Of a stretch of 64,000 nucleotides of DNA, positions 1-64,000 are shown piece after piece. Origin of the DNA: Candidatus Aminicenantota bacterium (GTDB lineage: Bacteria; Acidobacteriota; Aminicenantia; S016-38); NCBI GenBank assembly GCA_027068075.1, contig JAMOUJ010000006.1, positions 124,001-188,000 on the forward strand. Direction: 5' to 3'. A program made the translations under genes and the position numbers. How positions within the stretch are numbered: the first letter of the stretch is position 1; every line of letters begins with the position of its first letter. The notes below the pieces were generated by a model that worked only from the letters and a program-made list of their open reading frames with translations, ran no database searches and was not told where the DNA came from.

Positions 1-305
1 CTGTGAGGGTTCACGAGGTGGTAAGTTTCTACACCATGTACGAAAGAAAACCCGTGGGAAATCACATCATAAGGGTTTGCCGTAACATCACCTGCACCCT
101 GCTGGGGGCTGAATCTTTGATCCATTACCTGAAAAGGAAATTGAAGGTGGACGAAGGCGGAACTACCTCCGACGGGAGGTTTACCCTGGAAACGGTGGAA
201 TGCCTGGGGGCCTGCGAACTGGCCCCGGTCATGCAAATTGACGGAGAATTTTACGGTCACCTTACCCCGGAGAAAATAGACGAAATCCTGGAGAGGATGA
301 AATGA
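1..305 (+). CDS. nuoE: NADH-quinone oxidoreductase subunit E, C-terminal part (cut by window start)
   Basis: This is the thioredoxin-like [2Fe-2S] subunit of the NADH-oxidising arm of complex I, which sits beside NuoF. The reading frame is already open at the left edge, so the N-terminal helical part lies outside the window; the GTG at position 3 is not a real start. Visible family marks are the segment HEVVSFYTMYERKPVG, the first cysteine pair in CRNITC and the second pair in ECLGACELAP. Its last codons overlap the nuoF start by 4 nt (ATGA), so the two are translationally coupled. The identification follows from both the motif and the gene order. Confidence 0.93.
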   Translation, partial: VRVHEVVSFYTMYERKPVGNHIIRVCRNITCTLLGAESLIHYLKRKLKVDEGGTTSDGRFTLETVECLGACELAPVMQIDGEFYGHLTPEKIDEILERMK

Positions 306-1558
306 GCCTGGTGATAACCCCCTGGTTTGGAAAGGTGAGAATAGAAGATTACATGGAGGCGGGGGGATATCGGGGTGCAAAAAAGGCCCTTTCCATGGCC
401 CCGGAGGAGGTGATTGAAGAGGTCAAAAAATCCAACCTGCGGGGCCGGGGGGGAGCCGGTTTTCCCACGGGCCTTAAGTGGTCCTTCGTCCCCAGGGATT
501 CCAGTCGGCCCAAGTATCTCTGCATAAACGCCGACGAGGGGGAACCGGGAACCTTTAAGGACAAATACATCCTCAGGGATGCCCCCCATCTACTGATTGA
601 AGGGGCCATTATAGCCTCATGGGCCGTGGGGATAAACACGGCCTTCGTTTACATAAGGGGAGAATACGGGAAAATAGCCCTGATTCTGGAGAAAGCCATA
701 GAGGAAGCCTACGCCCGGGGTTTTCTGGGCAAGGACATCTTTGGGACCGGGTTTTCCTTGGACCTCTTCGTTCACCGGGGAGCCGGAGCCTATGTCTGCG
801 GGGAGGAAACGGCCCTCATAGAGTCCCTGGAGGGGAAAAGGGGCCAGCCGAGGATAAGGCCGCCCTTCCCCGCCACCTACGGGCTTTACGGATGTCCTAC
901 CGTGGTCAACAATGTGGAAACCCTGGCCAACCTTCCGGCCATAATGGAAAAGGGAGGAGAGTGGTTCGCCTCCCTGGGGGTGGAAAAGAGCGGGGGGACC
1001 AAACTCTTTGCGGTGAGCGGCCATGTGAAAAAACCCGGTCTCTACGAACTCCCCATGGGAGCCTCCCTGAAGAGCCTAATTTACGATTATGCTGGGGGAA
1101 TAAGGGAAAACCGCCGGTTGAAGGGGGTAATTCCTGGGGGAAGTTCCTCCCCCATCTTGAAACCCGAGGAAATAGAGGTGGCCCTGGACTACGATTCCAT
1201 GATGAAGGCTGGGACCATGCTGGGCTCCGGAGCGGTGATAGTTCTGGACGAGACCGCGTGCATGGCCAAGGTTCTCCAGGTCATTACCCGATTTTACGCC
1301 CACGAAAGTTGCGGCCAGTGTACTCCGTGCCGCCAGGGAACCTCTTGGATGGCTAAAATAGCCCACAGGATAATTTCCGGCCGGGGAAGGGAGGGGGACC
1401 TTGACCTGCTGAAGGACATCGCCCGCTCCATGATGGGAAAAACCATCTGTCCCCTGGCCGATGCGGCGGCCATGCCGGTTATTGCCATCTGCGAAAAATA
1501 TAGGGAAGAATTAGAAGAACACATAAGAGAGAAAAAATGCCCGGTGGAAAGAGAGTAA
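302..1558 (+). CDS. nuoF: NADH-quinone oxidoreductase subunit F (NADH- and FMN-binding)
   Basis: NuoF oxidises NADH, holds FMN and passes electrons through a [4Fe-4S] cluster to NuoG. The 418-residue protein is normal length for the family. The NADH-binding glycine-rich motif GRGGAGFPTG is at residues 48-57 and the FMN-binding NADEGEPGT at 76-84. The cluster ligands are in ESCGQCTPCRQG near residue 338, with the fourth Cys in TICPLADA near 383. It overlaps nuoE by 4 nt and nuoG by 22 nt. All catalytic motifs are intact. Because bifurcating hydrogenases and formate dehydrogenases use the same subunit, the nuoH-nuoI genes downstream are what point to complex I. Confidence 0.96.
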   Translation: MSLVITPWFGKVRIEDYMEAGGYRGAKKALSMAPEEVIEEVKKSNLRGRGGAGFPTGLKWSFVPRDSSRPKYLCINADEGEPGTFKDKYILRDAPHLLIEGAIIASWAVGINTAFVYIRGEYGKIALILEKAIEEAYARGFLGKDIFGTGFSLDLFVHRGAGAYVCGEETALIESLEGKRGQPRIRPPFPATYGLYGCPTVVNNVETLANLPAIMEKGGEWFASLGVEKSGGTKLFAVSGHVKKPGLYELPMGASLKSLIYDYAGGIRENRRLKGVIPGGSSSPILKPEEIEVALDYDSMMKAGTMLGSGAVIVLDETACMAKVLQVITRFYAHESCGQCTPCRQGTSWMAKIAHRIISGRGREGDLDLLKDIARSMMGKTICPLADAAAMPVIAICEKYREELEEHIREKKCPVERE

Positions 1559-2994
1559 AGATAATCGTTGACGGAAGGGAAGTGGAGGTAGAGCAGGGTA
1601 CCCTTCTGATAAAGGCGGCGGAGGAAGCGGGGGTTTACATCCCGAGGCTTTGTTACCACGAGGGGCTACGGCCCGACGGAAACTGCCGCATGTGTCTGGT
1701 GGAGGTGGAGGGGCTTAGGAAACCCGTTCCCGCCTGCATGACCCCGGTGCGGGATGGTATGGTGGTGAAGACCAACACCCCGGCCCTGAAGGAACACCGA
1801 AGGAAGGTCCTGGAATTCATCCTTACCACCCATCCCATGGACTGTCCCATCTGCGACCAGGCCGGGGAGTGCGTTCTTCAGGATTATTACTTCCAGTACG
1901 ACCTGGAGGACAGAAGGTATTTTGAGGACCGGGAAAGGAAGCCCAAGAAGGTTCACTGGGGGAAGAACCTAATTTACGACGCCGAGAGGTGTATTCTCTG
2001 CCGGCGGTGCGTTCGCTTCCTGGACCATGTGACCAAAACCGGCGAACTGGGGGTTTTTGAGAGGGGTATCCAATCATACATAGGGCTTTTTGACGGCAAG
2101 AAGATTGAGAACAATTATTCGGGGAACCTGGTGGACCTCTGTCCCGTGGGAGCCATCACCGATCTGGACTTCAGGTTCAAGATGAGGGTGTGGTTCCTGG
2201 ACAGGACCCCTTCCGTGTGTCCCCTCTGCGCCCGGGGATGCAACATAGAGATCCACACCAACACCGATCCCCTGACCAACCGTTTTTCCAGCCAGCGGGT
2301 TTTCAGGATAAAACCCAGAAAGAACATGGATGTAAACAGGTGGTGGATTTGTGACGAAGGCAGGTATTCCTATAAATTCATTGATCAGAACAGAATAACC
2401 AGACCCCTTATAAAGGGGAAGGAGGCCTCCTGGGATGCGGTCTCCAGAAAACTCCGGGAAATCATCGGCAGGGAGGTGAGGGTTTACCTTTCCGCCTGGA
2501 TGAGCAACGAGGAACTTATTTACTGGAAGAAACTGGGGGAACTCCTCCAGTGGAAACTCTCCCTGCTCAGAAGGCCCGACGGGGACCAGGACGACCTCCT
2601 CAGGGTTGCGGATAAAAACCCCAACACCACCGGAGCCCGGATTCTGGGGCTTGAAGAAGGCGGAGGCAACGAGGAAGTGGCAGTGGTGTTTCACTTTCCC
2701 TCCCCGGGGGAGCACAAGATGAAAATAGGAATCTTCACCAACGCCTTTGAGGGAATGGAGGATTGGGACATGGTCCTTCCTGCCGCCACCTTTGCGGAAA
2801 AAGAGGGTCACTGGACCAATTTCCAGGGTAGGGTCCAGAAATTTCAGCAGGCCCTTGAGCCCCTGGGCGAAAGCCTGGAGGAGGGAAAAATCGGTGAGAA
2901 GTTTGCCGAGGCCTTCGGCATAGAGTTCCCCTGGAAAAGGGAGGAAATGGAGAAGGAATTTTTAAAGGAGATGAAAAAATGGTCTGGGCGATAG
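1537..2994 (+). CDS. nuoG: NADH-quinone oxidoreductase subunit G, compact form
   Basis: This is the large iron-sulfur subunit of the complex I peripheral arm. In order it shows a [2Fe-2S] domain (C39, C50, C53, C67), the His-ligated [4Fe-4S] site (H99, C103, C106, C112), a ferredoxin-like cluster (C152, C155, C158, C202) and the molybdopterin-oxidoreductase-type 4Fe-4S site (C228, C231, C235, C272). After residue 280 only about 200 residues remain, against several hundred in the usual NuoG. The segment VLPAATFAEKEGHWTN, typical of the C-terminal end of the molybdopterin-like domain, is retained. The protein is therefore an internally shortened but intact version and not a broken gene. The ATG at 1537 lies inside nuoF. 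Confidence 0.93.
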   Translation: MPGGKRVKIIVDGREVEVEQGTLLIKAAEEAGVYIPRLCYHEGLRPDGNCRMCLVEVEGLRKPVPACMTPVRDGMVVKTNTPALKEHRRKVLEFILTTHPMDCPICDQAGECVLQDYYFQYDLEDRRYFEDRERKPKKVHWGKNLIYDAERCILCRRCVRFLDHVTKTGELGVFERGIQSYIGLFDGKKIENNYSGNLVDLCPVGAITDLDFRFKMRVWFLDRTPSVCPLCARGCNIEIHTNTDPLTNRFSSQRVFRIKPRKNMDVNRWWICDEGRYSYKFIDQNRITRPLIKGKEASWDAVSRKLREIIGREVRVYLSAWMSNEELIYWKKLGELLQWKLSLLRRPDGDQDDLLRVADKNPNTTGARILGLEEGGGNEEVAVVFHFPSPGEHKMKIGIFTNAFEGMEDWDMVLPAATFAEKEGHWTNFQGRVQKFQQALEPLGESLEEGKIGEKFAEAFGIEFPWKREEMEKEFLKEMKKWSGR

Positions 2995-4052
2995 TAAAGG
3001 CGGTGGTCGTATTCTCCTGGGCCCTGGTTACCGTTCTATACATAACCCTCCTGGAGAGGAAAGAATCCGCCCTCATCCAGGACAGGATAGGGGCAAACCG
3101 GGCGGAGGTTCTGGGCCTCAGGCTCAACGGGTTTTTCCAGCCCTTTGCCGACGCCCTGAAGATGTTTTTCAAGGAGGACTACATTCCCCCCTTCGTGGAC
3201 AGGCCCTTCTACATGCTGGCGCCTCTATTCGCCCTGGTTTTTGCCCTGGTTCCCGTAGGGGCTATCCCCCTGGCGGACAGCGTAAAAATAGGGGAAAGGG
3301 TGGTTTCCCTTTCGGTAATAGGCTCCAATGTGGGGGTGGTTCTGGTTCTTTCCCTGCTTTCCCTGGGAATTTACGGGGTGATCCTGGGGGGCTACGGCTC
3401 CCGAAATAAATACGGTCTGGTGGGGGGTATGAGGGCCACAGCCCAGGTGATCTCCTACGAGGTGGCCCTGGGCCTTTCCCTCATAGGGGTCCTCCTGGTC
3501 TTTCCATCCCTGGACCTTAACGAAATCGTTCACATGCAGAACCGCTACATCCTGGGGGGATGGGTCCCCCGGTGGGGAATTTTCCTTCAGCCTCTGGCGG
3601 CGGTTCTCTTTCTGATAGCGGGGATGGCGGAAAACAAAAGGGTTCCCTTTGACCTCCCCGAGGGAGAATCGGAGATAATCGGTTATTTTCTGGAATACAG
3701 CGGGATGAAGTTCGGAATGTTCTTCGTGGCGGACTTCGTGGAGGTTCTCCTCCTGGCGGCTCTGTTTACCACCTTCTTCCTGGGAGGATACAACCCGCCT
3801 TACCTGTTCCCCGACGGGTTCCACTTTCCCTGGGGAGGGTCCTGGCTTCTTTCTCCCGTATGGGTGAGGGTGGTTCAGTTCATAACCTTCAACATAAAAC
3901 TCTGGATTATGGTGTGGTTTCTTCTCCTCGTTCGCTGGACCTATCCCAGGTACAGGTACGACCAACTCATGGACCTGGGATGGAAGAACCTGGTGCCCCT
4001 TTCCATTGTCAACATTATAATAACGGCAGGGATAATGGCGGTGATAAAATGA
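2979..4052 (+). CDS. nuoH: NADH-quinone oxidoreductase subunit H (membrane)
   Basis: NuoH is the membrane subunit that forms much of the quinone chamber and links the peripheral arm to the proton-pumping arm. The 357-residue protein has about eight hydrophobic segments. It carries family signatures such as LLERKESALIQDRIGANR near residues 24-41, AENKRVPFDLPEGESEII near 220 and an acidic cytoplasmic loop following it. It overlaps nuoG by 16 nt and nuoI by 3 nt (ATGA). Membrane-bound hydrogenases and formate hydrogenlyase contain a related subunit, but the nuoE-F-G context favours complex I. Confidence 0.95.
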   Translation: MVWAIVKAVVVFSWALVTVLYITLLERKESALIQDRIGANRAEVLGLRLNGFFQPFADALKMFFKEDYIPPFVDRPFYMLAPLFALVFALVPVGAIPLADSVKIGERVVSLSVIGSNVGVVLVLSLLSLGIYGVILGGYGSRNKYGLVGGMRATAQVISYEVALGLSLIGVLLVFPSLDLNEIVHMQNRYILGGWVPRWGIFLQPLAAVLFLIAGMAENKRVPFDLPEGESEIIGYFLEYSGMKFGMFFVADFVEVLLLAALFTTFFLGGYNPPYLFPDGFHFPWGGSWLLSPVWVRVVQFITFNIKLWIMVWFLLLVRWTYPRYRYDQLMDLGWKNLVPLSIVNIIITAGIMAVIK

Positions 4053-4510
4053 GGCTTTTCTGGGAAGCGGTTAAAGGCTTGAGGGTAACGGCAAGACACC
4101 TTCTCCGCAACCTGTGGAAGTTTTCCCTTTACTATGTGGGATTGAGCAAGGACAAGGGGGTTGTTACCTTAGAGTACCCGGAGGAGAGGCGGGAGACCTT
4201 TCCCCGGGTGAGGCTCCGCCACAGGCTCCTCCGCCGGGAGGACGGCAGGCTCCGTTGCGTGGCCTGTTTTCTCTGCGCCACCGCCTGTCCTGCCCGGTGC
4301 ATATACATAGAGGCCGAGGAGGACCCGGACCATCCCCTGGAAAAGAAACCCCGCCAGTTTGTAATAGACCTGGGAAAATGCGCCTACTGCGGCTTCTGCG
4401 TGGAGGCCTGTCCCGAGGACGCCCTGAGGATGGACCTTCACATTCCAGAACTAGCGGAATACAATAGAGACGATCTCCTCTACGACATAGAGAAACTTAC
4501 GAAGCCATGA
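4049..4510 (+). CDS. nuoI: NADH-quinone oxidoreductase subunit I (2x[4Fe-4S] ferredoxin)
   Basis: NuoI carries the two [4Fe-4S] clusters (N6a/N6b) that pass electrons towards the quinone site. The ATG at 4049 overlaps the nuoH stop and gives 153 residues, normal for the family; an upstream ATG in the same frame would add an unrelated tail. The cluster motifs are C70-C73-C76-C80 and C111-C114-C117-C121. The N-terminus (RHLLRNLWKF) fits the usual membrane-contact helix. The next gene overlaps by 4 nt and is a response regulator: no nuoJ-nuoN follow here. Confidence 0.95.
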   Translation: MRLFWEAVKGLRVTARHLLRNLWKFSLYYVGLSKDKGVVTLEYPEERRETFPRVRLRHRLLRREDGRLRCVACFLCATACPARCIYIEAEEDPDHPLEKKPRQFVIDLGKCAYCGFCVEACPEDALRMDLHIPELAEYNRDDLLYDIEKLTKP

Positions 4511-5193
4511 GAAAAGTTCTTATAGTTGACGACGAAGCCGAGGTTCTGGAGTCCCTGAAGAGGGAACTGGAGAAGGACAGGAAACTCTATCGGGTGGAAT
4601 TCGCCTCCGGAGCGGAGGAAGCCCTGGAAAAACTTGAGAAATACCACTACGACCTCCTTATAACCGACATAAGGATGCCGGGGATGGACGGGGTGGAACT
4701 CCTGGCGGAGTTGTTGAACCGGGGAAAATGGGTTCATGTGATGGTGGCTTCCGGGGAAACCACCATGAGGATGATAAGGCCCGACAAAATGAAGGCCCTG
4801 GAGAAATTCGGGGTTCTCAAATACATATTCAAGCCCTATGTGCCCAGCAGTTTAAGGAAACTCATCCGGGAGACCTTGGAAAAAATAGGAGACCCCGACT
4901 ACATTTCCGGAATATCCCTCCCCACCCTGCTTCAGGTCATGGAACTGGAGGCCAAGTCCGGCGTCCTCAGGGTGAGGTCCGGGAAGAGGGAGGGGGCCCT
5001 CTTCTTCAGCCAGGGGGCTCTGGTGGACGCCATAAGCGGCAGGAAGACCGGCACCGAAGCCGCCCTGGAAATACTCTCCTGGGACAAGGTCAGGGTTCAA
5101 ATTGAATACCTCTTCCCGGCCCGGGAGAGGACCATCAAAAAATCCCTGGGCTATTTGATTCTGGAAGCGGCCAAGAGGAAGGATGAAAGTTAA
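4507..5193 (+). CDS. response regulator: receiver domain plus DUF4388 (PatA-like) output
   Basis: Residues 1-120 form a CheY-like receiver domain with acidic pair D8-D9, phosphoacceptor D54 in ITDIRMPGMDG, the S82 switch position and K109 in FKPY. Residues 135-228 match the DUF4388/PatA N-terminal-type domain, with ISLPTLLQVMELEAKSG then an RSGKREGALFF strand. There is no DNA-binding domain, so the output is probably protein-protein signalling. It overlaps nuoI by 4 nt and ispD by 11 nt and must be co-expressed with them. No partner kinase gene is next to it. The only kinase-like sequence in the window is the PurN fusion at 57660-58889, and a link between them is speculative. Confidence 0.85.
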   Translation: MRKVLIVDDEAEVLESLKRELEKDRKLYRVEFASGAEEALEKLEKYHYDLLITDIRMPGMDGVELLAELLNRGKWVHVMVASGETTMRMIRPDKMKALEKFGVLKYIFKPYVPSSLRKLIRETLEKIGDPDYISGISLPTLLQVMELEAKSGVLRVRSGKREGALFFSQGALVDAISGRKTGTEAALEILSWDKVRVQIEYLFPARERTIKKSLGYLILEAAKRKDES

Positions 5194-5839
5194 GGTTTTC
5201 GCCCTGATCCTTGCCGGGGGGAGGGGAGAAAGATTCGGTGCCCCCAAGCAGGTGGTTGAGGTCGGAAGCAAAACCCTTCTTCAATACAGTCTTGAGGCCT
5301 TCCAATCCCATGCCGGGGTGGACGAGGTGGTCCTGGTGATCCACAGGGATCTGAGGAAGGAGGTCCTCCCCTACATGGAGGCCTACCCTAAACTCAGAAA
5401 AATAGTGGAAGGGGGAAAAACTCGGCAGGAAAGTTCCAGGAGGGGACTGTTTTCCCTGGAAGAGGACGGGTTCGTCCTCGTCCACGACGCCGCCAGGCCC
5501 AACCTTAAGCCCGAACTCATAGACCGGGTAATCGCAGGTCTGGGCCGGGCTCCGGCGGTGGTGCCCGTGGTCCCCGTGGGGGAGACCCTGGCGAGGTTGG
5601 AGGGGGAAGTGGTCAGGGATTTCCCCCCCAGAAAGGACTTTTTCAGGGTCCAGACCCCCCAGGGCTTCAGAGTTTCCCTGATAAAGGAAGCCCATGAAAG
5701 GGTTTCTGAGGCAGGATTTACCGACGATGCCAGCCTCTTTCTTTCTGCGGGCATGGGTCCCGTCCTGGCGGTGGAAGGGGATCCCTCCAACATAAAGATA
5801 ACCTATCCCGGGGATCTGAAGTTCTTGGAAGGGACTTAG
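5183..5839 (+). CDS. ispD: 2-C-methyl-D-erythritol 4-phosphate cytidylyltransferase
   Basis: IspD transfers CMP from CTP to 2-C-methyl-D-erythritol 4-phosphate in the MEP isoprenoid pathway in the cytoplasm. The 218-residue protein has the nucleotide-binding LAGGRGERFGAPKQ near the N-terminus, with Lys in PKQ as the expected catalytic residue. VHDAARP is in the middle, and FTDDASLF plus EGDPSNIKIT are at the C-terminal end, as in the family. It begins within the response-regulator gene, and its stop codon overlaps that of the convergent iron-sulfur gene by 4 nt. No ispF is adjacent. Confidence 0.93.
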   Translation: MKVKVFALILAGGRGERFGAPKQVVEVGSKTLLQYSLEAFQSHAGVDEVVLVIHRDLRKEVLPYMEAYPKLRKIVEGGKTRQESSRRGLFSLEEDGFVLVHDAARPNLKPELIDRVIAGLGRAPAVVPVVPVGETLARLEGEVVRDFPPRKDFFRVQTPQGFRVSLIKEAHERVSEAGFTDDASLFLSAGMGPVLAVEGDPSNIKITYPGDLKFLEGT

Positions 5840-6846
5840 CGTTTTCCCCCGGCGGAGCGGTGGGAGAACTCCGGCGAGTCAATGTGCTCTATTATGTAGC
5901 GGTATTCCTTATCGGTTATGGAGTTTTCCCAGCGGTGGGCCAGGCGGGCGGCGGCGGTGAACCCGAAGAACAGCAGGAGGATGAGGAAGAAATAAGCGGT
6001 GGGACTCACCGTTTTCCTTCCCAGTTTGAGTTCCAGGGTATGGGGCACGGGGCAGGCCGCCACGCACCTATAACACGCATTGCATTCGTCGGAAAGGACG
6101 GTTTTTAACTGGTGAACCCTTATGTAGGAAGGGCAGGCCATGGTGCAGAGTTTGCAGTCCGTGCAGGTTGGAATGTTTCTCTTTATTTTCATAGGGCTAA
6201 GGAGGCTCAGGGCCCCCAGGAGGGCGCCGTAGGGACAGAGGTATCTGCACCAGAAGTTCTTTATGGGGATGGAGAGCAAAACGAAGGAAAGGATCACCAG
6301 AAGGGAGAAGGCCGAAATCCTCTCAAAGAAAAAGAGCATTTTTATGTCCGCAGCCCTGTTGTAGGGGCCGTAGATGAAGGTCGCCAGGGCCCCGGCGTCC
6401 ATCCTGAAGACTATGTCCCAGAGAAAAAGCCCCAGAACGAGGTATTTTACGCTCCTCAAAACGGCATCCACCGCCGCCGGGGGCTTAAAATTTTTCCCGA
6501 AGAGTTTTTCCCCCAGTTTCCAGAGTACCTCCGAGAGAAGGCCGAAGGGGCACACCCAGGAGCAGAATCCCCGCTTGAGGAGGAGGCCCATGAGGAGGAA
6601 GCACGCCAGGAGAACCGTGGCCGCCGGATGGATGGAGTTCAAAATCCCGGTGATGGCCCAGTATTTCAGTCCCACCAGGCCGCTCAGGGGAAGGAAGGCC
6701 TCCACCCCCGGGGGTCTTGAAACTCCCCCTCCCGACCCGTGGACGAAGAGGACGAACTTCCAGCCTGTGTAAAGGGAAGCCAGGAGGAAGAAGGCCTGGG
6801 AGGTTCTCCGGAGTCTCTGGGACGGTCCGTGGAGTTTTACCTTCAT
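5836..6846 (-). CDS. membrane-bound 4Fe-4S ferredoxin-type protein (NapH/CcoG/YccM-like)
   Basis: This is an integral membrane electron carrier. About five hydrophobic helices surround two CxxxCP motifs, CSWVCPFG (residues 95-102) and CRYLCPYG (near 200). They are followed by two ferredoxin clusters, CTDCKLCTMACP (near 228-239) and CNACYRCVAACP (near 256-267), and a C-terminal helix. This matches the polyferredoxin group of NapH, NosR C-terminal and YccM. Its partner and substrate are unknown, because no reductase is next to it. It is the last gene of the long minus-strand run that begins at panB, and it overlaps the upstream glycosyltransferase gene by 4 nt. Confidence 0.8.
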   Translation of the reverse strand: MKVKLHGPSQRLRRTSQAFFLLASLYTGWKFVLFVHGSGGGVSRPPGVEAFLPLSGLVGLKYWAITGILNSIHPAATVLLACFLLMGLLLKRGFCSWVCPFGLLSEVLWKLGEKLFGKNFKPPAAVDAVLRSVKYLVLGLFLWDIVFRMDAGALATFIYGPYNRAADIKMLFFFERISAFSLLVILSFVLLSIPIKNFWCRYLCPYGALLGALSLLSPMKIKRNIPTCTDCKLCTMACPSYIRVHQLKTVLSDECNACYRCVAACPVPHTLELKLGRKTVSPTAYFFLILLLFFGFTAAARLAHRWENSITDKEYRYIIEHIDSPEFSHRSAGGKR

Positions 6847-8078
6847 GGGGCGATTTTTTTGAGCAGGGGAAGTATCCGGTCAAAGTATATGTTGTCTATA
6901 ACATATTCCCTCATCACCCGGCGGAACATTCTGGAGGTGGGATGTTCCTCCAGAAACCGCACGAGGTTCTCGGCTATTTCTTCCGGAGGATCGTTCAGAG
7001 AAAAGAACATGGCATCTTCCCTGCCTATCTCCCGGAAGGGTTTTATGTCGGAACACACGATGGGGAGTTTCAACAGTCCGGCCTCCAGGAGAGGAAGGCC
7101 GAAGCCCTCCTGCCGGCTGGGCAGAAAGACCAGATCGCTTATCTGGTAAAGTTCCTTTAGCATCCTCCGGTCCGGAACCACCATCCTTCCTCCGGCCAGG
7201 CGAAGGTCCGTCAGGATTACGAACTCCCTCTGAACCCCCAGTTTCCTCGCCAGGAGTAAGAGTTCCCGGTGATATTTCCTTGAGTCCGGACTGTGGGGGT
7301 CGTATTTTCCCGTGAGGAGGAATTTCCCCCGGATTCCCCTCTTCTTGAGTTCCGCCAGAACCTTTATGGCGAGTTCAATGTTTTTCCTTCGCACCATCCT
7401 GAAGGGGATTATGGCGATGAGGTCCGCCCTGGAAAGTTGCAATTCCTTGAAAATCCTCACGGTGATGGGACTGAATTCAAAAAATCCTATGGGGTCCACT
7501 CCGTTGGTTATGGGAACCACTTCGGTCCCGTAAAGTTTTCTGAACTGCTGGGCCCTGACCTCGGTCACCGCCACATAAAAAATGGAGGGATGGGCCTTCT
7601 TTAATACATTCCAGGGCTCCCTTTCCAGGTAGGAGGGATAATCGGGGTAGAAATAAGGGGAGTCGTGTCCCCAGGATACGACCTTGACCTTTCCTTCTTC
7701 GGCCAGTTTTATCACCGCCAGGGTGAGGGGAAGGTTGAAGGGCATGGAGACCACATTGTGGGCTATTAGAACTTCGGTTTCGCTTAGAACTCTCCGGAGA
7801 AAGCGGTGGATTTTTCTGGAAAGTTCGTAAATTCTTGAATGTTCCCCCTCCTCGGTGGAAAGGCGGTGGGCCCTCAACACGGCCCTGGACCTGGAGGATA
7901 AAAGGGGATGAAACACGATTTCGTATTTTTTGGAAAATTCCCCCCCTTCTCCGGCCACCACTATTACCTGGTGGTGGTGGCGGTGGAACAACTCGGCGTG
8001 CTGGCGGAGAACCTCCTCCACCCCTCCGATGACCGGAGGGACCGAGTAATGGAGAAGGGCCACCGGGGGTTTTCTCAT
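6843..8078 (-). CDS. GT-B glycosyltransferase, family 4-like (first of a pair)
   Basis: This 411-residue retaining glycosyltransferase has the GT-B fold. The N-terminal domain starts PPVIGGVEEVLRQHA, the usual acceptor-side GGVE/H motif of GT4 enzymes. The C-terminal nucleotide-sugar domain carries FRMVRRKNIELAI and LPSRQEGFGLPLLEAGLL, the latter holding the E-x7-E motif. The donor and acceptor sugars cannot be told from sequence. It overlaps the next glycosyltransferase gene by 4 nt, so the pair probably acts in one pathway, such as a polysaccharide, glycolipid or compatible solute. The two are similar in length and layout. Confidence 0.82.
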   Translation of the reverse strand: MRKPPVALLHYSVPPVIGGVEEVLRQHAELFHRHHHQVIVVAGEGGEFSKKYEIVFHPLLSSRSRAVLRAHRLSTEEGEHSRIYELSRKIHRFLRRVLSETEVLIAHNVVSMPFNLPLTLAVIKLAEEGKVKVVSWGHDSPYFYPDYPSYLEREPWNVLKKAHPSIFYVAVTEVRAQQFRKLYGTEVVPITNGVDPIGFFEFSPITVRIFKELQLSRADLIAIIPFRMVRRKNIELAIKVLAELKKRGIRGKFLLTGKYDPHSPDSRKYHRELLLLARKLGVQREFVILTDLRLAGGRMVVPDRRMLKELYQISDLVFLPSRQEGFGLPLLEAGLLKLPIVCSDIKPFREIGREDAMFFSLNDPPEEIAENLVRFLEEHPTSRMFRRVMREYVIDNIYFDRILPLLKKIAP

Positions 8079-9325
8079 TCAAAACTCCTCACCAGGGGGA
8101 CGAGCCTTTCCTCCAGAACTTCGTAGGAGAAATTCCGGAGGGCCAGTTGGTAGTTCTTCTCCACCGCTTCCCGTGTTTTTCCGGGATTTTCCAGGTAGTA
8201 AAGCACCTTTCCCGCCACCGCCGGAGTAACAAACCCTTCAAAGGAGACCACTTCAAACCCCAGGGGTTCAATGTCCGCTATGTAAATGGAATACCTGTTG
8301 AGGAAGATGAGTTTTTTGAAGTAAACCGCCTCCAGAAAAGCGTTTCCAAAGCCTTCGTATCCCGATGGGTAGGTTACCAGGTCGGCGTTCTTGTAGGCGT
8401 CGTCCAGGGTGTAAATCCCCTGCTCCGGATCCCTTTCCTCCCCGATTATGTCGTTTATGAAGAGGAGTTCCACCCCGGTTTTTTCGGCGTACCAGAGGAT
8501 CCTCTCCAGGTATTCGTCCCCCTCGTCGCCGCTGGAATGGCTTATCACCAGGGCTGGTCTCCTCAGGGGAAGCATGGCCACCAGGTCAATGGCCTTTTCT
8601 ATGTTCTTCCTGGGAACTACCCTGGTGGGTTGAAGGACCAGTAAGTCCCCCTCACCGAAACCCAGCCTCGCCCTCAGGGTTTTCCCGTAGTGGTCCAGGG
8701 GATCGGGAGGGTTCTGGTAATCGTAAACATTGGGGATGAGGACCGCCGGCATTCCCTTGCGGAAGGTGAGTTGTTGAAGGGCCAAACTGTTTATCACCAC
8801 ATTTTTTATGTTGTTCAGAAAGGGAGGGAAGGCGGTGGAGAGGTAATCGGGGCAGGATGTTATCAGAAACCTTTCCCTCTCCCAGTAAAAATCGTGGTGG
8901 TGACCTATGGCAGGCATGTTGGTTTCGGCCAGAAATTCCGTGAGGGCAAGGCCCAGGGGAATGTTCATGGGGATGGTGAGGGCGTTTTCTGAAATTAAAA
9001 GGTCTATTCCGCAGTCTTCCACGAAGTTCTTTACGATCCCCTTCATGTAGTCCTTGATTTTGCTCACCCTTTCCGAGATTTCCGAAGGCCTGGACTTCCT
9101 CCCGAAACAATGCCTCTGTATTTCCCTTATCTCCGGGTGCTGAAAGTGGAAGATCTCCTCCCGGACGCATCCCTCAAAACTTTTGTCCAGTTCTCCGGCC
9201 AGGAAAAAGGTTTCGTAGCCCTGGGCCTCCAGGACCCTGGCCCATTTTTTCGTCTCCAGGGTTACCCCGTCGGTCCCATGAAACCGGGTGGAAACGAAGC
9301 CTATCCTCTTAATTTTTCCCGCCAT
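8075..9325 (-). CDS. GT-B glycosyltransferase, family 4-like (second of a pair)
   Basis: This 416-residue enzyme has a GT4-type C-terminal domain with LQPTRVVPRKNIEKAIDL and YPSGYEGFGNAFLEAVYF (E-x7-E). The N-terminal domain begins RIGFVSTRFHGTDGVTLET, with HGTDGV in the acceptor loop in place of the usual GG. HHDFYWERE in the middle resembles sugar-acceptor regions of glucosylglycerate or mannosyltransferase enzymes, but that is not enough to name a product. It overlaps pncB by 17 nt and the first glycosyltransferase by 4 nt. Confidence 0.8.
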   Translation of the reverse strand: MAGKIKRIGFVSTRFHGTDGVTLETKKWARVLEAQGYETFFLAGELDKSFEGCVREEIFHFQHPEIREIQRHCFGRKSRPSEISERVSKIKDYMKGIVKNFVEDCGIDLLISENALTIPMNIPLGLALTEFLAETNMPAIGHHHDFYWERERFLITSCPDYLSTAFPPFLNNIKNVVINSLALQQLTFRKGMPAVLIPNVYDYQNPPDPLDHYGKTLRARLGFGEGDLLVLQPTRVVPRKNIEKAIDLVAMLPLRRPALVISHSSGDEGDEYLERILWYAEKTGVELLFINDIIGEERDPEQGIYTLDDAYKNADLVTYPSGYEGFGNAFLEAVYFKKLIFLNRYSIYIADIEPLGFEVVSFEGFVTPAVAGKVLYYLENPGKTREAVEKNYQLALRNFSYEVLEERLVPLVRSFE

Positions 9326-10700
9326 TTTTGCTTTCCATGAGTTTCTTTTTCAGTTCTATAAGCCTCTGGCTGTAGAAAACCGGATATCTTTCCGGGTCCC
9401 TGAGTTTCTTAACCCCTTCGGGAAGTTTCGCCACCTCTTCCTCAGCCCTTTTCTTCATGTCCTCAAGGCCTTCCCCGTAAAGCACTTTTCCCTTCTTCAT
9501 CCGTATCTTCATGGGTAGGTAAAGTTTTCCGTGGGCGAATTTTTCTCCTGGCTCCTCCTCCGCCAGGGTGATGTAATCCCCCAGGTATTCTCCGTCCCGG
9601 ATTATCCTCCATAGGTTGCATCTTCCCGGCAGGGAGACCTTGGAGGGGTCTGAGGAAAGTTTTATCCGGGGGCTCCAGGTCTCACCTTCTTTTACGGCGG
9701 CCAGTTTGTAAACGCCGCTGAGATAAGGGCATCCGGCGGAGGTAAGGAGCCGGGTTCCCACCCCCCATGCGTTTATTCTGGCCCCCCTTTTTTTGAGGTC
9801 CTCTATTTTGTATTCGTCCAGATCTCCGGAGCCCACGATGAGGGGGGTTTCAAAGCCTTCCCGGGTAAGGGCTTCCCAGGCCCTTCTGGACAAATCCACC
9901 AGGTCTCCGGAGTCCAGCCTTATGCCGGCCCTGAACTTAATTCCCCGTTCCCTCATTTCCCGAAAAACCCTGAGGGCATTGGGAAGTCCGCTTTTTATCG
10001 TGTCGTAGGTGTCCACCAGGAGGATGGGATTTGACGGGTAAACCTCGGCGTAGGCCTTGAAGGCAGCGTATTCGTCGGAGAAGCCCATTATCCAACTGTG
10101 GGCCATGGTCCCCAGTACTGGGATGGAGTATTCCAGGCCTGCCTGGACATTGGAGGTTCCCGAACATCCCCCTATGTATGCGGCCCGGGAGCCGAAGAGG
10201 CCACCGTTGGGCCCGTGGGCCCTGCGCAGGCCGAAGTCCAGCACCGGGTCTCCCTGGGCCGCCAGTCTTACCCTTGCGGCCCTGGTGGCGATGAGGGATT
10301 GGAAGTTTATGTAGTTTAAGACCAGGGTTTCCACCAGTTGAAGTTGAAGCAGGGGACCCTCCACCCTGATGATGGGTTCGTGGGCAAAGACCGCGGTGCC
10401 CTCCGGCGGTGAGTAAATGTCCAGGGAAAACCTCAGGCGGGAAAGATAGGATAAAAATTCCTCCCTGAAGATTTCCCGGGACCTCAGGTATTCAATCTCG
10501 TGGGGCTGAAACCTCAGCCCGTCCAGGGCATGGAGCAGGGTCTGAAGGCCCGCGAAAATCACAAATCCAGAGTTGCATGGGTAGGAGCGGAAGAAGTATT
10601 CAAAGGCGGCCCTCTTTTCTGCCATGCCCTGAAGGAAGTAACCCTGGGCCATGGTGAGTTCGTAGAAATCCGTGAGCAGGGCCGAGGAGAACCTATCCAT
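9309..10700 (-). CDS. pncB: nicotinate phosphoribosyltransferase
   Basis: PncB joins nicotinic acid to PRPP to give nicotinate mononucleotide in NAD salvage. The 463-residue protein starts with LLTDFYELTMAQGYFLQGM, the family hallmark. It also contains DFGLRRAHGPNGGLFGSRAAYIGG and SNVQAG in the substrate pocket, DTYDT in the middle and RLDSGDLVDLSR for phosphate binding. It overlaps pncA by 8 nt. The two encode consecutive steps, nicotinamide to nicotinate to NaMN, so they work together. Confidence 0.95.
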   Translation of the reverse strand: MDRFSSALLTDFYELTMAQGYFLQGMAEKRAAFEYFFRSYPCNSGFVIFAGLQTLLHALDGLRFQPHEIEYLRSREIFREEFLSYLSRLRFSLDIYSPPEGTAVFAHEPIIRVEGPLLQLQLVETLVLNYINFQSLIATRAARVRLAAQGDPVLDFGLRRAHGPNGGLFGSRAAYIGGCSGTSNVQAGLEYSIPVLGTMAHSWIMGFSDEYAAFKAYAEVYPSNPILLVDTYDTIKSGLPNALRVFREMRERGIKFRAGIRLDSGDLVDLSRRAWEALTREGFETPLIVGSGDLDEYKIEDLKKRGARINAWGVGTRLLTSAGCPYLSGVYKLAAVKEGETWSPRIKLSSDPSKVSLPGRCNLWRIIRDGEYLGDYITLAEEEPGEKFAHGKLYLPMKIRMKKGKVLYGEGLEDMKKRAEEEVAKLPEGVKKLRDPERYPVFYSQRLIELKKKLMESKNGGKN

Positions 10701-11271
10701 GGAGGGTTTCGCTCCTTAAAAATTTAACCCCGGCCTTTTTCATTTCCTCCAGGGCTCTTTTCAGGTTGCCCGGGGGAGCGTCCACCCCCCGGACCCCGTC
10801 CTCTATCAGATAAACTTCGTAGCCCAGCCTTACCCCGTCCAGAGCGGTGTTTTTTACGCAGTAATCCGTGGCGAGGCCGCATACGAAAATTCGCTTTATT
10901 CCCCTTTCCTTGAGAATGCGGTCCAATTCCGTTCCCTCAAAACCGCTGTAGGCTTCCCTGTCCCTTTCGGTGGCCTTGCTTACGATTATGGCGTGGGGAG
11001 GTATTTTCAAGTCCGGATGAAATTCCGCTCCGGGGGTCCCTGCCACGCAGTGAACGGGCCAGGACCCGTCGGTGAACCGGGGGTTGGGGCTGAAACTTAT
11101 GTGGTCCGGAGGATGCCAATCCCGGGTGAAGACCACGGTTTTGAAGAGGGGAATCAGGGAGTTGACCACCGGGATTATCTCGTCGCCTCCGGGTACCGCC
11201 AGGGCCCCCCCAGGGCAGAAATCCCTCTGGAGGTCCACCACTATCAGAGCATCCCTGTCGGTTATTTTCAT
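10693..11271 (-). CDS. pncA: nicotinamidase
   Basis: PncA hydrolyses nicotinamide to nicotinic acid and ammonia. The 192-residue protein shows the catalytic triad of the isochorismatase-like fold: Asp in VVDLQRDFCPGGAL, Lys in IVSKATERD, and the Cys nucleophile in VCGLATDYCVKNTALDG. The metal site is in TRDWHPPDHISF (D-x-H...H). It lies directly upstream of pncB in the same run. Starting at the ATG 11271 gives the normal length. Confidence 0.95.
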   Translation of the reverse strand: MKITDRDALIVVDLQRDFCPGGALAVPGGDEIIPVVNSLIPLFKTVVFTRDWHPPDHISFSPNPRFTDGSWPVHCVAGTPGAEFHPDLKIPPHAIIVSKATERDREAYSGFEGTELDRILKERGIKRIFVCGLATDYCVKNTALDGVRLGYEVYLIEDGVRGVDAPPGNLKRALEEMKKAGVKFLRSETLHG

Positions 11272-11304
11272 AGGAAAATTAAATATCAGATTGAAGGAAG
11301 AAGG

Positions 11305-11778
11305 TCAACCCTTCCTCCGGGGGAGAAGGTTTAGGAGGAAGCCCAGGGCAAAGACGCCCAGGAGGATCCAGTAGCCCTCCCTGAACCGGACGGCGATAAA
11401 GCCCGCCCCCCGCTCCGCCGCCCTCTGAAGTATTTTGCTCCGCAGAAGGAGAAGGGCGGCTCCTCCAGCCACGGAGATTACCGCCAGGATGTAAGAGGCC
11501 AGGGGGTATTTTAAGAACAAACCCACCAGGAGGGCCACCACCAGAAGGGCTGCCACGGCCCTGGCGTATTTGTCCCCCTTGAATTTCCTCTCCATGGGAC
11601 CTCCTTCTTCCCGGGTTGGGGGAGAGATTTTATCCCGGGGCGCGGATATGGAAAACCCGGTGACCAGTTGCTTCCCTGTTACCACCATCAGGGCGTTGTG
11701 CCCGCAGGAAACCTCCATAAACGGCAGAAGAAAACTCAGAAGCCCCACGGTGAAGATCAGGGCGTTGATTTTTCTCAT
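11305..11778 (-). CDS. small membrane protein of unknown function
   Basis: I do not recognise a named family. The 157-residue protein has an N-terminal hydrophobic segment followed by LPFMEVSCGHNALM and VTGKQLVTG. A PF-x-VSC...TGxQL pattern is common in short uncharacterised membrane proteins whose Cys lies just outside the membrane. A charged linker (residues 45-70) is followed by two helices (about 72-110) and a last helix (about 132-150). It lies 9 nt downstream of the ZIP transporter gene and 33 nt upstream of pncA, so it is co-transcribed, but neither neighbour reveals its role. Confidence 0.65.
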   Translation of the reverse strand: MRKINALIFTVGLLSFLLPFMEVSCGHNALMVVTGKQLVTGFSISAPRDKISPPTREEGGPMERKFKGDKYARAVAALLVVALLVGLFLKYPLASYILAVISVAGGAALLLLRSKILQRAAERGAGFIAVRFREGYWILLGVFALGFLLNLLPRRKG

Positions 11779-11787
11779 TCTATCCTC

Positions 11788-12531
11788 CTATAAAAGAACA
11801 TCCAGGCCCATCATGAGAATAAGGCCTACCATGAAGGCGAAACTGGCCCTTCTTTCCCTTCCCCCGCCGTGGCTTTCGGGGATTATTTCGTCGGAAACCA
11901 CGAAGAGCATGGCCCCGGCGGCAAAACTCATGAGGAAGGGAATCAGAGAGGGAGAAACCAGCGCCAGACTTCCCCCTATCAACCCTCCCACGGGCTCTGC
12001 GGCTGCGCTTAGGAAGGTGAGAAGAAAGGCCCGGCCCGGGGAATAACCCAGACCCCGGGTGGGCAGGGCCACCGCCATCCCCTCCGGTATGTTCTGAAGC
12101 CCTATTCCCAGGGCCACCGAAAGCCCGGTGGTGAGGTCTCTCTGGAAGGCAACAGCCACCGCCATCCCTTCGGGGAAATTGTGGATGGTCATGGCGAGAA
12201 AGAGGAGGGTAACCCCCCTGGCCCTTATGGGCGCCTTGCCCCCTTCCTTCCCCTTGAGGAAGTGTTCGTGGGGAAGGTATATGTCCGCTAAGTGAACGAA
12301 TACGGCCCCCAGGGCGGTGCCCGGCATGACCAGCCACGGAGAGGATTTCTCCAGGGCAGGAAGGAGAAGGCTGAAGAAACTGGCCGCCACCATCACTCCG
12401 GCGGAAAAGGCCAGAAAAAGGGAATAGAGGTTCCTGGATAGGCGCGAAAAGAAGAAAACCGGGAGTCCCCCCAGCAATGTCATGAAGCCTGCGGCGGCGC
12501 TTCCTGCCAGTCCGTTTAAATAGGGACTCAA
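11788..12531 (-). CDS. ZIP-family divalent metal transporter (ZupT/GufA-like)
   Basis: This is a predicted importer of zinc, iron or manganese in the inner membrane. The 247-residue protein has about eight transmembrane segments. The two metal-binding helices are recognisable: TIHNFPEGMAVAVAF (TM4) and GIGLQNIPEGMAVALP (TM5), with the HN-x-PEG and N-x-PEG motifs. A histidine-containing loop with DIYLPHEHFLKG precedes TM4. It starts at a TTG that overlaps the stop of the upstream reductase gene (TTGA). Metal preference cannot be read from sequence. Confidence 0.88.
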   Translation of the reverse strand: MSPYLNGLAGSAAAGFMTLLGGLPVFFFSRLSRNLYSLFLAFSAGVMVAASFFSLLLPALEKSSPWLVMPGTALGAVFVHLADIYLPHEHFLKGKEGGKAPIRARGVTLLFLAMTIHNFPEGMAVAVAFQRDLTTGLSVALGIGLQNIPEGMAVALPTRGLGYSPGRAFLLTFLSAAAEPVGGLIGGSLALVSPSLIPFLMSFAAGAMLFVVSDEIIPESHGGGRERRASFAFMVGLILMMGLDVLL

Positions 12532-13370
12532 GGCCTGTATTCCTCTATGTAGGATTTCAGGGCGGCGTCCCAGGGGGACATGGCGTCCAGGCCGACCTTC
12601 TCCAGCCTCCCGTTTTTCAGGGCGGAAAAGGAAGGCCTGCGGGCCCTCTGGGGAAAATCCTCGGAGGATATGGGTTCCACCGCCTCCGGACTCAGGCCTG
12701 CGTATTCCAGGGCCCGGCGGGCGAAATCAAACCAGGAAGGGGCTCCGTGGTTCACCGCATGGTAAAGCCCGAAGGGAGGAGTTTTATCCAGGAGGAGTTT
12801 AATTTCCCGGGCAAGGTCCAGGGTGTATGTGGGGGAAGCGAACCTGTCCTTCACCACCCGGAGTTTCTCTCCCTTTCTTGCCCTTTCCAGGACGGTTTTC
12901 ACGAAATTTCCCTTTCCTCCCGGTCCGTAGAGGCCGCTGGTCCTCAGAATGTAGTATCTCTCTAAACTGGCTCTTACCAGATTTTCCCCCACCAGTTTTG
13001 AATTTCCGTAGACGGAGATGGGGTCCGGACAATCTTCTTCGGTGTAGGGACTTGCCTTTTTCCCGCTGAAAACATAATCCGTGCTGATTTGAAGGAGGAC
13101 GAAGCCGAACCGGTGGGCCAGTTCCCCCATCCAGCCCGGGGCCAGGCCGTTGATCGTGAAGGCCTCCTCGGGTTCGTCCTCGCAGAGGTCCACATTGGTC
13201 ATGGCGGCGGCGTTTATTACCACATCGGGACGGTGTTTTTCCAGGACCTCCTCCAGACCTTCCACATCCGAAATGTCAAGGCTCTGGCGGGGGAGGACTA
13301 TGGGGCCCTCCAGAACCTCCTTCAGGGCGTATCCCAGTTGCCCGTGGCCTCCGGTGACGAGAATCTTCAT
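12528..13370 (-). CDS. rfbD: dTDP-4-dehydrorhamnose reductase-like SDR protein (RmlD/RfbD family)
   Basis: This NAD(P)H-dependent reductase of the extended SDR fold resembles the last step of dTDP-L-rhamnose synthesis. The ATG at 13370 gives 280 residues; the open frame continues upstream but that part is a shadow of the exchanger gene. Marks are MKILVTGGHGQLG at the N-terminus, VINAAAMTNVDLCE, ISTDYVFSGK and the catalytic Y-x3-K in VYGNSKLVGE. No rfbA, B or C lies here, so the substrate could be another nucleotide-sugar, or MAT2B-like. It overlaps both neighbours by about 4 nt. Confidence 0.85.
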   Translation of the reverse strand: MKILVTGGHGQLGYALKEVLEGPIVLPRQSLDISDVEGLEEVLEKHRPDVVINAAAMTNVDLCEDEPEEAFTINGLAPGWMGELAHRFGFVLLQISTDYVFSGKKASPYTEEDCPDPISVYGNSKLVGENLVRASLERYYILRTSGLYGPGGKGNFVKTVLERARKGEKLRVVKDRFASPTYTLDLAREIKLLLDKTPPFGLYHAVNHGAPSWFDFARRALEYAGLSPEAVEPISSEDFPQRARRPSFSALKNGRLEKVGLDAMSPWDAALKSYIEEYRP

Positions 13371-14290
13371 CGGAATAGATAATACATTAAGATGAGGTAG
13401 GCCACAAGGAGAAGGAGGGAGTGGCGGCGGTCCATTTTTCCACGCCAAAGGGCCAGAAAGAGGAGAAAGAGGGTGAAACCCAGGGAGGCCGGAATGTAGA
13501 TAACCATCAGGTTTCGGTTGATTGCCAGGGGTTTTATCATGGAGACACCTCCCAGGACCCCCAGGAGGTTGAAAATGTTGGAACCCACCACATTCCCCAC
13601 ACCTATTCCCCCCTCCCTCTTGGCGGCGGCCACCAGGGAAACGGAAATCTCCGGCAGGGAAGTTCCCAGGGCCATGGCCGTCATCCCTATGGCCAGGGTG
13701 CTTATCCCCATCCTCTGGCTTATGAGGATCCCGCTCTTTACCGTGTAATTGGCCGCCAGGGAAAGGAGGCCAATTCCACCGGCGATGAGAACCAGGGGAT
13801 AGGATAGGGGTTTCGTCTCCTCCGCCTCCACCCTTTTTCTTCTGGAGGAAGCCAGGATGTAAACTGCCAGACCTGCGAAAAGGATTCCGCCCTCCCAGGG
13901 GGAGAGTTTCCTGTCCATGCCCATGGCCCAGAATAGGGCGGTCATGGCCGATAGAAACAGAAGGTCCCATATCACTTCCTTGAGCCTTCCTACCTCTTTC
14001 CTTATGAGGACTGATATTCCCAGGGCCAGACCTATGTTGGCCAGGTTGGAACCGATAACATTTCCCACGGAAATATCGGCGCTACCCTTCAAGGCCCCGA
14101 ATAGGCTCACGAAGAACTCGGGCATGGATGTTCCCATGGCCACCACCGTCAGTCCTATGACCACCTTCCTTATTCCCAGTCTGTTGGCAAGGCCCACTCC
14201 CCCGGAGACCAGGAGTTCTCCCCCCGCATACAGACCCGCCAGGGAGAGGAGGAGAATCAGCCACAGGAGCAAAACGGGAAGATTTTCCAT
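13367..14290 (-). CDS. K+-dependent or independent Na+/Ca2+ exchanger (CaCA family, YrbG-like)
   Basis: This inner-membrane cation antiporter has 307 residues and about ten transmembrane segments in two inverted halves. Each half carries an alpha repeat: GLTVVAMGTSMPEFFVSL with GNVIGSNLANIG, and GMTAMALGTSLPEISVSL with GNVVGSNIFNLLG. The acidic residues in both GTS-x-PE motifs are intact, so the ion sites should be functional. It lies 11 nt downstream of the GT-C-like gene and overlaps rfbD by 4 nt. Confidence 0.9.
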   Translation of the reverse strand: MENLPVLLLWLILLLSLAGLYAGGELLVSGGVGLANRLGIRKVVIGLTVVAMGTSMPEFFVSLFGALKGSADISVGNVIGSNLANIGLALGISVLIRKEVGRLKEVIWDLLFLSAMTALFWAMGMDRKLSPWEGGILFAGLAVYILASSRRKRVEAEETKPLSYPLVLIAGGIGLLSLAANYTVKSGILISQRMGISTLAIGMTAMALGTSLPEISVSLVAAAKREGGIGVGNVVGSNIFNLLGVLGGVSMIKPLAINRNLMVIYIPASLGFTLFLLFLALWRGKMDRRHSLLLLVAYLILMYYLFR

Positions 14291-14301
14291 GTTTCTCTAT
14301 T

Positions 14302-15834
14302 CTACAAATTAACCCCTTCCTTGGCCAGTTTCCGTGAAAGGAGAACCAGGAGAAGGAAGTATAGAGAATAGAGGAGCCACAGTTTAGGGCTGAGAAGATG
14401 ACCCCCATGGGTTAACAGGGAATAAATAATTTTTTCCATACCCCAGGGAACCTCGTGGGGGATGTACTCCCTGTTGTAGGCGATCTCCATGAGGGTGTTG
14501 AGGAAGAAGAAGGCCCCCAGCAGGTAAAGGGAGGCCCTTTTTCCAATCCGGTGAAAGAAGTTTCCCAGGCCGAAGGACAGAAAGCCCAGGGAGCCGATGT
14601 ACCTCCTCGCCCCGAAGGATGCCCCGGCCCAGAACTGCCTGACGAGGCCGTTGGCCACCGCCGCCGCGGAGAACCCTCCCAGGCCGAGGTTCCTCAGTTT
14701 TTCTCCTTCCCCCCACCTCAGAAAAAATCCCAGTAATCCCCCCAGGAGGAGGGGGTGCCACTGGAAGAGGCCGTGGAAGGGTGAGAAGAGGGAGTGGGGA
14801 AGGTAAATGGGAAGGATGGACAGGAATTTATTCCCCTGGGGCACGGTGAGAAAGGCCCCGTATACTTTTTTGAATACCAGGGCCTGGGGCAGAAGGGCCA
14901 GGAAGAGTCCCGTTCCAAGAAGGGCCGCCGAGGAGAGGAATTTCCCCGGAGTTATCTCCTTCTTGAGGAGAAGGTACACCAGGACCGCCGCCGGAAGGAG
15001 AACGAAAATGCCGTTTTGCCACCTCACCAGGGAGGCCAGCCCCACGCTGCCACCCAGGAGAAACCAATAAAGCCCCGGGGATTCGGTTCCAACCCGGCTC
15101 AGGAGGAATATGAAGAGGGACAGGGTGAAGAAGGAGGGTATGTGGGAGAGAAAGGGCTCGTGTCGCAGGTAGTAGAAAAGAGGTGAGGCCAGGAGGATTC
15201 CCTCCAGGGCCAGGAGGGAATACAGCGGAGACATCGCCTTCCGTAGGGTGAAAAAAAGCAGGAGGGTTCCCAGGAAACCCATTATCCAGTGGGCCAGGGC
15301 CACCGAGTAAAGGAGAGGGGGTTCGTATCCGGTCTTCGCCCCGGTTATAAATTTGGCCGGAAGGTAGAGGAGGGACCACAGAAGGGCAGGCCCCACGGAG
15401 AAGGGATTGGAGACCAGCCCCGTTTTCCTGAGCCTTCTATACCTGCCCCCTTCCAGGCTACCTATTCCGAATTTGCTCGCCTGGAGTCGGGTAAATTCGT
15501 TTTCAAAGTCCAGGTCTCCGTCGTAAACCATGGACCGGAGGTATGAAAAATACCCCACCCCGTCCCCCTCCACCCTGTAGGGGGCCATCCACCGGGGATG
15601 GAAAAGGGTCAAAAAGGAAAGGACTATGAAGGAGAGGGCCAGGAGGTCCTTCCTTCCAGGGAGGGAAAATTTCAAGAGGAGGGCGAGGTTCAAAAGGGCC
15701 AGGAGGGCCACCGCAGGATTTTCAATGCCCCGGATTTTCAGGGGACCCAGCCTCTCCAGGCCTGAAAGGAGTTTGAACAGAAGGAGGAAGAGCGGAGGAA
15801 AGGACAGGCCCAGGAGAAAGAATTTGCCCTTCAC
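14302..15834 (-). CDS. polytopic membrane protein, GT-C (ArnT/PMT-like) glycosyltransferase candidate
   Basis: The 510-residue protein has about ten to twelve hydrophobic segments. It carries a large first loop with PYRVEGDGVGYFSYLRSMV and DGDLDFENEF, an acidic loop arrangement often seen in bacterial GT-C-like proteins that use lipid-linked sugars. I cannot identify donor or acceptor. It starts at GTG 15834, just 5 nt after panD ends, and precedes the exchanger by 11 nt. The placement beside sugar genes (rfbD, two GT4) is compatible with cell-surface glycosylation, which is inference only. Confidence 0.62.
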   Translation of the reverse strand: MKGKFFLLGLSFPPLFLLLFKLLSGLERLGPLKIRGIENPAVALLALLNLALLLKFSLPGRKDLLALSFIVLSFLTLFHPRWMAPYRVEGDGVGYFSYLRSMVYDGDLDFENEFTRLQASKFGIGSLEGGRYRRLRKTGLVSNPFSVGPALLWSLLYLPAKFITGAKTGYEPPLLYSVALAHWIMGFLGTLLLFFTLRKAMSPLYSLLALEGILLASPLFYYLRHEPFLSHIPSFFTLSLFIFLLSRVGTESPGLYWFLLGGSVGLASLVRWQNGIFVLLPAAVLVYLLLKKEITPGKFLSSAALLGTGLFLALLPQALVFKKVYGAFLTVPQGNKFLSILPIYLPHSLFSPFHGLFQWHPLLLGGLLGFFLRWGEGEKLRNLGLGGFSAAAVANGLVRQFWAGASFGARRYIGSLGFLSFGLGNFFHRIGKRASLYLLGAFFFLNTLMEIAYNREYIPHEVPWGMEKIIYSLLTHGGHLLSPKLWLLYSLYFLLLVLLSRKLAKEGVNL

Positions 15835-15838
15835 TAAT

Positions 15839-16198
15839 TCACTTCTCCTGGATCACCCGGTTTTCCCTGCCGTCAAAAATCAGAATTCTGGGCTTTATCC
15901 TTTTCGCCTCTTTTTCATCCACCAGCCCGTAGGCGGCCACGATTATCCTGTCGCCGGGAGTTCCCTTCCTGGCGGCGGCTCCGTTGAGGGTGACCCTTCG
16001 GGAACCTTCCTCTTCCTCTATTATGTAGGTCTCAAGTCTTTCGCCGTTGGTGATGTTGTAAACCTGGACCTTTTCAAAGGGGTGAAGTCCTGCCCTCCGG
16101 AGCCACTCCTTGTCCAGGCCGATGCTTCCCTGGTATTCCGTGGAGGCCCCGGTTATCACCAGGTTGTGAAGTTTTGCCACGAGAAATTCCCTGAGCAT
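15839..16198 (-). CDS. panD: aspartate 1-decarboxylase (proenzyme)
   Basis: PanD makes beta-alanine from aspartate for pantothenate synthesis. The 119-residue proenzyme cleaves itself at Gly24-Ser25 to form the pyruvoyl group; here that site is YQGSIGLD. LREFLVAKLHNLVIT at the N-terminus and TLNGAAARKGTPGDRIII near residues 70-87 are family marks. The ATG follows the panC stop with no gap. PanB, panC and panD thus form a full three-gene set; panE/ilvC-type ketopantoate reductase is not here. Confidence 0.95.
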   Translation of the reverse strand: MLREFLVAKLHNLVITGASTEYQGSIGLDKEWLRRAGLHPFEKVQVYNITNGERLETYIIEEEEGSRRVTLNGAAARKGTPGDRIIVAAYGLVDEKEAKRIKPRILIFDGRENRVIQEK

Positions 16199-17044
16199 TT
16201 ATTCCTCCAGAAGAATGTTGTCTATCAGACGGGCTTTCCCCACGAAGGCCGCCACCGCCACCAGGGTTTTGCCCTTTATTTCCTCCACGGGCTTCAGGGT
16301 TTCGCCATCCACCACCTCCACATACTGGGCCTTTATCAGGGGGTATTTCTTCAATTCCTCCTCCACTATCTTTCTTATTTTCTCCGCGGACCTTTCACCC
16401 TTTTCGTAGGCTTCCTTTGCCTTCATGAGGGCCCGGTAAAGGGCGGTGGCCTGGGACCTTTCCTCCGGGCTGAGGTAAGTGTTTCTGGAACTCATGGCCA
16501 GGCCGTCCTTTTCCCTCACTATGGGGAGGGCCCTTATCTCCACGGGCATGTTCAGGTCCTTCACCATCCTCTTTATGATGAGATACTGCTGGTAATCCTT
16601 CTGGCCGAAATAGGCCACATGGGGACACACTATGTTGAAGAGTTTGGTAACCACCGTGGTGACTCCCCGGAAGTGACCCTTCCGGAATTTCCCGCATAGG
16701 GGCCTGCTCAGTTCCGTAACTTCCACATAGGTCTGAAAGCCTTCAGGATACATTTCCTCCACCGAAGGGATGAAGACCATATCCACCCCCTCCGCCTCCA
16801 GGAGGGAGAGGTCCCTTTCCTCGTCCCTGGGGTACTGCTGGAAGTCTTCGCCGGGGCTGAACTGGGTGGGGTTTACGAAGATGCTCACCACGCAGTAGTC
16901 GTTTTCCTGACGGCATTTTCTCACCAGGGAAAGATGGCCTTCGTGGAGGAAGCCCATGGTGGGGACGAAGCCCACGGTTTTCCCTTCCTCCCGGGCCTTC
17001 CAGGTTTTATCCCTGCACTCAGATATCCTTCTTATCACTTCCAT
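16199..17044 (-). CDS. panC: pantothenate synthetase
   Basis: PanC condenses pantoate with beta-alanine using ATP. The 281-residue protein has [16 protein letters not shown] near residues 28-43 (the HxGH nucleotidyl-transferase motif), [26 protein letters not shown] and the KMSKS-like stretch [10 protein letters not shown]. It overlaps panB by 26 nt and abuts panD. Length and motifs are standard. Confidence 0.96.
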
Positions 17045-17864
17045 CTTTAGCCTCCCTGAATTTTTCGTATTCCTCCGGCTTCATGGAGAAGGACTCCTCC
17101 TCCGAAGGGTAACCCCCCGAAAGAACATCCCGGGCGTAGGCCTCCACGGCCTCCTTCATGGCGGTCCCCAGGTGGGCGTATTGCCGAGCGAAACTGGGTT
17201 TTTTCCCGGGGTAAAGCCCCAGGATGTCGTGTAAAACCAGGATCTGACCGTCGCAATGGGGACCTGCGCCGATTCCTATGGTGGGGATGGAGAGGGCCTC
17301 TGTTATTTCTTTGGCCACGGCCATGGGTATGCTTTCCAGGACCACCGAGAAGGCTCCGGCTTCCTCTATTCCCCGGGCTTCCTTGAGTATTCTCAGGGCA
17401 GATTTCCACCTTTTCCCCTGGGTTTTGAACCCGAGCCTGAGGTAGTGCTGGGGCGTAAGGCCCACATGGCCCATGACGGGGATTCCCTCCTGGACCAGGG
17501 CCCTGATGGTCTCCAGCCTCGGCCCCTCCATCTTCACGGCCCCGGCCCCGGCCCTTATGAGGTGGCCGGCGGATTCCACCGCCTGCCGGGGGGTGGAGTA
17601 GGACAGGAAGGGCATGTCCGCCACCACCAGGGCGTTCCCCTTTGCCCTGGCCACCGCCCTGGTGTGATAAACCATTTCCTCCAGGGTCACTCCCAGGGTG
17701 TTTTCCTCGCCTTTGATCACCATTCCCAGGGAGTCCCCCACCAGGATTATGTCCACGCCGGCGGCCTGGGCGTAAAAGGCCGACGGGTAATCGTAGGCGG
17801 TTATAGCCACGATTTTTCTCTTCCCCTTGAGGGAAGTTATGAAGGACGGAGTGTTTCTTTCCAC
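17019..17864 (-). CDS. panB: 3-methyl-2-oxobutanoate hydroxymethyltransferase
   Basis: PanB adds a hydroxymethyl group from methylenetetrahydrofolate to 2-ketoisovalerate, the first committed step to pantothenate. The 281-residue TIM-barrel enzyme shows [23 protein letters not shown] (metal ligands), [10 protein letters not shown] and [17 protein letters not shown]. The start is GTG 17864, preceded by a strong AGGAGG 5 nt upstream. It is the first gene of the long minus-strand run to 5836 and has a -10 box (TATAAT) at 17905-17910. Confidence 0.96.
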
Positions 17865-17904
17865 CTTTACCTCCTCCCCTCCCTGCCGGGTTAGGGGGAG
17901 GAAA

Positions 17905-17933
17905 ATTATAACTCAAAAAGCCTTCTGGTAAAA
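17905..17933 (-). promoter_or_regulatory. panB promoter
   Basis: On the minus strand, TATAAT at 17905-17910 is preceded at 17-nt spacing by a weak TTTTAC (17928-17933). The leader to the panB GTG is about 35 nt and contains AGGAGG, so this transcript is Shine-Dalgarno led. It overlaps the hypB promoter back to back. Confidence 0.5.
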
Positions 17934-17940
17934 TATCCCC
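17926..17940 (+). promoter_or_regulatory. hypB promoter with start codon at predicted +1 (leaderless)
   Basis: An extended -10 element TGG-TAAAAT has its hexamer at 17929-17934, and the hypB ATG follows after exactly 6 nt. There is no Shine-Dalgarno sequence in between. Transcription would start at or next to the A of the ATG. Confidence 0.6.
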
Positions 17941-18609
17941 ATGGAAATCAAGGTAATGAAGAAAATCCTGGAAGCCTCGGAGAAGAAGGCCGAGGAAATA
18001 AGGGAGGATTTGAGGAAAAGAGGGGTTCTCTTTCTTAACCTCATGAGTTCTCCGGGATCCGGGAAAACCACCCTCATAGAGAGGACGGTTCGGGAACTTC
18101 CCCACCTTAAGTTTGCGGTTATTGAGGGGGACATCCAGACTACCCTGGATGCCCGGAGGATGGCCAATTTGGGGGTTCAAACTTACCAGATAAACACGGG
18201 TCCCTTTGGTGGGGACTGCCATCTGGAGGCTCCCTGGATCGCCACCGCCCTTTCGGAAATGAATCTGGAGGGGGTGGACATACTCTTCGTGGAGAACATA
18301 GGGAACCTGGTGTGCCCGGCGGAGTTTGACATAGGGGCCCATTTCAATGTGGTGGTGTTGAGCGTCACCGAAGGGGAGGACAAACCCCTGAAGTATCCCC
18401 TGGCCTTCCGGGTTTCCCAACTTGCCCTGGTTTCCAAAACGGACCTCCTGCCCTACCTTGATGTTTCCCTGGAAAGGATAGTTCAGAACATAAAGGCGGT
18501 GAACCCTGCCATGGAAATCTTCCCTCTGTCGGCGAAGACCGGGGATGGATTTGACCCCTGGCTGGAGTTCCTTCAGGAGCGTAGAAAATCCCTTTCCTCT
18601 TCCCTATAA
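17941..18609 (+). CDS. hypB: hydrogenase/urease nickel incorporation GTPase HypB
   Basis: HypB is a SIMIBI-class GTPase that helps insert nickel into [NiFe]-hydrogenase. The 222-residue protein has the P-loop SSPGSGKTT (36-44), EGDIQTTLDA, the metal-site motif GGDCHLEAP (C93-H94), ENIGNLVCPAEFDIG and SKTDLLPY for guanine binding. The N-terminal His-rich nickel store of some HypBs is absent. No hypA or hydrogenase structural gene is near, so its client lies elsewhere. The gene is followed after 8 nt by truD, an unrelated function. Confidence 0.94.
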   Translation: MEIKVMKKILEASEKKAEEIREDLRKRGVLFLNLMSSPGSGKTTLIERTVRELPHLKFAVIEGDIQTTLDARRMANLGVQTYQINTGPFGGDCHLEAPWIATALSEMNLEGVDILFVENIGNLVCPAEFDIGAHFNVVVLSVTEGEDKPLKYPLAFRVSQLALVSKTDLLPYLDVSLERIVQNIKAVNPAMEIFPLSAKTGDGFDPWLEFLQERRKSLSSSL

Positions 18610-18617
18610 TCTAACTG

Positions 18618-19736
18618 GTGAAGATAAAGGTTAAACCCGAGGATTTTATCGTAAGGGAGAAGTTGAAATTTGCCCCGGCCAGAAAGGGAAAATATGTCAT
18701 CTACCGTATAGAGAAAAGGGGTTGGGGAACCCTGGAGTTGCTATCCCATGTGAAGTTAAAGTACCGGGTGGAGATAAAACACGCCGGCCTCAAGGACAAA
18801 AACGCCTTCACCGTTCAATACGGCACCTCCCTCCAGGATTATCCCGTCATCAAGGGCGATGGATTCCTCATACAGAAGGTGGGCTACTGGTGGGTGGAAA
18901 TAGGCCCTTCGGACATAGAGGAAAACCTTTTCACCATCAGGATAAGGGATCTGGAGGATGCGGAAGCCTTGGCCCGGGCTCTGGAGGAGGCCTCCGCCGG
19001 CTTTCCCAACTACTTTGACGAGCAGAGGTTCGGTTCCAAGACCTCCGAGGGCTTAATAGGGGAGATGCTCCTGCGGGGAGAAGGGGAGAGGGCCCTTTTC
19101 CTTTACATGACCAACCTCAGGAGAGGCGACGGACCCAGGATAAGGGACCTCAAGAGGTTCGTAAGGGACCACTGGCGTCAGTGGGAAGTGCTGGAGGAGG
19201 TGGTTCCTCCCCTTTACCGGCCCGTTTTCCGCTCTCTCAGAAAGGACGGGGATTTTCTCAGGGCCTGGGGGCACTTTCCCAGAAACCTTCTTTCCATAAT
19301 ACTTTCGGCGGTCCAGTCCTATTACTGGAACATGCTTCTGGACCGGAACCTTAAGGAAAGAGGGGCCCATTGCTTCGTCAGAATTGCCGGCGAGAGGTTA
19401 GCCTGCGAAATTTCCCGGGATAGATTTTCCCTTCCAACCCTGGGAAACGATGAGGTTTCCCAATCTCTTTACCGCTGGATACTTGAAGAAAGGGGAATAG
19501 AAAAACTCAGGGTGAGGGAACTGGACTTCAAATTCCGCTCAAGGCCCAGGGAGGCCTTCGTTGGGGCCCGGGACCTCAAGGTTCAGGAGATGGGCGACGA
19601 ACTGCACCCGGGCAAGAAATCCCTTCTGGTAAATTTCGCCCTTCCTCCGGGAAGTTACGCCACCACCTTCCTGAAGGTGGCAGAGGCCTTGAGGAAAAAA
19701 GGGGAAAATAAAAAAAGCAGGGCTACCGGGATTTGA
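18618..19736 (+). CDS. truD: tRNA pseudouridine synthase D
   Basis: TruD isomerises U13 of tRNA-Glu to pseudouridine. The 372-residue protein starts at GTG 18618 with KIKVKPEDFIVRE and has the catalytic Asp60 in HAGLKDKNAFT. NYFDEQRFG and a C-terminal FALPPGSYATTFLKV are family signatures. TATAAT at 18605-18610 lies 7 nt before the start and no Shine-Dalgarno is visible. The last 6 codons and the stop run antisense through the 3' part of the tRNA-Glu gene (19718-19790). TruD modifies tRNA-Glu, so the neighbourhood is apt but may be chance. Confidence 0.93.
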   Translation: MKIKVKPEDFIVREKLKFAPARKGKYVIYRIEKRGWGTLELLSHVKLKYRVEIKHAGLKDKNAFTVQYGTSLQDYPVIKGDGFLIQKVGYWWVEIGPSDIEENLFTIRIRDLEDAEALARALEEASAGFPNYFDEQRFGSKTSEGLIGEMLLRGEGERALFLYMTNLRRGDGPRIRDLKRFVRDHWRQWEVLEEVVPPLYRPVFRSLRKDGDFLRAWGHFPRNLLSIILSAVQSYYWNMLLDRNLKERGAHCFVRIAGERLACEISRDRFSLPTLGNDEVSQSLYRWILEERGIEKLRVRELDFKFRSRPREAFVGARDLKVQEMGDELHPGKKSLLVNFALPPGSYATTFLKVAEALRKKGENKKSRATGI

Positions 19737-19790
19737 ACCCGGGTCTGATGGCTGAGAACCATCTGTCCTAGGCCCCTAGACGATAGCCCC
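19718..19790 (-). tRNA. tRNA-Glu (anticodon CTC)
   Basis: The cloverleaf folds with acceptor GGGGCTA paired to TAGCCCT (one G-U), anticodon stem GATGG/CCATC and loop TTCTCAG, and T arm with GGTTCAAATCC. The discriminator base is G and CCA is not encoded. Downstream (minus strand) comes CTTTTTTTA, a T-run. Its 3' end overlaps the truD 3' end on the other strand by 19 nt. Confidence 0.95.
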
Positions 19791-19798
19791 GCTTATGG

Positions 19799-19870
19799 CT
19801 GGGAAGCAGGGACTCGAACCCCGATTCGCGGATCCAGAGTCCGCTGTCCTGCCAATTGGACGACTTCCCA
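19799..19870 (-). tRNA. tRNA-Gln (anticodon CTG)
   Basis: The acceptor is TGGGAAG/CTTCCCA, the anticodon stem GCGGA/TCCGC with loop CTCTGGA, and the T loop contains GGTTCGAGTCC. The discriminator is G and CCA is not encoded. Only 8 nt separate it from tRNA-Glu, so both come from one transcript that starts upstream at about 19876. Confidence 0.95.
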
Positions 19871-19881
19871 GTCAGCAATTA

Positions 19882-19909
19882 ATTTTACCAGTTTCTTGCG
19901 AAAAGTCAA
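19882..19909 (-). promoter_or_regulatory. promoter of the tRNA-Gln/tRNA-Glu pair
   Basis: On the minus strand TTGACT (19904-19909) and TAAAAT (19882-19887) are 16 nt apart. The -10 is extended by TGG, identical to the extended -10 boxes of hypB and the carbamoyltransferase gene. The tRNA-Gln 5' end follows 11 nt later. Confidence 0.75.
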
Positions 19910-19936
19910 GACTTAAAACCCGGGTAAGCCGGGGCG

Positions 19937-19965
19937 TTGAAAAAGGAATGAGGATGTGGTAATAT
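19937..19965 (+). promoter_or_regulatory. promoter of the tRNA-Ala/tRNA-Leu/sppA unit
   Basis: TTGAAA (19937-19942), 17-nt spacer and TAATAT (19960-19965) with an extended TGG. The tRNA-Ala gene starts 12 nt after the -10. It stands back to back with the tRNA-Gln promoter. Confidence 0.75.
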
Positions 19966-19977
19966 AAAGAATTGAGT

Positions 19978-20050
19978 GGGCCAGTGGCGCAGCTGGGAGC
20001 GCACTTGACTGGCAGTCAAGGGGTCGGGGGTTCGAATCCCCTCTGGTCCA
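19978..20050 (+). tRNA. tRNA-Ala (anticodon GGC)
   Basis: The acceptor is GGGCCAG/CTGGTCC (one G-U), the anticodon stem CTTGA/TCAAG with loop CTGGCAG, and the T arm contains GGTTCGAATCC. The discriminator is A and CCA is not encoded. A T-rich 16-nt spacer separates it from tRNA-Leu. Confidence 0.95.
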
Positions 20051-20066
20051 CTTTATTTTTATTTTA

Positions 20067-20150
20067 GCCGGAGTGGCGGAACTGGCAGACGCAGGAGACT
20101 CAAAATCTCCCGGGAGCAATCCCGTGTGGGTTCGAATCCCACCTCCGGCA
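20067..20150 (+). tRNA. tRNA-Leu (anticodon CAA)
   Basis: A long-variable-arm tRNA of 84 nt. The acceptor is GCCGGAG/CTCCGGC, the anticodon stem GGAGA/TCTCC with loop CTCAAAA, the variable arm is CGGGAGCAATCCCG, and the T arm contains GGTTCGAATCC. The discriminator is A and CCA is not encoded. The sppA start codon lies 8 nt after its 3' end. Confidence 0.95.
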
Positions 20151-20158
20151 TAATCCCT

Positions 20159-21790
20159 ATGAAGAAAAGCAAATTTGTTTTCCTCCTGGTGGTAATCACC
20201 CTTTTTCTGTTCTCCATGATGGTCTTTCTCATCCAGCGCCGGGGGGAGGTGGTCAAGAGGGATTCCTACCTGGTCCTCCGCCTGAGCGGATTTTTGCCCG
20301 AATCCCCTCCCCAGACCTTTCCTCCCTTTACCGGGGCAAGCCTGCGGGATGTTTACAGGGCCCTGGAGAAGGCCAAGGGTGATTCCAGGATAAGGGGTCT
20401 TTACTTAAAAATAACCTTCCCTATTTTCGGCTGGGGAAAGGCGGAGGAACTCAGAAGCCTCCTTCTGGATTTCAGGAAGGCCGGCAAGAGGGTGGTGGCC
20501 TTCGTGGAAGGGGCGGACGACCTGGGCTACTACATCGCCACCTCGGCAGACAAGGTTTACACCTTCCCCGGTTCCTTCGTGGAGATAAACGGAATAGCCG
20601 CCCAGAGGCTTTACTACAGGAGGTTGTTTGATAAATGGGGGGTTTCCGTTCAGGTCTTCCACATAGGGAAGTGGAAAACCGCCTCCAATGCTTACACCGA
20701 AAGGGAAATGACCCCCTGGGAGAGGGAACAACTCATGAGGATCGGAGGGGGGATCATGAAGGAATTGGTCTCTGCCATATCTTCAAGCCGAAGGATAAAA
20801 CCGGAAAGGGTCAGAGAGTTCATGGACCAGGAGGGCGGAGGAGTGGGGGTGGAATTTGAAAAATCTCCCTTTTTTGACGGTGTGTTCACCGAGGAACAGG
20901 TGGTGGAGAGGGAGTTTAAGGGCCTGGGAAGGGTGATGCTTAAAAGATATGTCCGGTCCGGAAGATCCCTTCCCGCGCCGGCGGAGGTGGCGGTGGTTTT
21001 CGCTGAGGGAGCCATAAACATCGGCAAAAGCGGCAACTCTCCCCTTCTCGGCCGGGTTATAGGCTCCGACACTCTGAGGGGTATTCTCAAAAGGCTGGAG
21101 AAGGACGGAAAGACCAGGGCGGTGGTTCTGAGGGTCAACAGTCCCGGCGGCTCTGCCCTGGCCTCGGAACTCATAGAGAATTCCGTCAGGGCCCTGGCCC
21201 ACAAAAAGCCCGTGGTGGTGTCCATGTCCTCCTACGCCGCCTCCGGGGGTTATTACATTTCCGCCCCGGCCACTAAAATCCTCGCAGAAAAACTCACCCT
21301 CACCGGCTCCATAGGAATTATAGGAGGAAAACTCTCCATCGGCGGAGCCCTCAAAAAACTGGGCATAGACGAAGACCACCTTTCCTTTACCAAGACGGCC
21401 CTGGTCAACAGCCCCTACAGTCCATACGATGAGCACCAATTTGAGGTGGTCAAAAAGAGGCTGAGGGCCTTTTACCGGCTATTCCTCAAGAGGGTGGCCC
21501 AGGGCAGGGGCAAGACCGAGTCCTATGTGGACAGCATCGGCCAGGGAAGAGTTTTTCTCGGGGAGGAGGCCGTTAAACTGGGGTTGGTGGATTCGGTGGG
21601 AGGGCTGAACAGGGCCATAGAGGAGGCCTCCAGGCTGGCCAGCCTCAGATTCTACTCGGTGAAGTTTTATCCCAAAAAGAAGGGGCTGTTTGAATCCCTC
21701 ATGAAGACCCTGAATCAGTGGTCTTCCCTGAGGATTTTCTTAAGCCAGGGTTTTTATTATCTCCCTCCGGCCCTCTACCTTTTTCGGTGA
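20159..21790 (+). CDS. sppA: signal peptide peptidase SppA, long (67K-type) form
   Basis: SppA is a membrane-anchored serine protease (family S49) that degrades cleaved signal peptides. Starting at ATG 20159, the 543-residue protein has one N-terminal membrane anchor (about 5-25) and two S49 domains. The catalytic Lys is in GKWKTASNAY near residue 172 and the nucleophilic Ser in YAASGGYYIS near 362. NSPGGSALASE lies between them. The frame continues upstream through tRNA-Leu, but that extension is not coding. It has no Shine-Dalgarno; the mRNA probably begins where tRNA-Leu is trimmed, leaving an 8-nt leader. The last 92 nt overlap sfsA on the other strand. Confidence 0.92.
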   Translation: MKKSKFVFLLVVITLFLFSMMVFLIQRRGEVVKRDSYLVLRLSGFLPESPPQTFPPFTGASLRDVYRALEKAKGDSRIRGLYLKITFPIFGWGKAEELRSLLLDFRKAGKRVVAFVEGADDLGYYIATSADKVYTFPGSFVEINGIAAQRLYYRRLFDKWGVSVQVFHIGKWKTASNAYTEREMTPWEREQLMRIGGGIMKELVSAISSSRRIKPERVREFMDQEGGGVGVEFEKSPFFDGVFTEEQVVEREFKGLGRVMLKRYVRSGRSLPAPAEVAVVFAEGAINIGKSGNSPLLGRVIGSDTLRGILKRLEKDGKTRAVVLRVNSPGGSALASELIENSVRALAHKKPVVVSMSSYAASGGYYISAPATKILAEKLTLTGSIGIIGGKLSIGGALKKLGIDEDHLSFTKTALVNSPYSPYDEHQFEVVKKRLRAFYRLFLKRVAQGRGKTESYVDSIGQGRVFLGEEAVKLGLVDSVGGLNRAIEEASRLASLRFYSVKFYPKKKGLFESLMKTLNQWSSLRIFLSQGFYYLPPALYLFR

Positions 21791-22490
21791 GTTCACAGGG
21801 CTTTATGTGACCCTTGAACACGAGCCAGTCCTCCTCCAGTGAGAAAACCGGAAGGAGAATTTTTACCCCGGCATCCAGGGCCCGCTCCAAGGTTCTGGAA
21901 AACCCGGGATCCGTCTCTTCGTTGGGCGAAAAACATCTGGTCTCTTCCCTAAAAACCAGAAAGATTACCGCCGCATCCATGCCCAGTTCCCGGGCCTTTA
22001 TCAATTCCTCCAGGTGTCTTCTTCCCCTTTCCGTGGGGGCATCCGGAAAAAGGGCCACATCCCCCCGGGCCAGGGTGCACCCCTTTACCTCCACCAAGGT
22101 TTTTCTTTCTCCCTTTTTTACGAGAAAATCCAGGCGGCTTTTGCCGAACCTGTACTCTGGCATCAGGGCGTCAAAATCGCCGAAGGGTTTGAGGGTTTCA
22201 ATGTACCAGGTGGAAATTTTCCGGTGGTAAGAGGAATTGGTGAAGACGGGCCTGCCTTCCACTTCTCCGGCCACCAGGTCCCAGAGGGTTTTTCTTCCCG
22301 GGGAGGCGGCCCTTTTCAGGTAAACCCTGTTGCCTTCAAAGAGAATTTCCGGGAGCCTTCCGGGATCGTGGATGTGAACCTTTACTCCGGCCTGAGTTTC
22401 CGGTTTCACCAGATCAACTATGCCCAGAAACCTGTTGGGCCTTTTGCGGAAAATTCCCTCGGCGTCCCGTGGAAGTTTCATGACCTTCAC
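21699..22490 (-). CDS. sfsA: SfsA family protein (sugar fermentation stimulation protein homologue)
   Basis: SfsA proteins have an OB-like N-terminal domain and a PD-(D/E)XK-like nuclease fold; the exact role is unsettled. The 263-residue protein contains KRPNRFLGIV, HIHDPGRLPEIL, the nuclease-fold stretch KSRLDFLVKK then TLVEVKGCTL, and FPDAPTERGRRHLEEL. It starts with an ATGA overlap at the end of the PBP gene. The last 30 codons (a Gly/Ser/Lys tail) are antisense to the end of sppA, which makes it about 30 residues longer than the E. coli protein. Confidence 0.92.
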   Translation of the reverse strand: MKVMKLPRDAEGIFRKRPNRFLGIVDLVKPETQAGVKVHIHDPGRLPEILFEGNRVYLKRAASPGRKTLWDLVAGEVEGRPVFTNSSYHRKISTWYIETLKPFGDFDALMPEYRFGKSRLDFLVKKGERKTLVEVKGCTLARGDVALFPDAPTERGRRHLEELIKARELGMDAAVIFLVFREETRCFSPNEETDPGFSRTLERALDAGVKILLPVFSLEEDWLVFKGHIKPCELTEKGRGPEGDNKNPGLRKSSGKTTDSGSS

Positions 22491-25400
22491 CGTTGCTCCT
22501 CCAGGTATTTAATGTAGGATTCCAATACATCCCTGGCCAGGGGAGCCGCCTCCCGGGAGCCGGTGCCGCTCCGGGGCAGGAATACGGCGAAGGCCAGGAT
22601 CCTGCCCCTGTGTTTTAAATACCCCACGAACATGGAGTTGTCCCGATACAGGGAGGTTTCGGCGGTGCCGGTCTTTCCGAAGACTTCGTCCCGCCACGGC
22701 CAGCCCCCGAATGCCCTCCGGGCGGTGCCTTCGGTGACCACCCTTTTCATGGCCTCCTCTATGCGGCGGGCCACCTGCTCCGAAAACACCCTCTTTTCCT
22801 TCCGGGGAAACCCCACGGTTTTCCCCTGGAATTTTACTTCCTCCACCAGGAAGGGTCTGGGAAGGGTTCCCCCTCTGGCTATGGAGAGGGCCACCAGGGC
22901 CATCTGGAGGGCGGTGGCCCTGAGCCCCGCCTGCCCTATGGAATAATGGGCAATTTCGCTCAGTTTGTAGGCGTTTATCGGAAAAACCGATGGGGCCGAG
23001 AGGACGGCCCCCGGGATGGGGGTAAGGTCAAATCTGGAATTGAACCCCAGGGCCTCGGCGTAACCCAGCAGAGGAAACGCTTTGCGAAGGCGGTTCAGGG
23101 GAAGGATGACCTGTTCCCTTCCCTCCAGAAGCGGAGGATAGAGGTGCATGGCAATGTATGCGAAATAAACATTGTAGGAATGTGCCAGGGCGGATTCAAA
23201 ATCAACCCCCGGGGGAACCCTTTCTCCGCGGAAATTCCTCAGGTCAAAATTTATGCGCCTTCCCGTAAGGAGGGCTTTTCCCTTAAGGTTTTCTGAGCCA
23301 GGGCCAGTGAAGGGGAAATTCCGTAAAAGTCTTTTCACGGTGGGGGATTTTGAGGAAAGGAAGGCCACGGAGTCCACCAGTTTGAAGGTGGAGCCTACAT
23401 TGTAGGTTTCACCCCATCCCCGGTTGAGCCCGTCGGGGGGATAACTGGCGGAGGCCAGAACCGCTCCGTTTTCGTCCAGAATCACCACGGCCCCTTCGTA
23501 AAAGGGATTTTTAACCTTCCAGAGGAGATACCTTTTTTCCTCCAGGAGGGACTCCAGCCTCAGGATTTCTTCGGCACCTTTTCTTTCTCCGGTTTTTTCG
23601 TAAATTTTCTTCAGGCGGGATAACCTTCTCTTCAGAGAGGAAATCTCTGCCCGAAGGGCCGAGGTATTTCTCTCCTCCCTTTCCCTTATGCGCAGGAGTC
23701 GGTCCTTGAGCAGGGAGTAGGAGATTTCCTGAAGGTCCCTTCGCACGGTTAGTTTAACCCTTCCCTTGAGGGTGTGGCTTATGTAGGGGAGCAGGCAGTT
23801 GAGGGCTTCACCCCTCTCCTCCGTTCCCACCAGGAAAATTTCGCCTCCCCGGGAAAGGGTTTCCCCTTCCTGGTATTTCTCTCCTCCCCAGAAGAGTTGG
23901 CCGCCCTTCCACTGGAGGAGGTTGTCTCCGCCGGCGGAGATTTGCCGTGGGGAGTTAAGAACCCACAACTCCCCTCCCTTCAGAATTACCACATCCCCCA
24001 GGGCGAAGTTTCCCCGGATTTTTCTCAGGGTGTAAAAGGGAGTTTTTGTTTCCTTCAAGGGAATCTGGACCACATCGTGGTCTATCCTTATCCTCACGGG
24101 CGTGGAGGGTTCCACCAGCAGGTAGGTGGGGAGTCCCACGGCCGTTCCCCTGTATTTCCCCCGCAGGACGGATAGGATGGGGACCGAAGGGCGGAATCTC
24201 AGGTGAAGGGTCGGAGGGGCAACACCCACCCCGGCCCTCCCCGGAGCCGTGATTTTAAGTTTCAGGTCCCTGGAAACCCTGATCTTTCCGTCCGGTTTTC
24301 CCATGCCCTTTATTTTCAACCGGAGGGCCAGAAGATTTCGTCCAGGGGAAAGGTCTGCCTTTCCCTTTCCTGCGACCCTGCCGTTGAGGAAGAGAAACCC
24401 CCGGGGAGGAGGGGAGATCTCTATGGCCCGGGGTCCCTGGACCACCGCCTTGAAGTAAACCGTTCGCTCCCCCGGAAAGTGGGGATCCCACGGGGGACCG
24501 CAGGTCCACTTTCCCCTTTTCTCCGCCCTCGTCCATCCCCGGAGGGAGGAGGAAAACTTCCAGTTTTCCCCGGCGGTGGCGGAGTAAAACCATTGGAATT
24601 GGGAAAGGGAACCGGCCTTCCAGCAGGGCATTCGGGAGAAAATCCCCTCATTTCCTATGCTGGAGTTGAGTTTGTTTATTTCCCCTTTGAAGTATTTCCA
24701 GTCTCCGGTTCTTTCCCCCACCCTTTTGAGAGGCCCCTTGGCCACGGCCCTGTAGAACCCGTTTTTAAGCGAATAATATCCTCCTTCAAGGAAGAGGTAG
24801 AGGAAGACTTCCCGCTGGGGGGTGTAGTAATAGGGGGGGAGCACGGGAAGCGTGGCGGAAGCAGGGTAAAAGGAATTGAAGCCGTTCCTCAGGGGCAGGG
24901 TAAGGGAGTTTTTGAGGAAGGCCCTCCGGGGTTCCACCGACTCCTCCACCTCCACCACCAGGTTTTTCCTCTCCACCCTGAAGATTCTGGTGGTTTTTCC
25001 CACCTTCCTGGGGAGGCTGGCCCGAAAGATGGCGATTTCTATCCGGACTCCTGGGTCTGGAAGATAAAGGACTTCCCCGGCCTTCAGAGGATAATAGTTT
25101 CCCGGCTTCACGGGTTTTCTTGAGCACCCTTGAAGGATGTATCCCCGCTGGCAGGAGCGAATCTCCACCCGTTTCCCCCTTTTCCTCACCTCAAAGGCTG
25201 TTCCGCCGCAGCGCTTCCACCCTTCTATTCTCAGGGGAGTTTTTCCGCCGGCCCCGGCCGCAAAATAAGCGGGAAGGGACGCCAGGGGCCTTTCAAGGAC
25301 CTTCCTGAAGCGGTGGGGCAGGGTGGAAAGGCACATGCACCTCTCCCCCACGGCCAGGCAGTCCTGGTCCTTCAATCTTTTCCCCTGGAGGAGAATTTCC

Positions 25401-25549
25401 CTGCCCTTCCAAGCGGCGATTTTTTCCCGGGGCTCGGGAACGAAATAGGGCCTTTCCCGGGCCCTCATCTGAAGGTAGGCCCTGATCCCAAAGGCGGCCA
25501 TCCCCGCCAGGGAAAACAGGAGGAATATGGTCAGGAATTTCTTAACCAC
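22487..25549 (-). CDS. class B penicillin-binding protein with very large N-terminal extension
   Basis: The last 300 residues are a DD-transpeptidase that cross-links peptidoglycan: the active-site Ser in VGSTFKLVD is near residue 720, the SxN motif in HSYNVYF near 791 and KTG in FGKTGTAET near 960. An N-terminal membrane helix (about 5-25) anchors it outside the inner membrane. Residues 30-640 do not look like the usual class B dimerisation module. They are beta-rich with Gly/Arg-rich loops and several Cys pairs, followed by a charged coiled coil (about 640-690). At 1020 residues it is far longer than FtsI or PBP2. It follows a SEDS gene by an 8-nt overlap, the normal PBP/SEDS pairing. Confidence 0.85.
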   Translation of the reverse strand: MVKKFLTIFLLFSLAGMAAFGIRAYLQMRARERPYFVPEPREKIAAWKGREILLQGKRLKDQDCLAVGERCMCLSTLPHRFRKVLERPLASLPAYFAAGAGGKTPLRIEGWKRCGGTAFEVRKRGKRVEIRSCQRGYILQGCSRKPVKPGNYYPLKAGEVLYLPDPGVRIEIAIFRASLPRKVGKTTRIFRVERKNLVVEVEESVEPRRAFLKNSLTLPLRNGFNSFYPASATLPVLPPYYYTPQREVFLYLFLEGGYYSLKNGFYRAVAKGPLKRVGERTGDWKYFKGEINKLNSSIGNEGIFSRMPCWKAGSLSQFQWFYSATAGENWKFSSSLRGWTRAEKRGKWTCGPPWDPHFPGERTVYFKAVVQGPRAIEISPPPRGFLFLNGRVAGKGKADLSPGRNLLALRLKIKGMGKPDGKIRVSRDLKLKITAPGRAGVGVAPPTLHLRFRPSVPILSVLRGKYRGTAVGLPTYLLVEPSTPVRIRIDHDVVQIPLKETKTPFYTLRKIRGNFALGDVVILKGGELWVLNSPRQISAGGDNLLQWKGGQLFWGGEKYQEGETLSRGGEIFLVGTEERGEALNCLLPYISHTLKGRVKLTVRRDLQEISYSLLKDRLLRIREREERNTSALRAEISSLKRRLSRLKKIYEKTGERKGAEEILRLESLLEEKRYLLWKVKNPFYEGAVVILDENGAVLASASYPPDGLNRGWGETYNVGSTFKLVDSVAFLSSKSPTVKRLLRNFPFTGPGSENLKGKALLTGRRINFDLRNFRGERVPPGVDFESALAHSYNVYFAYIAMHLYPPLLEGREQVILPLNRLRKAFPLLGYAEALGFNSRFDLTPIPGAVLSAPSVFPINAYKLSEIAHYSIGQAGLRATALQMALVALSIARGGTLPRPFLVEEVKFQGKTVGFPRKEKRVFSEQVARRIEEAMKRVVTEGTARRAFGGWPWRDEVFGKTGTAETSLYRDNSMFVGYLKHRGRILAFAVFLPRSGTGSREAAPLARDVLESYIKYLEEQR

Positions 25550-27932
25550 TTCCTTCCTCCAGGAGGTAAAGGTTCAAAAGGAAAAAGGGGAGAACGAAGA
25601 GTATGAGGTCAGAGTTGGCCTTGGAAAGGAATGGGAGGGGCTGGCCCATCACCGGAAGAAGACCGGTGAGAATCAGGAAGGGAAGCAGGACCTGGGAGAA
25701 GAACACCAGAAGAGAAAAGAAGAGAACATAAAAATTCCACCTTCCACCGTAGGTTCTGGTTCTGGAGCGGAAGAAAAGCCTTGCCGGCAGGGAAAAACAG
25801 GTTAAAAGCAGAAGGCCGGCGGCGGCCAATCCGAAGTTGGCCACGAAGAGGGCCAGGGGGAAGTCAAAGAGGAGAAGGGGTACCGAGTGGGAGTTGATGA
25901 AACCCTGGGGGAAGTTGCCCCAGAATCCCCCGGAGCGAAAAAGCCAGAAGGCCCTTATGAACTGCTCAGAAGATCTGGAAAAAAGCCCCGGGTGAAGCCA
26001 TGACTTCAGGCGAAGGGCAACATCGGCGGGAATGAAGAACCGGAGGGAGAGGTAGATGCCCAGTCCGGCGGCGGAGAGGAAGGCCAGGGCCATGGGTATT
26101 TTTTTCCGCAGGGGTTTGTTGACTAAGATGAAATGGGCCAGAATGGCCGGGAAGAACACCGCCAGGGGTGAAAAGTCCCCCAGGGTGAAGATAAGCAGGA
26201 GGAAGGGTAGGAAGATGAGGGCGTAGGGTAGGACCATGGGATATGCGAATTTGTTTTCCTGGGCCCGGAAAAGCCAGTCCGCCAGATACACCGCCAGGAA
26301 AATTTTTCCAGCCTCAAAAAACTGAAGGGAGAGGCCGGAACTCCTTATCCCGGTTTCGGACCCCATGAGGAATTGCAGGGCTATGAGGACCAGGGAGAGG
26401 AGGAACAGAAAGTCAACCCAGAGAACTTCCCCGGCCAGGGGTTTGCTGAGGACTTCAAATAAATTCACCCCTGCTCCCCTTTCCAGTTTAAGCGCAGAGG
26501 AAATCTCCCCCGGTGAAAGTCCTTCCCTTAAAAGTTCCAGGGCCCTTCTGGTTTTGGGAAGGAACCCTGGAGAAAGAACGAGGAAGAAAAGGCCCGCCGG
26601 CAGGACCCCCATTTTTATGTGGGACGATGATATGAAGGAGAAGGAGGGGTCAAAGAGGGCGGCGGTTTTCACGAAGATGGCCCCCAGGGTGAGGAGGAAG
26701 TAAAAAGCGGTGCTCACGATGAAATCCGTGCCCAGGGCCAGGGATAGGAAGTAAAAAACCCCCAGAATGATGAAGGGCAGGGAAAATTTGAAGACCTTTA
26801 CCCTTCCTGGAGACAGGAGGAGGGAGGAGTTTTCGCCCTTCAACTTCACCCGATGGCCTTCCCAGGTGACCGGGGAAAATCCCCGGGGGAAGGGGAGGTA
26901 AAGGATGTTCTCCCTTTCTATCTTCACCGGGGCGTACACTATTCTTTTAAATTTTCTCCGGAACCCCTCAGTTCCCAGGGGCTTCACGGTTATTTTGTGG
27001 GGAGCGGTCCTTAGAAGATATGGGGTTTTTCCCAGGACCATCCGGTGGGTTCCGTAGGGAAAACTTTTCTTAAAGTGGACGGGGCGATGGCCGTCCTTTA
27101 TTTCCACTCCCAGTCTGCCGGGAAAAATCAGGGGCAGAGCGAAGAACATGATCAGGAGAAAGAGGCTCCTTCTCCTTTCCCGGAGGGCAGCCAGGACCAC
27201 CACGGGTAGAGCCGCAAGGATGAGGTGGGGCAGGAAGGCTCCGGCCAGCCCCAGGAAAATTCCCAGGGCCGTCAGGTAAAATCCCCTGAAGAGAAAAAAC
27301 AGCCCGGTGAAGGAAAGCAATATGGCCAGGAGGAGTTCCCAGAACAGCAGGTTTATGCCCAGGAGGGAGGGCGGAATGTAAGTCAATATCCAGGTAAATT
27401 TCCCCCTTTTCACCCTCAGGCGTGAATTAAGGAGGAACCTGTGGGTGAACTTCTCCCCCAGTTGCAGACTCACCTCCGGGGAAAAGGGCAGAGGAAGTTT
27501 GGTCCCCAGGAAGACCAGGTTTTCCCCGGCGGCCCTCAGGGATTCTCCCCCCTTTAACCTGACCTGGTCCAGGGAGAGTCCGTCCACCTCCACCCTCCTC
27601 TTTTCGCTGAGGTTTTTCGTGGAAAAACAGTCCTTTCCCAGGAGGATTTCCAGGTGGGGGTCGTCGCTTTTCCTGTTGAAAATCAGAAGATGGGAGCGGG
27701 GACCGTTCCCCACCAGAACTCTCTTTAATTTTTCCACGGCGTATTCCTCTACCCTGGCGGGAAAGGCCCGGTGGAAGGTCCCCACGGCGGCGGCGATGAC
27801 CACGGCCAGGGAAAGAACCATGAGAATCACCGCCAAGGACCTGAGAGGCCGGAAAAACACCGAGGCCAGGAGGACCAGGGCGAAGGTGAACCACAGGCTC
27901 AGGAAGATGGGGAGCAGGACCCTTTCCATCAC
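25542..27932 (-). CDS. SEDS-family (FtsW/RodA-like) glycosyltransferase with large N-terminal extension
   Basis: SEDS proteins polymerise glycan strands together with a class B PBP. The C-terminal half of this 796-residue protein carries SEDS marks: SSGLSLQFFEAGKIFLA, GDFSPLAVFF, an LFDFPLALF loop in place of the usual TDF, and GLLPVMGQPLPFLSKANSD near the end. Before it lie about 400 extra residues: two N-terminal helices, a beta-rich region outside the membrane (about 75-175), more helices and a second soluble block (about 290-375). The canonical Gly-rich and TDF motifs are only partly kept, so activity is not certain. It overlaps the FHA gene by 4 nt. Confidence 0.8.
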   Translation of the reverse strand: MMERVLLPIFLSLWFTFALVLLASVFFRPLRSLAVILMVLSLAVVIAAAVGTFHRAFPARVEEYAVEKLKRVLVGNGPRSHLLIFNRKSDDPHLEILLGKDCFSTKNLSEKRRVEVDGLSLDQVRLKGGESLRAAGENLVFLGTKLPLPFSPEVSLQLGEKFTHRFLLNSRLRVKRGKFTWILTYIPPSLLGINLLFWELLLAILLSFTGLFFLFRGFYLTALGIFLGLAGAFLPHLILAALPVVVLAALRERRRSLFLLIMFFALPLIFPGRLGVEIKDGHRPVHFKKSFPYGTHRMVLGKTPYLLRTAPHKITVKPLGTEGFRRKFKRIVYAPVKIERENILYLPFPRGFSPVTWEGHRVKLKGENSSLLLSPGRVKVFKFSLPFIILGVFYFLSLALGTDFIVSTAFYFLLTLGAIFVKTAALFDPSFSFISSSHIKMGVLPAGLFFLVLSPGFLPKTRRALELLREGLSPGEISSALKLERGAGVNLFEVLSKPLAGEVLWVDFLFLLSLVLIALQFLMGSETGIRSSGLSLQFFEAGKIFLAVYLADWLFRAQENKFAYPMVLPYALIFLPFLLLIFTLGDFSPLAVFFPAILAHFILVNKPLRKKIPMALAFLSAAGLGIYLSLRFFIPADVALRLKSWLHPGLFSRSSEQFIRAFWLFRSGGFWGNFPQGFINSHSVPLLLFDFPLALFVANFGLAAAGLLLLTCFSLPARLFFRSRTRTYGGRWNFYVLFFSLLVFFSQVLLPFLILTGLLPVMGQPLPFLSKANSDLILFVLPFFLLNLYLLEEGSG

Positions 27933-29488
27933 TCCCCCGGAACCTTAAACACGGAATTGCCCACCAGAACCAGGTCTTCCGGTTGAAGTCTCAGGAAGGC
28001 TGGGACCTTCCCTCCGGAGGAGAGGAGTTCCAGGATGTGGGAAAGGGAGTTTTCCCGCAGGGAGAGCCGTTTGATTTTTCGGTAAACTTCCTGGCCGAAG
28101 TGTGGGATCTGGATAAGTCTTTCCCCTCTGAATACATAAACCTTGAAGTGGGCGGAGATGTTTATTACATAAAGGTCCCCATCCTCCCTCAGAAATACTG
28201 CGTGGAAGCGGGAGGAATGGATGGTTCTGAAGTCCCGGGAGGCGGCGGAGGGGAGGCGTATGTGGCAGGAAGGGTCCCTTCCCACCATGGCGAGGTTTTC
28301 CTCCAGGTATAAGGGTCTGGGCCGGGGTAACTCTATTTCAAAGAGAAAATACCGGTTGCCTGTTCCCCATAGTTTTTCGGATAATTTAACAGTTCCTGCC
28401 CTGTAGGTGAAATCTCCCACCGGAAATTCCCGGTGAAAACTCCGGTAGTGGGGGATGCGGAAGTCCTTTATTTCTACGCTGGATGAGTCCACCTTCACCC
28501 CCAGACAGGTCAGGAGTTTTTCGTCAAAGACCTCCCCCTGGGGACCCACGAAGGCCTGATACTCCCGGAGGGGACCTGTGGGTTTGGGGAGGAGGATGTA
28601 TTGAAGGCTCAGGTCTTCGCTCCTGGCGGTTAAATCTTCGTAAATGGAGACCTCCTCTGGAAGGTCTATCCCCGGGGATTCTGCCAGGGGCCTGTGGAGC
28701 CGAAAATCTAAGGAAACCTCCAGGGAGAAGTCCTCCCTGCTGAAGGCCACCCTGTAGGTGGTTCCTTCCTTCAGGTCTTCCCTTTCCACCGCCACGGTGA
28801 TCCCGTTAACCAGGGCGGTGAACCCGTTTCCCTTGCCCTGGATGTTGGATAGTTTAACCTTGTCTTCCTTTATGGAGAATATAAGGGGAATCTTCAGCCT
28901 CCCTATCCCCGTGGAGGGGATCCAGAGGTTGTAAAACCACTCCTCTCCCACCACGAAGAAACTCTGGCCCAGGTACAACTTCCCTTCCAGAACCCTTCCT
29001 TCCACCTCCCCCCGAACCTCTCCCACGGTTTCAGTCCCTTCCCTGTAGAGGAAGGGGCCCGCTATCATAACGAATTCCCCCGGCAGGAAGTCGTAGGTGG
29101 ACTCCACGGAGATGCCCCGGGCGGAAAACACGCTCAGGAGGGTGGCTTCGCTCAGCACGGTTACCGAATGCCTGTTGGTGTTTATCTCCCTGCCCAGTTT
29201 TTCGCCTATTTCCCTCACCTGGCGGGCTATTTCTTCCCTTATGTAATCCTCCATCGCCCCCCATTTTTCGTAGTCCTCCTGCTTCATTATCAGGATAAAC
29301 CCCAGGGAGTTGAAGCCGTATCTTAAAAACTCCCTTTTCAGGTAAGAGTAAAAGGTTCCGGCCCTTCCTGCATAAAGGGCCTCGTCGGGAAAATTCTCCC
29401 CTATGGTGAAGTTCTGGGGAACCCTGAAGGGCGTGCCGCTCTCCAGAGGAAAGTCAAGGTCCTTTCTGGCTTCTCTGGAGAAAAACAT
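27929..29488 (-). CDS. FHA-domain protein heading the SEDS/PBP operon
   Basis: The 519-residue cytoplasmic protein has a forkhead-associated domain near residues 385-460, with MVGRDPSC then SSRFHAVFL and a following D-x-N-like turn (VINIS). FHA domains bind phosphothreonine, implying Ser/Thr kinase control. Residues 1-110 look like an alpha/beta domain with KLGREINTNRH; the middle is beta-rich and unrecognised. No kinase gene is in the window. It is the first gene of an operon FHA-SEDS-PBP-sfsA and has a leaderless-type promoter. The layout recalls the actinobacterial fha-rodA-pbpA clusters, but the proteins here are different in size and order. Confidence 0.75.
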   Translation of the reverse strand: MFFSREARKDLDFPLESGTPFRVPQNFTIGENFPDEALYAGRAGTFYSYLKREFLRYGFNSLGFILIMKQEDYEKWGAMEDYIREEIARQVREIGEKLGREINTNRHSVTVLSEATLLSVFSARGISVESTYDFLPGEFVMIAGPFLYREGTETVGEVRGEVEGRVLEGKLYLGQSFFVVGEEWFYNLWIPSTGIGRLKIPLIFSIKEDKVKLSNIQGKGNGFTALVNGITVAVEREDLKEGTTYRVAFSREDFSLEVSLDFRLHRPLAESPGIDLPEEVSIYEDLTARSEDLSLQYILLPKPTGPLREYQAFVGPQGEVFDEKLLTCLGVKVDSSSVEIKDFRIPHYRSFHREFPVGDFTYRAGTVKLSEKLWGTGNRYFLFEIELPRPRPLYLEENLAMVGRDPSCHIRLPSAASRDFRTIHSSRFHAVFLREDGDLYVINISAHFKVYVFRGERLIQIPHFGQEVYRKIKRLSLRENSLSHILELLSSGGKVPAFLRLQPEDLVLVGNSVFKVPGE

Positions 29489-29494
29489 AGGGAA

Positions 29495-29503
29495 ATTATA
29501 ACA
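29495..29503 (-). promoter_or_regulatory. promoter of the FHA-SEDS-PBP operon, leaderless type
   Basis: On the minus strand TATAAT (29495-29500) is extended by TGT (29501-29503) and is followed by TTCCCT and then the ATG at 29488, a 6-nt gap. No Shine-Dalgarno is present. Confidence 0.6.
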
Positions 29504-29543
29504 TCGCCCCCTTTTGCCAACCAGGCGGAGTTGATTGGGATCC

Positions 29544-29552
29544 TGGTAAAAT
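29544..29552 (+). promoter_or_regulatory. promoter of the carbamoyltransferase gene, leaderless type
   Basis: TGG-TAAAAT has its hexamer at 29547-29552, and ATTCCC then leads straight to GTG 29559. The arrangement and sequence closely match the hypB promoter. It diverges from the FHA promoter with under 45 nt between the two -10 boxes. Confidence 0.6.
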
Positions 29553-29558
29553 ATTCCC

Positions 29559-31127
29559 GTGAGAATAGCAGGAGCAACCTGGGGCCATCCCCTCTCCTCC
29601 GCAGTTCTTCTGGAAAATGGGAGGGTAACAAGGGCGGCGGCGGAGGAGAGGTTTTCCGGCCGAAAGAGGGATTCGTCCTTCCCACGGAGGGCCCTTGACT
29701 TCGCCAGGGAGGGCGGCGTGGACCTTTACGCCGTGGCCGGCGAGGGGAGGATTGAGGGGGTGGGACGGGAAAATCAGAGAAATTATCCCCTCCTTGATTC
29801 CATGGCGGCGGCCGCCTTCTTCTCCTCCCCCTTTCAAACAGCCGGGGTGCTGGTGGTGGATTACAAATTCACCGCCATCTTTAAGGCGGAGGGAACACGC
29901 TTGGATCTTGTGGAAAGGTGGGATTTCCCCAACTCCCTGGGGCTTTTCTGTGCGGCTGTAACCCAGTACCTCGGCTACACCCCCGGCGAAGGGGATTACA
30001 AGGTCATGGGGTTGGCGGGGTACGGAAGGCCGGATCGCCTGGGGGAACTGGGGAAACTTCTGGAAATTTCTTCGGAGGGTTATCAATTGAACCTGGAGTT
30101 TTTCAGCCCCGGGGAAGACAGGCTTTTTTCCGAAAAAATCCTCTCCCTTCTGGGGGATCCTCCCCGGGGACCGGTGGAAAGGCCGGTGCCCCGTTTTGCG
30201 GACCTTGCCCACTCCGCCCAGAGGCTTTTTGAAGAAGCCCTTCTCAAACTGGCTTCCAGGGCCGTGGAGGCTTCCTCCAGCAGGAACCTGGTTTTGGCCG
30301 GGTCCCAGGCCCTCAACGGAGCCGCCAATTACCGCCTGGTGAAGGACTTGGGGGTGCAACTCTACATCCAGCCGGAGGCCGGAGGTGGGGGGGCGTCCCT
30401 GGGGGCGGCATACCTGGCCTGGATGGAGAAGGGGGGGCGCAGACCCGCTCCGCTTCTAAACCCTTTTCTGGGAAGGGATTACTCCCGGCAGGTGGGCGAT
30501 TTTCTCCGCAAAAACGGCATAAGGGCCCGGGAAATGGAGGAGGAAGACCTGGCGGAGGAGGTGGTGGATGCCCTCCTGGAGGGGAAGGTGGTGGGGTGGT
30601 TTCGGGGAAGGTTTGAGTGGGGACCCAGGGCCCTGGGAGCCCGCTCCATCCTGGCGGATCCCCGGCGGGAGGAGATGAAGGATGTGGTTAACCTGAAAAT
30701 AAAGAGGAGGGAGCCCTTCAGGCCCTTTGCTCCCACGGTGCTGGAGGAAAGAGCGGAGGAGTTCTTTGAGATTCCGGAAGGAGGGGCCTACCCCCTTCGC
30801 TTCATGCAGATGGTGGTGCCGGTAAAGTCCAATCTTATCCCCGCCGCCACCCATGTGGATGGAACGGCCAGACCTCAAATTTTATCCAGGGATTTTCACC
30901 CGGATTTTTATCGCGTGGTGGAAAGGTTCGGCTTTGCCAGCGGTGTTCCAGTGCTGCTGAACACCTCCTTCAACCTCAAGGGTAAGCCCATCGTGGCCAG
31001 CCCTCAGCAGGCCCTTTCCACCTTCTTAGAGACGGAGATGGAAGTCCTGGTTCTTGAGAACTTCCTGGTGAGAAAGGGCAGGGGGCGGTTTCCCGCCCCC
31101 CGAAAAGGCAATGGCAGGGCGGATTAG
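29559..31127 (+). CDS. carbamoyltransferase family protein (NodU/CmcH/TobZ-like) with altered metal site
   Basis: Members use carbamoyl phosphate and ATP to carbamoylate sugars or antibiotics. The 522-residue protein has the Kae1-like N-terminal domain (EERFSGRKRDSSFP, WDFPNSLGLF, GDYKVMGLAGYG) and the YrdC-like C-terminal domain with FEWGPRALGARSILADPR, FRPFAPTVLEE, HVDGTARPQ and LLNTSFNLKGKPIV. The N-terminal HHxxH metal motif is missing: the aligned stretch is YPLLDSMAAAAFF (residues 76-88), and no His occurs between residues 11 and 160. The DG-x-GE loop is DYKFTA (101-106). It may act differently from the family or be a non-catalytic homologue. The C-terminus overlaps maeB by 4 nt, convergent. 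Confidence 0.85.
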   Translation: MRIAGATWGHPLSSAVLLENGRVTRAAAEERFSGRKRDSSFPRRALDFAREGGVDLYAVAGEGRIEGVGRENQRNYPLLDSMAAAAFFSSPFQTAGVLVVDYKFTAIFKAEGTRLDLVERWDFPNSLGLFCAAVTQYLGYTPGEGDYKVMGLAGYGRPDRLGELGKLLEISSEGYQLNLEFFSPGEDRLFSEKILSLLGDPPRGPVERPVPRFADLAHSAQRLFEEALLKLASRAVEASSSRNLVLAGSQALNGAANYRLVKDLGVQLYIQPEAGGGGASLGAAYLAWMEKGGRRPAPLLNPFLGRDYSRQVGDFLRKNGIRAREMEEEDLAEEVVDALLEGKVVGWFRGRFEWGPRALGARSILADPRREEMKDVVNLKIKRREPFRPFAPTVLEERAEEFFEIPEGGAYPLRFMQMVVPVKSNLIPAATHVDGTARPQILSRDFHPDFYRVVERFGFASGVPVLLNTSFNLKGKPIVASPQQALSTFLETEMEVLVLENFLVRKGRGRFPAPRKGNGRAD

Positions 31128-32473
31128 TCTATTACCTTTATGAAGCCTTCCTTCATGAGGAACTGGACTTCGTCCCGGGCCCTTTTTATTTTCTCTTCGG
31201 CCTCCCTGTAGAGTTCTTCCCTGGAAATCTCCCTGCGGGCTACCCCCTGTTCAATGGCCTTCATTCCCACGGCCACCGCCTCCCTGGGGAAAACTTCCCA
31301 TTCGTCCATGGTAGGGATTATGTAATCCTCCCGCAGTCCCTTGTCCTCGGCCACCCTGGCCAGTTCCCTGGCGGCGGCGATGCACATCTCGTCGGTGATG
31401 GTTTTAGCCCTTACATCCAGGGCTCCCCTGAAGATTCCCGGGAATCCCAAGGAGTTGTTGACCTGATTGGGGAAGTCTGAGCGGCCTGTGGCCACCACCG
31501 CTGCCCCGGCCTCCTTGGCTTCCCAGGGCCACATTTCGGGTATGGGGTTGGCTTCCAGGAAAACGATGGGATCCCTGGCCATTTTCTTTATCCACTCCGG
31601 CTTTATGGTTCCGGGTCCTGGCTTGGATGCGGCGATGAGAACATCGGCTCCTTCCAAGGCCTCGGGAATTCCCCCCCTTCTTTTTTCCGGGTTGGTGTTC
31701 ATGGCGATGCACCACTTCTGGTGGTAGTGGAGTTCCAGTTCCTTCATGTCCTCCCGGTCCCTTCGGAGGATTCCCTTGGAATCCACCATGATTATGTTTT
31801 CCGGCCTCGCTCCGGCCTTCATTATTATCCTGGCCCCGGCGATGTTGGCCGCTCCGGCCCCCACGAAGACTATCCTCACTTCGCTGAGTTTTTTGCCCAC
31901 TATTTTCAGGGCGTTGAGCAGGCCCGCCAGGGTGACGGCGGCGGTTCCCTGCTGGTCGTCGTGCCACACCGGTATGTTCATTTCCTTTCTCAGGGTATCC
32001 AGGATGTAGAAGCACTGGGGCTGGGCTATGTCCTCCAGATTTATCCCGCCGAAGGTGGGCTCTAAGATCTTCACGGTCCGTATGAATTCGTGGGGATCCT
32101 TGGTCCTCAGCATCACCGGAAAGGCGTCCACCCCCCCAAGGTATTTGAACAGGAGGGCTTTGCCTTCCATCACCGGAAGCCCTGCCTCGGGTCCTATGTC
32201 CCCCAGGCCCAGAACCCTGGTCCCGTTGGAAATAACCGCCACAAAATTTCCCTTGTTGGTGTGTTCAAAGACCTTTTCCGGGTTTTTGTGGATGTCCTTA
32301 CACGGCTCCGCCACGCCCGGGGTGTACCAGATGGCGAAGTCGTCAAAATCCCTTATTCTGCACTTGGGAACCACCTCAATCTTTCCCCGGTAGAAGGGAT
32401 GAAGCCTCATGGCATCCTCTCCCGGCTTTTTGGCTCTGGCCAGGAGTTCTTCCACCGATAGTTTCTTTGACAT
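31124..32473 (-). CDS. maeB: malic enzyme, NAD(P)-dependent (MaeB-type, without PTA domain)
   Basis: The enzyme decarboxylates malate to pyruvate with reduction of NAD(P). The 449-residue protein is the short bacterial form without the phosphotransacetylase-like tail. YTPGVAEPC, VISNGTRVLGLGDIGP, MEGKALLFKYLGGVDA (catalytic Lys), the metal-binding WHDDQQGTAAVTLAGL and the Rossmann motif FVGAGAANIAGA are intact. It has its own promoter (32504-32533) and an AAGGAGG 6 nt before the ATG. It is transcribed away from the buk operon. Confidence 0.95.
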   Translation of the reverse strand: MSKKLSVEELLARAKKPGEDAMRLHPFYRGKIEVVPKCRIRDFDDFAIWYTPGVAEPCKDIHKNPEKVFEHTNKGNFVAVISNGTRVLGLGDIGPEAGLPVMEGKALLFKYLGGVDAFPVMLRTKDPHEFIRTVKILEPTFGGINLEDIAQPQCFYILDTLRKEMNIPVWHDDQQGTAAVTLAGLLNALKIVGKKLSEVRIVFVGAGAANIAGARIIMKAGARPENIIMVDSKGILRRDREDMKELELHYHQKWCIAMNTNPEKRRGGIPEALEGADVLIAASKPGPGTIKPEWIKKMARDPIVFLEANPIPEMWPWEAKEAGAAVVATGRSDFPNQVNNSLGFPGIFRGALDVRAKTITDEMCIAAARELARVAEDKGLREDYIIPTMDEWEVFPREAVAVGMKAIEQGVARREISREELYREAEEKIKRARDEVQFLMKEGFIKVID

Positions 32474-32503
32474 AACTGCCTCCTTATTATTATTTACGCA
32501 GAT

Positions 32504-32533
32504 ATTTTATTAATAAAGGAAATGATGTGTCAA
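32504..32533 (-). promoter_or_regulatory. maeB promoter
   Basis: On the minus strand a perfect TTGACA (32528-32533) and TAAAAT (32504-32509) are 18 nt apart. The leader of about 25 nt carries AAGGAGG before the maeB ATG. Confidence 0.75.
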
Positions 32534-32553
32534 TATAATCCTTCCTGGAAATT

Positions 32554-32582
32554 TTGACCTATTTCCAAAAATGGAATAAAAT
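32554..32582 (+). promoter_or_regulatory. promoter of the buk-ptb-ior operon
   Basis: TTGACC (32554-32559) and TAAAAT (32577-32582) have the ideal 17-nt spacer. The leader of about 28 nt contains GGAGG, 8 nt before the buk ATG. The promoter stands back to back with that of maeB. Confidence 0.8.
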
Positions 32583-32616
32583 TTACCCTTAATCCAGAAT
32601 TACGGAGGAATGAAAA

Positions 32617-33681
32617 ATGGGCTTTCGCATCCTGGCCATAAATCCTGGTAGCACCTCCACCAAAATAGCCTATTTTGAGGACGAAAAGCAAATTTTCAAG
32701 GAGAGTCTTTACCACCCCAGAGAGGAGTTGGAAAAATACGAGAGAATCGTTGACCAGTACGAGTTCCGCCTCAAGGTAATTTTGAAATTTCTGGAGGATA
32801 AGGAAATAACCCAACTTGACGCCGTGGTGGGAAGGGGAGGGCTCTTGAAGCCCATCCCCGGAGGCACTTACCGGGTAAACGAAGCCATGCTTCGGGACTT
32901 GAGAATCGGGGTTCAGGGGGAGCACGCCTCCAATCTGGGCGGAATTTTGGCCTACGAGATCGCCAAAAAATACGGTGCGGAGGCCTTCATAGTGGACCCG
33001 GTGGTGGTGGACGAGATGGAACCCATAGCCAAGATTTCCGGACTTCCTGAGATAGAGCGGCGGTCCATTTTCCACGCCCTCAATCAGAAGGCGGTGGCCC
33101 GTCTTGCCGCCAGGGACCTGGGGAAAACCTACGAAGAGGTTAACCTCATCGTGGTTCACCTGGGCGGGGGAATTTCGGTGGGGGTCCACCGCCGGGGAAG
33201 GGTGGTGGATGTGAACAACGCCCTCAACGGGGACGGTCCCTTCGCCCCGGAAAGGGCCGGAGGTCTCCCTGTGTGGGATGCCATGAAACTGGCCCTTTCG
33301 GGGAAGTATAGCGAAGCGGAACTCAAGAAAAAACTGGCGGGGAAGGGGGGTGTGGTGGCCTACCTGGGGACCAACAACATGAAGGAGGTGGAGGAGAGGG
33401 TGAAGTCCGGGGACGGAAGGGCCCGACTCATATTTGAGGCCATGGCTTATCAGGTGGCCAAGGAGGTAGGAGCCGACGCCACGGTTCTCAAGGGGAAGGT
33501 GGACGCCGTAGTCCTCACCGGGGGCCTTGCCTACTCCGACCTCTTCGTCTCCTGGGTGAAGGAGAGGATTTCCTTCATAGCCCCGGTTATGGTCTATCCC
33601 GGAGAAGATGAAATGAGAGCCCTGGCATGCGGGGCCCTGAGGGTGCTCCGTGGAGAGGAACAGGCAAAAGAATATTCGTGA
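32617..33681 (+). CDS. buk: butyrate kinase (acyl-phosphate kinase)
   Basis: Buk converts an acyl phosphate and ADP into the free acid and ATP. The 354-residue ASKHA-fold protein shows the phosphate-1 loop [48 protein letters not shown] and the adenosine-binding [10 protein letters not shown]. Start ATG 32617 has a Shine-Dalgarno; an ATG at 32610 is out of frame. It lies with ptb and the iorAB oxidoreductase, so the physiological substrate may be an aryl- or branched-chain acyl phosphate and not butyryl phosphate. Confidence 0.93.
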
Positions 33682-33698
33682 ATACAAGGAGGATTGAT

Positions 33699-34601
33699 AT
33701 GGTAGTGAGAAAACTGGAGGACCTGGAGGAACTGGTCAGAGGAAGGGAAAAGAAAACCCTTGCCGTTGCCCGGGGACAGGACCCCAACACCATAGAGGCG
33801 GTGGCAAGGGCGGTTCAGGAGGGATTGGTAAACGCCATAATGGTGGGCGAGCGGGAAAAGATAGAGTCCCTGGCCCGGGAGAAGGGCATTGACCCTTCCA
33901 TCTTTGAGTATGTGGAGGAAAAGGACGAGGCGACCTGCGCCAAAAAGGCCGTCCAACTGGTTCACGACGGCCGGGCCCACATGGTCATGAAGGGGTTGGT
34001 AAGCACCATTTACTACATGAAGGCCATCCTGGACAAGCAGAACGGCCTTCTTCCGCCGGGGAAGGTTCTCTCCCATGTTACCCTGGTGGAAGTCCCCACC
34101 TACCACAAACTTCTCATCATGTCCGATGTGGCGGTGATTCCCCATCCCACCCTGGAGCAGAAAATAGCCATGCTCAAGTACTGCATTGATGTGGCCCACA
34201 AGATAGGGATTGAAAAGCCCAAGGCGGCCATAATAGCCGCCAACGAGAAGGTTTCCGATAAGGTTCCCGCCACGGTGGACGCCGCCATAATCTCCGTCAT
34301 GGCCAAGAGGGGGCAGATAAAGGGTGCCATAGTGGACGGTCCCCTGGCCATTGACATAGCCTACTCCAAGGAATCCGCCCGGATAAAAGGGGTTGACTCC
34401 CCGGTGGCTGGGGATGCGGACATCCTGATTTTCCACGACATTGAAGCGGGAAATGCCGTCTTTAAAACCATAACCTACCTTGCCCACGGTAAAATTGCCG
34501 CCGTAGTGGCAGGGGCCAAGGCTCCGGCCATCCTGACCTCCCGCTCCGACGACGACGATTCCAAGTTCTATTCTATCCTGATGGCCGCCATCATGGCGTA
34601 A
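33699..34601 (+). CDS. ptb: phosphate butyryl/acyltransferase (first copy)
   Basis: Ptb exchanges the CoA of an acyl-CoA for phosphate. The ATG at 33699 (after AAGGAGGA) gives 300 residues, normal for the family. RGREKKTLAVARGQDPNT at the N-terminus, ANEKVSDKVPATVDAAI in the middle, GAIVDGPLAIDIAYS and DIEAGNAVFKTITYLA near the C-terminus are family marks. The next gene starts 9 nt downstream. A second, more divergent copy is at 36990-37889. Confidence 0.93.
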   Translation: MVVRKLEDLEELVRGREKKTLAVARGQDPNTIEAVARAVQEGLVNAIMVGEREKIESLAREKGIDPSIFEYVEEKDEATCAKKAVQLVHDGRAHMVMKGLVSTIYYMKAILDKQNGLLPPGKVLSHVTLVEVPTYHKLLIMSDVAVIPHPTLEQKIAMLKYCIDVAHKIGIEKPKAAIIAANEKVSDKVPATVDAAIISVMAKRGQIKGAIVDGPLAIDIAYSKESARIKGVDSPVAGDADILIFHDIEAGNAVFKTITYLAHGKIAAVVAGAKAPAILTSRSDDDDSKFYSILMAAIMA

Positions 34602-34610
34602 GGAGGAACG

Positions 34611-36434
34611 ATGAAGAAAGCCATTTTGTCTGGAAACGAAGCCATAGCCCGGGGATTCTGGGAAGGGGGAGGGCATTTCGCCAACGCCTATCCCGGGACT
34701 CCCTCCACCGAGATTCTTGAAAGCATGGTCCAGTATCCGGAAATAAGGGCCCAGTGGGCGGTGAACGAAAAAACCTCCCTGGAGATCGCCCTGGGGGCCT
34801 CCTTTGCCGGTGCCCGCTCCTTAGTGGCCATGAAGCATGTGGGCCTCAATGTGGCGGCGGACCCCTTCTTCTCCGCCAGTTACATCGGGGCCACGGGCGG
34901 ACTTCTGGTGGTGACCTGCGACGACCCCGGGATGCACAGTTCCCAAAACGAGCAGGACAACCGCTGGTATGCCCTTCACGCCAAGGTTCCCATGTTTGAA
35001 CCCACCGACTCCCACGAGGCCAAGGAATTGACCAGGCAGGCCCTTTCCCTCAGCGAAAAATTTGACACCCCCTGGCTTATCCGCTCCACCACCAGGATTT
35101 CCCACTCCCTCTCCATCGTGGAACTGGGGGAAAGGGAGGAGGTGGAGATAAAGGGCTACGAGCCGGATTTTGAAAAAAGAAATCTCCTTCCGGTAAACGC
35201 CAGAAAGCGCCACGAGGTGGTGGAGGAGAGAACCCTGAAACTCAGGGAGTTCGCCGAGAACTTCTGGGGAAACCGCATAGAGGAAGGGGATCCCTCCATT
35301 GGAATAGTGGCCAACGGAATTTCCTATCAGCACGCCAAGGAGGTCTTTCCAGAGGCCACCTTCCTCAAACTCCTGATGACCTGGCCCCTTCCCGACGAAC
35401 TCATAAGGGAATTCGCCTCTAAGGTGAAAAAGATATTCGTGGTGGAGGAAGGGGACCCCTACCTGGAAACCTACCTCAGGGCCATGAACCTGGGGGTTGA
35501 GATTATCGGCAAGGAGAAAATCCCCATGACCGGGGAACTTAACCCCACCATAGTCCGGGAGGCCCTCACCGGCGAGAAGCCCTCCTATTTTGAAATTCCC
35601 AAAATTCCCCACAGGCCACCGGCCCTCTGCCCAGGCTGTCCCCACACCCCGGTCTTCTACATACTCAAGAGGCTAAAGGCCAATGTCACGGGGGACATTG
35701 GGTGCTACACCTTAGGAGCACTCCCTCCACTTTCGGCCATGGACACCTGCGTGGAAATGGGGGGAAGCGTGGGCAACGCCTATGGAATAGAAATAGCCGA
35801 GGCCATGCGCGGCCTTGACCCCAGGAAGAAAAAATTGGTGGCGGTAATCGGAGACTCCACCTTCTACCACTCCGGAGTTACCCCCCTCATAGACCTTTTC
35901 TACAACAACGGAATAACCACGGTGATAATCCTTGATAACTCCATAACCGCCATGACCGGACACCAGGAAAACCCGGGCTCCGGCGTGACCCTCAAGGGAG
36001 TTCCCGGAAGAAGGGTGGACCTGGAAAAACTGGTGCGGGGAATTGGGGTGGAGCATGTCTACACCGTGGACAGTTTTGACATGAAGACCCTGAAGGAGGT
36101 CATAAACAGAGAAATACACAGGAACGAGCCTTCGGTGATAATCGCCAAGCGGCCCTGCGTCCTTCTTCCCCAGATGAAGAAGCGCAAGTACACCTACGCC
36201 ATCGCCGACCCTGAAAAGTGCACCTCCTGCACCCTTTGCTGGAAACTGGGCTGTCCCGCCATTTCCGTAACCAAGGATAAAAAGACCTGGATCAACCCTG
36301 ACCTCTGCGTTGGATGCGAGGTCTGTATAGATGTTTGTCCCGTGGACGCCATTTACCTGGCCGATCCCAATGCGGACAACGCAAGAAAAGCAGGAGAGGA
36401 GGTATTAGGATGGGTAAAGAAACAAGAACAGTGA
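34611..36434 (+). CDS. iorA: indolepyruvate ferredoxin oxidoreductase, alpha subunit
   Basis: IorA oxidatively decarboxylates aryl-pyruvates, made by transamination of Trp, Phe or Tyr, to aryl-acetyl-CoA while reducing ferredoxin. The 607-residue protein has the N-terminal domain with NAYPGTPSTEILE, the thiamine diphosphate domain with PGCPHTPVFYIL, GDIGCYTLGALPPL and GDSTFYHSGVTPLID, and two C-terminal [4Fe-4S] clusters, CTSCTLCWKLGCP and CVGCEVCIDVCP. It overlaps iorB by 25 nt. The buk/ptb neighbours would turn the product into an acid plus ATP. Confidence 0.95.
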   Translation: MKKAILSGNEAIARGFWEGGGHFANAYPGTPSTEILESMVQYPEIRAQWAVNEKTSLEIALGASFAGARSLVAMKHVGLNVAADPFFSASYIGATGGLLVVTCDDPGMHSSQNEQDNRWYALHAKVPMFEPTDSHEAKELTRQALSLSEKFDTPWLIRSTTRISHSLSIVELGEREEVEIKGYEPDFEKRNLLPVNARKRHEVVEERTLKLREFAENFWGNRIEEGDPSIGIVANGISYQHAKEVFPEATFLKLLMTWPLPDELIREFASKVKKIFVVEEGDPYLETYLRAMNLGVEIIGKEKIPMTGELNPTIVREALTGEKPSYFEIPKIPHRPPALCPGCPHTPVFYILKRLKANVTGDIGCYTLGALPPLSAMDTCVEMGGSVGNAYGIEIAEAMRGLDPRKKKLVAVIGDSTFYHSGVTPLIDLFYNNGITTVIILDNSITAMTGHQENPGSGVTLKGVPGRRVDLEKLVRGIGVEHVYTVDSFDMKTLKEVINREIHRNEPSVIIAKRPCVLLPQMKKRKYTYAIADPEKCTSCTLCWKLGCPAISVTKDKKTWINPDLCVGCEVCIDVCPVDAIYLADPNADNARKAGEEVLGWVKKQEQ

Positions 36435-37003
36435 TAGTGGCGGGGGTTGGAGGGCAGGGAATCCTGCTGGCGTCCAACCTTCTGTCCGAGGCTGCCATGG
36501 AGGCAGGCTACGATGTAAAGAAATCCGAAATACACGGAATGAGCCAGAGGGGAGGGGATGTCATTTCCACGGTGAGGTTCGGGGAGAAGGTTTATTCCCC
36601 CATAGTGGGGCTTGCCGGCGCCGATGTTATCTTAGCCTTTGAAAAATTAGAGGCCATGAGGAACCTTCCCTATCTCAAAAAGGACGGCACCGTCATCGTC
36701 AACGACTACAGAATAGACCCCCTTCCCGTGGCCTCCGGCTACATGGACTATCCCGAGGGCATCATAGAATACCTCAGGGAGAGGGTTAAGACCATCTCCC
36801 TGGATGCACGGCAGTTGGCTGAAAAGGCGGGCAACATAAAGACCATGAATGTGGTCATGCTGGGGGTCCTTTCCAAGAGTTTGGACATCCCCGAGGAGAT
36901 ATGGCTCCGGGTGATAGAAAGGAGGGTTCCCAAAAAGGCCATAGAGGCCAACAAAGTGGCCTTCAGGCTTGGGAGGGAGGTTGCGGAAAATGCTGAACTT
37001 TGA
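36410..37003 (+). CDS. iorB: indolepyruvate ferredoxin oxidoreductase, beta subunit
   Basis: IorB is the gamma-type domain partner of IorA, using CoA. Start ATG 36410 gives 197 residues; the longer frame upstream lies inside iorA. VAGVGGQGILLASNLLSEAA and SEIHGMSQRGGDV are the family marks. It overlaps iorA by 25 nt and ptb2 by 14 nt, so all three are translationally coupled. Confidence 0.95.
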   Translation: MGKETRTVIVAGVGGQGILLASNLLSEAAMEAGYDVKKSEIHGMSQRGGDVISTVRFGEKVYSPIVGLAGADVILAFEKLEAMRNLPYLKKDGTVIVNDYRIDPLPVASGYMDYPEGIIEYLRERVKTISLDARQLAEKAGNIKTMNVVMLGVLSKSLDIPEEIWLRVIERRVPKKAIEANKVAFRLGREVAENAEL

Positions 37004-37889
37004 GGCTATAAGAAAGAGGGCCGGGGAAAAGGGCCCGGTGCCCGTGGCAATCCCCTGGGCCATGGACAAAACAGCGGTTCTTGCCGCATACAAAGCGGAA
37101 AGGCTGGGGATAGCCTACCCATTCCTCATCGGAGAGAGAAGCAAAATAGAGGAACTCCTCAGAGAATACGCCCCGGATATGGAAGCGGAGATAGTGGAGG
37201 CCGCAAGTTTAGAGGAGGCAGCAGCCAAGGCAGTTTCCTTAGCCCGCGAAGGAAAAGTTAAAGTTCTCCTTAAAGGCGCCTTAAGGACCGACCAATTCCT
37301 CCGCCCTGCCTTAGATAGGGAAAAGGGCCTGCGGACAGACCGCCTCCTTTCCGATGTGTTTTTCACCGAGGACCCGCTTCACAACAGGGAGCGCCTTATA
37401 GGAATGAGCGACGGTGGGGTAAACATCGCCCCTGACTTAAACGCAAAAATTCAAATTGTAAAAAACGCCATAGAGGCCTTCCACAAACTTGGAGTAGCAA
37501 AGCCCAAGGTGGCCCTCCTTGCCGCCGTGGAGGTTGTAAACGAGAAAATGCCAGCCACCGTTGACGCAGCGGAGATAAGGAAAATGTGGGAGAAAGGCGA
37601 ATTTCCCGAAAGCATAATAGAAGGCCCCATGGCCCTTGATATAGCAGTAAGCCGCGCCGCCGCAGAGAAGAAAAAATTTAAGTCCGAAATTGCCGGAGAT
37701 GTGGATATATTCATAGTCCCCAACATAGAGGCAGGAAACATCTTCGGAAAATCCTTCACCTACTACATGCACCTTCCCGTGGGCCACATAATCATGGGCG
37801 CCAGAGTTCCCCTTCTTATCCCCTCCCGCACCGAATCCGACGAGGACAAGCTGAATTCCATCGCTTTGGGGTGTTTAGTGGGAGCGTAG
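36990..37889 (+). CDS. phosphate acyltransferase, Ptb-like (second, divergent copy)
   Basis: The ATG at 36990, with GGGAGG about 13 nt upstream, gives 299 residues; a TTG at 36969 is a possible longer start. VPVAIPWAMDK at the N-terminus, NEKMPATVDAAEI, IEGPMALDIAVS and NIEAGNIFGKSFTYYM near the C-terminus mark it as a member of the phosphate acetyl/butyryltransferase family. It is clearly diverged from the first copy, for example AVEVVNEKMPATV against AANEKVSDKVPATV. Having two copies around one oxidoreductase suggests that they serve different acyl-CoAs. It ends the operon; base composition shifts to AT-rich after it. Confidence 0.88.
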   Translation: MLNFEAIRKRAGEKGPVPVAIPWAMDKTAVLAAYKAERLGIAYPFLIGERSKIEELLREYAPDMEAEIVEAASLEEAAAKAVSLAREGKVKVLLKGALRTDQFLRPALDREKGLRTDRLLSDVFFTEDPLHNRERLIGMSDGGVNIAPDLNAKIQIVKNAIEAFHKLGVAKPKVALLAAVEVVNEKMPATVDAAEIRKMWEKGEFPESIIEGPMALDIAVSRAAAEKKKFKSEIAGDVDIFIVPNIEAGNIFGKSFTYYMHLPVGHIIMGARVPLLIPSRTESDEDKLNSIALGCLVGA

Positions 37890-38153
37890 AGACTCACCCT
37901 ATCAGCCCTAACTTGGTGGTATTGATTTGGTAAGTCCAAGTTGCTAATATAACTCTATGAGGCTGGAGAAGAGCTTAAAGCAAAAGGAAATGATTTACAA
38001 CTGCACTCAAGATGGGATTCTATCTGAGTCGTTCGGTAATCCCCTTAAATTAGCGTTATATCCGAACAGTTTGGATATGAATGAGTTAGGCGTAATCGGT
38101 CGGTGTGGCTTGGAAAAAAGATTATTAAATAATATCTCAAGAGTCGTAAAATT
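37890..38153. other. AT-rich junction between the ior operon and the restriction island
   Basis: About 264 bases with no firm gene. It holds two weak inverted repeats: AACTTGG...CCAAGTT (about 37910-37942) and a 9-nt stem TATCCGAAC/GTTTGGATA (38059-38077). This is where the base composition changes and is the likely left border of the acquired segment. I see no integrase gene or clear direct repeat. Confidence 0.4.
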
Positions 38154-38157
38154 ATGA
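37957..38157 (+). CDS. short hypothetical ORF before the restriction gene (66 codons)
   Basis: This AT-rich frame ends with an ATGA overlap onto the endonuclease gene. The overlap is the only reason to consider it. The peptide has no recognised domain, no HTH and no clear Shine-Dalgarno. It could be a leader or control peptide of the restriction operon, but chance is as likely. Confidence 0.22.
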   Translation: MRLEKSLKQKEMIYNCTQDGILSESFGNPLKLALYPNSLDMNELGVIGRCGLEKRLLNNISRVVKL

Positions 38158-39953
38158 GAAAACCATGGTCAATTTCAACAACTGTTAGAAATCCTGAAAG
38201 ACTAAGGGGCTTTCTAAAAGTTTTAAAACAGCTTGAAGGTGAAGATTTTATAAAGGAAAATCAGATCAAATATCAAATCCTTTTGATTAAAGAGAGGCTT
38301 TATAAACCAAATAATATTCCCCAGAAATATCAAAAATATTATGATGATCCTACTCTTGAGATTCCTTTTTCAGTAGCGAAAAATATTTTTGAATATCAAA
38401 ACTACAAAGATCCTCCTATGAGAGGCCGACAATCAGTAAATCCTTTGAATAAGTTGGGTTTTGCTATTGCAAGAGAAGGATATGGTCCGATTAAAATCAC
38501 AAAGTTAGGTAATTTATTTTTGAAAGGAGATTACGATATTGGTTTTATTTTCTTCAAGAGCTTATTGAAACTTCAATTTCCCAATCCATGGAGTAAGGAT
38601 TTTTCAGAGAAACAGGGATTCGACATTGTACCATTTATTGCAACACTTAGATTAATAAAGGATTTGAATAAAAAAAGTAAAATTAAAGGTTTAAGTAGAG
38701 ATGAGTTCTGTTTATTCATTCCAACTTTAATAAATGCTGAATATATCGATGAACAGATAAGGAAAATTTTATTATATAGAAAAATCAGCGGTAAAGTGAA
38801 TAAAAGAAAATTTATTATAAAATTTGCAGAAGAATTCTATGAAACATCCGAGATACCAGAAAAGAAAATAAATAATCTCTTTGATTACGGTGATAATACA
38901 ATGAGATATTTTAGGCTTACAAGATATTTTAGAATAGAAACAGACCCGTTAGGCTATCATTGGAGAATTGATTTGGAACCCTCAAGAATGATTGAAATAG
39001 AACAACTACTGTCTATATATGATGGAACTGCGTTTAAATTTAAGGACATTTCTGAGTATTTAAGTTATATTTCAGATATAACTAAACCGACTTTACCATG
39101 GGAAAAAATAGAGAATCTAAAAAATATAGCCTTAAACATTCGTAAATTATTTATTGAAACATTAGAAAAAGAAAAAGTCACAATATCAGAAGCAGAAATG
39201 AAAATTCTAAATATTGACATAAACGCCCTTGATAAGACATCTCTGGAGAAATATATCTCAAATTTGAGAGAATTAAATAAAAAATTAAAACTTTATATAA
39301 AGAAAAAGCAATTGCTTGGAAATATAGATAAGATTAAGGAAATAATAGAAATACTGGAAAATCAGAGATTATTAAGAAAAATTGAGCCAGAAACTTTTGA
39401 AAGAATACTTGCCGAAGCTCTAAAGATAATCAACGACGAACTTTTAATAAAACCGAACTATCCTATGGATGATGAAGGGGAACCCCTAACTCATGCACCT
39501 GGAAACAAACCTGATATAGAATGTTATTATGAAACTTTTAAAGCAATATGCGAAGTTACCCTTAATACTTCGAGTCTTCAATGGGTACAAGAAGGACAAC
39601 CTGTTATGAGACATTTAAGAGACTTTGAAAGAATTAATGGTTTTGATGAGAATATTTATTGCATATTCGTAGCTCCAAAGGTACACAGAGATACATATTC
39701 TCAATTTTGGTTTTCAGTAAAATATGAGTATGATGGAAGACCTCAAAAGATAATCCCACTCACTGCCAAACAATTTGCACTACTTCTTAAAAAATTGTTG
39801 AGATATATTGAAAATGGGAAAAAGTTTACACACCATGAATTGTATAAGTTATACGATTTATTGGTAAAAGAAACTACAACGATTGGTAGTTTTTCTGAAT
39901 GGGCTAAAAGAATAAATAAAGTTTTGGAGTTATGGGTGGAGGAAAAAATATGA
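38154..39953 (+). CDS. type II (IIS) restriction endonuclease, AlwI family
   Basis: The 599-residue protein begins RKPWSISTTVRNPERLRGFL, followed by ENQIKYQILLIKERLY, which is the hallmark of the AlwI/PleI/MlyI-type endonucleases (RE_AlwI family). The PD-(D/E)XK-like core near residues 452-470 reads KPDIECYYE...ICEVTLNTS, with a further GQPVMRHLRDFE. Such enzymes cut a few bases outside asymmetric sites such as GGATC or GAGTC. The exact site here is not readable from sequence. It overlaps the first methyltransferase by 4 nt (ATGA). Codon use is AT-rich, unlike the flanks. Confidence 0.85.
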   Translation: MRKPWSISTTVRNPERLRGFLKVLKQLEGEDFIKENQIKYQILLIKERLYKPNNIPQKYQKYYDDPTLEIPFSVAKNIFEYQNYKDPPMRGRQSVNPLNKLGFAIAREGYGPIKITKLGNLFLKGDYDIGFIFFKSLLKLQFPNPWSKDFSEKQGFDIVPFIATLRLIKDLNKKSKIKGLSRDEFCLFIPTLINAEYIDEQIRKILLYRKISGKVNKRKFIIKFAEEFYETSEIPEKKINNLFDYGDNTMRYFRLTRYFRIETDPLGYHWRIDLEPSRMIEIEQLLSIYDGTAFKFKDISEYLSYISDITKPTLPWEKIENLKNIALNIRKLFIETLEKEKVTISEAEMKILNIDINALDKTSLEKYISNLRELNKKLKLYIKKKQLLGNIDKIKEIIEILENQRLLRKIEPETFERILAEALKIINDELLIKPNYPMDDEGEPLTHAPGNKPDIECYYETFKAICEVTLNTSSLQWVQEGQPVMRHLRDFERINGFDENIYCIFVAPKVHRDTYSQFWFSVKYEYDGRPQKIIPLTAKQFALLLKKLLRYIENGKKFTHHELYKLYDLLVKETTTIGSFSEWAKRINKVLELWVEEKI

Positions 39954-40744
39954 AAATCAATCATATTTATAAAGGTGATTGCATCAAAGTAATGAAAAAG
40001 CATATTCCAAACGAGAGTGTAGACCTAATTTACGCAGATCCTCCATATAATCTATCTGGAAAAAGTTTGAACCTTATCAATAATAAAACAGGTGGACCAT
40101 TTTACAAAATGAACGAGGATTGGGATACTTGGGATTATGACGAATATTTAAAATTTTCAGAGGACTGGATAAAAGAAGCGTGGAGAGTTTTGAAGCAAAA
40201 TGGAAGTTTATATGTTTCTTGTACTCTCCATAATATTGGTGAGCTAATAGTTATAGCTAAAAAGGCTGGTTTTAAATTAAATAATATAATAACATGGTAT
40301 AAAACAAATGCTATGCCTAATATAACTAAAAGGACTTTTACCCATTCTACAGAATATGTTTGTTGGTTTGTTAAAGGGAAAAAATGGAAATTCAATTATG
40401 AGGAGTTAAAAAAAATAAACCCTCATAAAACAAAAGATGGAAAATCTAAGCAAATGAGAGATTTTTTGGATTTTGTAGAACTTCCTTTAGTGCAGGGAAA
40501 GGAAAGAATAAAAGGAAAAAATGGAAGGGCAATTCATCCAACACAAAAACCCGAAAAATTGTTAGAGATTATAATCGTTGCGTCTTCAGATACCGGCGAT
40601 ATAGTATTGGATCCTTTCTTCGGAACAGGAACTACAGGAGTTGTGGCCCAAAGGTTAAAACGAAATTGGATAGGTATAGAGATAAATGAGAAATATATTA
40701 AAGTGGCAAAAAAAAGAATATATGGGGGTAAACAAAATGCCTGA
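39950..40744 (+). CDS. site-specific DNA methyltransferase, beta class (first of two)
   Basis: The ATG at 39950 (after GGAGG) gives 264 residues. The catalytic motif DPPYNLSG is at residues 30-37 and the SAM-binding FxGxG motif is at the C-terminal end (DPFFGTGTTG, near 220), the order of beta-class N6-adenine or N4-cytosine methyltransferases. The HPTQKPEKLLE motif precedes the SAM region. It is placed between the endonuclease and a second methyltransferase, overlapping each by a few bases. Two methylases are expected for an asymmetric site, one per strand. Confidence 0.93.
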   Translation: MKINHIYKGDCIKVMKKHIPNESVDLIYADPPYNLSGKSLNLINNKTGGPFYKMNEDWDTWDYDEYLKFSEDWIKEAWRVLKQNGSLYVSCTLHNIGELIVIAKKAGFKLNNIITWYKTNAMPNITKRTFTHSTEYVCWFVKGKKWKFNYEELKKINPHKTKDGKSKQMRDFLDFVELPLVQGKERIKGKNGRAIHPTQKPEKLLEIIIVASSDTGDIVLDPFFGTGTTGVVAQRLKRNWIGIEINEKYIKVAKKRIYGGKQNA

Positions 40745-41522
40745 AATAAAACTTATTCTCGGAGATTGTTTAGTGGAATTAAAAAAACTTAAGGCGGAGA
40801 GTGTGGATTTGGTTTTTGCAGACCCGCCTTACAACCTTTCAGGAGAAAACCATCGTACAGTCCACGCAGGAAAACCAGTTAAACTTGATAAAGGTGATTG
40901 GGATAAGATAGAAAACATTCATGAGTTTAATTTGAAATGGATAAAGGAATGTATTAGGGTTCTAAAACCACATGGAACTATATGGATTTCTGGCACATTA
41001 CATAATCACCCCTCAATAGGAATGGCGCTTAAAGAATTGGGACTCTGGATAATAAATGATGTAGTATGGTATAAACCAAATGCCACTCCTTTACTTTCAA
41101 AAAATAGACTTGTTCCTTCCACTGAAATCATATGGGTGGCAAGTAAAAGTAAAAAATATTATTTTAACTATGAATTAGCCAAAAAAATTAATTATGGAAA
41201 GCAAATGAGAAATTTATGGATAATAAAAGCAAAAAAACACATAACCCCACATCCAACTGAGAAGCCAGAAGAGTTATTAGAGAGAATTATATTGATAGGA
41301 AGTAAAGAAGGAGATACAATTCTTGATCCTTTCATGGGCTCAGGGACTACTGGAGTGGTTGCTAAAAGATATAACCGCAATTTTATAGGTATTGAAATTA
41401 AGCCTGAGTATTTTCAGTGGGCAAAAGAAAGAATAGAAAAAACAGAAGTAAAAATTAGCCTATTTTCTAATTTTGAACATAAAAAACAATTAAAGATTCC
41501 TATAAGTGAGGATTTAAAATGA
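40737..41522 (+). CDS. site-specific DNA methyltransferase, beta class (second of two)
   Basis: The ATG at 40737 (261 residues) overlaps the first methylase by 8 nt and is preceded by GGGGGT. DPPYNLSG at 29-36 and DPFMGSGTTG near 196 give the beta-class order; HPTEKPEELLERI lies before the SAM motif. It is related to the first methylase but distinct, supporting separate strand specificity. The C-terminus ends with a Lys-rich tail. Confidence 0.93.
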   Translation: MPEIKLILGDCLVELKKLKAESVDLVFADPPYNLSGENHRTVHAGKPVKLDKGDWDKIENIHEFNLKWIKECIRVLKPHGTIWISGTLHNHPSIGMALKELGLWIINDVVWYKPNATPLLSKNRLVPSTEIIWVASKSKKYYFNYELAKKINYGKQMRNLWIIKAKKHITPHPTEKPEELLERIILIGSKEGDTILDPFMGSGTTGVVAKRYNRNFIGIEIKPEYFQWAKERIEKTEVKISLFSNFEHKKQLKIPISEDLK

Positions 41523-41684
41523 CCTCGCACCATGAGATCTCCCGTTTGATATTACTCACTTCGCGGCTATTGCCTACGCCTGACAATTGTGTATATAGCT
41601 TAGACTGTAGATTTCGCCCCAATTCATGCTTCGACCTGACTTCGGTTATCCCTTTGTTATATAGCCTGCTGACAAGTAAATAGG
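41523..41684. other. intergenic gap between methyltransferase and nuclease-like gene
   Basis: This 162-base spacer has short dyads but no gene, tRNA or clear terminator. TTATAT (about 41656-41662) could be a -10 box for the following gene, whose ATG has only a weak AGG before it. Confidence 0.3.
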
Positions 41685-43889
41685 ATGAACGAAAATAGAA
41701 ATTTCGACGAAAAAGAGTGGAGAAATAAGCTAAGAGAAGGGCATGATTTCGCTTTGCGTAGAAAAAATAAAATTAAAGATGAGATTGAGAGTCTGATAGA
41801 AGAGGTTGATCCTGTAGGATTGCTTTCCTGTGTTTCTCTGATTTCTCAATTTTCTCTAGAAGGGAGGCTAGAATTAAATCAAGATTTGAGAGACAGACCC
41901 ATCCTGCATTTTTTGACTGGTCTTTGTTTGAAAAACGGAATTCATTCTAATAGACCTCCCACTAATCAAGAAATAGAGGAAATTATAGAGTTGACGAAAG
42001 AATACTTTGACTATTACCTGCAGGACCTTATTTTTCAGACTTCAAAAAAGGAACAGGTTTCGGCAATTAGTGGTCTAATATTATCCGCGAGACTTCAAAA
42101 GATAATTAGTCAGATAAATTCGAGTATTTACCTGTTTCAGTTAGAAGACTTCTTAACAAGTGTTTTTAGTAAGCTCGATAATTACTTTGTCAAAAAAGTT
42201 GGTTTCTCTGTAGCAGATGCATTGAATTTTGGACAGAAAATTATTGAAAGATATGTGCGGCTTTTGAATAAACGCTTTGAAGAATCCATAGATGCTATAG
42301 AAAAAACAAAACGGGAATTAAAAGATCCGATAAAAGGTGCTCAACTTCAGGAAACTCTTAGAAAGAAGAATCTTACCGAAGAAGATTTTATGAAATTATA
42401 TTTTAACTTTTTGATGTTTTCATCAACACAAGAGATATTTATATTTACAGCAGACGAATTCTGTAAAAATGAAAAAATAAAAGAAACGGAAAAATTTGAG
42501 AGTTATCTAAAAGCATTAAGTTGCGAGTTTGGTGAGGTAAATAAAGATTTTGATTCTCCCTTGGATGAAAATGCTATTATTACAAAGCCAATAATTAACA
42601 TTGACGGTATTAGATATTTTTCTCCTATTCCTCAAGATCTGATTTTCAACTTACCTATCATTTTTGAGAGCTTTTTAGAAGAAGAGAAACAAAAGCAGAC
42701 GAAAATCTGGCAAAGATATCAGAATCTAAGATCTCAATATACTGAAAATAAAATTTATGAGTATTTCTCACGCTTATTTCCTGAGAAGAACATATTTAAA
42801 AATTTAAAATATTGCTATCAGGGACAAGAATTTGAAGTAGATTTATTAGTACTCTATGACAATAAAATATTTATTGTCGAATCAAAAGCGGGAGCTTTTA
42901 CAGAACCGGCTAAGCGTGGTGCCATTAAGCGGCTAAAGACCGACTTAAAAAAGCTAATTGAAGATGCCTATCAGCAAGGGAGACGGGTAAGAGACTATAT
43001 AAAATCTATTAAAACCGCAGTTTTCAAAGACAAAAATGGTAAAGAAGTGTTGGATATCAAATATAAGCCCAATAAGATTGACTTTTTCTTGATTAATGTA
43101 ACTCTTGAACCCTTAATGAGCTTGGCAACGGGCTTAAAACAATTGCAATCATTAGGTTTGTTTGAGAGAAATGAGTATCCTTGGTCAGTGAATCTTTTTG
43201 AATTGGATCTTATAACAAGACATATTCCTTCTCCAACCATTTTTATCCATTATTTAGAAAAACGCTTATCAGCACAGGATGAGAATATATTTCACGCTTT
43301 TGACGAGCTAAGTTTCCTTGCTTGGTACTTGGAAAGAGGAAATTTTTATGTCCCTGAAATTGATGGGGGCGAAAAGCCTGACCTCGTTCAACTGGATGGA
43401 AGCTTAGTTGCTGTATTTGATGATCACTATTTGTACGGTAAAGAGGCTCCCCAATTAAAAATTGAGCCTGATCTTGTTAAGGTGATAAAGATATTGGAAG
43501 AATTACGGCCAATTGGATTTACGAATATAGCGAGTGCTTTGTTGGATTTTGATCATCAAGCCAGAGAATTGATCTTGAAAAATGTGAATGAACTCATTAG
43601 GAAAACCAAAAAAGATAGGGGAAAGCATGATTTTACAGTGCTCTACAAAGAAGCGCTTAATACAGGGTTTACCTTCATGACCCAGTATGGGAGAAAGGGT
43701 TTAAAAGATAGATTAATTTCCTATTGTGCAATAAAGAAGTACCAAACAAAGACTAAAAGATGGATAGGATTGGGGAGGGACGTTTCAGATGATGAATGGT
43801 TCATAAACGAGTTTGTGTTTTTGGATTTTCCATGGAAAAGAGATAGAAAGATGGATGAGTTACTAAAAAAATATCCGATTAAAAAATAA
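41685..43889 (+). CDS. large PD-(D/E)XK nuclease-like protein of unknown function
   Basis: I do not recognise a named family for the whole 734-residue protein. Its centre carries a nuclease-fold signature of the NERD/Mrr type: TENKIYEYF near residue 352, then EFEVDLLVLYD (D near 386) and IFIVESKAGAF (E-x-K near 398-400). Residues 1-340 are mostly helical and 430-734 mixed, with LSFLAWYLERGNFY and a C-terminal FVFLDFPWKRD. There is no helicase or ATPase domain and no membrane segment. It lies alone after the restriction-modification genes in AT-rich DNA, which suggests a defence or mobile-element role. That is inference from position. Confidence 0.7.
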   Translation: MNENRNFDEKEWRNKLREGHDFALRRKNKIKDEIESLIEEVDPVGLLSCVSLISQFSLEGRLELNQDLRDRPILHFLTGLCLKNGIHSNRPPTNQEIEEIIELTKEYFDYYLQDLIFQTSKKEQVSAISGLILSARLQKIISQINSSIYLFQLEDFLTSVFSKLDNYFVKKVGFSVADALNFGQKIIERYVRLLNKRFEESIDAIEKTKRELKDPIKGAQLQETLRKKNLTEEDFMKLYFNFLMFSSTQEIFIFTADEFCKNEKIKETEKFESYLKALSCEFGEVNKDFDSPLDENAIITKPIINIDGIRYFSPIPQDLIFNLPIIFESFLEEEKQKQTKIWQRYQNLRSQYTENKIYEYFSRLFPEKNIFKNLKYCYQGQEFEVDLLVLYDNKIFIVESKAGAFTEPAKRGAIKRLKTDLKKLIEDAYQQGRRVRDYIKSIKTAVFKDKNGKEVLDIKYKPNKIDFFLINVTLEPLMSLATGLKQLQSLGLFERNEYPWSVNLFELDLITRHIPSPTIFIHYLEKRLSAQDENIFHAFDELSFLAWYLERGNFYVPEIDGGEKPDLVQLDGSLVAVFDDHYLYGKEAPQLKIEPDLVKVIKILEELRPIGFTNIASALLDFDHQARELILKNVNELIRKTKKDRGKHDFTVLYKEALNTGFTFMTQYGRKGLKDRLISYCAIKKYQTKTKRWIGLGRDVSDDEWFINEFVFLDFPWKRDRKMDELLKKYPIKK

Positions 43890-44020
43890 AATAAAAATCC
43901 GCGTGACATACCCTCATTTTGTGGGAAATTTTATATTTGATGTTAGGCATCCCAGGAAAAATTTTCCATTTTACGAACTGTAAAATTCCGGAGGGACTGC
44001 GGTTTAGGGCGGGTCGAGGC

Positions 44021-44065
44021 TTTGGGGAAGCCCCACCGTTGACCAGGAAGGGGGAAGGACCTTAA
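44021..44065 (+). pseudogene. 3'-terminal remnant of a DUF4143-type ATPase gene
   Basis: The bases GGGAAG...TTGACC...AAGG...CCTTAAAATAGGGG line up with the last codons and stop of the intact ATPase gene at 45780-45830. The rest of that older copy is not recognisable upstream. This is a relic only. Confidence 0.5.
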
Positions 44066-44074
44066 AATAGGGGT

Positions 44075-44179
44075 ATGGGCGTTTTGGTTGAGGTTCTGGA
44101 CTACGATGAAAACAGTTTCAGGGAAAAGAAGGTAGAGAGGTCCTGGAGGAGGGCTTATTTTCCTAAACAACCTTGCTAA
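44075..44179 (+). pseudogene. CorA-like 5' fragment, frameshifted (upstream copy)
   Basis: ATG 44075 opens MGVLVEVLDYDENSFREKKVE, nearly identical to the second copy at 45831. IEVLDYDE...F-x-E resembles the N-terminus of CorA-type Mg2+ channels. Two extra bases after VE relative to the other copy shift the frame, and a stop comes soon after. TAAAAT ends 6 nt before the ATG, as in the leaderless genes. Identification as CorA is tentative. Confidence 0.45.
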
Positions 44180-44310
44180 AATTATAGCTTACGCAAAAAT
44201 AGCAGGGTTAAATTGGAAGGGGGAATTAGCCTGAGAAATTTCCTTAGAAAAAGCAGGGGAGGTGGTGTATCTTCCCCTCTACGCTTTGGGGTTTGCCCTG
44301 GAGAGAAACT
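44166..44310 (+). pseudogene. internally deleted copy of the DUF4143-type ATPase gene (upstream)
   Basis: It starts with the same motif as the intact gene, ACCTTGCTAAAATTA then AAAAATAGCAGGGTTAAA. It then jumps to sequence matching the end of that gene (AAAAAGCAGGGGAGG, then CTTCCCCTCTACGCTTTG). The start ATG is lost (TTACGC in place of ATGAGT). It joins the 5' end to the 3' end with over 1 kb missing, like a deletion derivative of a mobile unit. Confidence 0.6.
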
Positions 44311-44501
44311 TTTAAATAATTTCCTTATCCTTTTGGGGATGGGGTGGGGTGGGAAGCGGGAGGAGAAGTGGCGGTTCTTTCCAGGGCGGTGTTTGAGGGA
44401 GGGTAGGCCGGTGCGCAGGACTTTCACGGAGGAGGAAACGGAAAAGAGGGTTCGGGGAGAATTACTGGATGCCGGGTTTGCATAAACTTGTCTTTCCAAA
44501 A

Positions 44502-44544
44502 TAACCCTGCTAAAATTACCGTATGAGTAAAAATAGCAGGGTTA
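44502..44544 (+). promoter_or_regulatory. inverted repeat over the ATPase promoter and start codon
   Basis: TAACCCTGCTA (44502-44512) and TAGCAGGGTTA (44534-44544) form a perfect 11-bp dyad. The left arm contains the extended -10 (TGC-TAAAAT, hexamer 44511-44516); the ATG at 44523 lies in the loop. If transcription starts at the ATG, the dyad works as DNA, as an operator or recombination site, and not as an mRNA hairpin. Nearly the same dyad stands in both decayed copies. Confidence 0.6.
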
Positions 44545-45821
44545 AAGTTTACATACCAAGGAAATTGGAAGGGAAAATAATTCGCTATCTTCACTCTCCG
44601 GAGATTATTGCGGTGGTAGGGGCAAGGCAGGTGGGAAAGTCCACCCTTCTGAGGCATATTTATGAGAAGATAACAAAACCCAAGATTTTCTTGGATTTTG
44701 AGGACCCTGAGGTGCTTTCCCTCTTCAATGAGGACATAAAAGCCTTTGCGAAGGTCTATGTGGAAAACAGGGATTTTGTTTTCTTAGACGAGTTCCAGTA
44801 TGCCCATGAGGGTGGGAGAAAATTGAAATTTCTCTTTGACCATTATAAGGCGAAGATACTGATTTCCGGCTCCTCAAGCCTTGAGTTATCCTTCAGAATT
44901 TCATCTTATTTGGTAGGTAGATTGTTTACCTTTGAACTTTTTCCCCTGAGCTTTGAGGAGTTCTTGAATTTCAGGTTTCCAGAGGCACCTGGGCTTATAA
45001 CTGACTACCTCAAGGAGAAGAAGAGCCTTCCCGCTGCTCTTCATCGCAGGCTTTTAGAACTTGTTAACGAATTCATCATATATGGAGGATATCCCAGGGT
45101 GGCGGTGGCGGAGGATGAGGAGGAAAAGAAGGTAATTTTAAAGAATTTGTTTTCCACATATTTGATGAAGGATATAATGGGCTTCTTCAGAATATCCTCG
45201 GAGCATCCCTTTCAAAAATTCATAAAGGCCCTTGCCCTTCAGGTAGGGAATTTGCTCCGCTACAGCGAGATTTCCAGCCTCACCGGTTTAAGCTTCAAGG
45301 AGGTGAAGAAATATCTTGAGATTCTTGAGGAGACCTATATTGTGAAACTTTGCAGGCCCTTCTTTTCCAATAAAAGAACAGAGTTGGCCAAGAACCCTAA
45401 GGTTTATTTCGTGGATACGGGATTTCGTAATTATCTTCTCAGGGATTTCAGTCCTGTTTTTGAAAGGCCCGATGCGGGAGCCCTTCTGGAAAACTTCGTT
45501 GCCTCAGAGATAATGAAAGCAGGGGCTGAGTTTAAATTATGGAGGACCAAGTCAGGAGCCGAGGTGGATTTTGTTGTAGATAAGGGAAGGGAAATCTGGG
45601 CCGTAGAGGTTAAAGCCGGAACAAAGGTCAGGCCTGGTAAGGCCCTCTGGAGTTTTATAAAAAAATACAATCCCAGCAAAGCCTTTATAGTCTACTCAGG
45701 AGGGCTTTTCTATGAAAAAGCAGGGGAGGCGCAGGTCATATATCTTCCCCTCTACGCTTTGGGGTTTGCCCTGGGGGCGTGGGAAGTCCTCACTTTTGAC
45801 CGCAAGGGGGGAGGGCCTTAA
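44523..45821 (+). CDS. AAA-type ATPase with DUF4143 and PD-(D/E)XK-like C-terminal domain
   Basis: The 432-residue protein has an AAA_14-type P-loop domain: GARQVGKST at 33-41 and the Walker B FVFLDE at 85-90. YGGYPRV and a winged-helix-like region follow. A C-terminal nuclease-fold domain (GAEVDFVV near 345, WAVEVKAG near 360) matches DUF4143 proteins. This widespread family often occurs in many copies per genome, and its function is unknown. The start has no Shine-Dalgarno; a -10 box ends 6 nt before it. Decayed partial copies lie on both sides, and the gene is less GC-rich than the ruv genes downstream. Confidence 0.88.
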   Translation: MSKNSRVKVYIPRKLEGKIIRYLHSPEIIAVVGARQVGKSTLLRHIYEKITKPKIFLDFEDPEVLSLFNEDIKAFAKVYVENRDFVFLDEFQYAHEGGRKLKFLFDHYKAKILISGSSSLELSFRISSYLVGRLFTFELFPLSFEEFLNFRFPEAPGLITDYLKEKKSLPAALHRRLLELVNEFIIYGGYPRVAVAEDEEEKKVILKNLFSTYLMKDIMGFFRISSEHPFQKFIKALALQVGNLLRYSEISSLTGLSFKEVKKYLEILEETYIVKLCRPFFSNKRTELAKNPKVYFVDTGFRNYLLRDFSPVFERPDAGALLENFVASEIMKAGAEFKLWRTKSGAEVDFVVDKGREIWAVEVKAGTKVRPGKALWSFIKKYNPSKAFIVYSGGLFYEKAGEAQVIYLPLYALGFALGAWEVLTFDRKGGGP

Positions 45822-45830
45822 AATAGGGGT

Positions 45831-45956
45831 ATGGGCATTTTGATTGAGGTTCTGGACTACGATGAAAACAGTTTCAGGGAAAAGAAGGTAGAGACCCTGG
45901 AGGAAGGCTTATTTTCCAAAATAACCCTGCTAAAATTACAACTTGCACAGAAATAG
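45831..45956 (+). pseudogene. CorA-like 5' fragment, 41 codons (downstream copy)
   Basis: ATG 45831 opens GILIEVLDYDENSFREKK and continues VETLEEGLFSKITLL before a TAG. The first 25 residues resemble the start of CorA-type channels; the rest is read-through of the ATPase-type 5' repeat. TAAAAT (45819-45824) overlaps the ATPase stop codon and ends 6 nt before the ATG. The frame could still make a short peptide, but it is most likely a relic of a gene broken by the repeat. Confidence 0.45.
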
Positions 45957-46045
45957 CAGGGGTAAATTGGGGAAAGTTAGCCAGAGGAGGGTTTTTCTCG
46001 GAAAAGCAGGGAGGTCGTATGTTTTCCCTTATGGGTTTTGGAAGG
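45917..46045 (+). pseudogene. internally deleted copy of the DUF4143-type ATPase gene (downstream)
   Basis: TAACCCTGCTAAAATTAC and AAATAGCAGGGGTAAA match the 5' end of the intact gene. GAAAAGCAGGGAGGTCG and the following bases match its 3' end. The junction resembles that of the upstream deleted copy (GTTAGCCAGAG against ATTAGCCTGAG), so both probably stem from one deletion followed by duplication. Confidence 0.6.
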
Positions 46046-46145
46046 TGTCCAGAGAAGAACCTTTAACTCGTTTTTACCCTTCGGCGGGTGGGGGGCCTTC
46101 AGGAGGTGGCTTTTCCGGATTTTTCGCCGGAAGTCGGATAGGGCG

Positions 46146-47144
46146 TTAAAACAAACTCTGGGTGGGGGAAAAGAGGGAGCGGGCTTTCTCGGTGGCCACC
46201 CTTCCCCTGGGGGTGCGGGCTAAAAAGCCCTTCTGAATGAGGTAGGGTTCGTGTATTTCCTCTATGGTTTCGGTCTCTTCCTTCAGGGCGGCCGCCAGGG
46301 TTTTAAGGCCCACGGGTCCCCCTCCGAATTCTTGGATAAGCATCCTCAGAAGACGCCTTTCCAGTTCGTCCAGGCCGTAGCGGTCTATCCTCAGCCTTTC
46401 CAGGGCCGAGCGGGCTATTTCTCCGGTTATGCGGCCGTCGCCTTCCACCTGGGCAAAGTCCCTTATCCTCTTCACCAAGCGGTTGGCTATCCTGGGGGTT
46501 CCCCGGCTCCTTCGGGCTATTTCTGCCCGGGCTTCTTTATCTATTTCTATATCCAGGATGCGGCATGTTCTCTGGATTATTTCCTCCATTTCTTCGTCGG
46601 GGTAGAAGTCTATTCTTTCTATTATGCCAAAGCGGCTTCTGAGGGGTGGGGTAAGGCGGGCGAATCTGGTGGTGGCCCCCACTAAGGTGAATCTGGCCAG
46701 GTTTATCCTCAGGTCCCTGGCGCCGGCACCCTTTCCCACCACGATGTCCAGGGCGAAGTCCTCCATGGCGGCGTAAAGAACCTCCTCCACCGATGGGTGA
46801 AGTCTGTGGATCTCGTCTATGAAAAGGATGTCTCCGTCTTCCAAACTTGATAGGATGGAGGCCAGGTCCCCCGGCCTTTCTATGGCAGGACCGGAGGATA
46901 TACGGAGCCTTCCTCCCATTTCCCTGGCAATTATCATGGCTAAGGTGGTCTTTCCAAGCCCCGCCGGTCCGTGGAGGAGAACATGGTCCAGGCTTTCTCC
47001 CCTCTCCCGGGCAGCGTATACGAAGACCTTCAGGTTGGAGACCACCCTCCGCTGGCCGACGAACTCGCTGAAGGTCCTGGGCCGCAGGTTTTTCTCAAAG
47101 TTTTCTTCGCCCGTGAGCCTTCTGGGGGAAAGGATGTCGCTCAT
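46146..47144 (-). CDS. ruvB: Holliday junction ATP-dependent DNA helicase RuvB
   Basis: RuvB is the AAA+ motor that drives branch migration of Holliday junctions with RuvA. The 332-residue protein has LRPRTFSEFVGQ, Walker A GPAGLGKTT, Walker B ILFIDEIHRL, sensor-type GATTRFARL and the C-terminal winged helix with RGRVATEKA. It overlaps ruvA by 4 nt. All motifs are intact, and it is the last gene of yebC-ruvC-ruvA-ruvB. Confidence 0.97.
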   Translation of the reverse strand: MSDILSPRRLTGEENFEKNLRPRTFSEFVGQRRVVSNLKVFVYAARERGESLDHVLLHGPAGLGKTTLAMIIAREMGGRLRISSGPAIERPGDLASILSSLEDGDILFIDEIHRLHPSVEEVLYAAMEDFALDIVVGKGAGARDLRINLARFTLVGATTRFARLTPPLRSRFGIIERIDFYPDEEMEEIIQRTCRILDIEIDKEARAEIARRSRGTPRIANRLVKRIRDFAQVEGDGRITGEIARSALERLRIDRYGLDELERRLLRMLIQEFGGGPVGLKTLAAALKEETETIEEIHEPYLIQKGFLARTPRGRVATEKARSLFSPTQSLF

Positions 47145-47689
47145 CCCAGCCTCCTCAGGGCTTCCTTTACCGCCTCTTCTAAGGGGAGGTTCTTCCGGCT
47201 GACTTCCCTCACCACATCCTCCACCTCAGCCCTTTTAAACCCCAGGGATTGAAGGGCCCGCAGAAGGTCCCCCTCCACGGTTTGTCCCCTGGAGGGAAGT
47301 GCGTTTTTCATCTCCAGGATAATCCTGGAGGCCCCCTTTTTGCCTATTCCCGGGACCCGGCTTATGGCCTTTACATCCTCCTCCTCCAGGGCCCGGAGGA
47401 ATCCTTCGGCCCCCAGGGTGGAAAGAACCCCCAGGGCGGTTTTGGGGCCTATGCCGGAGATTTTCAAAAGGGCCCTGAAAATTCCCTTTTCCTCCAGGGT
47501 GGCAAAGCCGTAAAGCCCCACTTCGTCTTCCCTTTGATAATAGACGGTGTGGAGCAGGACTTCCTCCCCCGGGGGGCAGGAGGCGTAGAGGGATGTGGGC
47601 ACCAGGACTTCGTATCCCACGCCGCACACCTCCACCACTAAGGCACCCCCTTCCTTTTCCACCACCTTTCCTTTAAGTCTTCCGATCAT
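47141..47689 (-). CDS. ruvA: Holliday junction DNA-binding protein RuvA
   Basis: RuvA binds four-way junctions and loads RuvB. The 182-residue protein shows the N-terminal OB fold ([19 protein letters not shown]), helix-hairpin-helix motifs (ISGIGPKTALGVLS and VPGIGKKGASRIILEMK) and a short C-terminal domain that contacts RuvB. It overlaps ruvC by 17 nt and ruvB by 4 nt. Confidence 0.96.
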   Translation of the reverse strand: MIGRLKGKVVEKEGGALVVEVCGVGYEVLVPTSLYASCPPGEEVLLHTVYYQREDEVGLYGFATLEEKGIFRALLKISGIGPKTALGVLSTLGAEGFLRALEEEDVKAISRVPGIGKKGASRIILEMKNALPSRGQTVEGDLLRALQSLGFKRAEVEDVVREVSRKNLPLEEAVKEALRRLG

Positions 47690-48131
47690 TTTTCCTCAGC
47701 AGAAGGTGGGCGAAGGCCACGGCCACCGCATCGGCTTCGTCGTAGGTCTCCACGGAGGAGAAAATCCTTCTCACGAAGTTTCTCACCTCTTCCTTGGAGG
47801 CGTTTCCACGGCCGGTTATGGCTTTTTTTACCGTCCGGGGTCTGTATTCGTAGATGGGGATGGAGTTCAGGCATGCGGCGTACATGATGGCCCCCTTCAG
47901 ATGGGCCAGTTTTATGGCGGATTGGGGGTTGGCTCCGGCAAAGGGGGATTCTACGGCTATCTCGTGGGGAGAGAATTCCCGGATTTTCTCCGCTACAAAT
48001 TCCGCCCCCTGACAAACTCTTTTTTCCCAGGGGCCTTTTCCCCTGAATTTTCCCCAGGCCTTCAGTTCCTCTTCTTCCAGCAGGGCATATCCCATGACGG
48101 TAAGCCCCGGGTCTATTCCCAGAATCCTCAG
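47673..48131 (-). CDS. ruvC: crossover junction endodeoxyribonuclease RuvC, with CTG start
   Basis: RuvC cuts Holliday junctions. The first in-frame ATG (48095) would remove the first catalytic acid. Upstream the frame encodes [11 protein letters not shown], the canonical N-terminus, and the codon at the usual Met position is CTG (48129-48131), overlapping the yebC stop as CTGA. With it, the protein has 152 residues and the catalytic acids D7 (GIDPG), Glu in IAVESPF and the Asp residues in [14 protein letters not shown] is a further possible start three codons upstream. Everything else in the gene is intact. Confidence 0.9.
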
Positions 48132-48880
48132 CCGGCGAATTTTTCTATCTCCTCCTCGGAGATGTCAAAATTGGCCCACACATGCTGGACATCGTCGTGG
48201 TCTTCCAGTTCTTCCATGAGTTTCAGCATCTGTTCCGCCTGTTTTCCCTCCAGTTTTACATAGGTGTCCGGGATCATGCCCAGTTCCTTGGTGGTAATTT
48301 CTATCCCCTTTTCCTCCAGGGCCTTTACCACATTGAAGAGGTCCTCCGGGGCGGTAAGGATCACGAAGTTGCTCTCGTCTATCTTCACATCCTCGGCCCC
48401 TGCATCCACCGCTATGTCAAAGAGTTCCTCTTCGTCCGGGGCCTTGGATTTCTCTATGACTATGTATCCCTTTCTCTTGAACATCCAGGCCACGCATCCG
48501 CTCTCTCCCAGGCTTCCCCCGTGTTTTGAGAAGATTCTTCTTATCTCGGAGGCGGTGCGGTTCCTGTTGTCCGTGGCGGCTTCCACGAAGACCGCAACCC
48601 CTCCGGGTCCGTAGCCCTCGTAGGTGACTTCCTCAAATTTTTCGCCTTCCAGTTCGCCGGTGCCTTTTTTTATGGCCCTTTCTATGTTGTCCTTGGGCAT
48701 GTTGGCGTCCCGGGCGGCTTCTATGGCCTTCCTGAGCCTGGGATTTTTCTCCGGGTCGCCCCCGCCCATTTTAGCGGCCACTATTATTTCCCTTATCAGT
48801 TTGGTGAAAAGTTTCCCCCTCCTTGCGTCAACTACGGCCTTTTTGTGCCTTATTGAATGCCATTTAGAGTGTCCGGACAT
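48128..48880 (-). CDS. yebC: YebC/PmpR family transcription or translation regulator
   Basis: YebC-type proteins are three-domain factors; some act on transcription and some ease ribosome stalling at proline runs. The 250-residue protein starts [21 protein letters not shown] and has [23 protein letters not shown], both near invariant. [13 protein letters not shown] follows. GGGGGT lies before the ATG. The order yebC-ruvC-ruvA-ruvB is common in bacteria. Confidence 0.96.
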
Positions 48881-48934
48881 CTTACCCCCTTATGTTTTTT
48901 TCCAATTAAATTTTAAACCACCTTCCCCGGGGTT

Positions 48935-50620
48935 TCAACCTTTGAGCATGGGGATTTTAACCCCGGCTTTTTTAGCGAATTCAATGGCTTCTTCGTAGCC
49001 GGCGTCTGCATGGCGGGCGATGCCGGTTCCTGGATCGTTGGTCAAAACCCTCTTCAGCCTCACATCCATCATTTCGGTGCCGTCGGCCACTATGACCTGG
49101 CCGGCGTGGAGGGAGTAGCCAATGCCAACTCCTCCTCCGTGGTGGAAACTCACCCAGGAGGCGCCGCTCACTGCATTGAGGGCAAAGTTAAGCAGGGGCC
49201 AGTCGGCTATGGCGTCGGAGCCGTCCTTCATGGCTTCGGTTTCCCGGTTGGGAGAGGCCACGGAGCCGGTGTCCAGGTGGTCCCTTCCTATGACGATGGG
49301 GGCTTTGACCTTTCCTTCCCTGACCAGGCGGTTGAAGAGGAGTCCGGCCCTGTCCCTTTCGCCGTAGCCCAGCCAGCATATCCTGGCGGGAAGCCCCTGG
49401 AAGGCCACCCTTTCCCGGGCCAGGCGGAGCCATCTCACCAGGTGCTCCTTTTCCGGGAAGAGTTTTATGAGTTCCTCGTCAATGGTGTAGATGTCCTCGG
49501 GGTCTCCGGAGAGGGCCGCCCAGCGGAAGGGGCCCTGTCCTTCACAGAAAAGGGACCTTATGTAGGCCGGGACGAAGCCCGGGTATTTCCAGGTTCCGTC
49601 GGGATTTTTGACCTCCTCCTCCTTTACGAAGCCCCCGGCCAGGGCGTTTCCCCTGAGGTTGTTTCCGTAGTCAAAGGTCTCGGCGCCGCGGTTCTGAAGT
49701 TCTATCATCAGCCTCACATGTCGGGCCATGGTTTTGTAGGAGCGGCGTAGGTATTCCTGGGGGGCCCTTTTCCTGAGTTCCAGGGCTTCCTCGTAGGATA
49801 GTCCCTCGGGTATGTATCCGTTGAGGGGGTCGTGGGCGGAGGTCTGGTCGGTGAGGAGGTCCGGGGTTATTCCCCGATCCACCAGCCTCTGGAGAAGGTC
49901 CACCACATTGCCAATCCAGACTATGCTGCGGGCGATGCCCTTTTCTTTGTATTCCAGGGCCCTGTCTATGGCCGCATCCAGGTCGTGTTCTATCTCGTCC
50001 AGGTACCTGGTGCGGAGTCTCTTTTTAGCCCTTTCCTCCACCACCTCCGCCGCCAGGTAGGTGGCGTTGTTCATGGTGGCGGCCAGGGGCTGGGCTCCGC
50101 TCATGCCGCCGCATCCACCCGAAACGATGAGTTTGCCCCGCAGGTCGTTGAGGCCAAATCTTTTTCGCCCGGCGGCGGCAAAGGTCTCGTAGGTTCCTTG
50201 GAGAATCCCCTGGGTGCCAATGTAGATCCAGGACCCGGCGGTCATCTGTCCGTACATGATGAGCCCCAGTTTTTCCAGGTGGTTGAAGTACTCCCAGGTG
50301 GCCCATTTGGGCACTAAGTTGGAGTTGGCGATGATAACCCTGGGGGCCCATTCGTGGGTTCTGAAAACGCCCACCGGCTTTCCGGACTGGACCAGAAGGG
50401 TCTCGTCGTTGTCCATGTTCCTTAAGGTTTCTATTATGGCCCAGACCGCCTCCCAACTGCGGGCGGCCTTTCCCGTTCCTCCGTAAACTATGAGGTTTTC
50501 CGGGTCTTCGGCCACCTCCGGGTCCAGGTTGTTCAAAAGCATCCTTATGGCCGCTTCCTGGTGCCAACTTTTGGCCGAAAGTTTATTGCCCCGGGGGGCT
50601 TTTACGGGTTTATATTCCAT
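48935..50620 (-). CDS. hutU: urocanate hydratase
   Basis: HutU converts urocanate to imidazolone propionate, the second step of histidine breakdown, using tightly bound NAD+. The 561-residue protein has [43 protein letters not shown] (NAD-binding and catalytic region) and SGDPEDIY. It has a strong Shine-Dalgarno (GGAGGTGA). No hutH, hutI or hutG is nearby. It lies 13 nt after trmO in a lepB-trmO-hutU run. Histidine degradation to glutamate fits the amino-acid fermenting habit suggested by iorAB/buk. Confidence 0.95.
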
Positions 50621-50633
50621 GGCTCACCTCCTT

Positions 50634-51107
50634 TCAATAATCGTGGGGGATGCCCCGAAGGTGCAGGATGAGGTGCTCCCTGTCGGAAAGGTCCTCGGCC
50701 CACCCCAGATTGGCATCCTCCTTGGAATCAAGATATTTCACATAGGGTTTTATGTCCAGAAGCGGGGTTCCATCTATGGCGTCTATGGAGGAAGTTCTAA
50801 GTCTGTTGCCCTCCACGGCGTAAAGCCTTACCACGCTGAGGCCTATGGGGTTAGGCCTCCGTGGTGAGCGGGATGCAAAGACCCCCACCTTGATGCCTTC
50901 GGCCCACGGGGGTTCAGTCTCCAGGGAATAATCCTCCACCCGGTCCATCCAGAAGAGAACATAGATGTAGCGGAAGGTCTCAAGGCCCTTTAGCCCCTCC
51001 TGAAATTCCGGATAAACCTCCAGGAGGCATTCTCCATCCTCCACGGGTTGGCGTGGGGCCTTCCATTTGTAGGGGGTTCTTATGACCCCTATTTTTTTGA
51101 GGGCCAT
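50634..51107 (-). CDS. trmO: tRNA t6A37 N6-methyltransferase TrmO (TsaA/UPF0066 family)
   Basis: TrmO methylates t6A37 in certain tRNAs with SAM. The ATG at 51107 shares its A with the lepB stop (TGATG) and gives 157 residues; an ATG at 51137 would add ten residues inside lepB. KKIGVIRTPYKWKAPRQP at the N-terminus, FRYIYVLFWMDR, GVFASRSPRRPNPIGLSVV and DGTPLLDIKPYV are the family blocks. Motif and length are normal. Confidence 0.92.
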   Translation of the reverse strand: MALKKIGVIRTPYKWKAPRQPVEDGECLLEVYPEFQEGLKGLETFRYIYVLFWMDRVEDYSLETEPPWAEGIKVGVFASRSPRRPNPIGLSVVRLYAVEGNRLRTSSIDAIDGTPLLDIKPYVKYLDSKEDANLGWAEDLSDREHLILHLRGIPHDY

Positions 51108-51757
51108 CAATGGGGTACGGTGAGGATCCTTTTCCATCTCGTCCTGAAGGGTATTTCAAAGATGGATTTTACCACCCCCCAGACCCAGTGGAATATGGTG
51201 GGATAGGAGTATTCCCTGGTGGAGGCCTTTATGCTCCAGTAAATTACCCAGGGCCTTCCCCTCAGGTGATTCATGGGAAGAAAGCCCCAGAAGCGGGAGT
51301 CGTAGGAGTTGTTTCTGTTGTCCCCCATGACGAAGAGGTGGTTCTGGGGAACCACCACCGGCCCGAAGTCAGGCGGTATGTAGGGGGTGGGTTTAAACTT
51401 TACATAGGGACCATCTATCATCTTCCCGTTTACATAGGCGTGGCCGTCCTTCACCTCCACTATGTCCCCGGGCAATCCTATCACCCTTTTCACATAGTCA
51501 AACCGCGGGTCCTTGGGAAATTTGAAGACCACTATGTCCCCCCTCTTGACCTTTCCTACGGGGAGAATAAACTCCTCCAGTTTTGTGGAGCAGGGGGCGT
51601 AGTAGAGTTTGTTGACCAGGAGATGGTCCCCTATGAGCAGGGTGTCCTCCATGGAGGAGGTGGGGACCACGAAGGCCTGAACCACGAAGGCCTGGACGAA
51701 GAACACGAAGAGAAGCGTGTCGGCGGCAATTTCCAGATATCTGGAAAATTTTTTCAT
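51107..51757 (-). CDS. lepB: signal peptidase I
   Basis: LepB cleaves signal peptides from exported proteins. The 216-residue protein has one N-terminal membrane helix (about 10-32), the catalytic Ser35 in VPTSSMEDTL and the general-base Lys90 in YVKRVIGLPGD. GDNRNNSYDSRFWG matches box E. A -10 box ends 6 nt before the ATG and there is no Shine-Dalgarno. It heads the lepB-trmO-hutU run. Confidence 0.95.
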   Translation of the reverse strand: MKKFSRYLEIAADTLLFVFFVQAFVVQAFVVPTSSMEDTLLIGDHLLVNKLYYAPCSTKLEEFILPVGKVKRGDIVVFKFPKDPRFDYVKRVIGLPGDIVEVKDGHAYVNGKMIDGPYVKFKPTPYIPPDFGPVVVPQNHLFVMGDNRNNSYDSRFWGFLPMNHLRGRPWVIYWSIKASTREYSYPTIFHWVWGVVKSIFEIPFRTRWKRILTVPH

Positions 51758-51763
51758 GGGGGA

Positions 51764-51772
51764 AGTATATCA
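51764..51772 (-). promoter_or_regulatory. lepB promoter, leaderless type
   Basis: On the minus strand TATACT (51764-51769) extended by TGA (51770-51772) is followed by TCCCCC and the ATG at 51757, a gap of 6 nt. Part of the -10 region lies in the left arm of the hairpin at 51769-51807. Confidence 0.55.
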
Positions 51773-51807
51773 CCGCCCTTTAAAGGTAGTCAATAAAGGG
51801 CGGTGAT
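51769..51807 (-). terminator. perfect 14-bp hairpin after the porin-like gene
   Basis: ATCACCGCCCTTTA (51769-51782) and TAAAGGGCGGTGAT (51794-51807) form a perfect stem with an 11-nt loop, just 12 nt past the end of the barrel gene. No T-run follows on either strand, so it may be a terminator of a factor-dependent type, an mRNA 3'-end stabiliser or a protein site. It abuts the lepB -10 box. Confidence 0.6.
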
Positions 51808-51819
51808 GAGAAGAAGGGT

Positions 51820-53052
51820 TCAGAAACTATATCGTATCTTGGTGTAAACCATGTCGTTGTCGTGAAACTGACCGAACATTCCCTTGCTGCCGGTGAAAAT
51901 GTTAACTCCTATCTGGATGTCAAACCCGTCGGCGAAACTGTAGGTTATTTTTGGCCTGATGAGGGCGTCTCCGTCTGTAAGGCCTATGTAAGAGAAAAAC
52001 TCTACGGTGAGGGTATCGTTGAGGTATTTGTTGGTAATAAGAACGGTCATCATGTTGTGCCGCTCCGGGTCTACAAGAGTAGGCTGATAGTCAAATATCC
52101 ACCGCTGAACGAACTGAAAACTCACTCTGGCGCCCAGAAGGGAGGTATCCGCTCCGATTAGGTAGTGCATGTAGTTTTTTTCTATTACACCTTCCGCCAC
52201 GGTGGGATCAGTGGTTCTGAAGTATTTTCCGATGTAATAGGCCGCTTCTCCCCTGAGGACCACGCCCTTTACAGTGGTGCTGAAACTTCCTCCGAAGAGG
52301 GTCAGTCTGTCGTATTGGGGGATTATGGTGATGGAGACGGGCAGGTGGGTTAGCGGGTCTATTTCCCTTTCCAGGAAGGGAACGGGCCGGCTGTCCCAGG
52401 TGTATCCCGCCATTATCTCAAAGTCTATAGGGCCCGTCAGAGTTGAGATTTTTCCAAAGTATTCGCTGTTTTTTAGGTTGAATTCCATGTCCATTCTGGA
52501 AAGATCAAATTTTGCGTTGGGGGGAAGGTCCATTCGGGGTTTCCAGATGGAGCCCTCCGGAGGAAATTTGTCCGGTGTAAATACGGGAACCCACACTAAC
52601 TCCACCGTGCTGTCGCCCAGGTAGTAGTCCAGTTTTGCGGCGGTGATTCCCATTCTTATTTCGTCAAAATCCCTGAGCAGAAATTCCGAAAGGTCTTTGG
52701 GGGAGATGACATCGGTTATGAACACTCCGTCGGCCTTTCCCCATATTATCTGCTGTTTCCCTATTCTTATGTCCATGGAGTTAAAGTACAGGTCCAGGTA
52801 AGCCTCCCGCAGGTTAAATTCTAAGCCTCTGTCGTAGTACTGATAAACATAGGGGTTTACTTTAAGGGCCGCTTTATCGCTCTTCAATTCAAAGTTCAAA
52901 TTGAGGGTGTTTTGGACGATGGAAAAGTCGTAGTCTCCGTGAAGAAGAACTCCTGTGTAGTTTCTTACATAACCGGTGATTTCCAGATCGCCCCCGAAGA
53001 CAGGCGCCAGCATCACAAAGACAAAGAGAAAGGATATGAGGAATTTTCTCAT
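51820..53052 (-). CDS. outer-membrane beta-barrel protein, DUF1302-like
   Basis: The 410-residue protein has a signal peptide (about 1-20, ending FGG) and alternating beta-strands typical of barrels. It ends in YTKIRYSF with the C-terminal Phe expected for outer-membrane insertion. The block GKQQIIWGKADGVFITDVISPKD is split here as GKQQIIWGKADG and ITDVISPKD and resembles DUF1302 proteins. It overlaps the LolA-like gene by 4 nt. With the MMPL exporter it may form a lipid or hydrophobe export path across both membranes. Its substrate is unknown. Confidence 0.8.
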   Translation of the reverse strand: MRKFLISFLFVFVMLAPVFGGDLEITGYVRNYTGVLLHGDYDFSIVQNTLNLNFELKSDKAALKVNPYVYQYYDRGLEFNLREAYLDLYFNSMDIRIGKQQIIWGKADGVFITDVISPKDLSEFLLRDFDEIRMGITAAKLDYYLGDSTVELVWVPVFTPDKFPPEGSIWKPRMDLPPNAKFDLSRMDMEFNLKNSEYFGKISTLTGPIDFEIMAGYTWDSRPVPFLEREIDPLTHLPVSITIIPQYDRLTLFGGSFSTTVKGVVLRGEAAYYIGKYFRTTDPTVAEGVIEKNYMHYLIGADTSLLGARVSFQFVQRWIFDYQPTLVDPERHNMMTVLITNKYLNDTLTVEFFSYIGLTDGDALIRPKITYSFADGFDIQIGVNIFTGSKGMFGQFHDNDMVYTKIRYSF

Positions 53053-53837
53053 CTTATCCCTCTTTTCATCATCCTTTCGGTGAACATCCTGTCGGGGATT
53101 CCGATGTCAACCTTTATATTGCGAAGTTCCATAATGGTGGTGTGGTTCTTCTGGACATTGTGCATCTTTACCCTGGTGAGCATCCAGTAGCCCTTTATGT
53201 TGTCGTATTTCTCCACGGTAAGTTCCTTAAGGAATTCTCCGTCCTCGTCGTAAAATTTCCGTTTCAGCCCTATCCACTTTCCCTTGACCACCCAGGTTAT
53301 GGTTTTAGAATACATGTAATCGGGGTCCCTGGGGGTGCTCTCTATTACATAACAATCTTCACCGTTTAGCTTTTCTTCCCGGAGAATCTTGTGGTTGTCT
53401 TCTTCGGGAAGACGGTTCCCGAGATCGTCGTATGTGAAGTCGGAGCCCATGAAATAATCGCTTTTATCCTCGCTGGAAATCCTCTTTATCTTCTTCAGGG
53501 CCGGGAGGTAGATCCACTGATCGTCGTCCTTGTTGGGATCGTCGTAACTCCAGTTCATAAAGGATGTGTTGCGGACATCCGCCGGGGCAAGGAAGAACAT
53601 TATTTTCTTCTCCACCTTTCCGTAGTCCTTGACGAACTGCTTGATTTTTCTCACCCTTTTGTCCCCGCTGGAGTTTATCAGGATCATTATCAGGTCCGCC
53701 TCCATATCTTTGGGTGCTGGTCTGTAGTAAACCTTTTTCATAACATCCAGGCCGGTGAGTTTTTCGCCTGCCGTCAAGACAGTGAGACCCAGGAAAAATC
53801 CGATTAATGCGAAGGTCGTAATAGTTTTTAACTTCAT
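53049..53837 (-). CDS. outer-membrane lipoprotein-sorting-like periplasmic protein (LolA-like, PF17131 type)
   Basis: The 262-residue protein has a signal peptide (about 1-23) and a LolA-like fold: PADVRNTSFMNWSYD, DQWIYLPALKKIKRISS, FMGSDFTYDDL and LRNIKVDIGIPDRMFTE are typical of the group that accompanies MMPL exporters. It probably carries a lipid or hydrophobic molecule in the periplasm between the exporter and the barrel protein. It overlaps both neighbours by 4 nt. Confidence 0.85.
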   Translation of the reverse strand: MKLKTITTFALIGFFLGLTVLTAGEKLTGLDVMKKVYYRPAPKDMEADLIMILINSSGDKRVRKIKQFVKDYGKVEKKIMFFLAPADVRNTSFMNWSYDDPNKDDDQWIYLPALKKIKRISSEDKSDYFMGSDFTYDDLGNRLPEEDNHKILREEKLNGEDCYVIESTPRDPDYMYSKTITWVVKGKWIGLKRKFYDEDGEFLKELTVEKYDNIKGYWMLTRVKMHNVQKNHTTIMELRNIKVDIGIPDRMFTERMMKRGIR

Positions 53838-56116
53838 GCTTTTCCTCCTTTTTTGAAGTATGTATTCTTCATGTAAAGTATTGCGAACATAATGGTTATG
53901 GTGCCCAGGAAACTCACCATCATGTTCATGGATACCAGGGCACCCAGGGTTCGGTTGGGCGGGAAAACCGAAAAAATCAGAACCATAAATCCCGCTATGA
54001 CCACCAGGGCGTTGTAGAAGATGGCCCTTCCCGAGTGATACATGGTAAGGCGGGAAGTGAGGAGTTTGTCTCCGGTTTGATGGGCGTAAATTCGGTAGCG
54101 GTCAATGAAGTGGATGGCGTAGTCAATACCTATTCCTATGGCAATGCTGGAGATGAGGGCTGTGGTAGAACTCAGGGGAATGTTCAGCAGTCCCATTACT
54201 CCGAAAGTGACGGCGGTGGTGATAGTTATGGGGATAGAGCCTATAAGCCCTATGGAAAGTTTTTTGAACATTATGGTGAGAAGAACAACCACTATGAGCA
54301 GGGAGAGTAGAAGGCTTTTAATCTGGCCCTCCAGGAGCAGGTCTGTGAACACCAGGGCCTTGTAACCTGAGCCGGCGAAGTGGATTTCTATCCCCAGTTT
54401 TTTGAACTTGTCCTTGAATCCGTTGATGACCTTTATAGCCTCCTTAAGGGCTTTGGAATCGTCGCTTTTTAACTGGAAGGTTACATTGGCCTTTTTGTAT
54501 TTGTAGTCCACGACCCTCCACAGGTTTTCAGGGTCCCCGGACATTTCGTACAGGAGAAGGTATTGGGCGATGAGGTTCTTATCGTCGGGGATGGTTTCGT
54601 ATTCCTTCTTGTCGGCGTGCATCACCTTGTTCATTCGCTTTACAAAATCTCCCAGGGAAAAGGAATTCCCCACCATGGGAAGTTTTTCCGCTTCCCTTTG
54701 CATTTCCAGTATGGTTTTGAGAACTTCGGGCCTTTTCATCGTATCCTCCTCCTTGCCCTCCAGGATGACATTAAGGGTGGTGGTGCCTCCGAAGTGCTGG
54801 TTAATGAATCGGTCGGTTTTTCTTATTTCGCTGTCCTTCTCAAACTTGGCCAGGAAACTGGAACTTATCCATACCCGGGAAATTCCGTAGAAGGATACGG
54901 CCAGGAGGAGGGCCGTGGCTATAACCACGATGTATCTGCCTCCGATGATTTTATCCGTGATTCTGTAATAGAAACTTTCTTCAGGACGATGGGGACCCTC
55001 CTTTTTTCTTATTTTGGGCAATCCAAAAACATAGATGGCCGCTGGAATCATGCCCAGGGAGAGGAGGAGGGCCACGAAAACCCCGAAGGCGGAGAATAAG
55101 CCGAAGTACTTGACCGGATATACCTGGGAGGTAACCAGAGAGACGAAGCCCACCATGGTGGTTACGGCGGTCATCAGGACCGGCTTCCACATCTGGGTTA
55201 GCATGTCCTCTATACCTTCTTCCCTGGAGGCGCCTGGATTTTCTTTGAGAAATAAGGTCAGATGGGTGTAGAGGTGTATTCCGTAGGCCACGCCTATGGC
55301 AATGAGCATTACGGGAATCATGGTGGTTACGGCGTAAATGGGAACATGAAGGGCCGCCATGAGCCCGAAGGTCCACACGGTACTCAGGAGGACCACCATA
55401 AGGGTAAAGAAGGTGTTTTTTAGGCTTCCCAGCACGAGCATGAGAACCACCACGATGACCAGGATCACTATGGGGACCATTCTTTTCATGTCCTTGGGCA
55501 TGAGGTAAGCGAGGGTTCCTTCCACAATGGGCCTTCCTGCCACATAAATCTTTTCAGGGCCTTCGTATTGCCGGGCCAATTTCAGTATTTTTTTGTAAAA
55601 ATTCTGATTGAAGGTGTCGTCGTCTATTCTGGCCAAAATTATGGCCACGGTTTCATCCTTGGAGACCAGCCGCCCGAAAACCATTTCGTTGTCCTCCACT
55701 TCCTTCCTGAGTTTTTCCAGTTCTTCCTTGTTTCCGGGAATTCTTTTGTAGAATTTTTTTACATCAAGACTACCTTCCGAGGCCACGATGTTGTCTGCCG
55801 TGTAGAGGGAAGTTACATCTTCCTTCTTTATCTCCCTCATCTTCTGTAGTTTTTTCGTAAGGTCTTTGATCTTTTTCAGAGTAGAGGGGTTAAAAATTCC
55901 CTCCTTGTTTTCCACGGCGATGACGATGGCATCCTTGATGTTGAACCATTTTTCCGCCTGGTTACTGTAGATAAAGGCCGGGTGGTTCTGGGGCATGTAT
56001 TTGTCCAGGTTGGTTTCCATCCTGGAGTTTTTCTTTACCGAAACAAAGGCCAGTGCAGTTATAAGCAGCACGATAACCAGGACCAGCCATGAAAACTTAA
56101 GAAGATTCCGTTTCAT
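53834..56116 (-). CDS. RND superfamily exporter, MMPL/HpnN-like
   Basis: The 760-residue protein has twelve predicted transmembrane segments in two halves, each with a large periplasmic loop after its first helix. The acidic residues expected in the proton path occur in IGVAYGIHLYTHL and IGIGIDYAIHFIDRY. Start ATG 56116 has AAGGAGGG. Families of this type export lipids or hopanoids. A 20-bp dyad (56129-56148) directly upstream matches one in front of the TetR gene, implying repression by that regulator. Confidence 0.87.
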   Translation of the reverse strand: MKRNLLKFSWLVLVIVLLITALAFVSVKKNSRMETNLDKYMPQNHPAFIYSNQAEKWFNIKDAIVIAVENKEGIFNPSTLKKIKDLTKKLQKMREIKKEDVTSLYTADNIVASEGSLDVKKFYKRIPGNKEELEKLRKEVEDNEMVFGRLVSKDETVAIILARIDDDTFNQNFYKKILKLARQYEGPEKIYVAGRPIVEGTLAYLMPKDMKRMVPIVILVIVVVLMLVLGSLKNTFFTLMVVLLSTVWTFGLMAALHVPIYAVTTMIPVMLIAIGVAYGIHLYTHLTLFLKENPGASREEGIEDMLTQMWKPVLMTAVTTMVGFVSLVTSQVYPVKYFGLFSAFGVFVALLLSLGMIPAAIYVFGLPKIRKKEGPHRPEESFYYRITDKIIGGRYIVVIATALLLAVSFYGISRVWISSSFLAKFEKDSEIRKTDRFINQHFGGTTTLNVILEGKEEDTMKRPEVLKTILEMQREAEKLPMVGNSFSLGDFVKRMNKVMHADKKEYETIPDDKNLIAQYLLLYEMSGDPENLWRVVDYKYKKANVTFQLKSDDSKALKEAIKVINGFKDKFKKLGIEIHFAGSGYKALVFTDLLLEGQIKSLLLSLLIVVVLLTIMFKKLSIGLIGSIPITITTAVTFGVMGLLNIPLSSTTALISSIAIGIGIDYAIHFIDRYRIYAHQTGDKLLTSRLTMYHSGRAIFYNALVVIAGFMVLIFSVFPPNRTLGALVSMNMMVSFLGTITIMFAILYMKNTYFKKGGKA

Positions 56117-56128
56117 TTTCCCTCCTTG

Positions 56129-56148
56129 GTTAGTTAACGATAACTAAC
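56129..56148. promoter_or_regulatory. TetR operator in front of the exporter operon
   Basis: GTTAGTTAACGATAACTAAC is a perfect dyad (8 + 4 + 8). It lies 13 nt upstream of the MMPL ATG, between that gene and the TetR stop. Confidence 0.72.
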
Positions 56149-56169
56149 TTGGACAGCATATTTTTTTAT

Positions 56170-56760
56170 TTACTCCGTGGCCTTCAGAATTTTTTCCAGG
56201 GAAGACCACAGGAGATCTCCTTCTTCTTTTAGGTTGAAGGAAAAGAGGTTTAATTTCCACCTTAGTACATGGAGTCTGAGGGTTCCCATTAGAATGAGGG
56301 CAAGTTGGCAGGAAGGTATGTCGGCTCTTATGGTTCCAGAACTCTGCCCCTCCTCTATAAAGGCCACGAACCTTTTTCTTGAATATTCCATTATGCCCTT
56401 TACTTGCTCCAGCAGGCTTCCTTCCAGTTGGAAGAGACCCTCGGAAAAAAGTATAACCGCCAGGGCCGGGTTTTTCTCAAAGACCTCAAAATGCCTCTGG
56501 AAGACCCTCCGGATCCTTTCCAAGGGGTCCAGGGGAAGTTCCGTGGCCCGCCTGAAAATTTCCCTCATGTTTTCCCCGAGGAAGGAAAGCACCCTGGAAA
56601 GGATTTCGTGTTTGTTCTTGAAATGACGGTAGAGGGCGGGTTCCGTAACTCCCAGGGATTTTGCCAGGTTCTTCATGGTAAGGTCCTGGATCCCCCCTTC
56701 TGAGATGAGTTTAAGGGCTGCCGTTACGATTTCCTGTTGCCTTCTGGTTAAGTTAATCAT
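56170..56760 (-). CDS. TetR/AcrR family transcriptional repressor
   Basis: The 196-residue protein has an N-terminal helix-turn-helix (about 10-55: RRQEIVTAALKLISEGG and MKNLAKSLGVTEPALYRHF) and a helical ligand-binding C-terminal domain. It lies upstream of the MMPL-LolA-barrel operon. Two matching 20-bp dyads, one in front of each, indicate that it controls the exporter and itself. The ligand is unknown; fatty-acid-like or other hydrophobic compounds are plausible given the transporter type. Confidence 0.92.
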   Translation of the reverse strand: MINLTRRQQEIVTAALKLISEGGIQDLTMKNLAKSLGVTEPALYRHFKNKHEILSRVLSFLGENMREIFRRATELPLDPLERIRRVFQRHFEVFEKNPALAVILFSEGLFQLEGSLLEQVKGIMEYSRKRFVAFIEEGQSSGTIRADIPSCQLALILMGTLRLHVLRWKLNLFSFNLKEEGDLLWSSLEKILKATE

Positions 56761-56770
56761 GGTTCCCTGT

Positions 56771-56790
56771 GTTAGTTATAATTCACTAAC
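56771..56790. promoter_or_regulatory. TetR operator in front of its own gene
   Basis: GTTAGTTATAATTCACTAAC shares the outer half-sites of the 56129 dyad (GTTAGT...ACTAAC) and the same 20-bp size. It lies 10 nt upstream of the TetR ATG. TATTAT (rc, about 56793-56798) may be the -10 box beside it. Confidence 0.68.
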
Positions 56791-56884
56791 ATAATACCAT
56801 GAAATTTTCGTCTGTCAACCTTTTTGGTGATCATAGGGATGTTTTGTTGCGGGTGGCAGGGAGGTAAGGGCTTTGCGGAGGAAG

Positions 56885-56913
56885 TTGAAAAGAATTAAAG
56901 AGAAGATTAAAAT
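56885..56913 (+). promoter_or_regulatory. promoter of the amidotransferase-like gene, leaderless type
   Basis: TTGAAA (56885-56890), a 17-nt spacer and TAAAAT (56908-56913) form a good promoter. ATTCCT then ATG 56920 follows, again 6 nt after the -10. No Shine-Dalgarno. Confidence 0.75.
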
Positions 56914-56919
56914 ATTCCT

Positions 56920-57663
56920 ATGAGTAGACTGTTTGCTTTGATGGCGGAAGAGGTGGTGGATGTCAGTTTCGTGGTCCTCCACCCTGGAGCCACGGATAAG
57001 GTGGTTTCTCAACTCAGGGAGGGTGTGGGACTCGGTTGGTACGAGAAGGAAGGAATTCATTCGGTGAGACTGGTTGGCATACAGCCCGCTGAACTGTGGC
57101 GCCTGGCGGAGACCATCCATTCCAGAATCGTCCTCTTCCACGCCAGAAGAAGAACCGTGGGAGACGCAGAGGTCATAAACACCCATCCTTTCACCTACGG
57201 AAAGTTCATGTTCATTCACGGTGGAACCCTCCGCAACTGGAAGGCCCTGGAGGAGGCCCTCCTGCCGGAGTGGCGGGAAAAACTACAGGGAGATACGGAC
57301 AGTGAAAGGCTTTTCTTCTTCCTGCTTCAAAACATTGAAGGAGACATCCTGCCGGGCCTCAAGCAGGCGGTGGAGAAGGTGAGGGAGATTACCGATTACG
57401 ACTACATGAACTTCATACTATCCGACGGGGAGTCCCTTTACGCCTATTCCAGCGGAGAGAGACCCCTTTACTTCTGGAAGGGAAAGGTGGAGGAGGAACT
57501 CTGCTGCTCTTCCCTGGTGGAGAACATCGCCGTAAGGTCCAGGGGCCTGGTGGGCAAGAGGGCGGTGGTGGTTTCCGGCCAGAAGTTTCAGATGGAAGGC
57601 TGGCAGACCCTTTCCGGTTCCTTTCTGAGGGTGAGACCTACCCTGGATGTGGAGATTCTTTAA
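56920..57663 (+). CDS. class II glutamine amidotransferase-like protein with Ser in place of the catalytic Cys
   Basis: The 247-residue protein matches the Ntn-hydrolase amidotransferase domain (YafJ/EgtC group). It starts MSRLFALMAE where the family starts MCRLF, so the N-terminal nucleophile is Ser2. The blocks IVLFHARRRTVG and INTHPFTYGKFMFIHGG follow, but the usual HNG is HGG (residues 100-102), so the oxyanion-hole Asn is Gly. SDGESLYAYSSG near 170 is normal. Either Ser works as nucleophile on another substrate or the protein is non-catalytic. It is a single gene with its own promoter and converges on purN with a 4-nt overlap. Confidence 0.83.
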   Translation: MSRLFALMAEEVVDVSFVVLHPGATDKVVSQLREGVGLGWYEKEGIHSVRLVGIQPAELWRLAETIHSRIVLFHARRRTVGDAEVINTHPFTYGKFMFIHGGTLRNWKALEEALLPEWREKLQGDTDSERLFFFLLQNIEGDILPGLKQAVEKVREITDYDYMNFILSDGESLYAYSSGERPLYFWKGKVEEELCCSSLVENIAVRSRGLVGKRAVVVSGQKFQMEGWQTLSGSFLRVRPTLDVEIL

Positions 57664-58889
57664 CCCTCCAGAATGGGAAGCCTTATGGTAAGGTGAACCC
57701 TTCCCTCCTTCTCCCAGAGGGTTACATTTCCCGCATAGGCCCTGGTAACTACTCCGTGAACCAGGGTCAGACCCAGTCCCGTTCTTCCCCAGGTGGAGAA
57801 GAAGGGTTCAAAGGCCCTTTCTTCGGCTTCCCTTTCCAGGGGGCCGCGGTTTGAAACCTCCAGGACCACATGCTGGTCTTCCCTTCGCAGGGAAGCCCTC
57901 ACCTCTCCCATCCTTTCGGCGTTGTCCTTTATTTCCCGGAGCACCAGGGAAAAGAGGGCCCTGTCCACGGGAAATCCCAGGTGAGGATAATCTCCGGGAA
58001 ATAGGGAGGTCACCAGGGCCCCGATGTCCACCTCCTGCCCCAGTTCGTCCTTGCGGAAGCCGAAGACCTCCGTGGTTTTGGCGAGGAGGTCCGAAGCCTC
58101 CACCGCCGGGCGAAATATGGCCTCTGCGGAGGAATTACCTTGAAGTTGAAGGAGTTGGGCCCGGGCTATTACCGATGTGAGTTTGTTGTTGGCCTTGTGG
58201 ATTATGGAGGAAAACAAAGCCGACGAGGCCTTGCTGTGGAAGCCCCGGTAGAGAAGGGCCACCCGCCCCTGTTTTTCTTCTTCCCCTTTTATGTAAACCC
58301 TTTGGCCCTGGACCTCCAGTTTACCCTCCAGAAAAAGCCTTACGGCTTCGGGGTATATCCTGTGCTCCTCCCTTAATATTCTTTCTGATAGACTTTCTTC
58401 GGTGTCGTCCTGGTATACGGGCACCACGGCCTGGAGGATCACGGGGCCGCTGTCCACCCCTTCGTCCACGAAGTGGACGGTGGCTCCACTGAACCTTACC
58501 CCGTAATCCACCGCCTGCTTCTGGGCGTGGAGACCGGGAAAAGAAGGAAGAAGGGCAGGGTGGATGTTCATTATTTTCAGCGGAAATTTTCGGATGAATT
58601 CCGGTGAGAGGATCCTCATGTAGCCCGCCAGGCAGATGAGGTCTATCTTCCTCTCTTCAATGGCCCTGGCCATGGCCAGGTCAAAGGACACCCTGTCCGG
58701 GTAATCCTTCCTCCGGAAGTAGAGGGTTTCTATGCCGTATTCCCTGGCGGAGGCGGCTCCAGGGGCATTTTTTTTGTCGGTGATAACCAGAACTATTTCC
58801 CCGGGAATTTTTCCTTCCCTGGTGGCTCTGTAAAGGGCCCTGAAGTTGGAACCCCTGCCGGAAAGCAGGACGGCTATCCTTCCCTTCAT
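57660..58889 (-). CDS. purN: phosphoribosylglycinamide formyltransferase fused to a histidine-kinase-like module
   Basis: Residues 1-200 form an intact PurN, which formylates GAR in purine synthesis: LLSGRGSNF at 8-16, N108 and H110 in IMNIHPALLPSFPG, and D146 in DEGVDSGPVI. After a short linker, residues 215-409 resemble a histidine kinase: an H-box-like SIIHKANNKLTSV (H231), an N box with N323, an F box AFEPFFST, and GRTGLGL (368-374). The G1 box is SNRGP in place of D-x-G-x-G. The ATG at 58889 overlaps the purM stop (ATGA). The frame is continuous, and the ATG further upstream lies inside purM. Normal PurN proteins end near residue 200. Confidence 0.88.
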   Translation of the reverse strand: MKGRIAVLLSGRGSNFRALYRATREGKIPGEIVLVITDKKNAPGAASAREYGIETLYFRRKDYPDRVSFDLAMARAIEERKIDLICLAGYMRILSPEFIRKFPLKIMNIHPALLPSFPGLHAQKQAVDYGVRFSGATVHFVDEGVDSGPVILQAVVPVYQDDTEESLSERILREEHRIYPEAVRLFLEGKLEVQGQRVYIKGEEEKQGRVALLYRGFHSKASSALFSSIIHKANNKLTSVIARAQLLQLQGNSSAEAIFRPAVEASDLLAKTTEVFGFRKDELGQEVDIGALVTSLFPGDYPHLGFPVDRALFSLVLREIKDNAERMGEVRASLRREDQHVVLEVSNRGPLEREAEERAFEPFFSTWGRTGLGLTLVHGVVTRAYAGNVTLWEKEGRVHLTIRLPILEG

Positions 58890-59869
58890 ATTATCTCTAC
58901 CCCCTCTCCCTTCTCCATTTTTCCTATAATCCAGAAATCCTCTCCCCTTTCCCTGAGGTAGTCCTTCAGGCCATCCTTCCCCACGATTATCATGCCGATG
59001 CCCATGTTGAAACTCCTGTAGGCCTCCTCTTCGCTGACCCCTCCCTTTTCCACCAGAAACCTGAAGATCTCCGGCACCGGCCATGTATCCTTTTTTATTA
59101 CGGCCTTGAGACCCGGGGGGATTATCCTGATGAGGTTTCCCGGTATCCCTCCCCCGGTTATGTGGGCCATGCCCTTTATCTTTTCCCTGGCATCTTTAAG
59201 CAAGGTGTAGTATTCCCTGTGGACCCTGAGGAGTTCGTCGGCAAAGGTGGTCTGCGGGTCCCAGGGCAGGGGGGTTTCCGGCTTGAGGCCCAGTTTCTCA
59301 AAGATTATCTTCCTGGCCAGGGAATATCCGTTGGTGTGGAGGCCGTTGGAGGGAAGCCCGATGAGTTCGTCCCCCTCCCTGATTTCGCTTCCGTCTATAA
59401 TCTTCCCCTCTATCTTTCCCACGATGAAACCCACCAGGTCGTATTCGCCTTCCCGGTAGAAGCCCGGCATCTCCGCCGTTTCTCCCCCCAGAATGAGGCA
59501 GTTCACCCGGGAGCAGGCCCTGGCAAAGCCGTCCATTATTTGACCCAGAACCTCCAGTTCCAGTTTTCCCATGGCGATGTAGTCCATGAAGAAAAGGGGA
59601 TCCGCTCCGTGGACGAATATGTCGTTTACGCAGTGGTTTACCAGGTCCTGGCCCACAGTATTGTGCCTTCCGGTCATAAAGGCCACCCGGAGTTTGGTGC
59701 CCACTCCGTCGGCACTGGCTATCAGGCGGGTTCCTCCGACTTCGTAAATCCCTCCGAAAAGGCCAAATTGGGAGGGGGAAACCCCGTATTTCTTTAAAGT
59801 TTCTCCTATGAGTTTAACCGCCCTTTCGGCCTTGTCCAGGTCAACTCCGGCTTCCCTGTAGGTTACCAT
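58886..59869 (-). CDS. purM: phosphoribosylformylglycinamidine cyclo-ligase (AIR synthetase)
   Basis: PurM closes the imidazole ring of AIR with ATP. The 327-residue protein has DGVGTKLRVAF, VNDIFVHGADPLFFMDY, LILGGETAEMPGFY and AHITGGGIPGNLIRI. It has GGAGGT before the ATG. It overlaps the peptidase gene by 7 nt and the purN fusion by 4 nt. PurM and PurN act two steps apart in the pathway and are often adjacent. Confidence 0.96.
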   Translation of the reverse strand: MVTYREAGVDLDKAERAVKLIGETLKKYGVSPSQFGLFGGIYEVGGTRLIASADGVGTKLRVAFMTGRHNTVGQDLVNHCVNDIFVHGADPLFFMDYIAMGKLELEVLGQIMDGFARACSRVNCLILGGETAEMPGFYREGEYDLVGFIVGKIEGKIIDGSEIREGDELIGLPSNGLHTNGYSLARKIIFEKLGLKPETPLPWDPQTTFADELLRVHREYYTLLKDAREKIKGMAHITGGGIPGNLIRIIPPGLKAVIKKDTWPVPEIFRFLVEKGGVSEEEAYRSFNMGIGMIIVGKDGLKDYLRERGEDFWIIGKMEKGEGVEII

Positions 59870-62316
59870 TTTACCTCCGGATAAAACATGGCGTTCAGCA
59901 GGAACCTGAAGGTGCCCGCGGCCTGGGCCCTGTAGAGGGCGTCTATCCCTATGAGGTGAAAGGCTCCCTTCCGGTATTTGATGTCCACCACCGCCGCCAG
60001 CCTCTTCAAGTACTTTTCTCCCTGGAGGTATCCCGCCAGGAAGAAGTCATCCTGGGGATAATAGGCCACCACCCTCCGGTGCACATAGGGCCTGAGGGGA
60101 GGGAAGGTCCGCATGGCCACCGACTGATAGAAGACCGCCGGGGTCTCCTCCTTGAAACCCAGTCCCAGGGGTAGGTGGTTTTTGACCTTTATCCTCATCA
60201 GGGCGTGGGGACAGAAGAAGTCCTTGGCCCGGGAAAGTCCGTCCATCACCGGAAGCCGGAAGGCCTCCCAGGCCAGACCCACGGCCTGACCCATGAGCAC
60301 GAGCCTGCCTCCGGAGGAGACGAACCTGGTGAGGTTTTTGATTCCCTCCTTGGTGATGCCTCCCATGTATTTTTTGGGGAGGTTGAGGTACCAGCGATAC
60401 CTTCCCGTGGGCTTTATGTTCCCCATGATGAATCTGGGGCTGAGGGATGGGAAGAAGATGAGATCGTAGTCCTTCAGGTTCCCTTTATTTATGTCCTCGT
60501 TGTGGATCACCTTGTAGGGGACACCGTATTCGTCCAGGAAGTACCTAAGCCATCCTTCGGTCATAACATGGCCCCATTGTTTGTAAACCGCTATTCTGGG
60601 AAATTTCACCGACACGAAGTCCTTAAGTTCTGTCCTTCCCCGGAGGGTTATGTGGTTTTCTTCGGCCAGTTGGGAGGCCAGTTTTCCGCTACCCTTGAAG
60701 CATATTTCCCCGCTGGTGGGGTTTCTGTAAATCCTGGCACCTTCCCTGGCGGCCTTTATCATGGCCCTGTAGGTGTAGTTGATGGAGGGGGAACCGCAGA
60801 AATAGGGCCCTTCTCCCAGAACCTTCCCTTCGGGATAGGGGTTTTTCACCTCCTCCACCGCAGCCTTAACCGGGTGGTCCATGGCCTCGTATTTCACCCC
60901 CATGAAGCCAGGCAGGTTCGTGGTGGTGACATCGTAGGGTCTTTCTTCCAGAGGGTATTTGTACCTCTTGAAAAGTTCCACGATGTAGGGCCTGTAGGGT
61001 TGGTCCAGAGGAATCAGGAAATCCCCGGCCTTAACCCCCTCTCCGTCTTCCTTTACCCTGTAGACCTTCACGCCTCCCCAGAGCAGTCTTTCCACCATCT
61101 TGGCGGCCCTGACCGGGTCTTCTTGCTCCATGGGGATGAGGTAGGCGTAGGGCCTTTCCGTTTTTCCCAGTTTCTCTTCCTGTCGGTTTATCTTGAAGAT
61201 AGTTCCCAGGATTTCCCGGGGATGCTGAGCCACATAGTGAAGGCCTGCCAGGGATAGTTCCAATTCGTATTCCACTATGTCCCGGAGCCTCCACCATCCT
61301 CCCTTCCAGGGGTTGGGGAAGGCCACCCTTTTCCCGTAGGCCCTATCGCTCCAGGATATGGAAAGTTCCGTGGGCTCCACATAAATTGGGGTGGCCAGTT
61401 TGGTGCTGGCCATTTCGGAAAGGAGCCCTATGGAGTTGTGGAACCAGGCGGTATCGTCCAGGGCGCCTATCCACCACGCCGTAAAGAGTTCGTAGGACAA
61501 TACCCCGGTTTTGCCGCTGTCCTCCACCCTGTAGGTCATGTATGTCCCCATGAGGTTTATGAGCCTCCAGACCAGGGGGTTTACGGAGAAGGAGGGTGGT
61601 TCCTTGAAGGGGGGAAGAAAGAGCCTGGCCCCGGTGGAACCCATCTGGTGCTCGTCCAGGATGACCACAGGAAACCACTCCCTGTAGAAAACCCTGGTCA
61701 GGTTTCTGCTTTCTACCAGGTTAAGCATGTACCAGTCTCGGTTGTTGTCGTGGCCGGCGTAGTGATGATAAAGCCACGGCATGGCCTTTCCCTCGTCCTC
61801 CGTTCCCAGGGTCTTGCGATACCAGTCCACCACCATGTCCACCCCGTCGGGATTGGCGGAGGGAACCAAAAGGAAGATGACATTGTCCAGGATTTCCCGG
61901 GCCCTGGGGTCCTTTTCCGCCACCAGACGGTAGGCCAGTTCCATGGACATCTGGGAGGCCCCTATCTCCGTGGAGTGGATGGTGCAGGAGATAAGAAATA
62001 CTGGTTTGGCCTTCTCCACCACCGAGGGATCTTTGCCCAGGTAGAGGTCCCGGGCCAGTGTTTTGTATTCGTCCAGGGAGGCCATGTTCTTCTCCGAGGT
62101 GATTACCGCCATGAACATGTCCTTTCCCAGGGTGGTTTTTCCAATCTTAACCAGTTTCAGCCTTCCGGTCTTTTCCAGGGTTTTCAGGTAGGAGATTATC
62201 TGGCCGTAGTCCGCCAGTTTTTTGTCCGCTCCAACCCTGAAGCCCAGAAATTTTTCCGGGGGGGTTACCGCCCACGAAAACCAGAGCATTAAAAATAGAA
62301 TTATTGCTTTTCTCAT
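59863..62316 (-). CDS. secreted M14-family metallocarboxypeptidase with GATase1-like C-terminal domain
   Basis: ATG 62316 is chosen over 62328 because GGAGG stands 5 nt before it; this gives 817 residues and a signal peptide (MRKAIILFLMLWFSWA). Residues 30-350 form the zinc peptidase: the HxxE motif in CTIHSTEIGASQ, VPSANPDGVDMVVDW, NNRDWYMLNLVES and VVILDEHQMG. The C-terminal half has a glutamine-amidotransferase-like fold (YDLIFFPSLSPRF, SSGGRLVLMGQAVG). This architecture is found in large secreted M14 proteins; it suggests protein or peptide scavenging in the periplasm or outside. Confidence 0.88.
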   Translation of the reverse strand: MRKAIILFLMLWFSWAVTPPEKFLGFRVGADKKLADYGQIISYLKTLEKTGRLKLVKIGKTTLGKDMFMAVITSEKNMASLDEYKTLARDLYLGKDPSVVEKAKPVFLISCTIHSTEIGASQMSMELAYRLVAEKDPRAREILDNVIFLLVPSANPDGVDMVVDWYRKTLGTEDEGKAMPWLYHHYAGHDNNRDWYMLNLVESRNLTRVFYREWFPVVILDEHQMGSTGARLFLPPFKEPPSFSVNPLVWRLINLMGTYMTYRVEDSGKTGVLSYELFTAWWIGALDDTAWFHNSIGLLSEMASTKLATPIYVEPTELSISWSDRAYGKRVAFPNPWKGGWWRLRDIVEYELELSLAGLHYVAQHPREILGTIFKINRQEEKLGKTERPYAYLIPMEQEDPVRAAKMVERLLWGGVKVYRVKEDGEGVKAGDFLIPLDQPYRPYIVELFKRYKYPLEERPYDVTTTNLPGFMGVKYEAMDHPVKAAVEEVKNPYPEGKVLGEGPYFCGSPSINYTYRAMIKAAREGARIYRNPTSGEICFKGSGKLASQLAEENHITLRGRTELKDFVSVKFPRIAVYKQWGHVMTEGWLRYFLDEYGVPYKVIHNEDINKGNLKDYDLIFFPSLSPRFIMGNIKPTGRYRWYLNLPKKYMGGITKEGIKNLTRFVSSGGRLVLMGQAVGLAWEAFRLPVMDGLSRAKDFFCPHALMRIKVKNHLPLGLGFKEETPAVFYQSVAMRTFPPLRPYVHRRVVAYYPQDDFFLAGYLQGEKYLKRLAAVVDIKYRKGAFHLIGIDALYRAQAAGTFRFLLNAMFYPEVKW

Positions 62317-62337
62317 TTTTGCCTCCATGGAATTATT

Positions 62338-64000
62338 TTAGAACTGTCTTTGATAAAATGGCAACAATTTGTGGCAGGCCCCCGGCAGGAATCCCCTGAT
62401 CCTTAAAAGGCCGCCGAATTTAATCCTCAGTTTCAGGGTTTTCCCCGGAGGAAGGTGTTGCCAGGTGCCCAGAACGGGTAAATATTCTGCGGGGGAGGGG
62501 GAGGGAAGGGAGATTTCCACCGGAACGGTCCGGGGTTCGGAGTTTTCCCACCCCACCCCGGTGAAATTGATGAGGATTATGCGGAGTCCGGAGGGGGAAC
62601 ACCAGAAGGTGGCTGCGACGGTGGATGGGGCCTTTATTTTCACCGGGGGAGTTTCCCCTGTCCGGTTTAAAACTTCCCTTACGAATTCAATCCTCTCCCT
62701 TTCCGCATTTTCGGCGGAGGTTTCATCGCCGGTTATGTCCCAGGGGGCTCCGTACCAGAAATAATACTTTTCGTGGGGGATGCCGGAGTAAACCGAGAGG
62801 CCCTTTCCGAAGGGGTTGATGTGAACCGTGGGAACAGGCCTTGAAATTCCCAGAAGGTCCTCCAGGGCAAACCTTCCCCGGGGTCTCCCCCACCGGTCGT
62901 AGAGGGAGGTTCTTTCGGTGGCCACCAATTTTCCGCCTTCCTCCACATATCTCCTTATCTCTTCTGCCTCCTCCTTTCCCATGGCGGAGAAGTCCGGGAG
63001 GATGAGAACCGGAAGGGCCGAGAGGGGAAAACTCCCCAGGTCCCGGGCGTGTATCACCACGAAGGGGATGTGGCTCTGGAGGAGAAGCATAACGGTTCCG
63101 TAGAGACTATCGGGGTATTCTCCCGTTTCCCAGTCGCCCCGGGAGAGGTAATCCAGGGTGTTCCGGGAAAGGACCACCCCGGCAAAGGGCAGGGGGGAGG
63201 AAGAGGGTTCGTATATGTCGCTGCGATGCTGGTTTATCCAACGGAAGATTCTCCTCCTGAGTTCCGGCGAGGGAATCCCGCTCATGGTCTCGTTCCCCGA
63301 GGTGTAATAGGAAAACCCGTGGAGGACGAGGGAGGCGGCGTGGAGTTTCACGGTGGCTTCAAGGTCAGGAACCCAGCGGAAAACATAACTCAGGGACCAG
63401 GAGGGCTTCCCAGCGGTCCAGTCAATGTGTTTCCAGGTGATAACCCTGGCCAGAAAATGCAACCAGGTGTAGAGTTGGGCGGTTTCCTCCACACCGCCGA
63501 CTTCGTGGGCCACAAGGTCCGCCTTGAGGGCCATGTCCCGGGGGTCAGAGCCCGTCTGGGTGCAGAAAACCGAATAGTCCACCGCCGTTTCCACCGCCAG
63601 GAGGAAGTCTTCGTTGACCTCCCGAAGTCTCCGGGCGTATTCCTCCATGAATTCGCCGATTAACCGATAACGCCATTCTACGAATTCCAGCCAGTTTTCG
63701 TCCTTCCAATCCGGGGTAAGGGGTGGTTTGGGCAGGGAGCGACCGGTTTGTTTTTCAAACAATTCCCGGGCGTATTTGCCCACATCGGGCCACTGATCCA
63801 TCCAGGTCTCGCCGTAATCTCCCCGGAGAAAGGGAACATCCAGCCAGAGGCCGTCCGCTCCGGAAAGGGCCATTTTTTCCGCCTGCCTCAGGTGTAATTC
63901 CCGAACTTCCGGGTGGGCCGGGGTAAGCCATACATCCTCGCATGTGGGACACACCCAGAAGGGCATTCCAGGAAGGGACCCGAAGAAAACGGCCCTCCTT
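62338..64000 (-). CDS. glycoside-hydrolase-like protein (beta-galactosidase-type TIM barrel), cut by window end
   Basis: The frame stays open to the right edge, so the N-terminus lies outside; the ATG at 63966 is internal. The visible part has GADGLWLDVPF and GDYGETWMDQW of a catalytic-barrel type. A GATase1-like (beta-galactosidase trimerisation-like) domain follows with VLILPDFSAMGKEEAEEI and VEEGGKLVATERTSLYDRWG. A C-terminal beta-sandwich ends it. Such proteins include GH42-like and related uncharacterised enzymes. No definite acid/base pair can be named. It precedes the M14 gene by 21 nt. Confidence 0.65.
   Translation of the reverse strand, partial: RRAVFFGSLPGMPFWVCPTCEDVWLTPAHPEVRELHLRQAEKMALSGADGLWLDVPFLRGDYGETWMDQWPDVGKYARELFEKQTGRSLPKPPLTPDWKDENWLEFVEWRYRLIGEFMEEYARRLREVNEDFLLAVETAVDYSVFCTQTGSDPRDMALKADLVAHEVGGVEETAQLYTWLHFLARVITWKHIDWTAGKPSWSLSYVFRWVPDLEATVKLHAASLVLHGFSYYTSGNETMSGIPSPELRRRIFRWINQHRSDIYEPSSSPLPFAGVVLSRNTLDYLSRGDWETGEYPDSLYGTVMLLLQSHIPFVVIHARDLGSFPLSALPVLILPDFSAMGKEEAEEIRRYVEEGGKLVATERTSLYDRWGRPRGRFALEDLLGISRPVPTVHINPFGKGLSVYSGIPHEKYYFWYGAPWDITGDETSAENAERERIEFVREVLNRTGETPPVKIKAPSTVAATFWCSPSGLRIILINFTGVGWENSEPRTVPVEISLPSPSPAEYLPVLGTWQHLPPGKTLKLRIKFGGLLRIRGFLPGACHKLLPFYQRQF

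Follow-up and report, generated by a model that had tools for sequence, protein, structure and literature searches.

The question raised by this locus is whether an enzyme of purine synthesis has been joined to a two-component signalling module and, if so, where that module came from and what it now does. The stretch of DNA analysed (the window; 64,000 nucleotides) belongs to the 1.9-Mb genome of a Candidatus Aminicenantota bacterium. On its reverse strand, a single uninterrupted frame (57660..58889 (-)) encodes a 409-aa protein, P0001, in which PurN (GAR formyltransferase) is followed by a histidine-kinase core. The frame, its coordinates and the residues N108, H110, D146 and H231 all agree with a preliminary description of the window. 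The gene lies downstream of purM (58886..59869 (-)) in the same operon and begins at 58889, within an ATGA that also contains the purM stop; the start of the longer open reading frame, at 59084, is not that of the gene. The stop codon overlaps a convergent gene (56920-57663) by 4 bp. The order purM, purN, kinase is common to the seven family genomes.

The PurN domain (residues 1-203; 58281..58889 (-)) scores 237.4 bits with TIGR00639 (cut-off 150.1; residues 4-192) and 196 bits with PF00551, and this half of the AlphaFold model matches the solved GAR transformylases 3auf and 2ywr. With N108, H110 and D146 intact, it is predicted to be catalytically complete, as had been proposed. Known PurN proteins of TIGR00639, such as 3auf and 2ywr, share with P0001 the whole domain, the catalytic residues and the purM-purN order, but lack the approximately 200 additional C-terminal residues that form the kinase core. 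None of the seven family genomes yielded a PurT above cut-off, which makes the fused PurN probably the sole GAR formyltransferase of the cell.

PurN is connected to the kinase core by a linker (residues 204-218; 58236..58280 (-)), which is modelled as a low-confidence helix (pLDDT 40-50) running into the first helix of the DHp domain (AlphaFold model m88b7e2f39cce). Alignments and AlphaFold place the DHp at residues 219-276 (58062..58235 (-)), predicted as a two-helix hairpin with the H-box HKANNKLT, in which H231 is the phospho-acceptor histidine, K232 the H+1 residue and N235 the H+4 residue. The CA (HATPase_c) domain (residues about 285-406; 57672..58037 (-)), assigned from PF02518, alignments and structure matches, contains an N-box (E319-x-x-x-N323), a G1 box (N347-R-G349), an F-box (360-364) and a GLGL G2 box (371-374). 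Relative to hybrid kinases, its first beta-strand region is about 16 aa shorter and the loop between N-box and strand about 8 aa shorter.

The preliminary description had named detection by the HATPase_c and HisKA profiles as a check on the kinase fold. The former detects it, with PF02518 scoring 35.3 bits on P0001 (gathering cut-off 26.4; residues 312-405) and 35-37 bits on the kinase part. The HisKA profile gives no match in P0001 itself; it passes the cut-off in a sister-genus homologue (L036; 30.0 versus 26.9 bits) and is sub-threshold in four others (L035, L038, L136 and L137). Structure prediction also recovers the fold. Modelled alone, the C-terminal part consists of two long helices and a mixed alpha/beta domain (mean pLDDT 85.8, pTM 0.75), and its PDB matches, among those listed, are histidine-kinase DHp-CA structures, including CckA 5idj (TM 0.68), ZraS, CpxA and ThkA. 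The full-length model, built with 30 family sequences, has a mean pLDDT of 82.5, with an uncertain orientation of PurN relative to the kinase core (whole-protein pTM 0.51).

The fusion is a real and conserved feature of one genus. It occurs at full length in all four species found, the source of the window and three others (G001-G003; 81, 75 and 75% identity to P0001), where it is likewise uninterrupted and retains H231. Together with the profiles and the structure, these intact relatives bear out the fusion first noticed in the preliminary description. All three sister-genus genomes have two separate genes that are translationally coupled, one for a PurN of 202-208 aa and one for a kinase of 300-307 aa, the kinase start overlapping the purN end. 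Pyruvate phosphate dikinase (PPDK) is encoded directly after the kinase gene in two of these genomes (G004 and G006), whereas in the fusion genus PPDK is located elsewhere in the genome. Across the other families examined, purN is a stand-alone gene with tyrS or other genes after it.

The sister-genus kinases begin with a stretch of about 85 residues in which the motif P-E-x-G-K-x-E-G is conserved (L036:1656-1931, L037:3713-3988, L038:6290-6565). This segment (80-90 residues) is missing from the fusion, and its interpretation as a GAF remnant found no support (hhalign E 0.28).

A profile of the seven family kinases revealed no further members in 142 genomes of the class, except two distant matches, and none among 396 genomes sampled from the phylum; a scan of viral sequences gave no match. 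A sequence-pattern scan of genome contigs responded mainly to the widespread F-box pattern, yielding 80 unrelated kinases but no named member of the family. A phylum survey of long PurN open frames was ambiguous because frames in high-GC genomes continue beyond the gene ends, so that PurN fusions to unrelated kinases may have escaped it. The open-access literature searched contained no earlier description of PurN fused to a histidine kinase; the architecture is new and genus-restricted, and its component parts are already known.

The two distant matches pointed to the source of the kinase core. They are 856-857 aa long and combine HDOD, HATPase_c and REC domains with a GAF-like region (a GAF_2 match below threshold in one), and both genes lie directly upstream of PPDK. 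Of 14 class homologues scanned, 12 have a PPDK-like frame next to the hybrid-kinase gene, and this neighbour recurs for homologues in families f2 and f5. It is possible that these are signalling genes linked to PPDK or to central carbon metabolism. The fusion, sister-genus and PPDK-linked kinases have in common a private H-box signature, H-K-x-[N/K]-N-K-[L/M]-T. In a tree of 138 kinase cores, with the 80 unrelated kinases of the contig scan as outgroups, the fusion and sister-genus kinases (family f1) form a single clade (support 1.0), which joins exactly the PPDK-linked kinases (0.93), the f2 ones being closest (0.77). Synteny, tree and signature all point to derivation of the kinase core from an HDOD-GAF-HisKA-HATPase-REC hybrid kinase encoded beside PPDK.

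Such hybrid kinases beside PPDK were observed in two families of the class (L136:5763-8336 and L138-L150), with lysine at H+1 throughout.

P0001 resembles these hybrids in H-box signature, fold and tree position and, by way of the sister genus, in gene neighbourhood. In contrast, HDOD, GAF and REC domains are absent from it, as from all family f1 kinases; its G1 box has Asn, the first Asn of the N-box is replaced by Glu, its CA domain is short and it is fused to PurN. The simplest history suggested by these genomes is one of reduction, coupling to purN and fusion, in that order. In the family ancestor, a hybrid kinase would have lost HDOD, GAF and REC, its CA domain would have been shortened, the G1 Asp replaced by Asn and the N-box Asn by Glu, and the reduced gene would have become coupled behind purN. 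In the fusion genus, the stop and the start would then have disappeared along with some 80 residues from the kinase N-terminus, yielding one protein in which PurN would occupy the position of a sensor. Taken alone, without a mechanism, the fusion and this origin are very probably correct.

What the module does is less certain, and the residues around its phospho-acceptor are the main guide. The histidine equivalent to H231 is present in 18 of 18 family sequences, as is Asn at H+4 (N235 in P0001); the N-box Asn, the G1 Gly and the F-box and G2 residues are also invariant across the family. H+1 is Lys in all 18 and in none of 119 other kinases (a non-random set made up of the F-box-pattern selection and the genome's own kinases), 113 of which have Asp or Glu. 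The lysine is ancestral to the subfamily, some members of which have an ordinary G1 box and carry a receiver themselves, and the subfamily may have a working chemistry of its own. HisKA_2/HWE kinases are active despite a basic H+1. In the HisKA kinases tested, the acid at H+1 is needed for kinase and not for phosphatase activity, the Thr or Asn at H+4 is needed for phosphatase and not for kinase activity, and H+1 mutants lost the former while retaining the latter (PMC3510030). By this rule, the Lys at H+1 and the conserved Asn at H+4 predict a core that is probably kinase-impaired and that would be competent as a phosphatase or docking element. The earlier suggestion that the module signals as a kinase is not supported, as H+1 is not the acid required for that activity (PMC3510030).

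We therefore favour, tentatively and at somewhat less than even likelihood, the joint proposition of fusion, hybrid-kinase origin and a kinase-impaired mechanism of phosphatase, phosphotransfer or docking. The module would still bind a purine nucleotide and dock a receiver; its target would be an unlinked response regulator, on which it would act chiefly by phosphatase activity, phosphotransfer or docking, and the ligand state of PurN could modulate it through the linker and the DHp dimer. A precedent is the pseudokinase DivL of Caulobacter, in which a histidine-kinase core without kinase activity is a receiver-binding element (PMC4211667). However, DivL has lost the histidine itself and has no fused metabolic enzyme, whereas P0001 keeps the histidine and has lost the acid at H+1.

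The G1 box bears on nucleotide binding. It reads N-x-G, without the second Gly, in all seven family f1 kinases, while Asp is found in 11 of 11 PPDK-linked kinases and 116 of the 119 others; within the subfamily, the Asp-to-Asn change is thus limited to f1 (7/7 versus 0/11). The preliminary description had singled out this N-x-G-x-P box as a change that might affect ATP binding. That the change is exceptional is not supported, since ThkA (Thermotoga maritima TM1359; 3a0t/3a0r), the best solved match to the kinase part by sequence, and VanS also have Asn and lack the second Gly, though ATP binding may be weak. The Asn of ThkA hydrogen-bonds adenine, VanS with its Asn G1 box binds ATP very weakly, and one kinase with the same substitution is reported to prefer GTP (PMC10017428). 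From these cases, the core of P0001 likely binds a nucleotide, and this binding may be weak or altered. Unlike P0001, ThkA has a PAS domain and VanS a membrane sensor region, neither is fused to PurN, and P0001 has Lys at H+1.

Retention of the nucleotide-site residues, together with loss of the REC and sensor domains and absence of the residue needed for kinase activity, would also suit a module that acts on PurN itself. It would sense ATP, ADP or GTP as end products, or dimerize PurN, with no phosphotransfer; feedback of this kind is plausible given the fusion to a purine enzyme. We regard this as somewhat unlikely, because the kinase is a separate protein in the sister genus and can thus work without being part of PurN, and because H231 and N235 are invariant though unnecessary for mere nucleotide binding.

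An active histidine kinase with PurN as its input would need a receiver, and the genome has about 14, most of which neighbour a kinase and about five of which do not; it also has 13 other HATPase_c places, GyrB included. The orphan receivers are located at C6:128516, C6:304765, C5:586550, C5:279943 and C5:160217. None of the receiver genes is linked to purN-HK. The REC-DUF4388 protein at 4507-5193, put forward earlier as a possible partner, is among the roughly five without a neighbouring kinase and is present in 4/4 genomes of the genus and at least two of three of the sister genus. It lies about 52 kb from the fusion gene and has no specific tie to the kinase core, so that this pairing lacks support. 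Comparison of the lost REC domain with the receivers of the genome gave generic matches of 21-37% only. Purine or one-carbon flux would in such a scheme lead to autophosphorylation of H231 and phosphorylation of a response regulator. The invariant H231 and nucleotide-box residues, the DHp-CA fold, the position of PurN where a sensor usually stands and the existence of orphan receivers are consistent with it. It is nonetheless unlikely, given the Lys at H+1 in all family members, a position at which HisKA mutants lost kinase activity (PMC3510030), a G1 Asn shared with the weakly ATP-binding VanS, and the loss of the core's own receiver with none linked in its place.

Selection on the two halves differs. 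Across the four fused genes, most pairs of which are near synonymous saturation, dN/dS is 0.15-0.26 in the kinase part and 0.04-0.07 in the PurN part; for the kinase part of the least diverged pair (dS 0.45), the value is 0.15. The kinase module is under purifying selection, less strict than that on PurN. It is doubtful that the fusion is a mere tether, in which coupled genes were joined by a deletion and both parts work as before with no mutual effect. The sister genus has the exact pre-fusion arrangement of overlapping genes, the PurN catalytic residues are unchanged and the linker is weakly structured, all of which such a reading would accommodate. Against it, the fusion is uninterrupted in four species despite near-saturated synonymous divergence, although this may reflect the lack of a reverse route.

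More doubtful still is a fully developed sensor role, in which occupancy of PurN by GAR or formyl-folate and the altered nucleotide site would together set the phosphatase/kinase output to an unlinked response regulator; at this site, replacement of the G1 Asp by Asn may shift the preference to GTP or make ATP bind less tightly. If this were true, purine synthesis would report its own state directly. An assembly or frameshift artefact, or a chance likeness to kinases, is most improbable, as four species in separate assemblies carry the fusion and profiles, structure, tree and dN/dS are concordant.

At this locus, a module of two-component signalling has become attached to an enzyme at the core of purine synthesis, and three stages of the process survive in extant relatives: the full hybrid kinase, the reduced coupled gene and the fusion. 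Should the module report on, or be controlled by, the purine state, it would constitute a direct enzyme-as-sensor link; should it only dock or dephosphorylate a receiver, it would be a clean case of a histidine-kinase core losing kinase function under selection.

Two other regions of the window were noted on inspection of the sequence. A low-GC island at 38154-43889 (30-34% versus about 55% around it) contains adjacent DNA methyltransferase-like genes (39932-40744 and 40686-41522) and two larger neighbours, and resembles a restriction-modification cluster gained by horizontal transfer. At 32617-37889, a pair of genes like those for indolepyruvate ferredoxin oxidoreductase is flanked by one gene resembling butyrate kinase and two resembling phosphotransacetylase/phosphotransbutyrylase, a possible amino-acid fermentation cluster.
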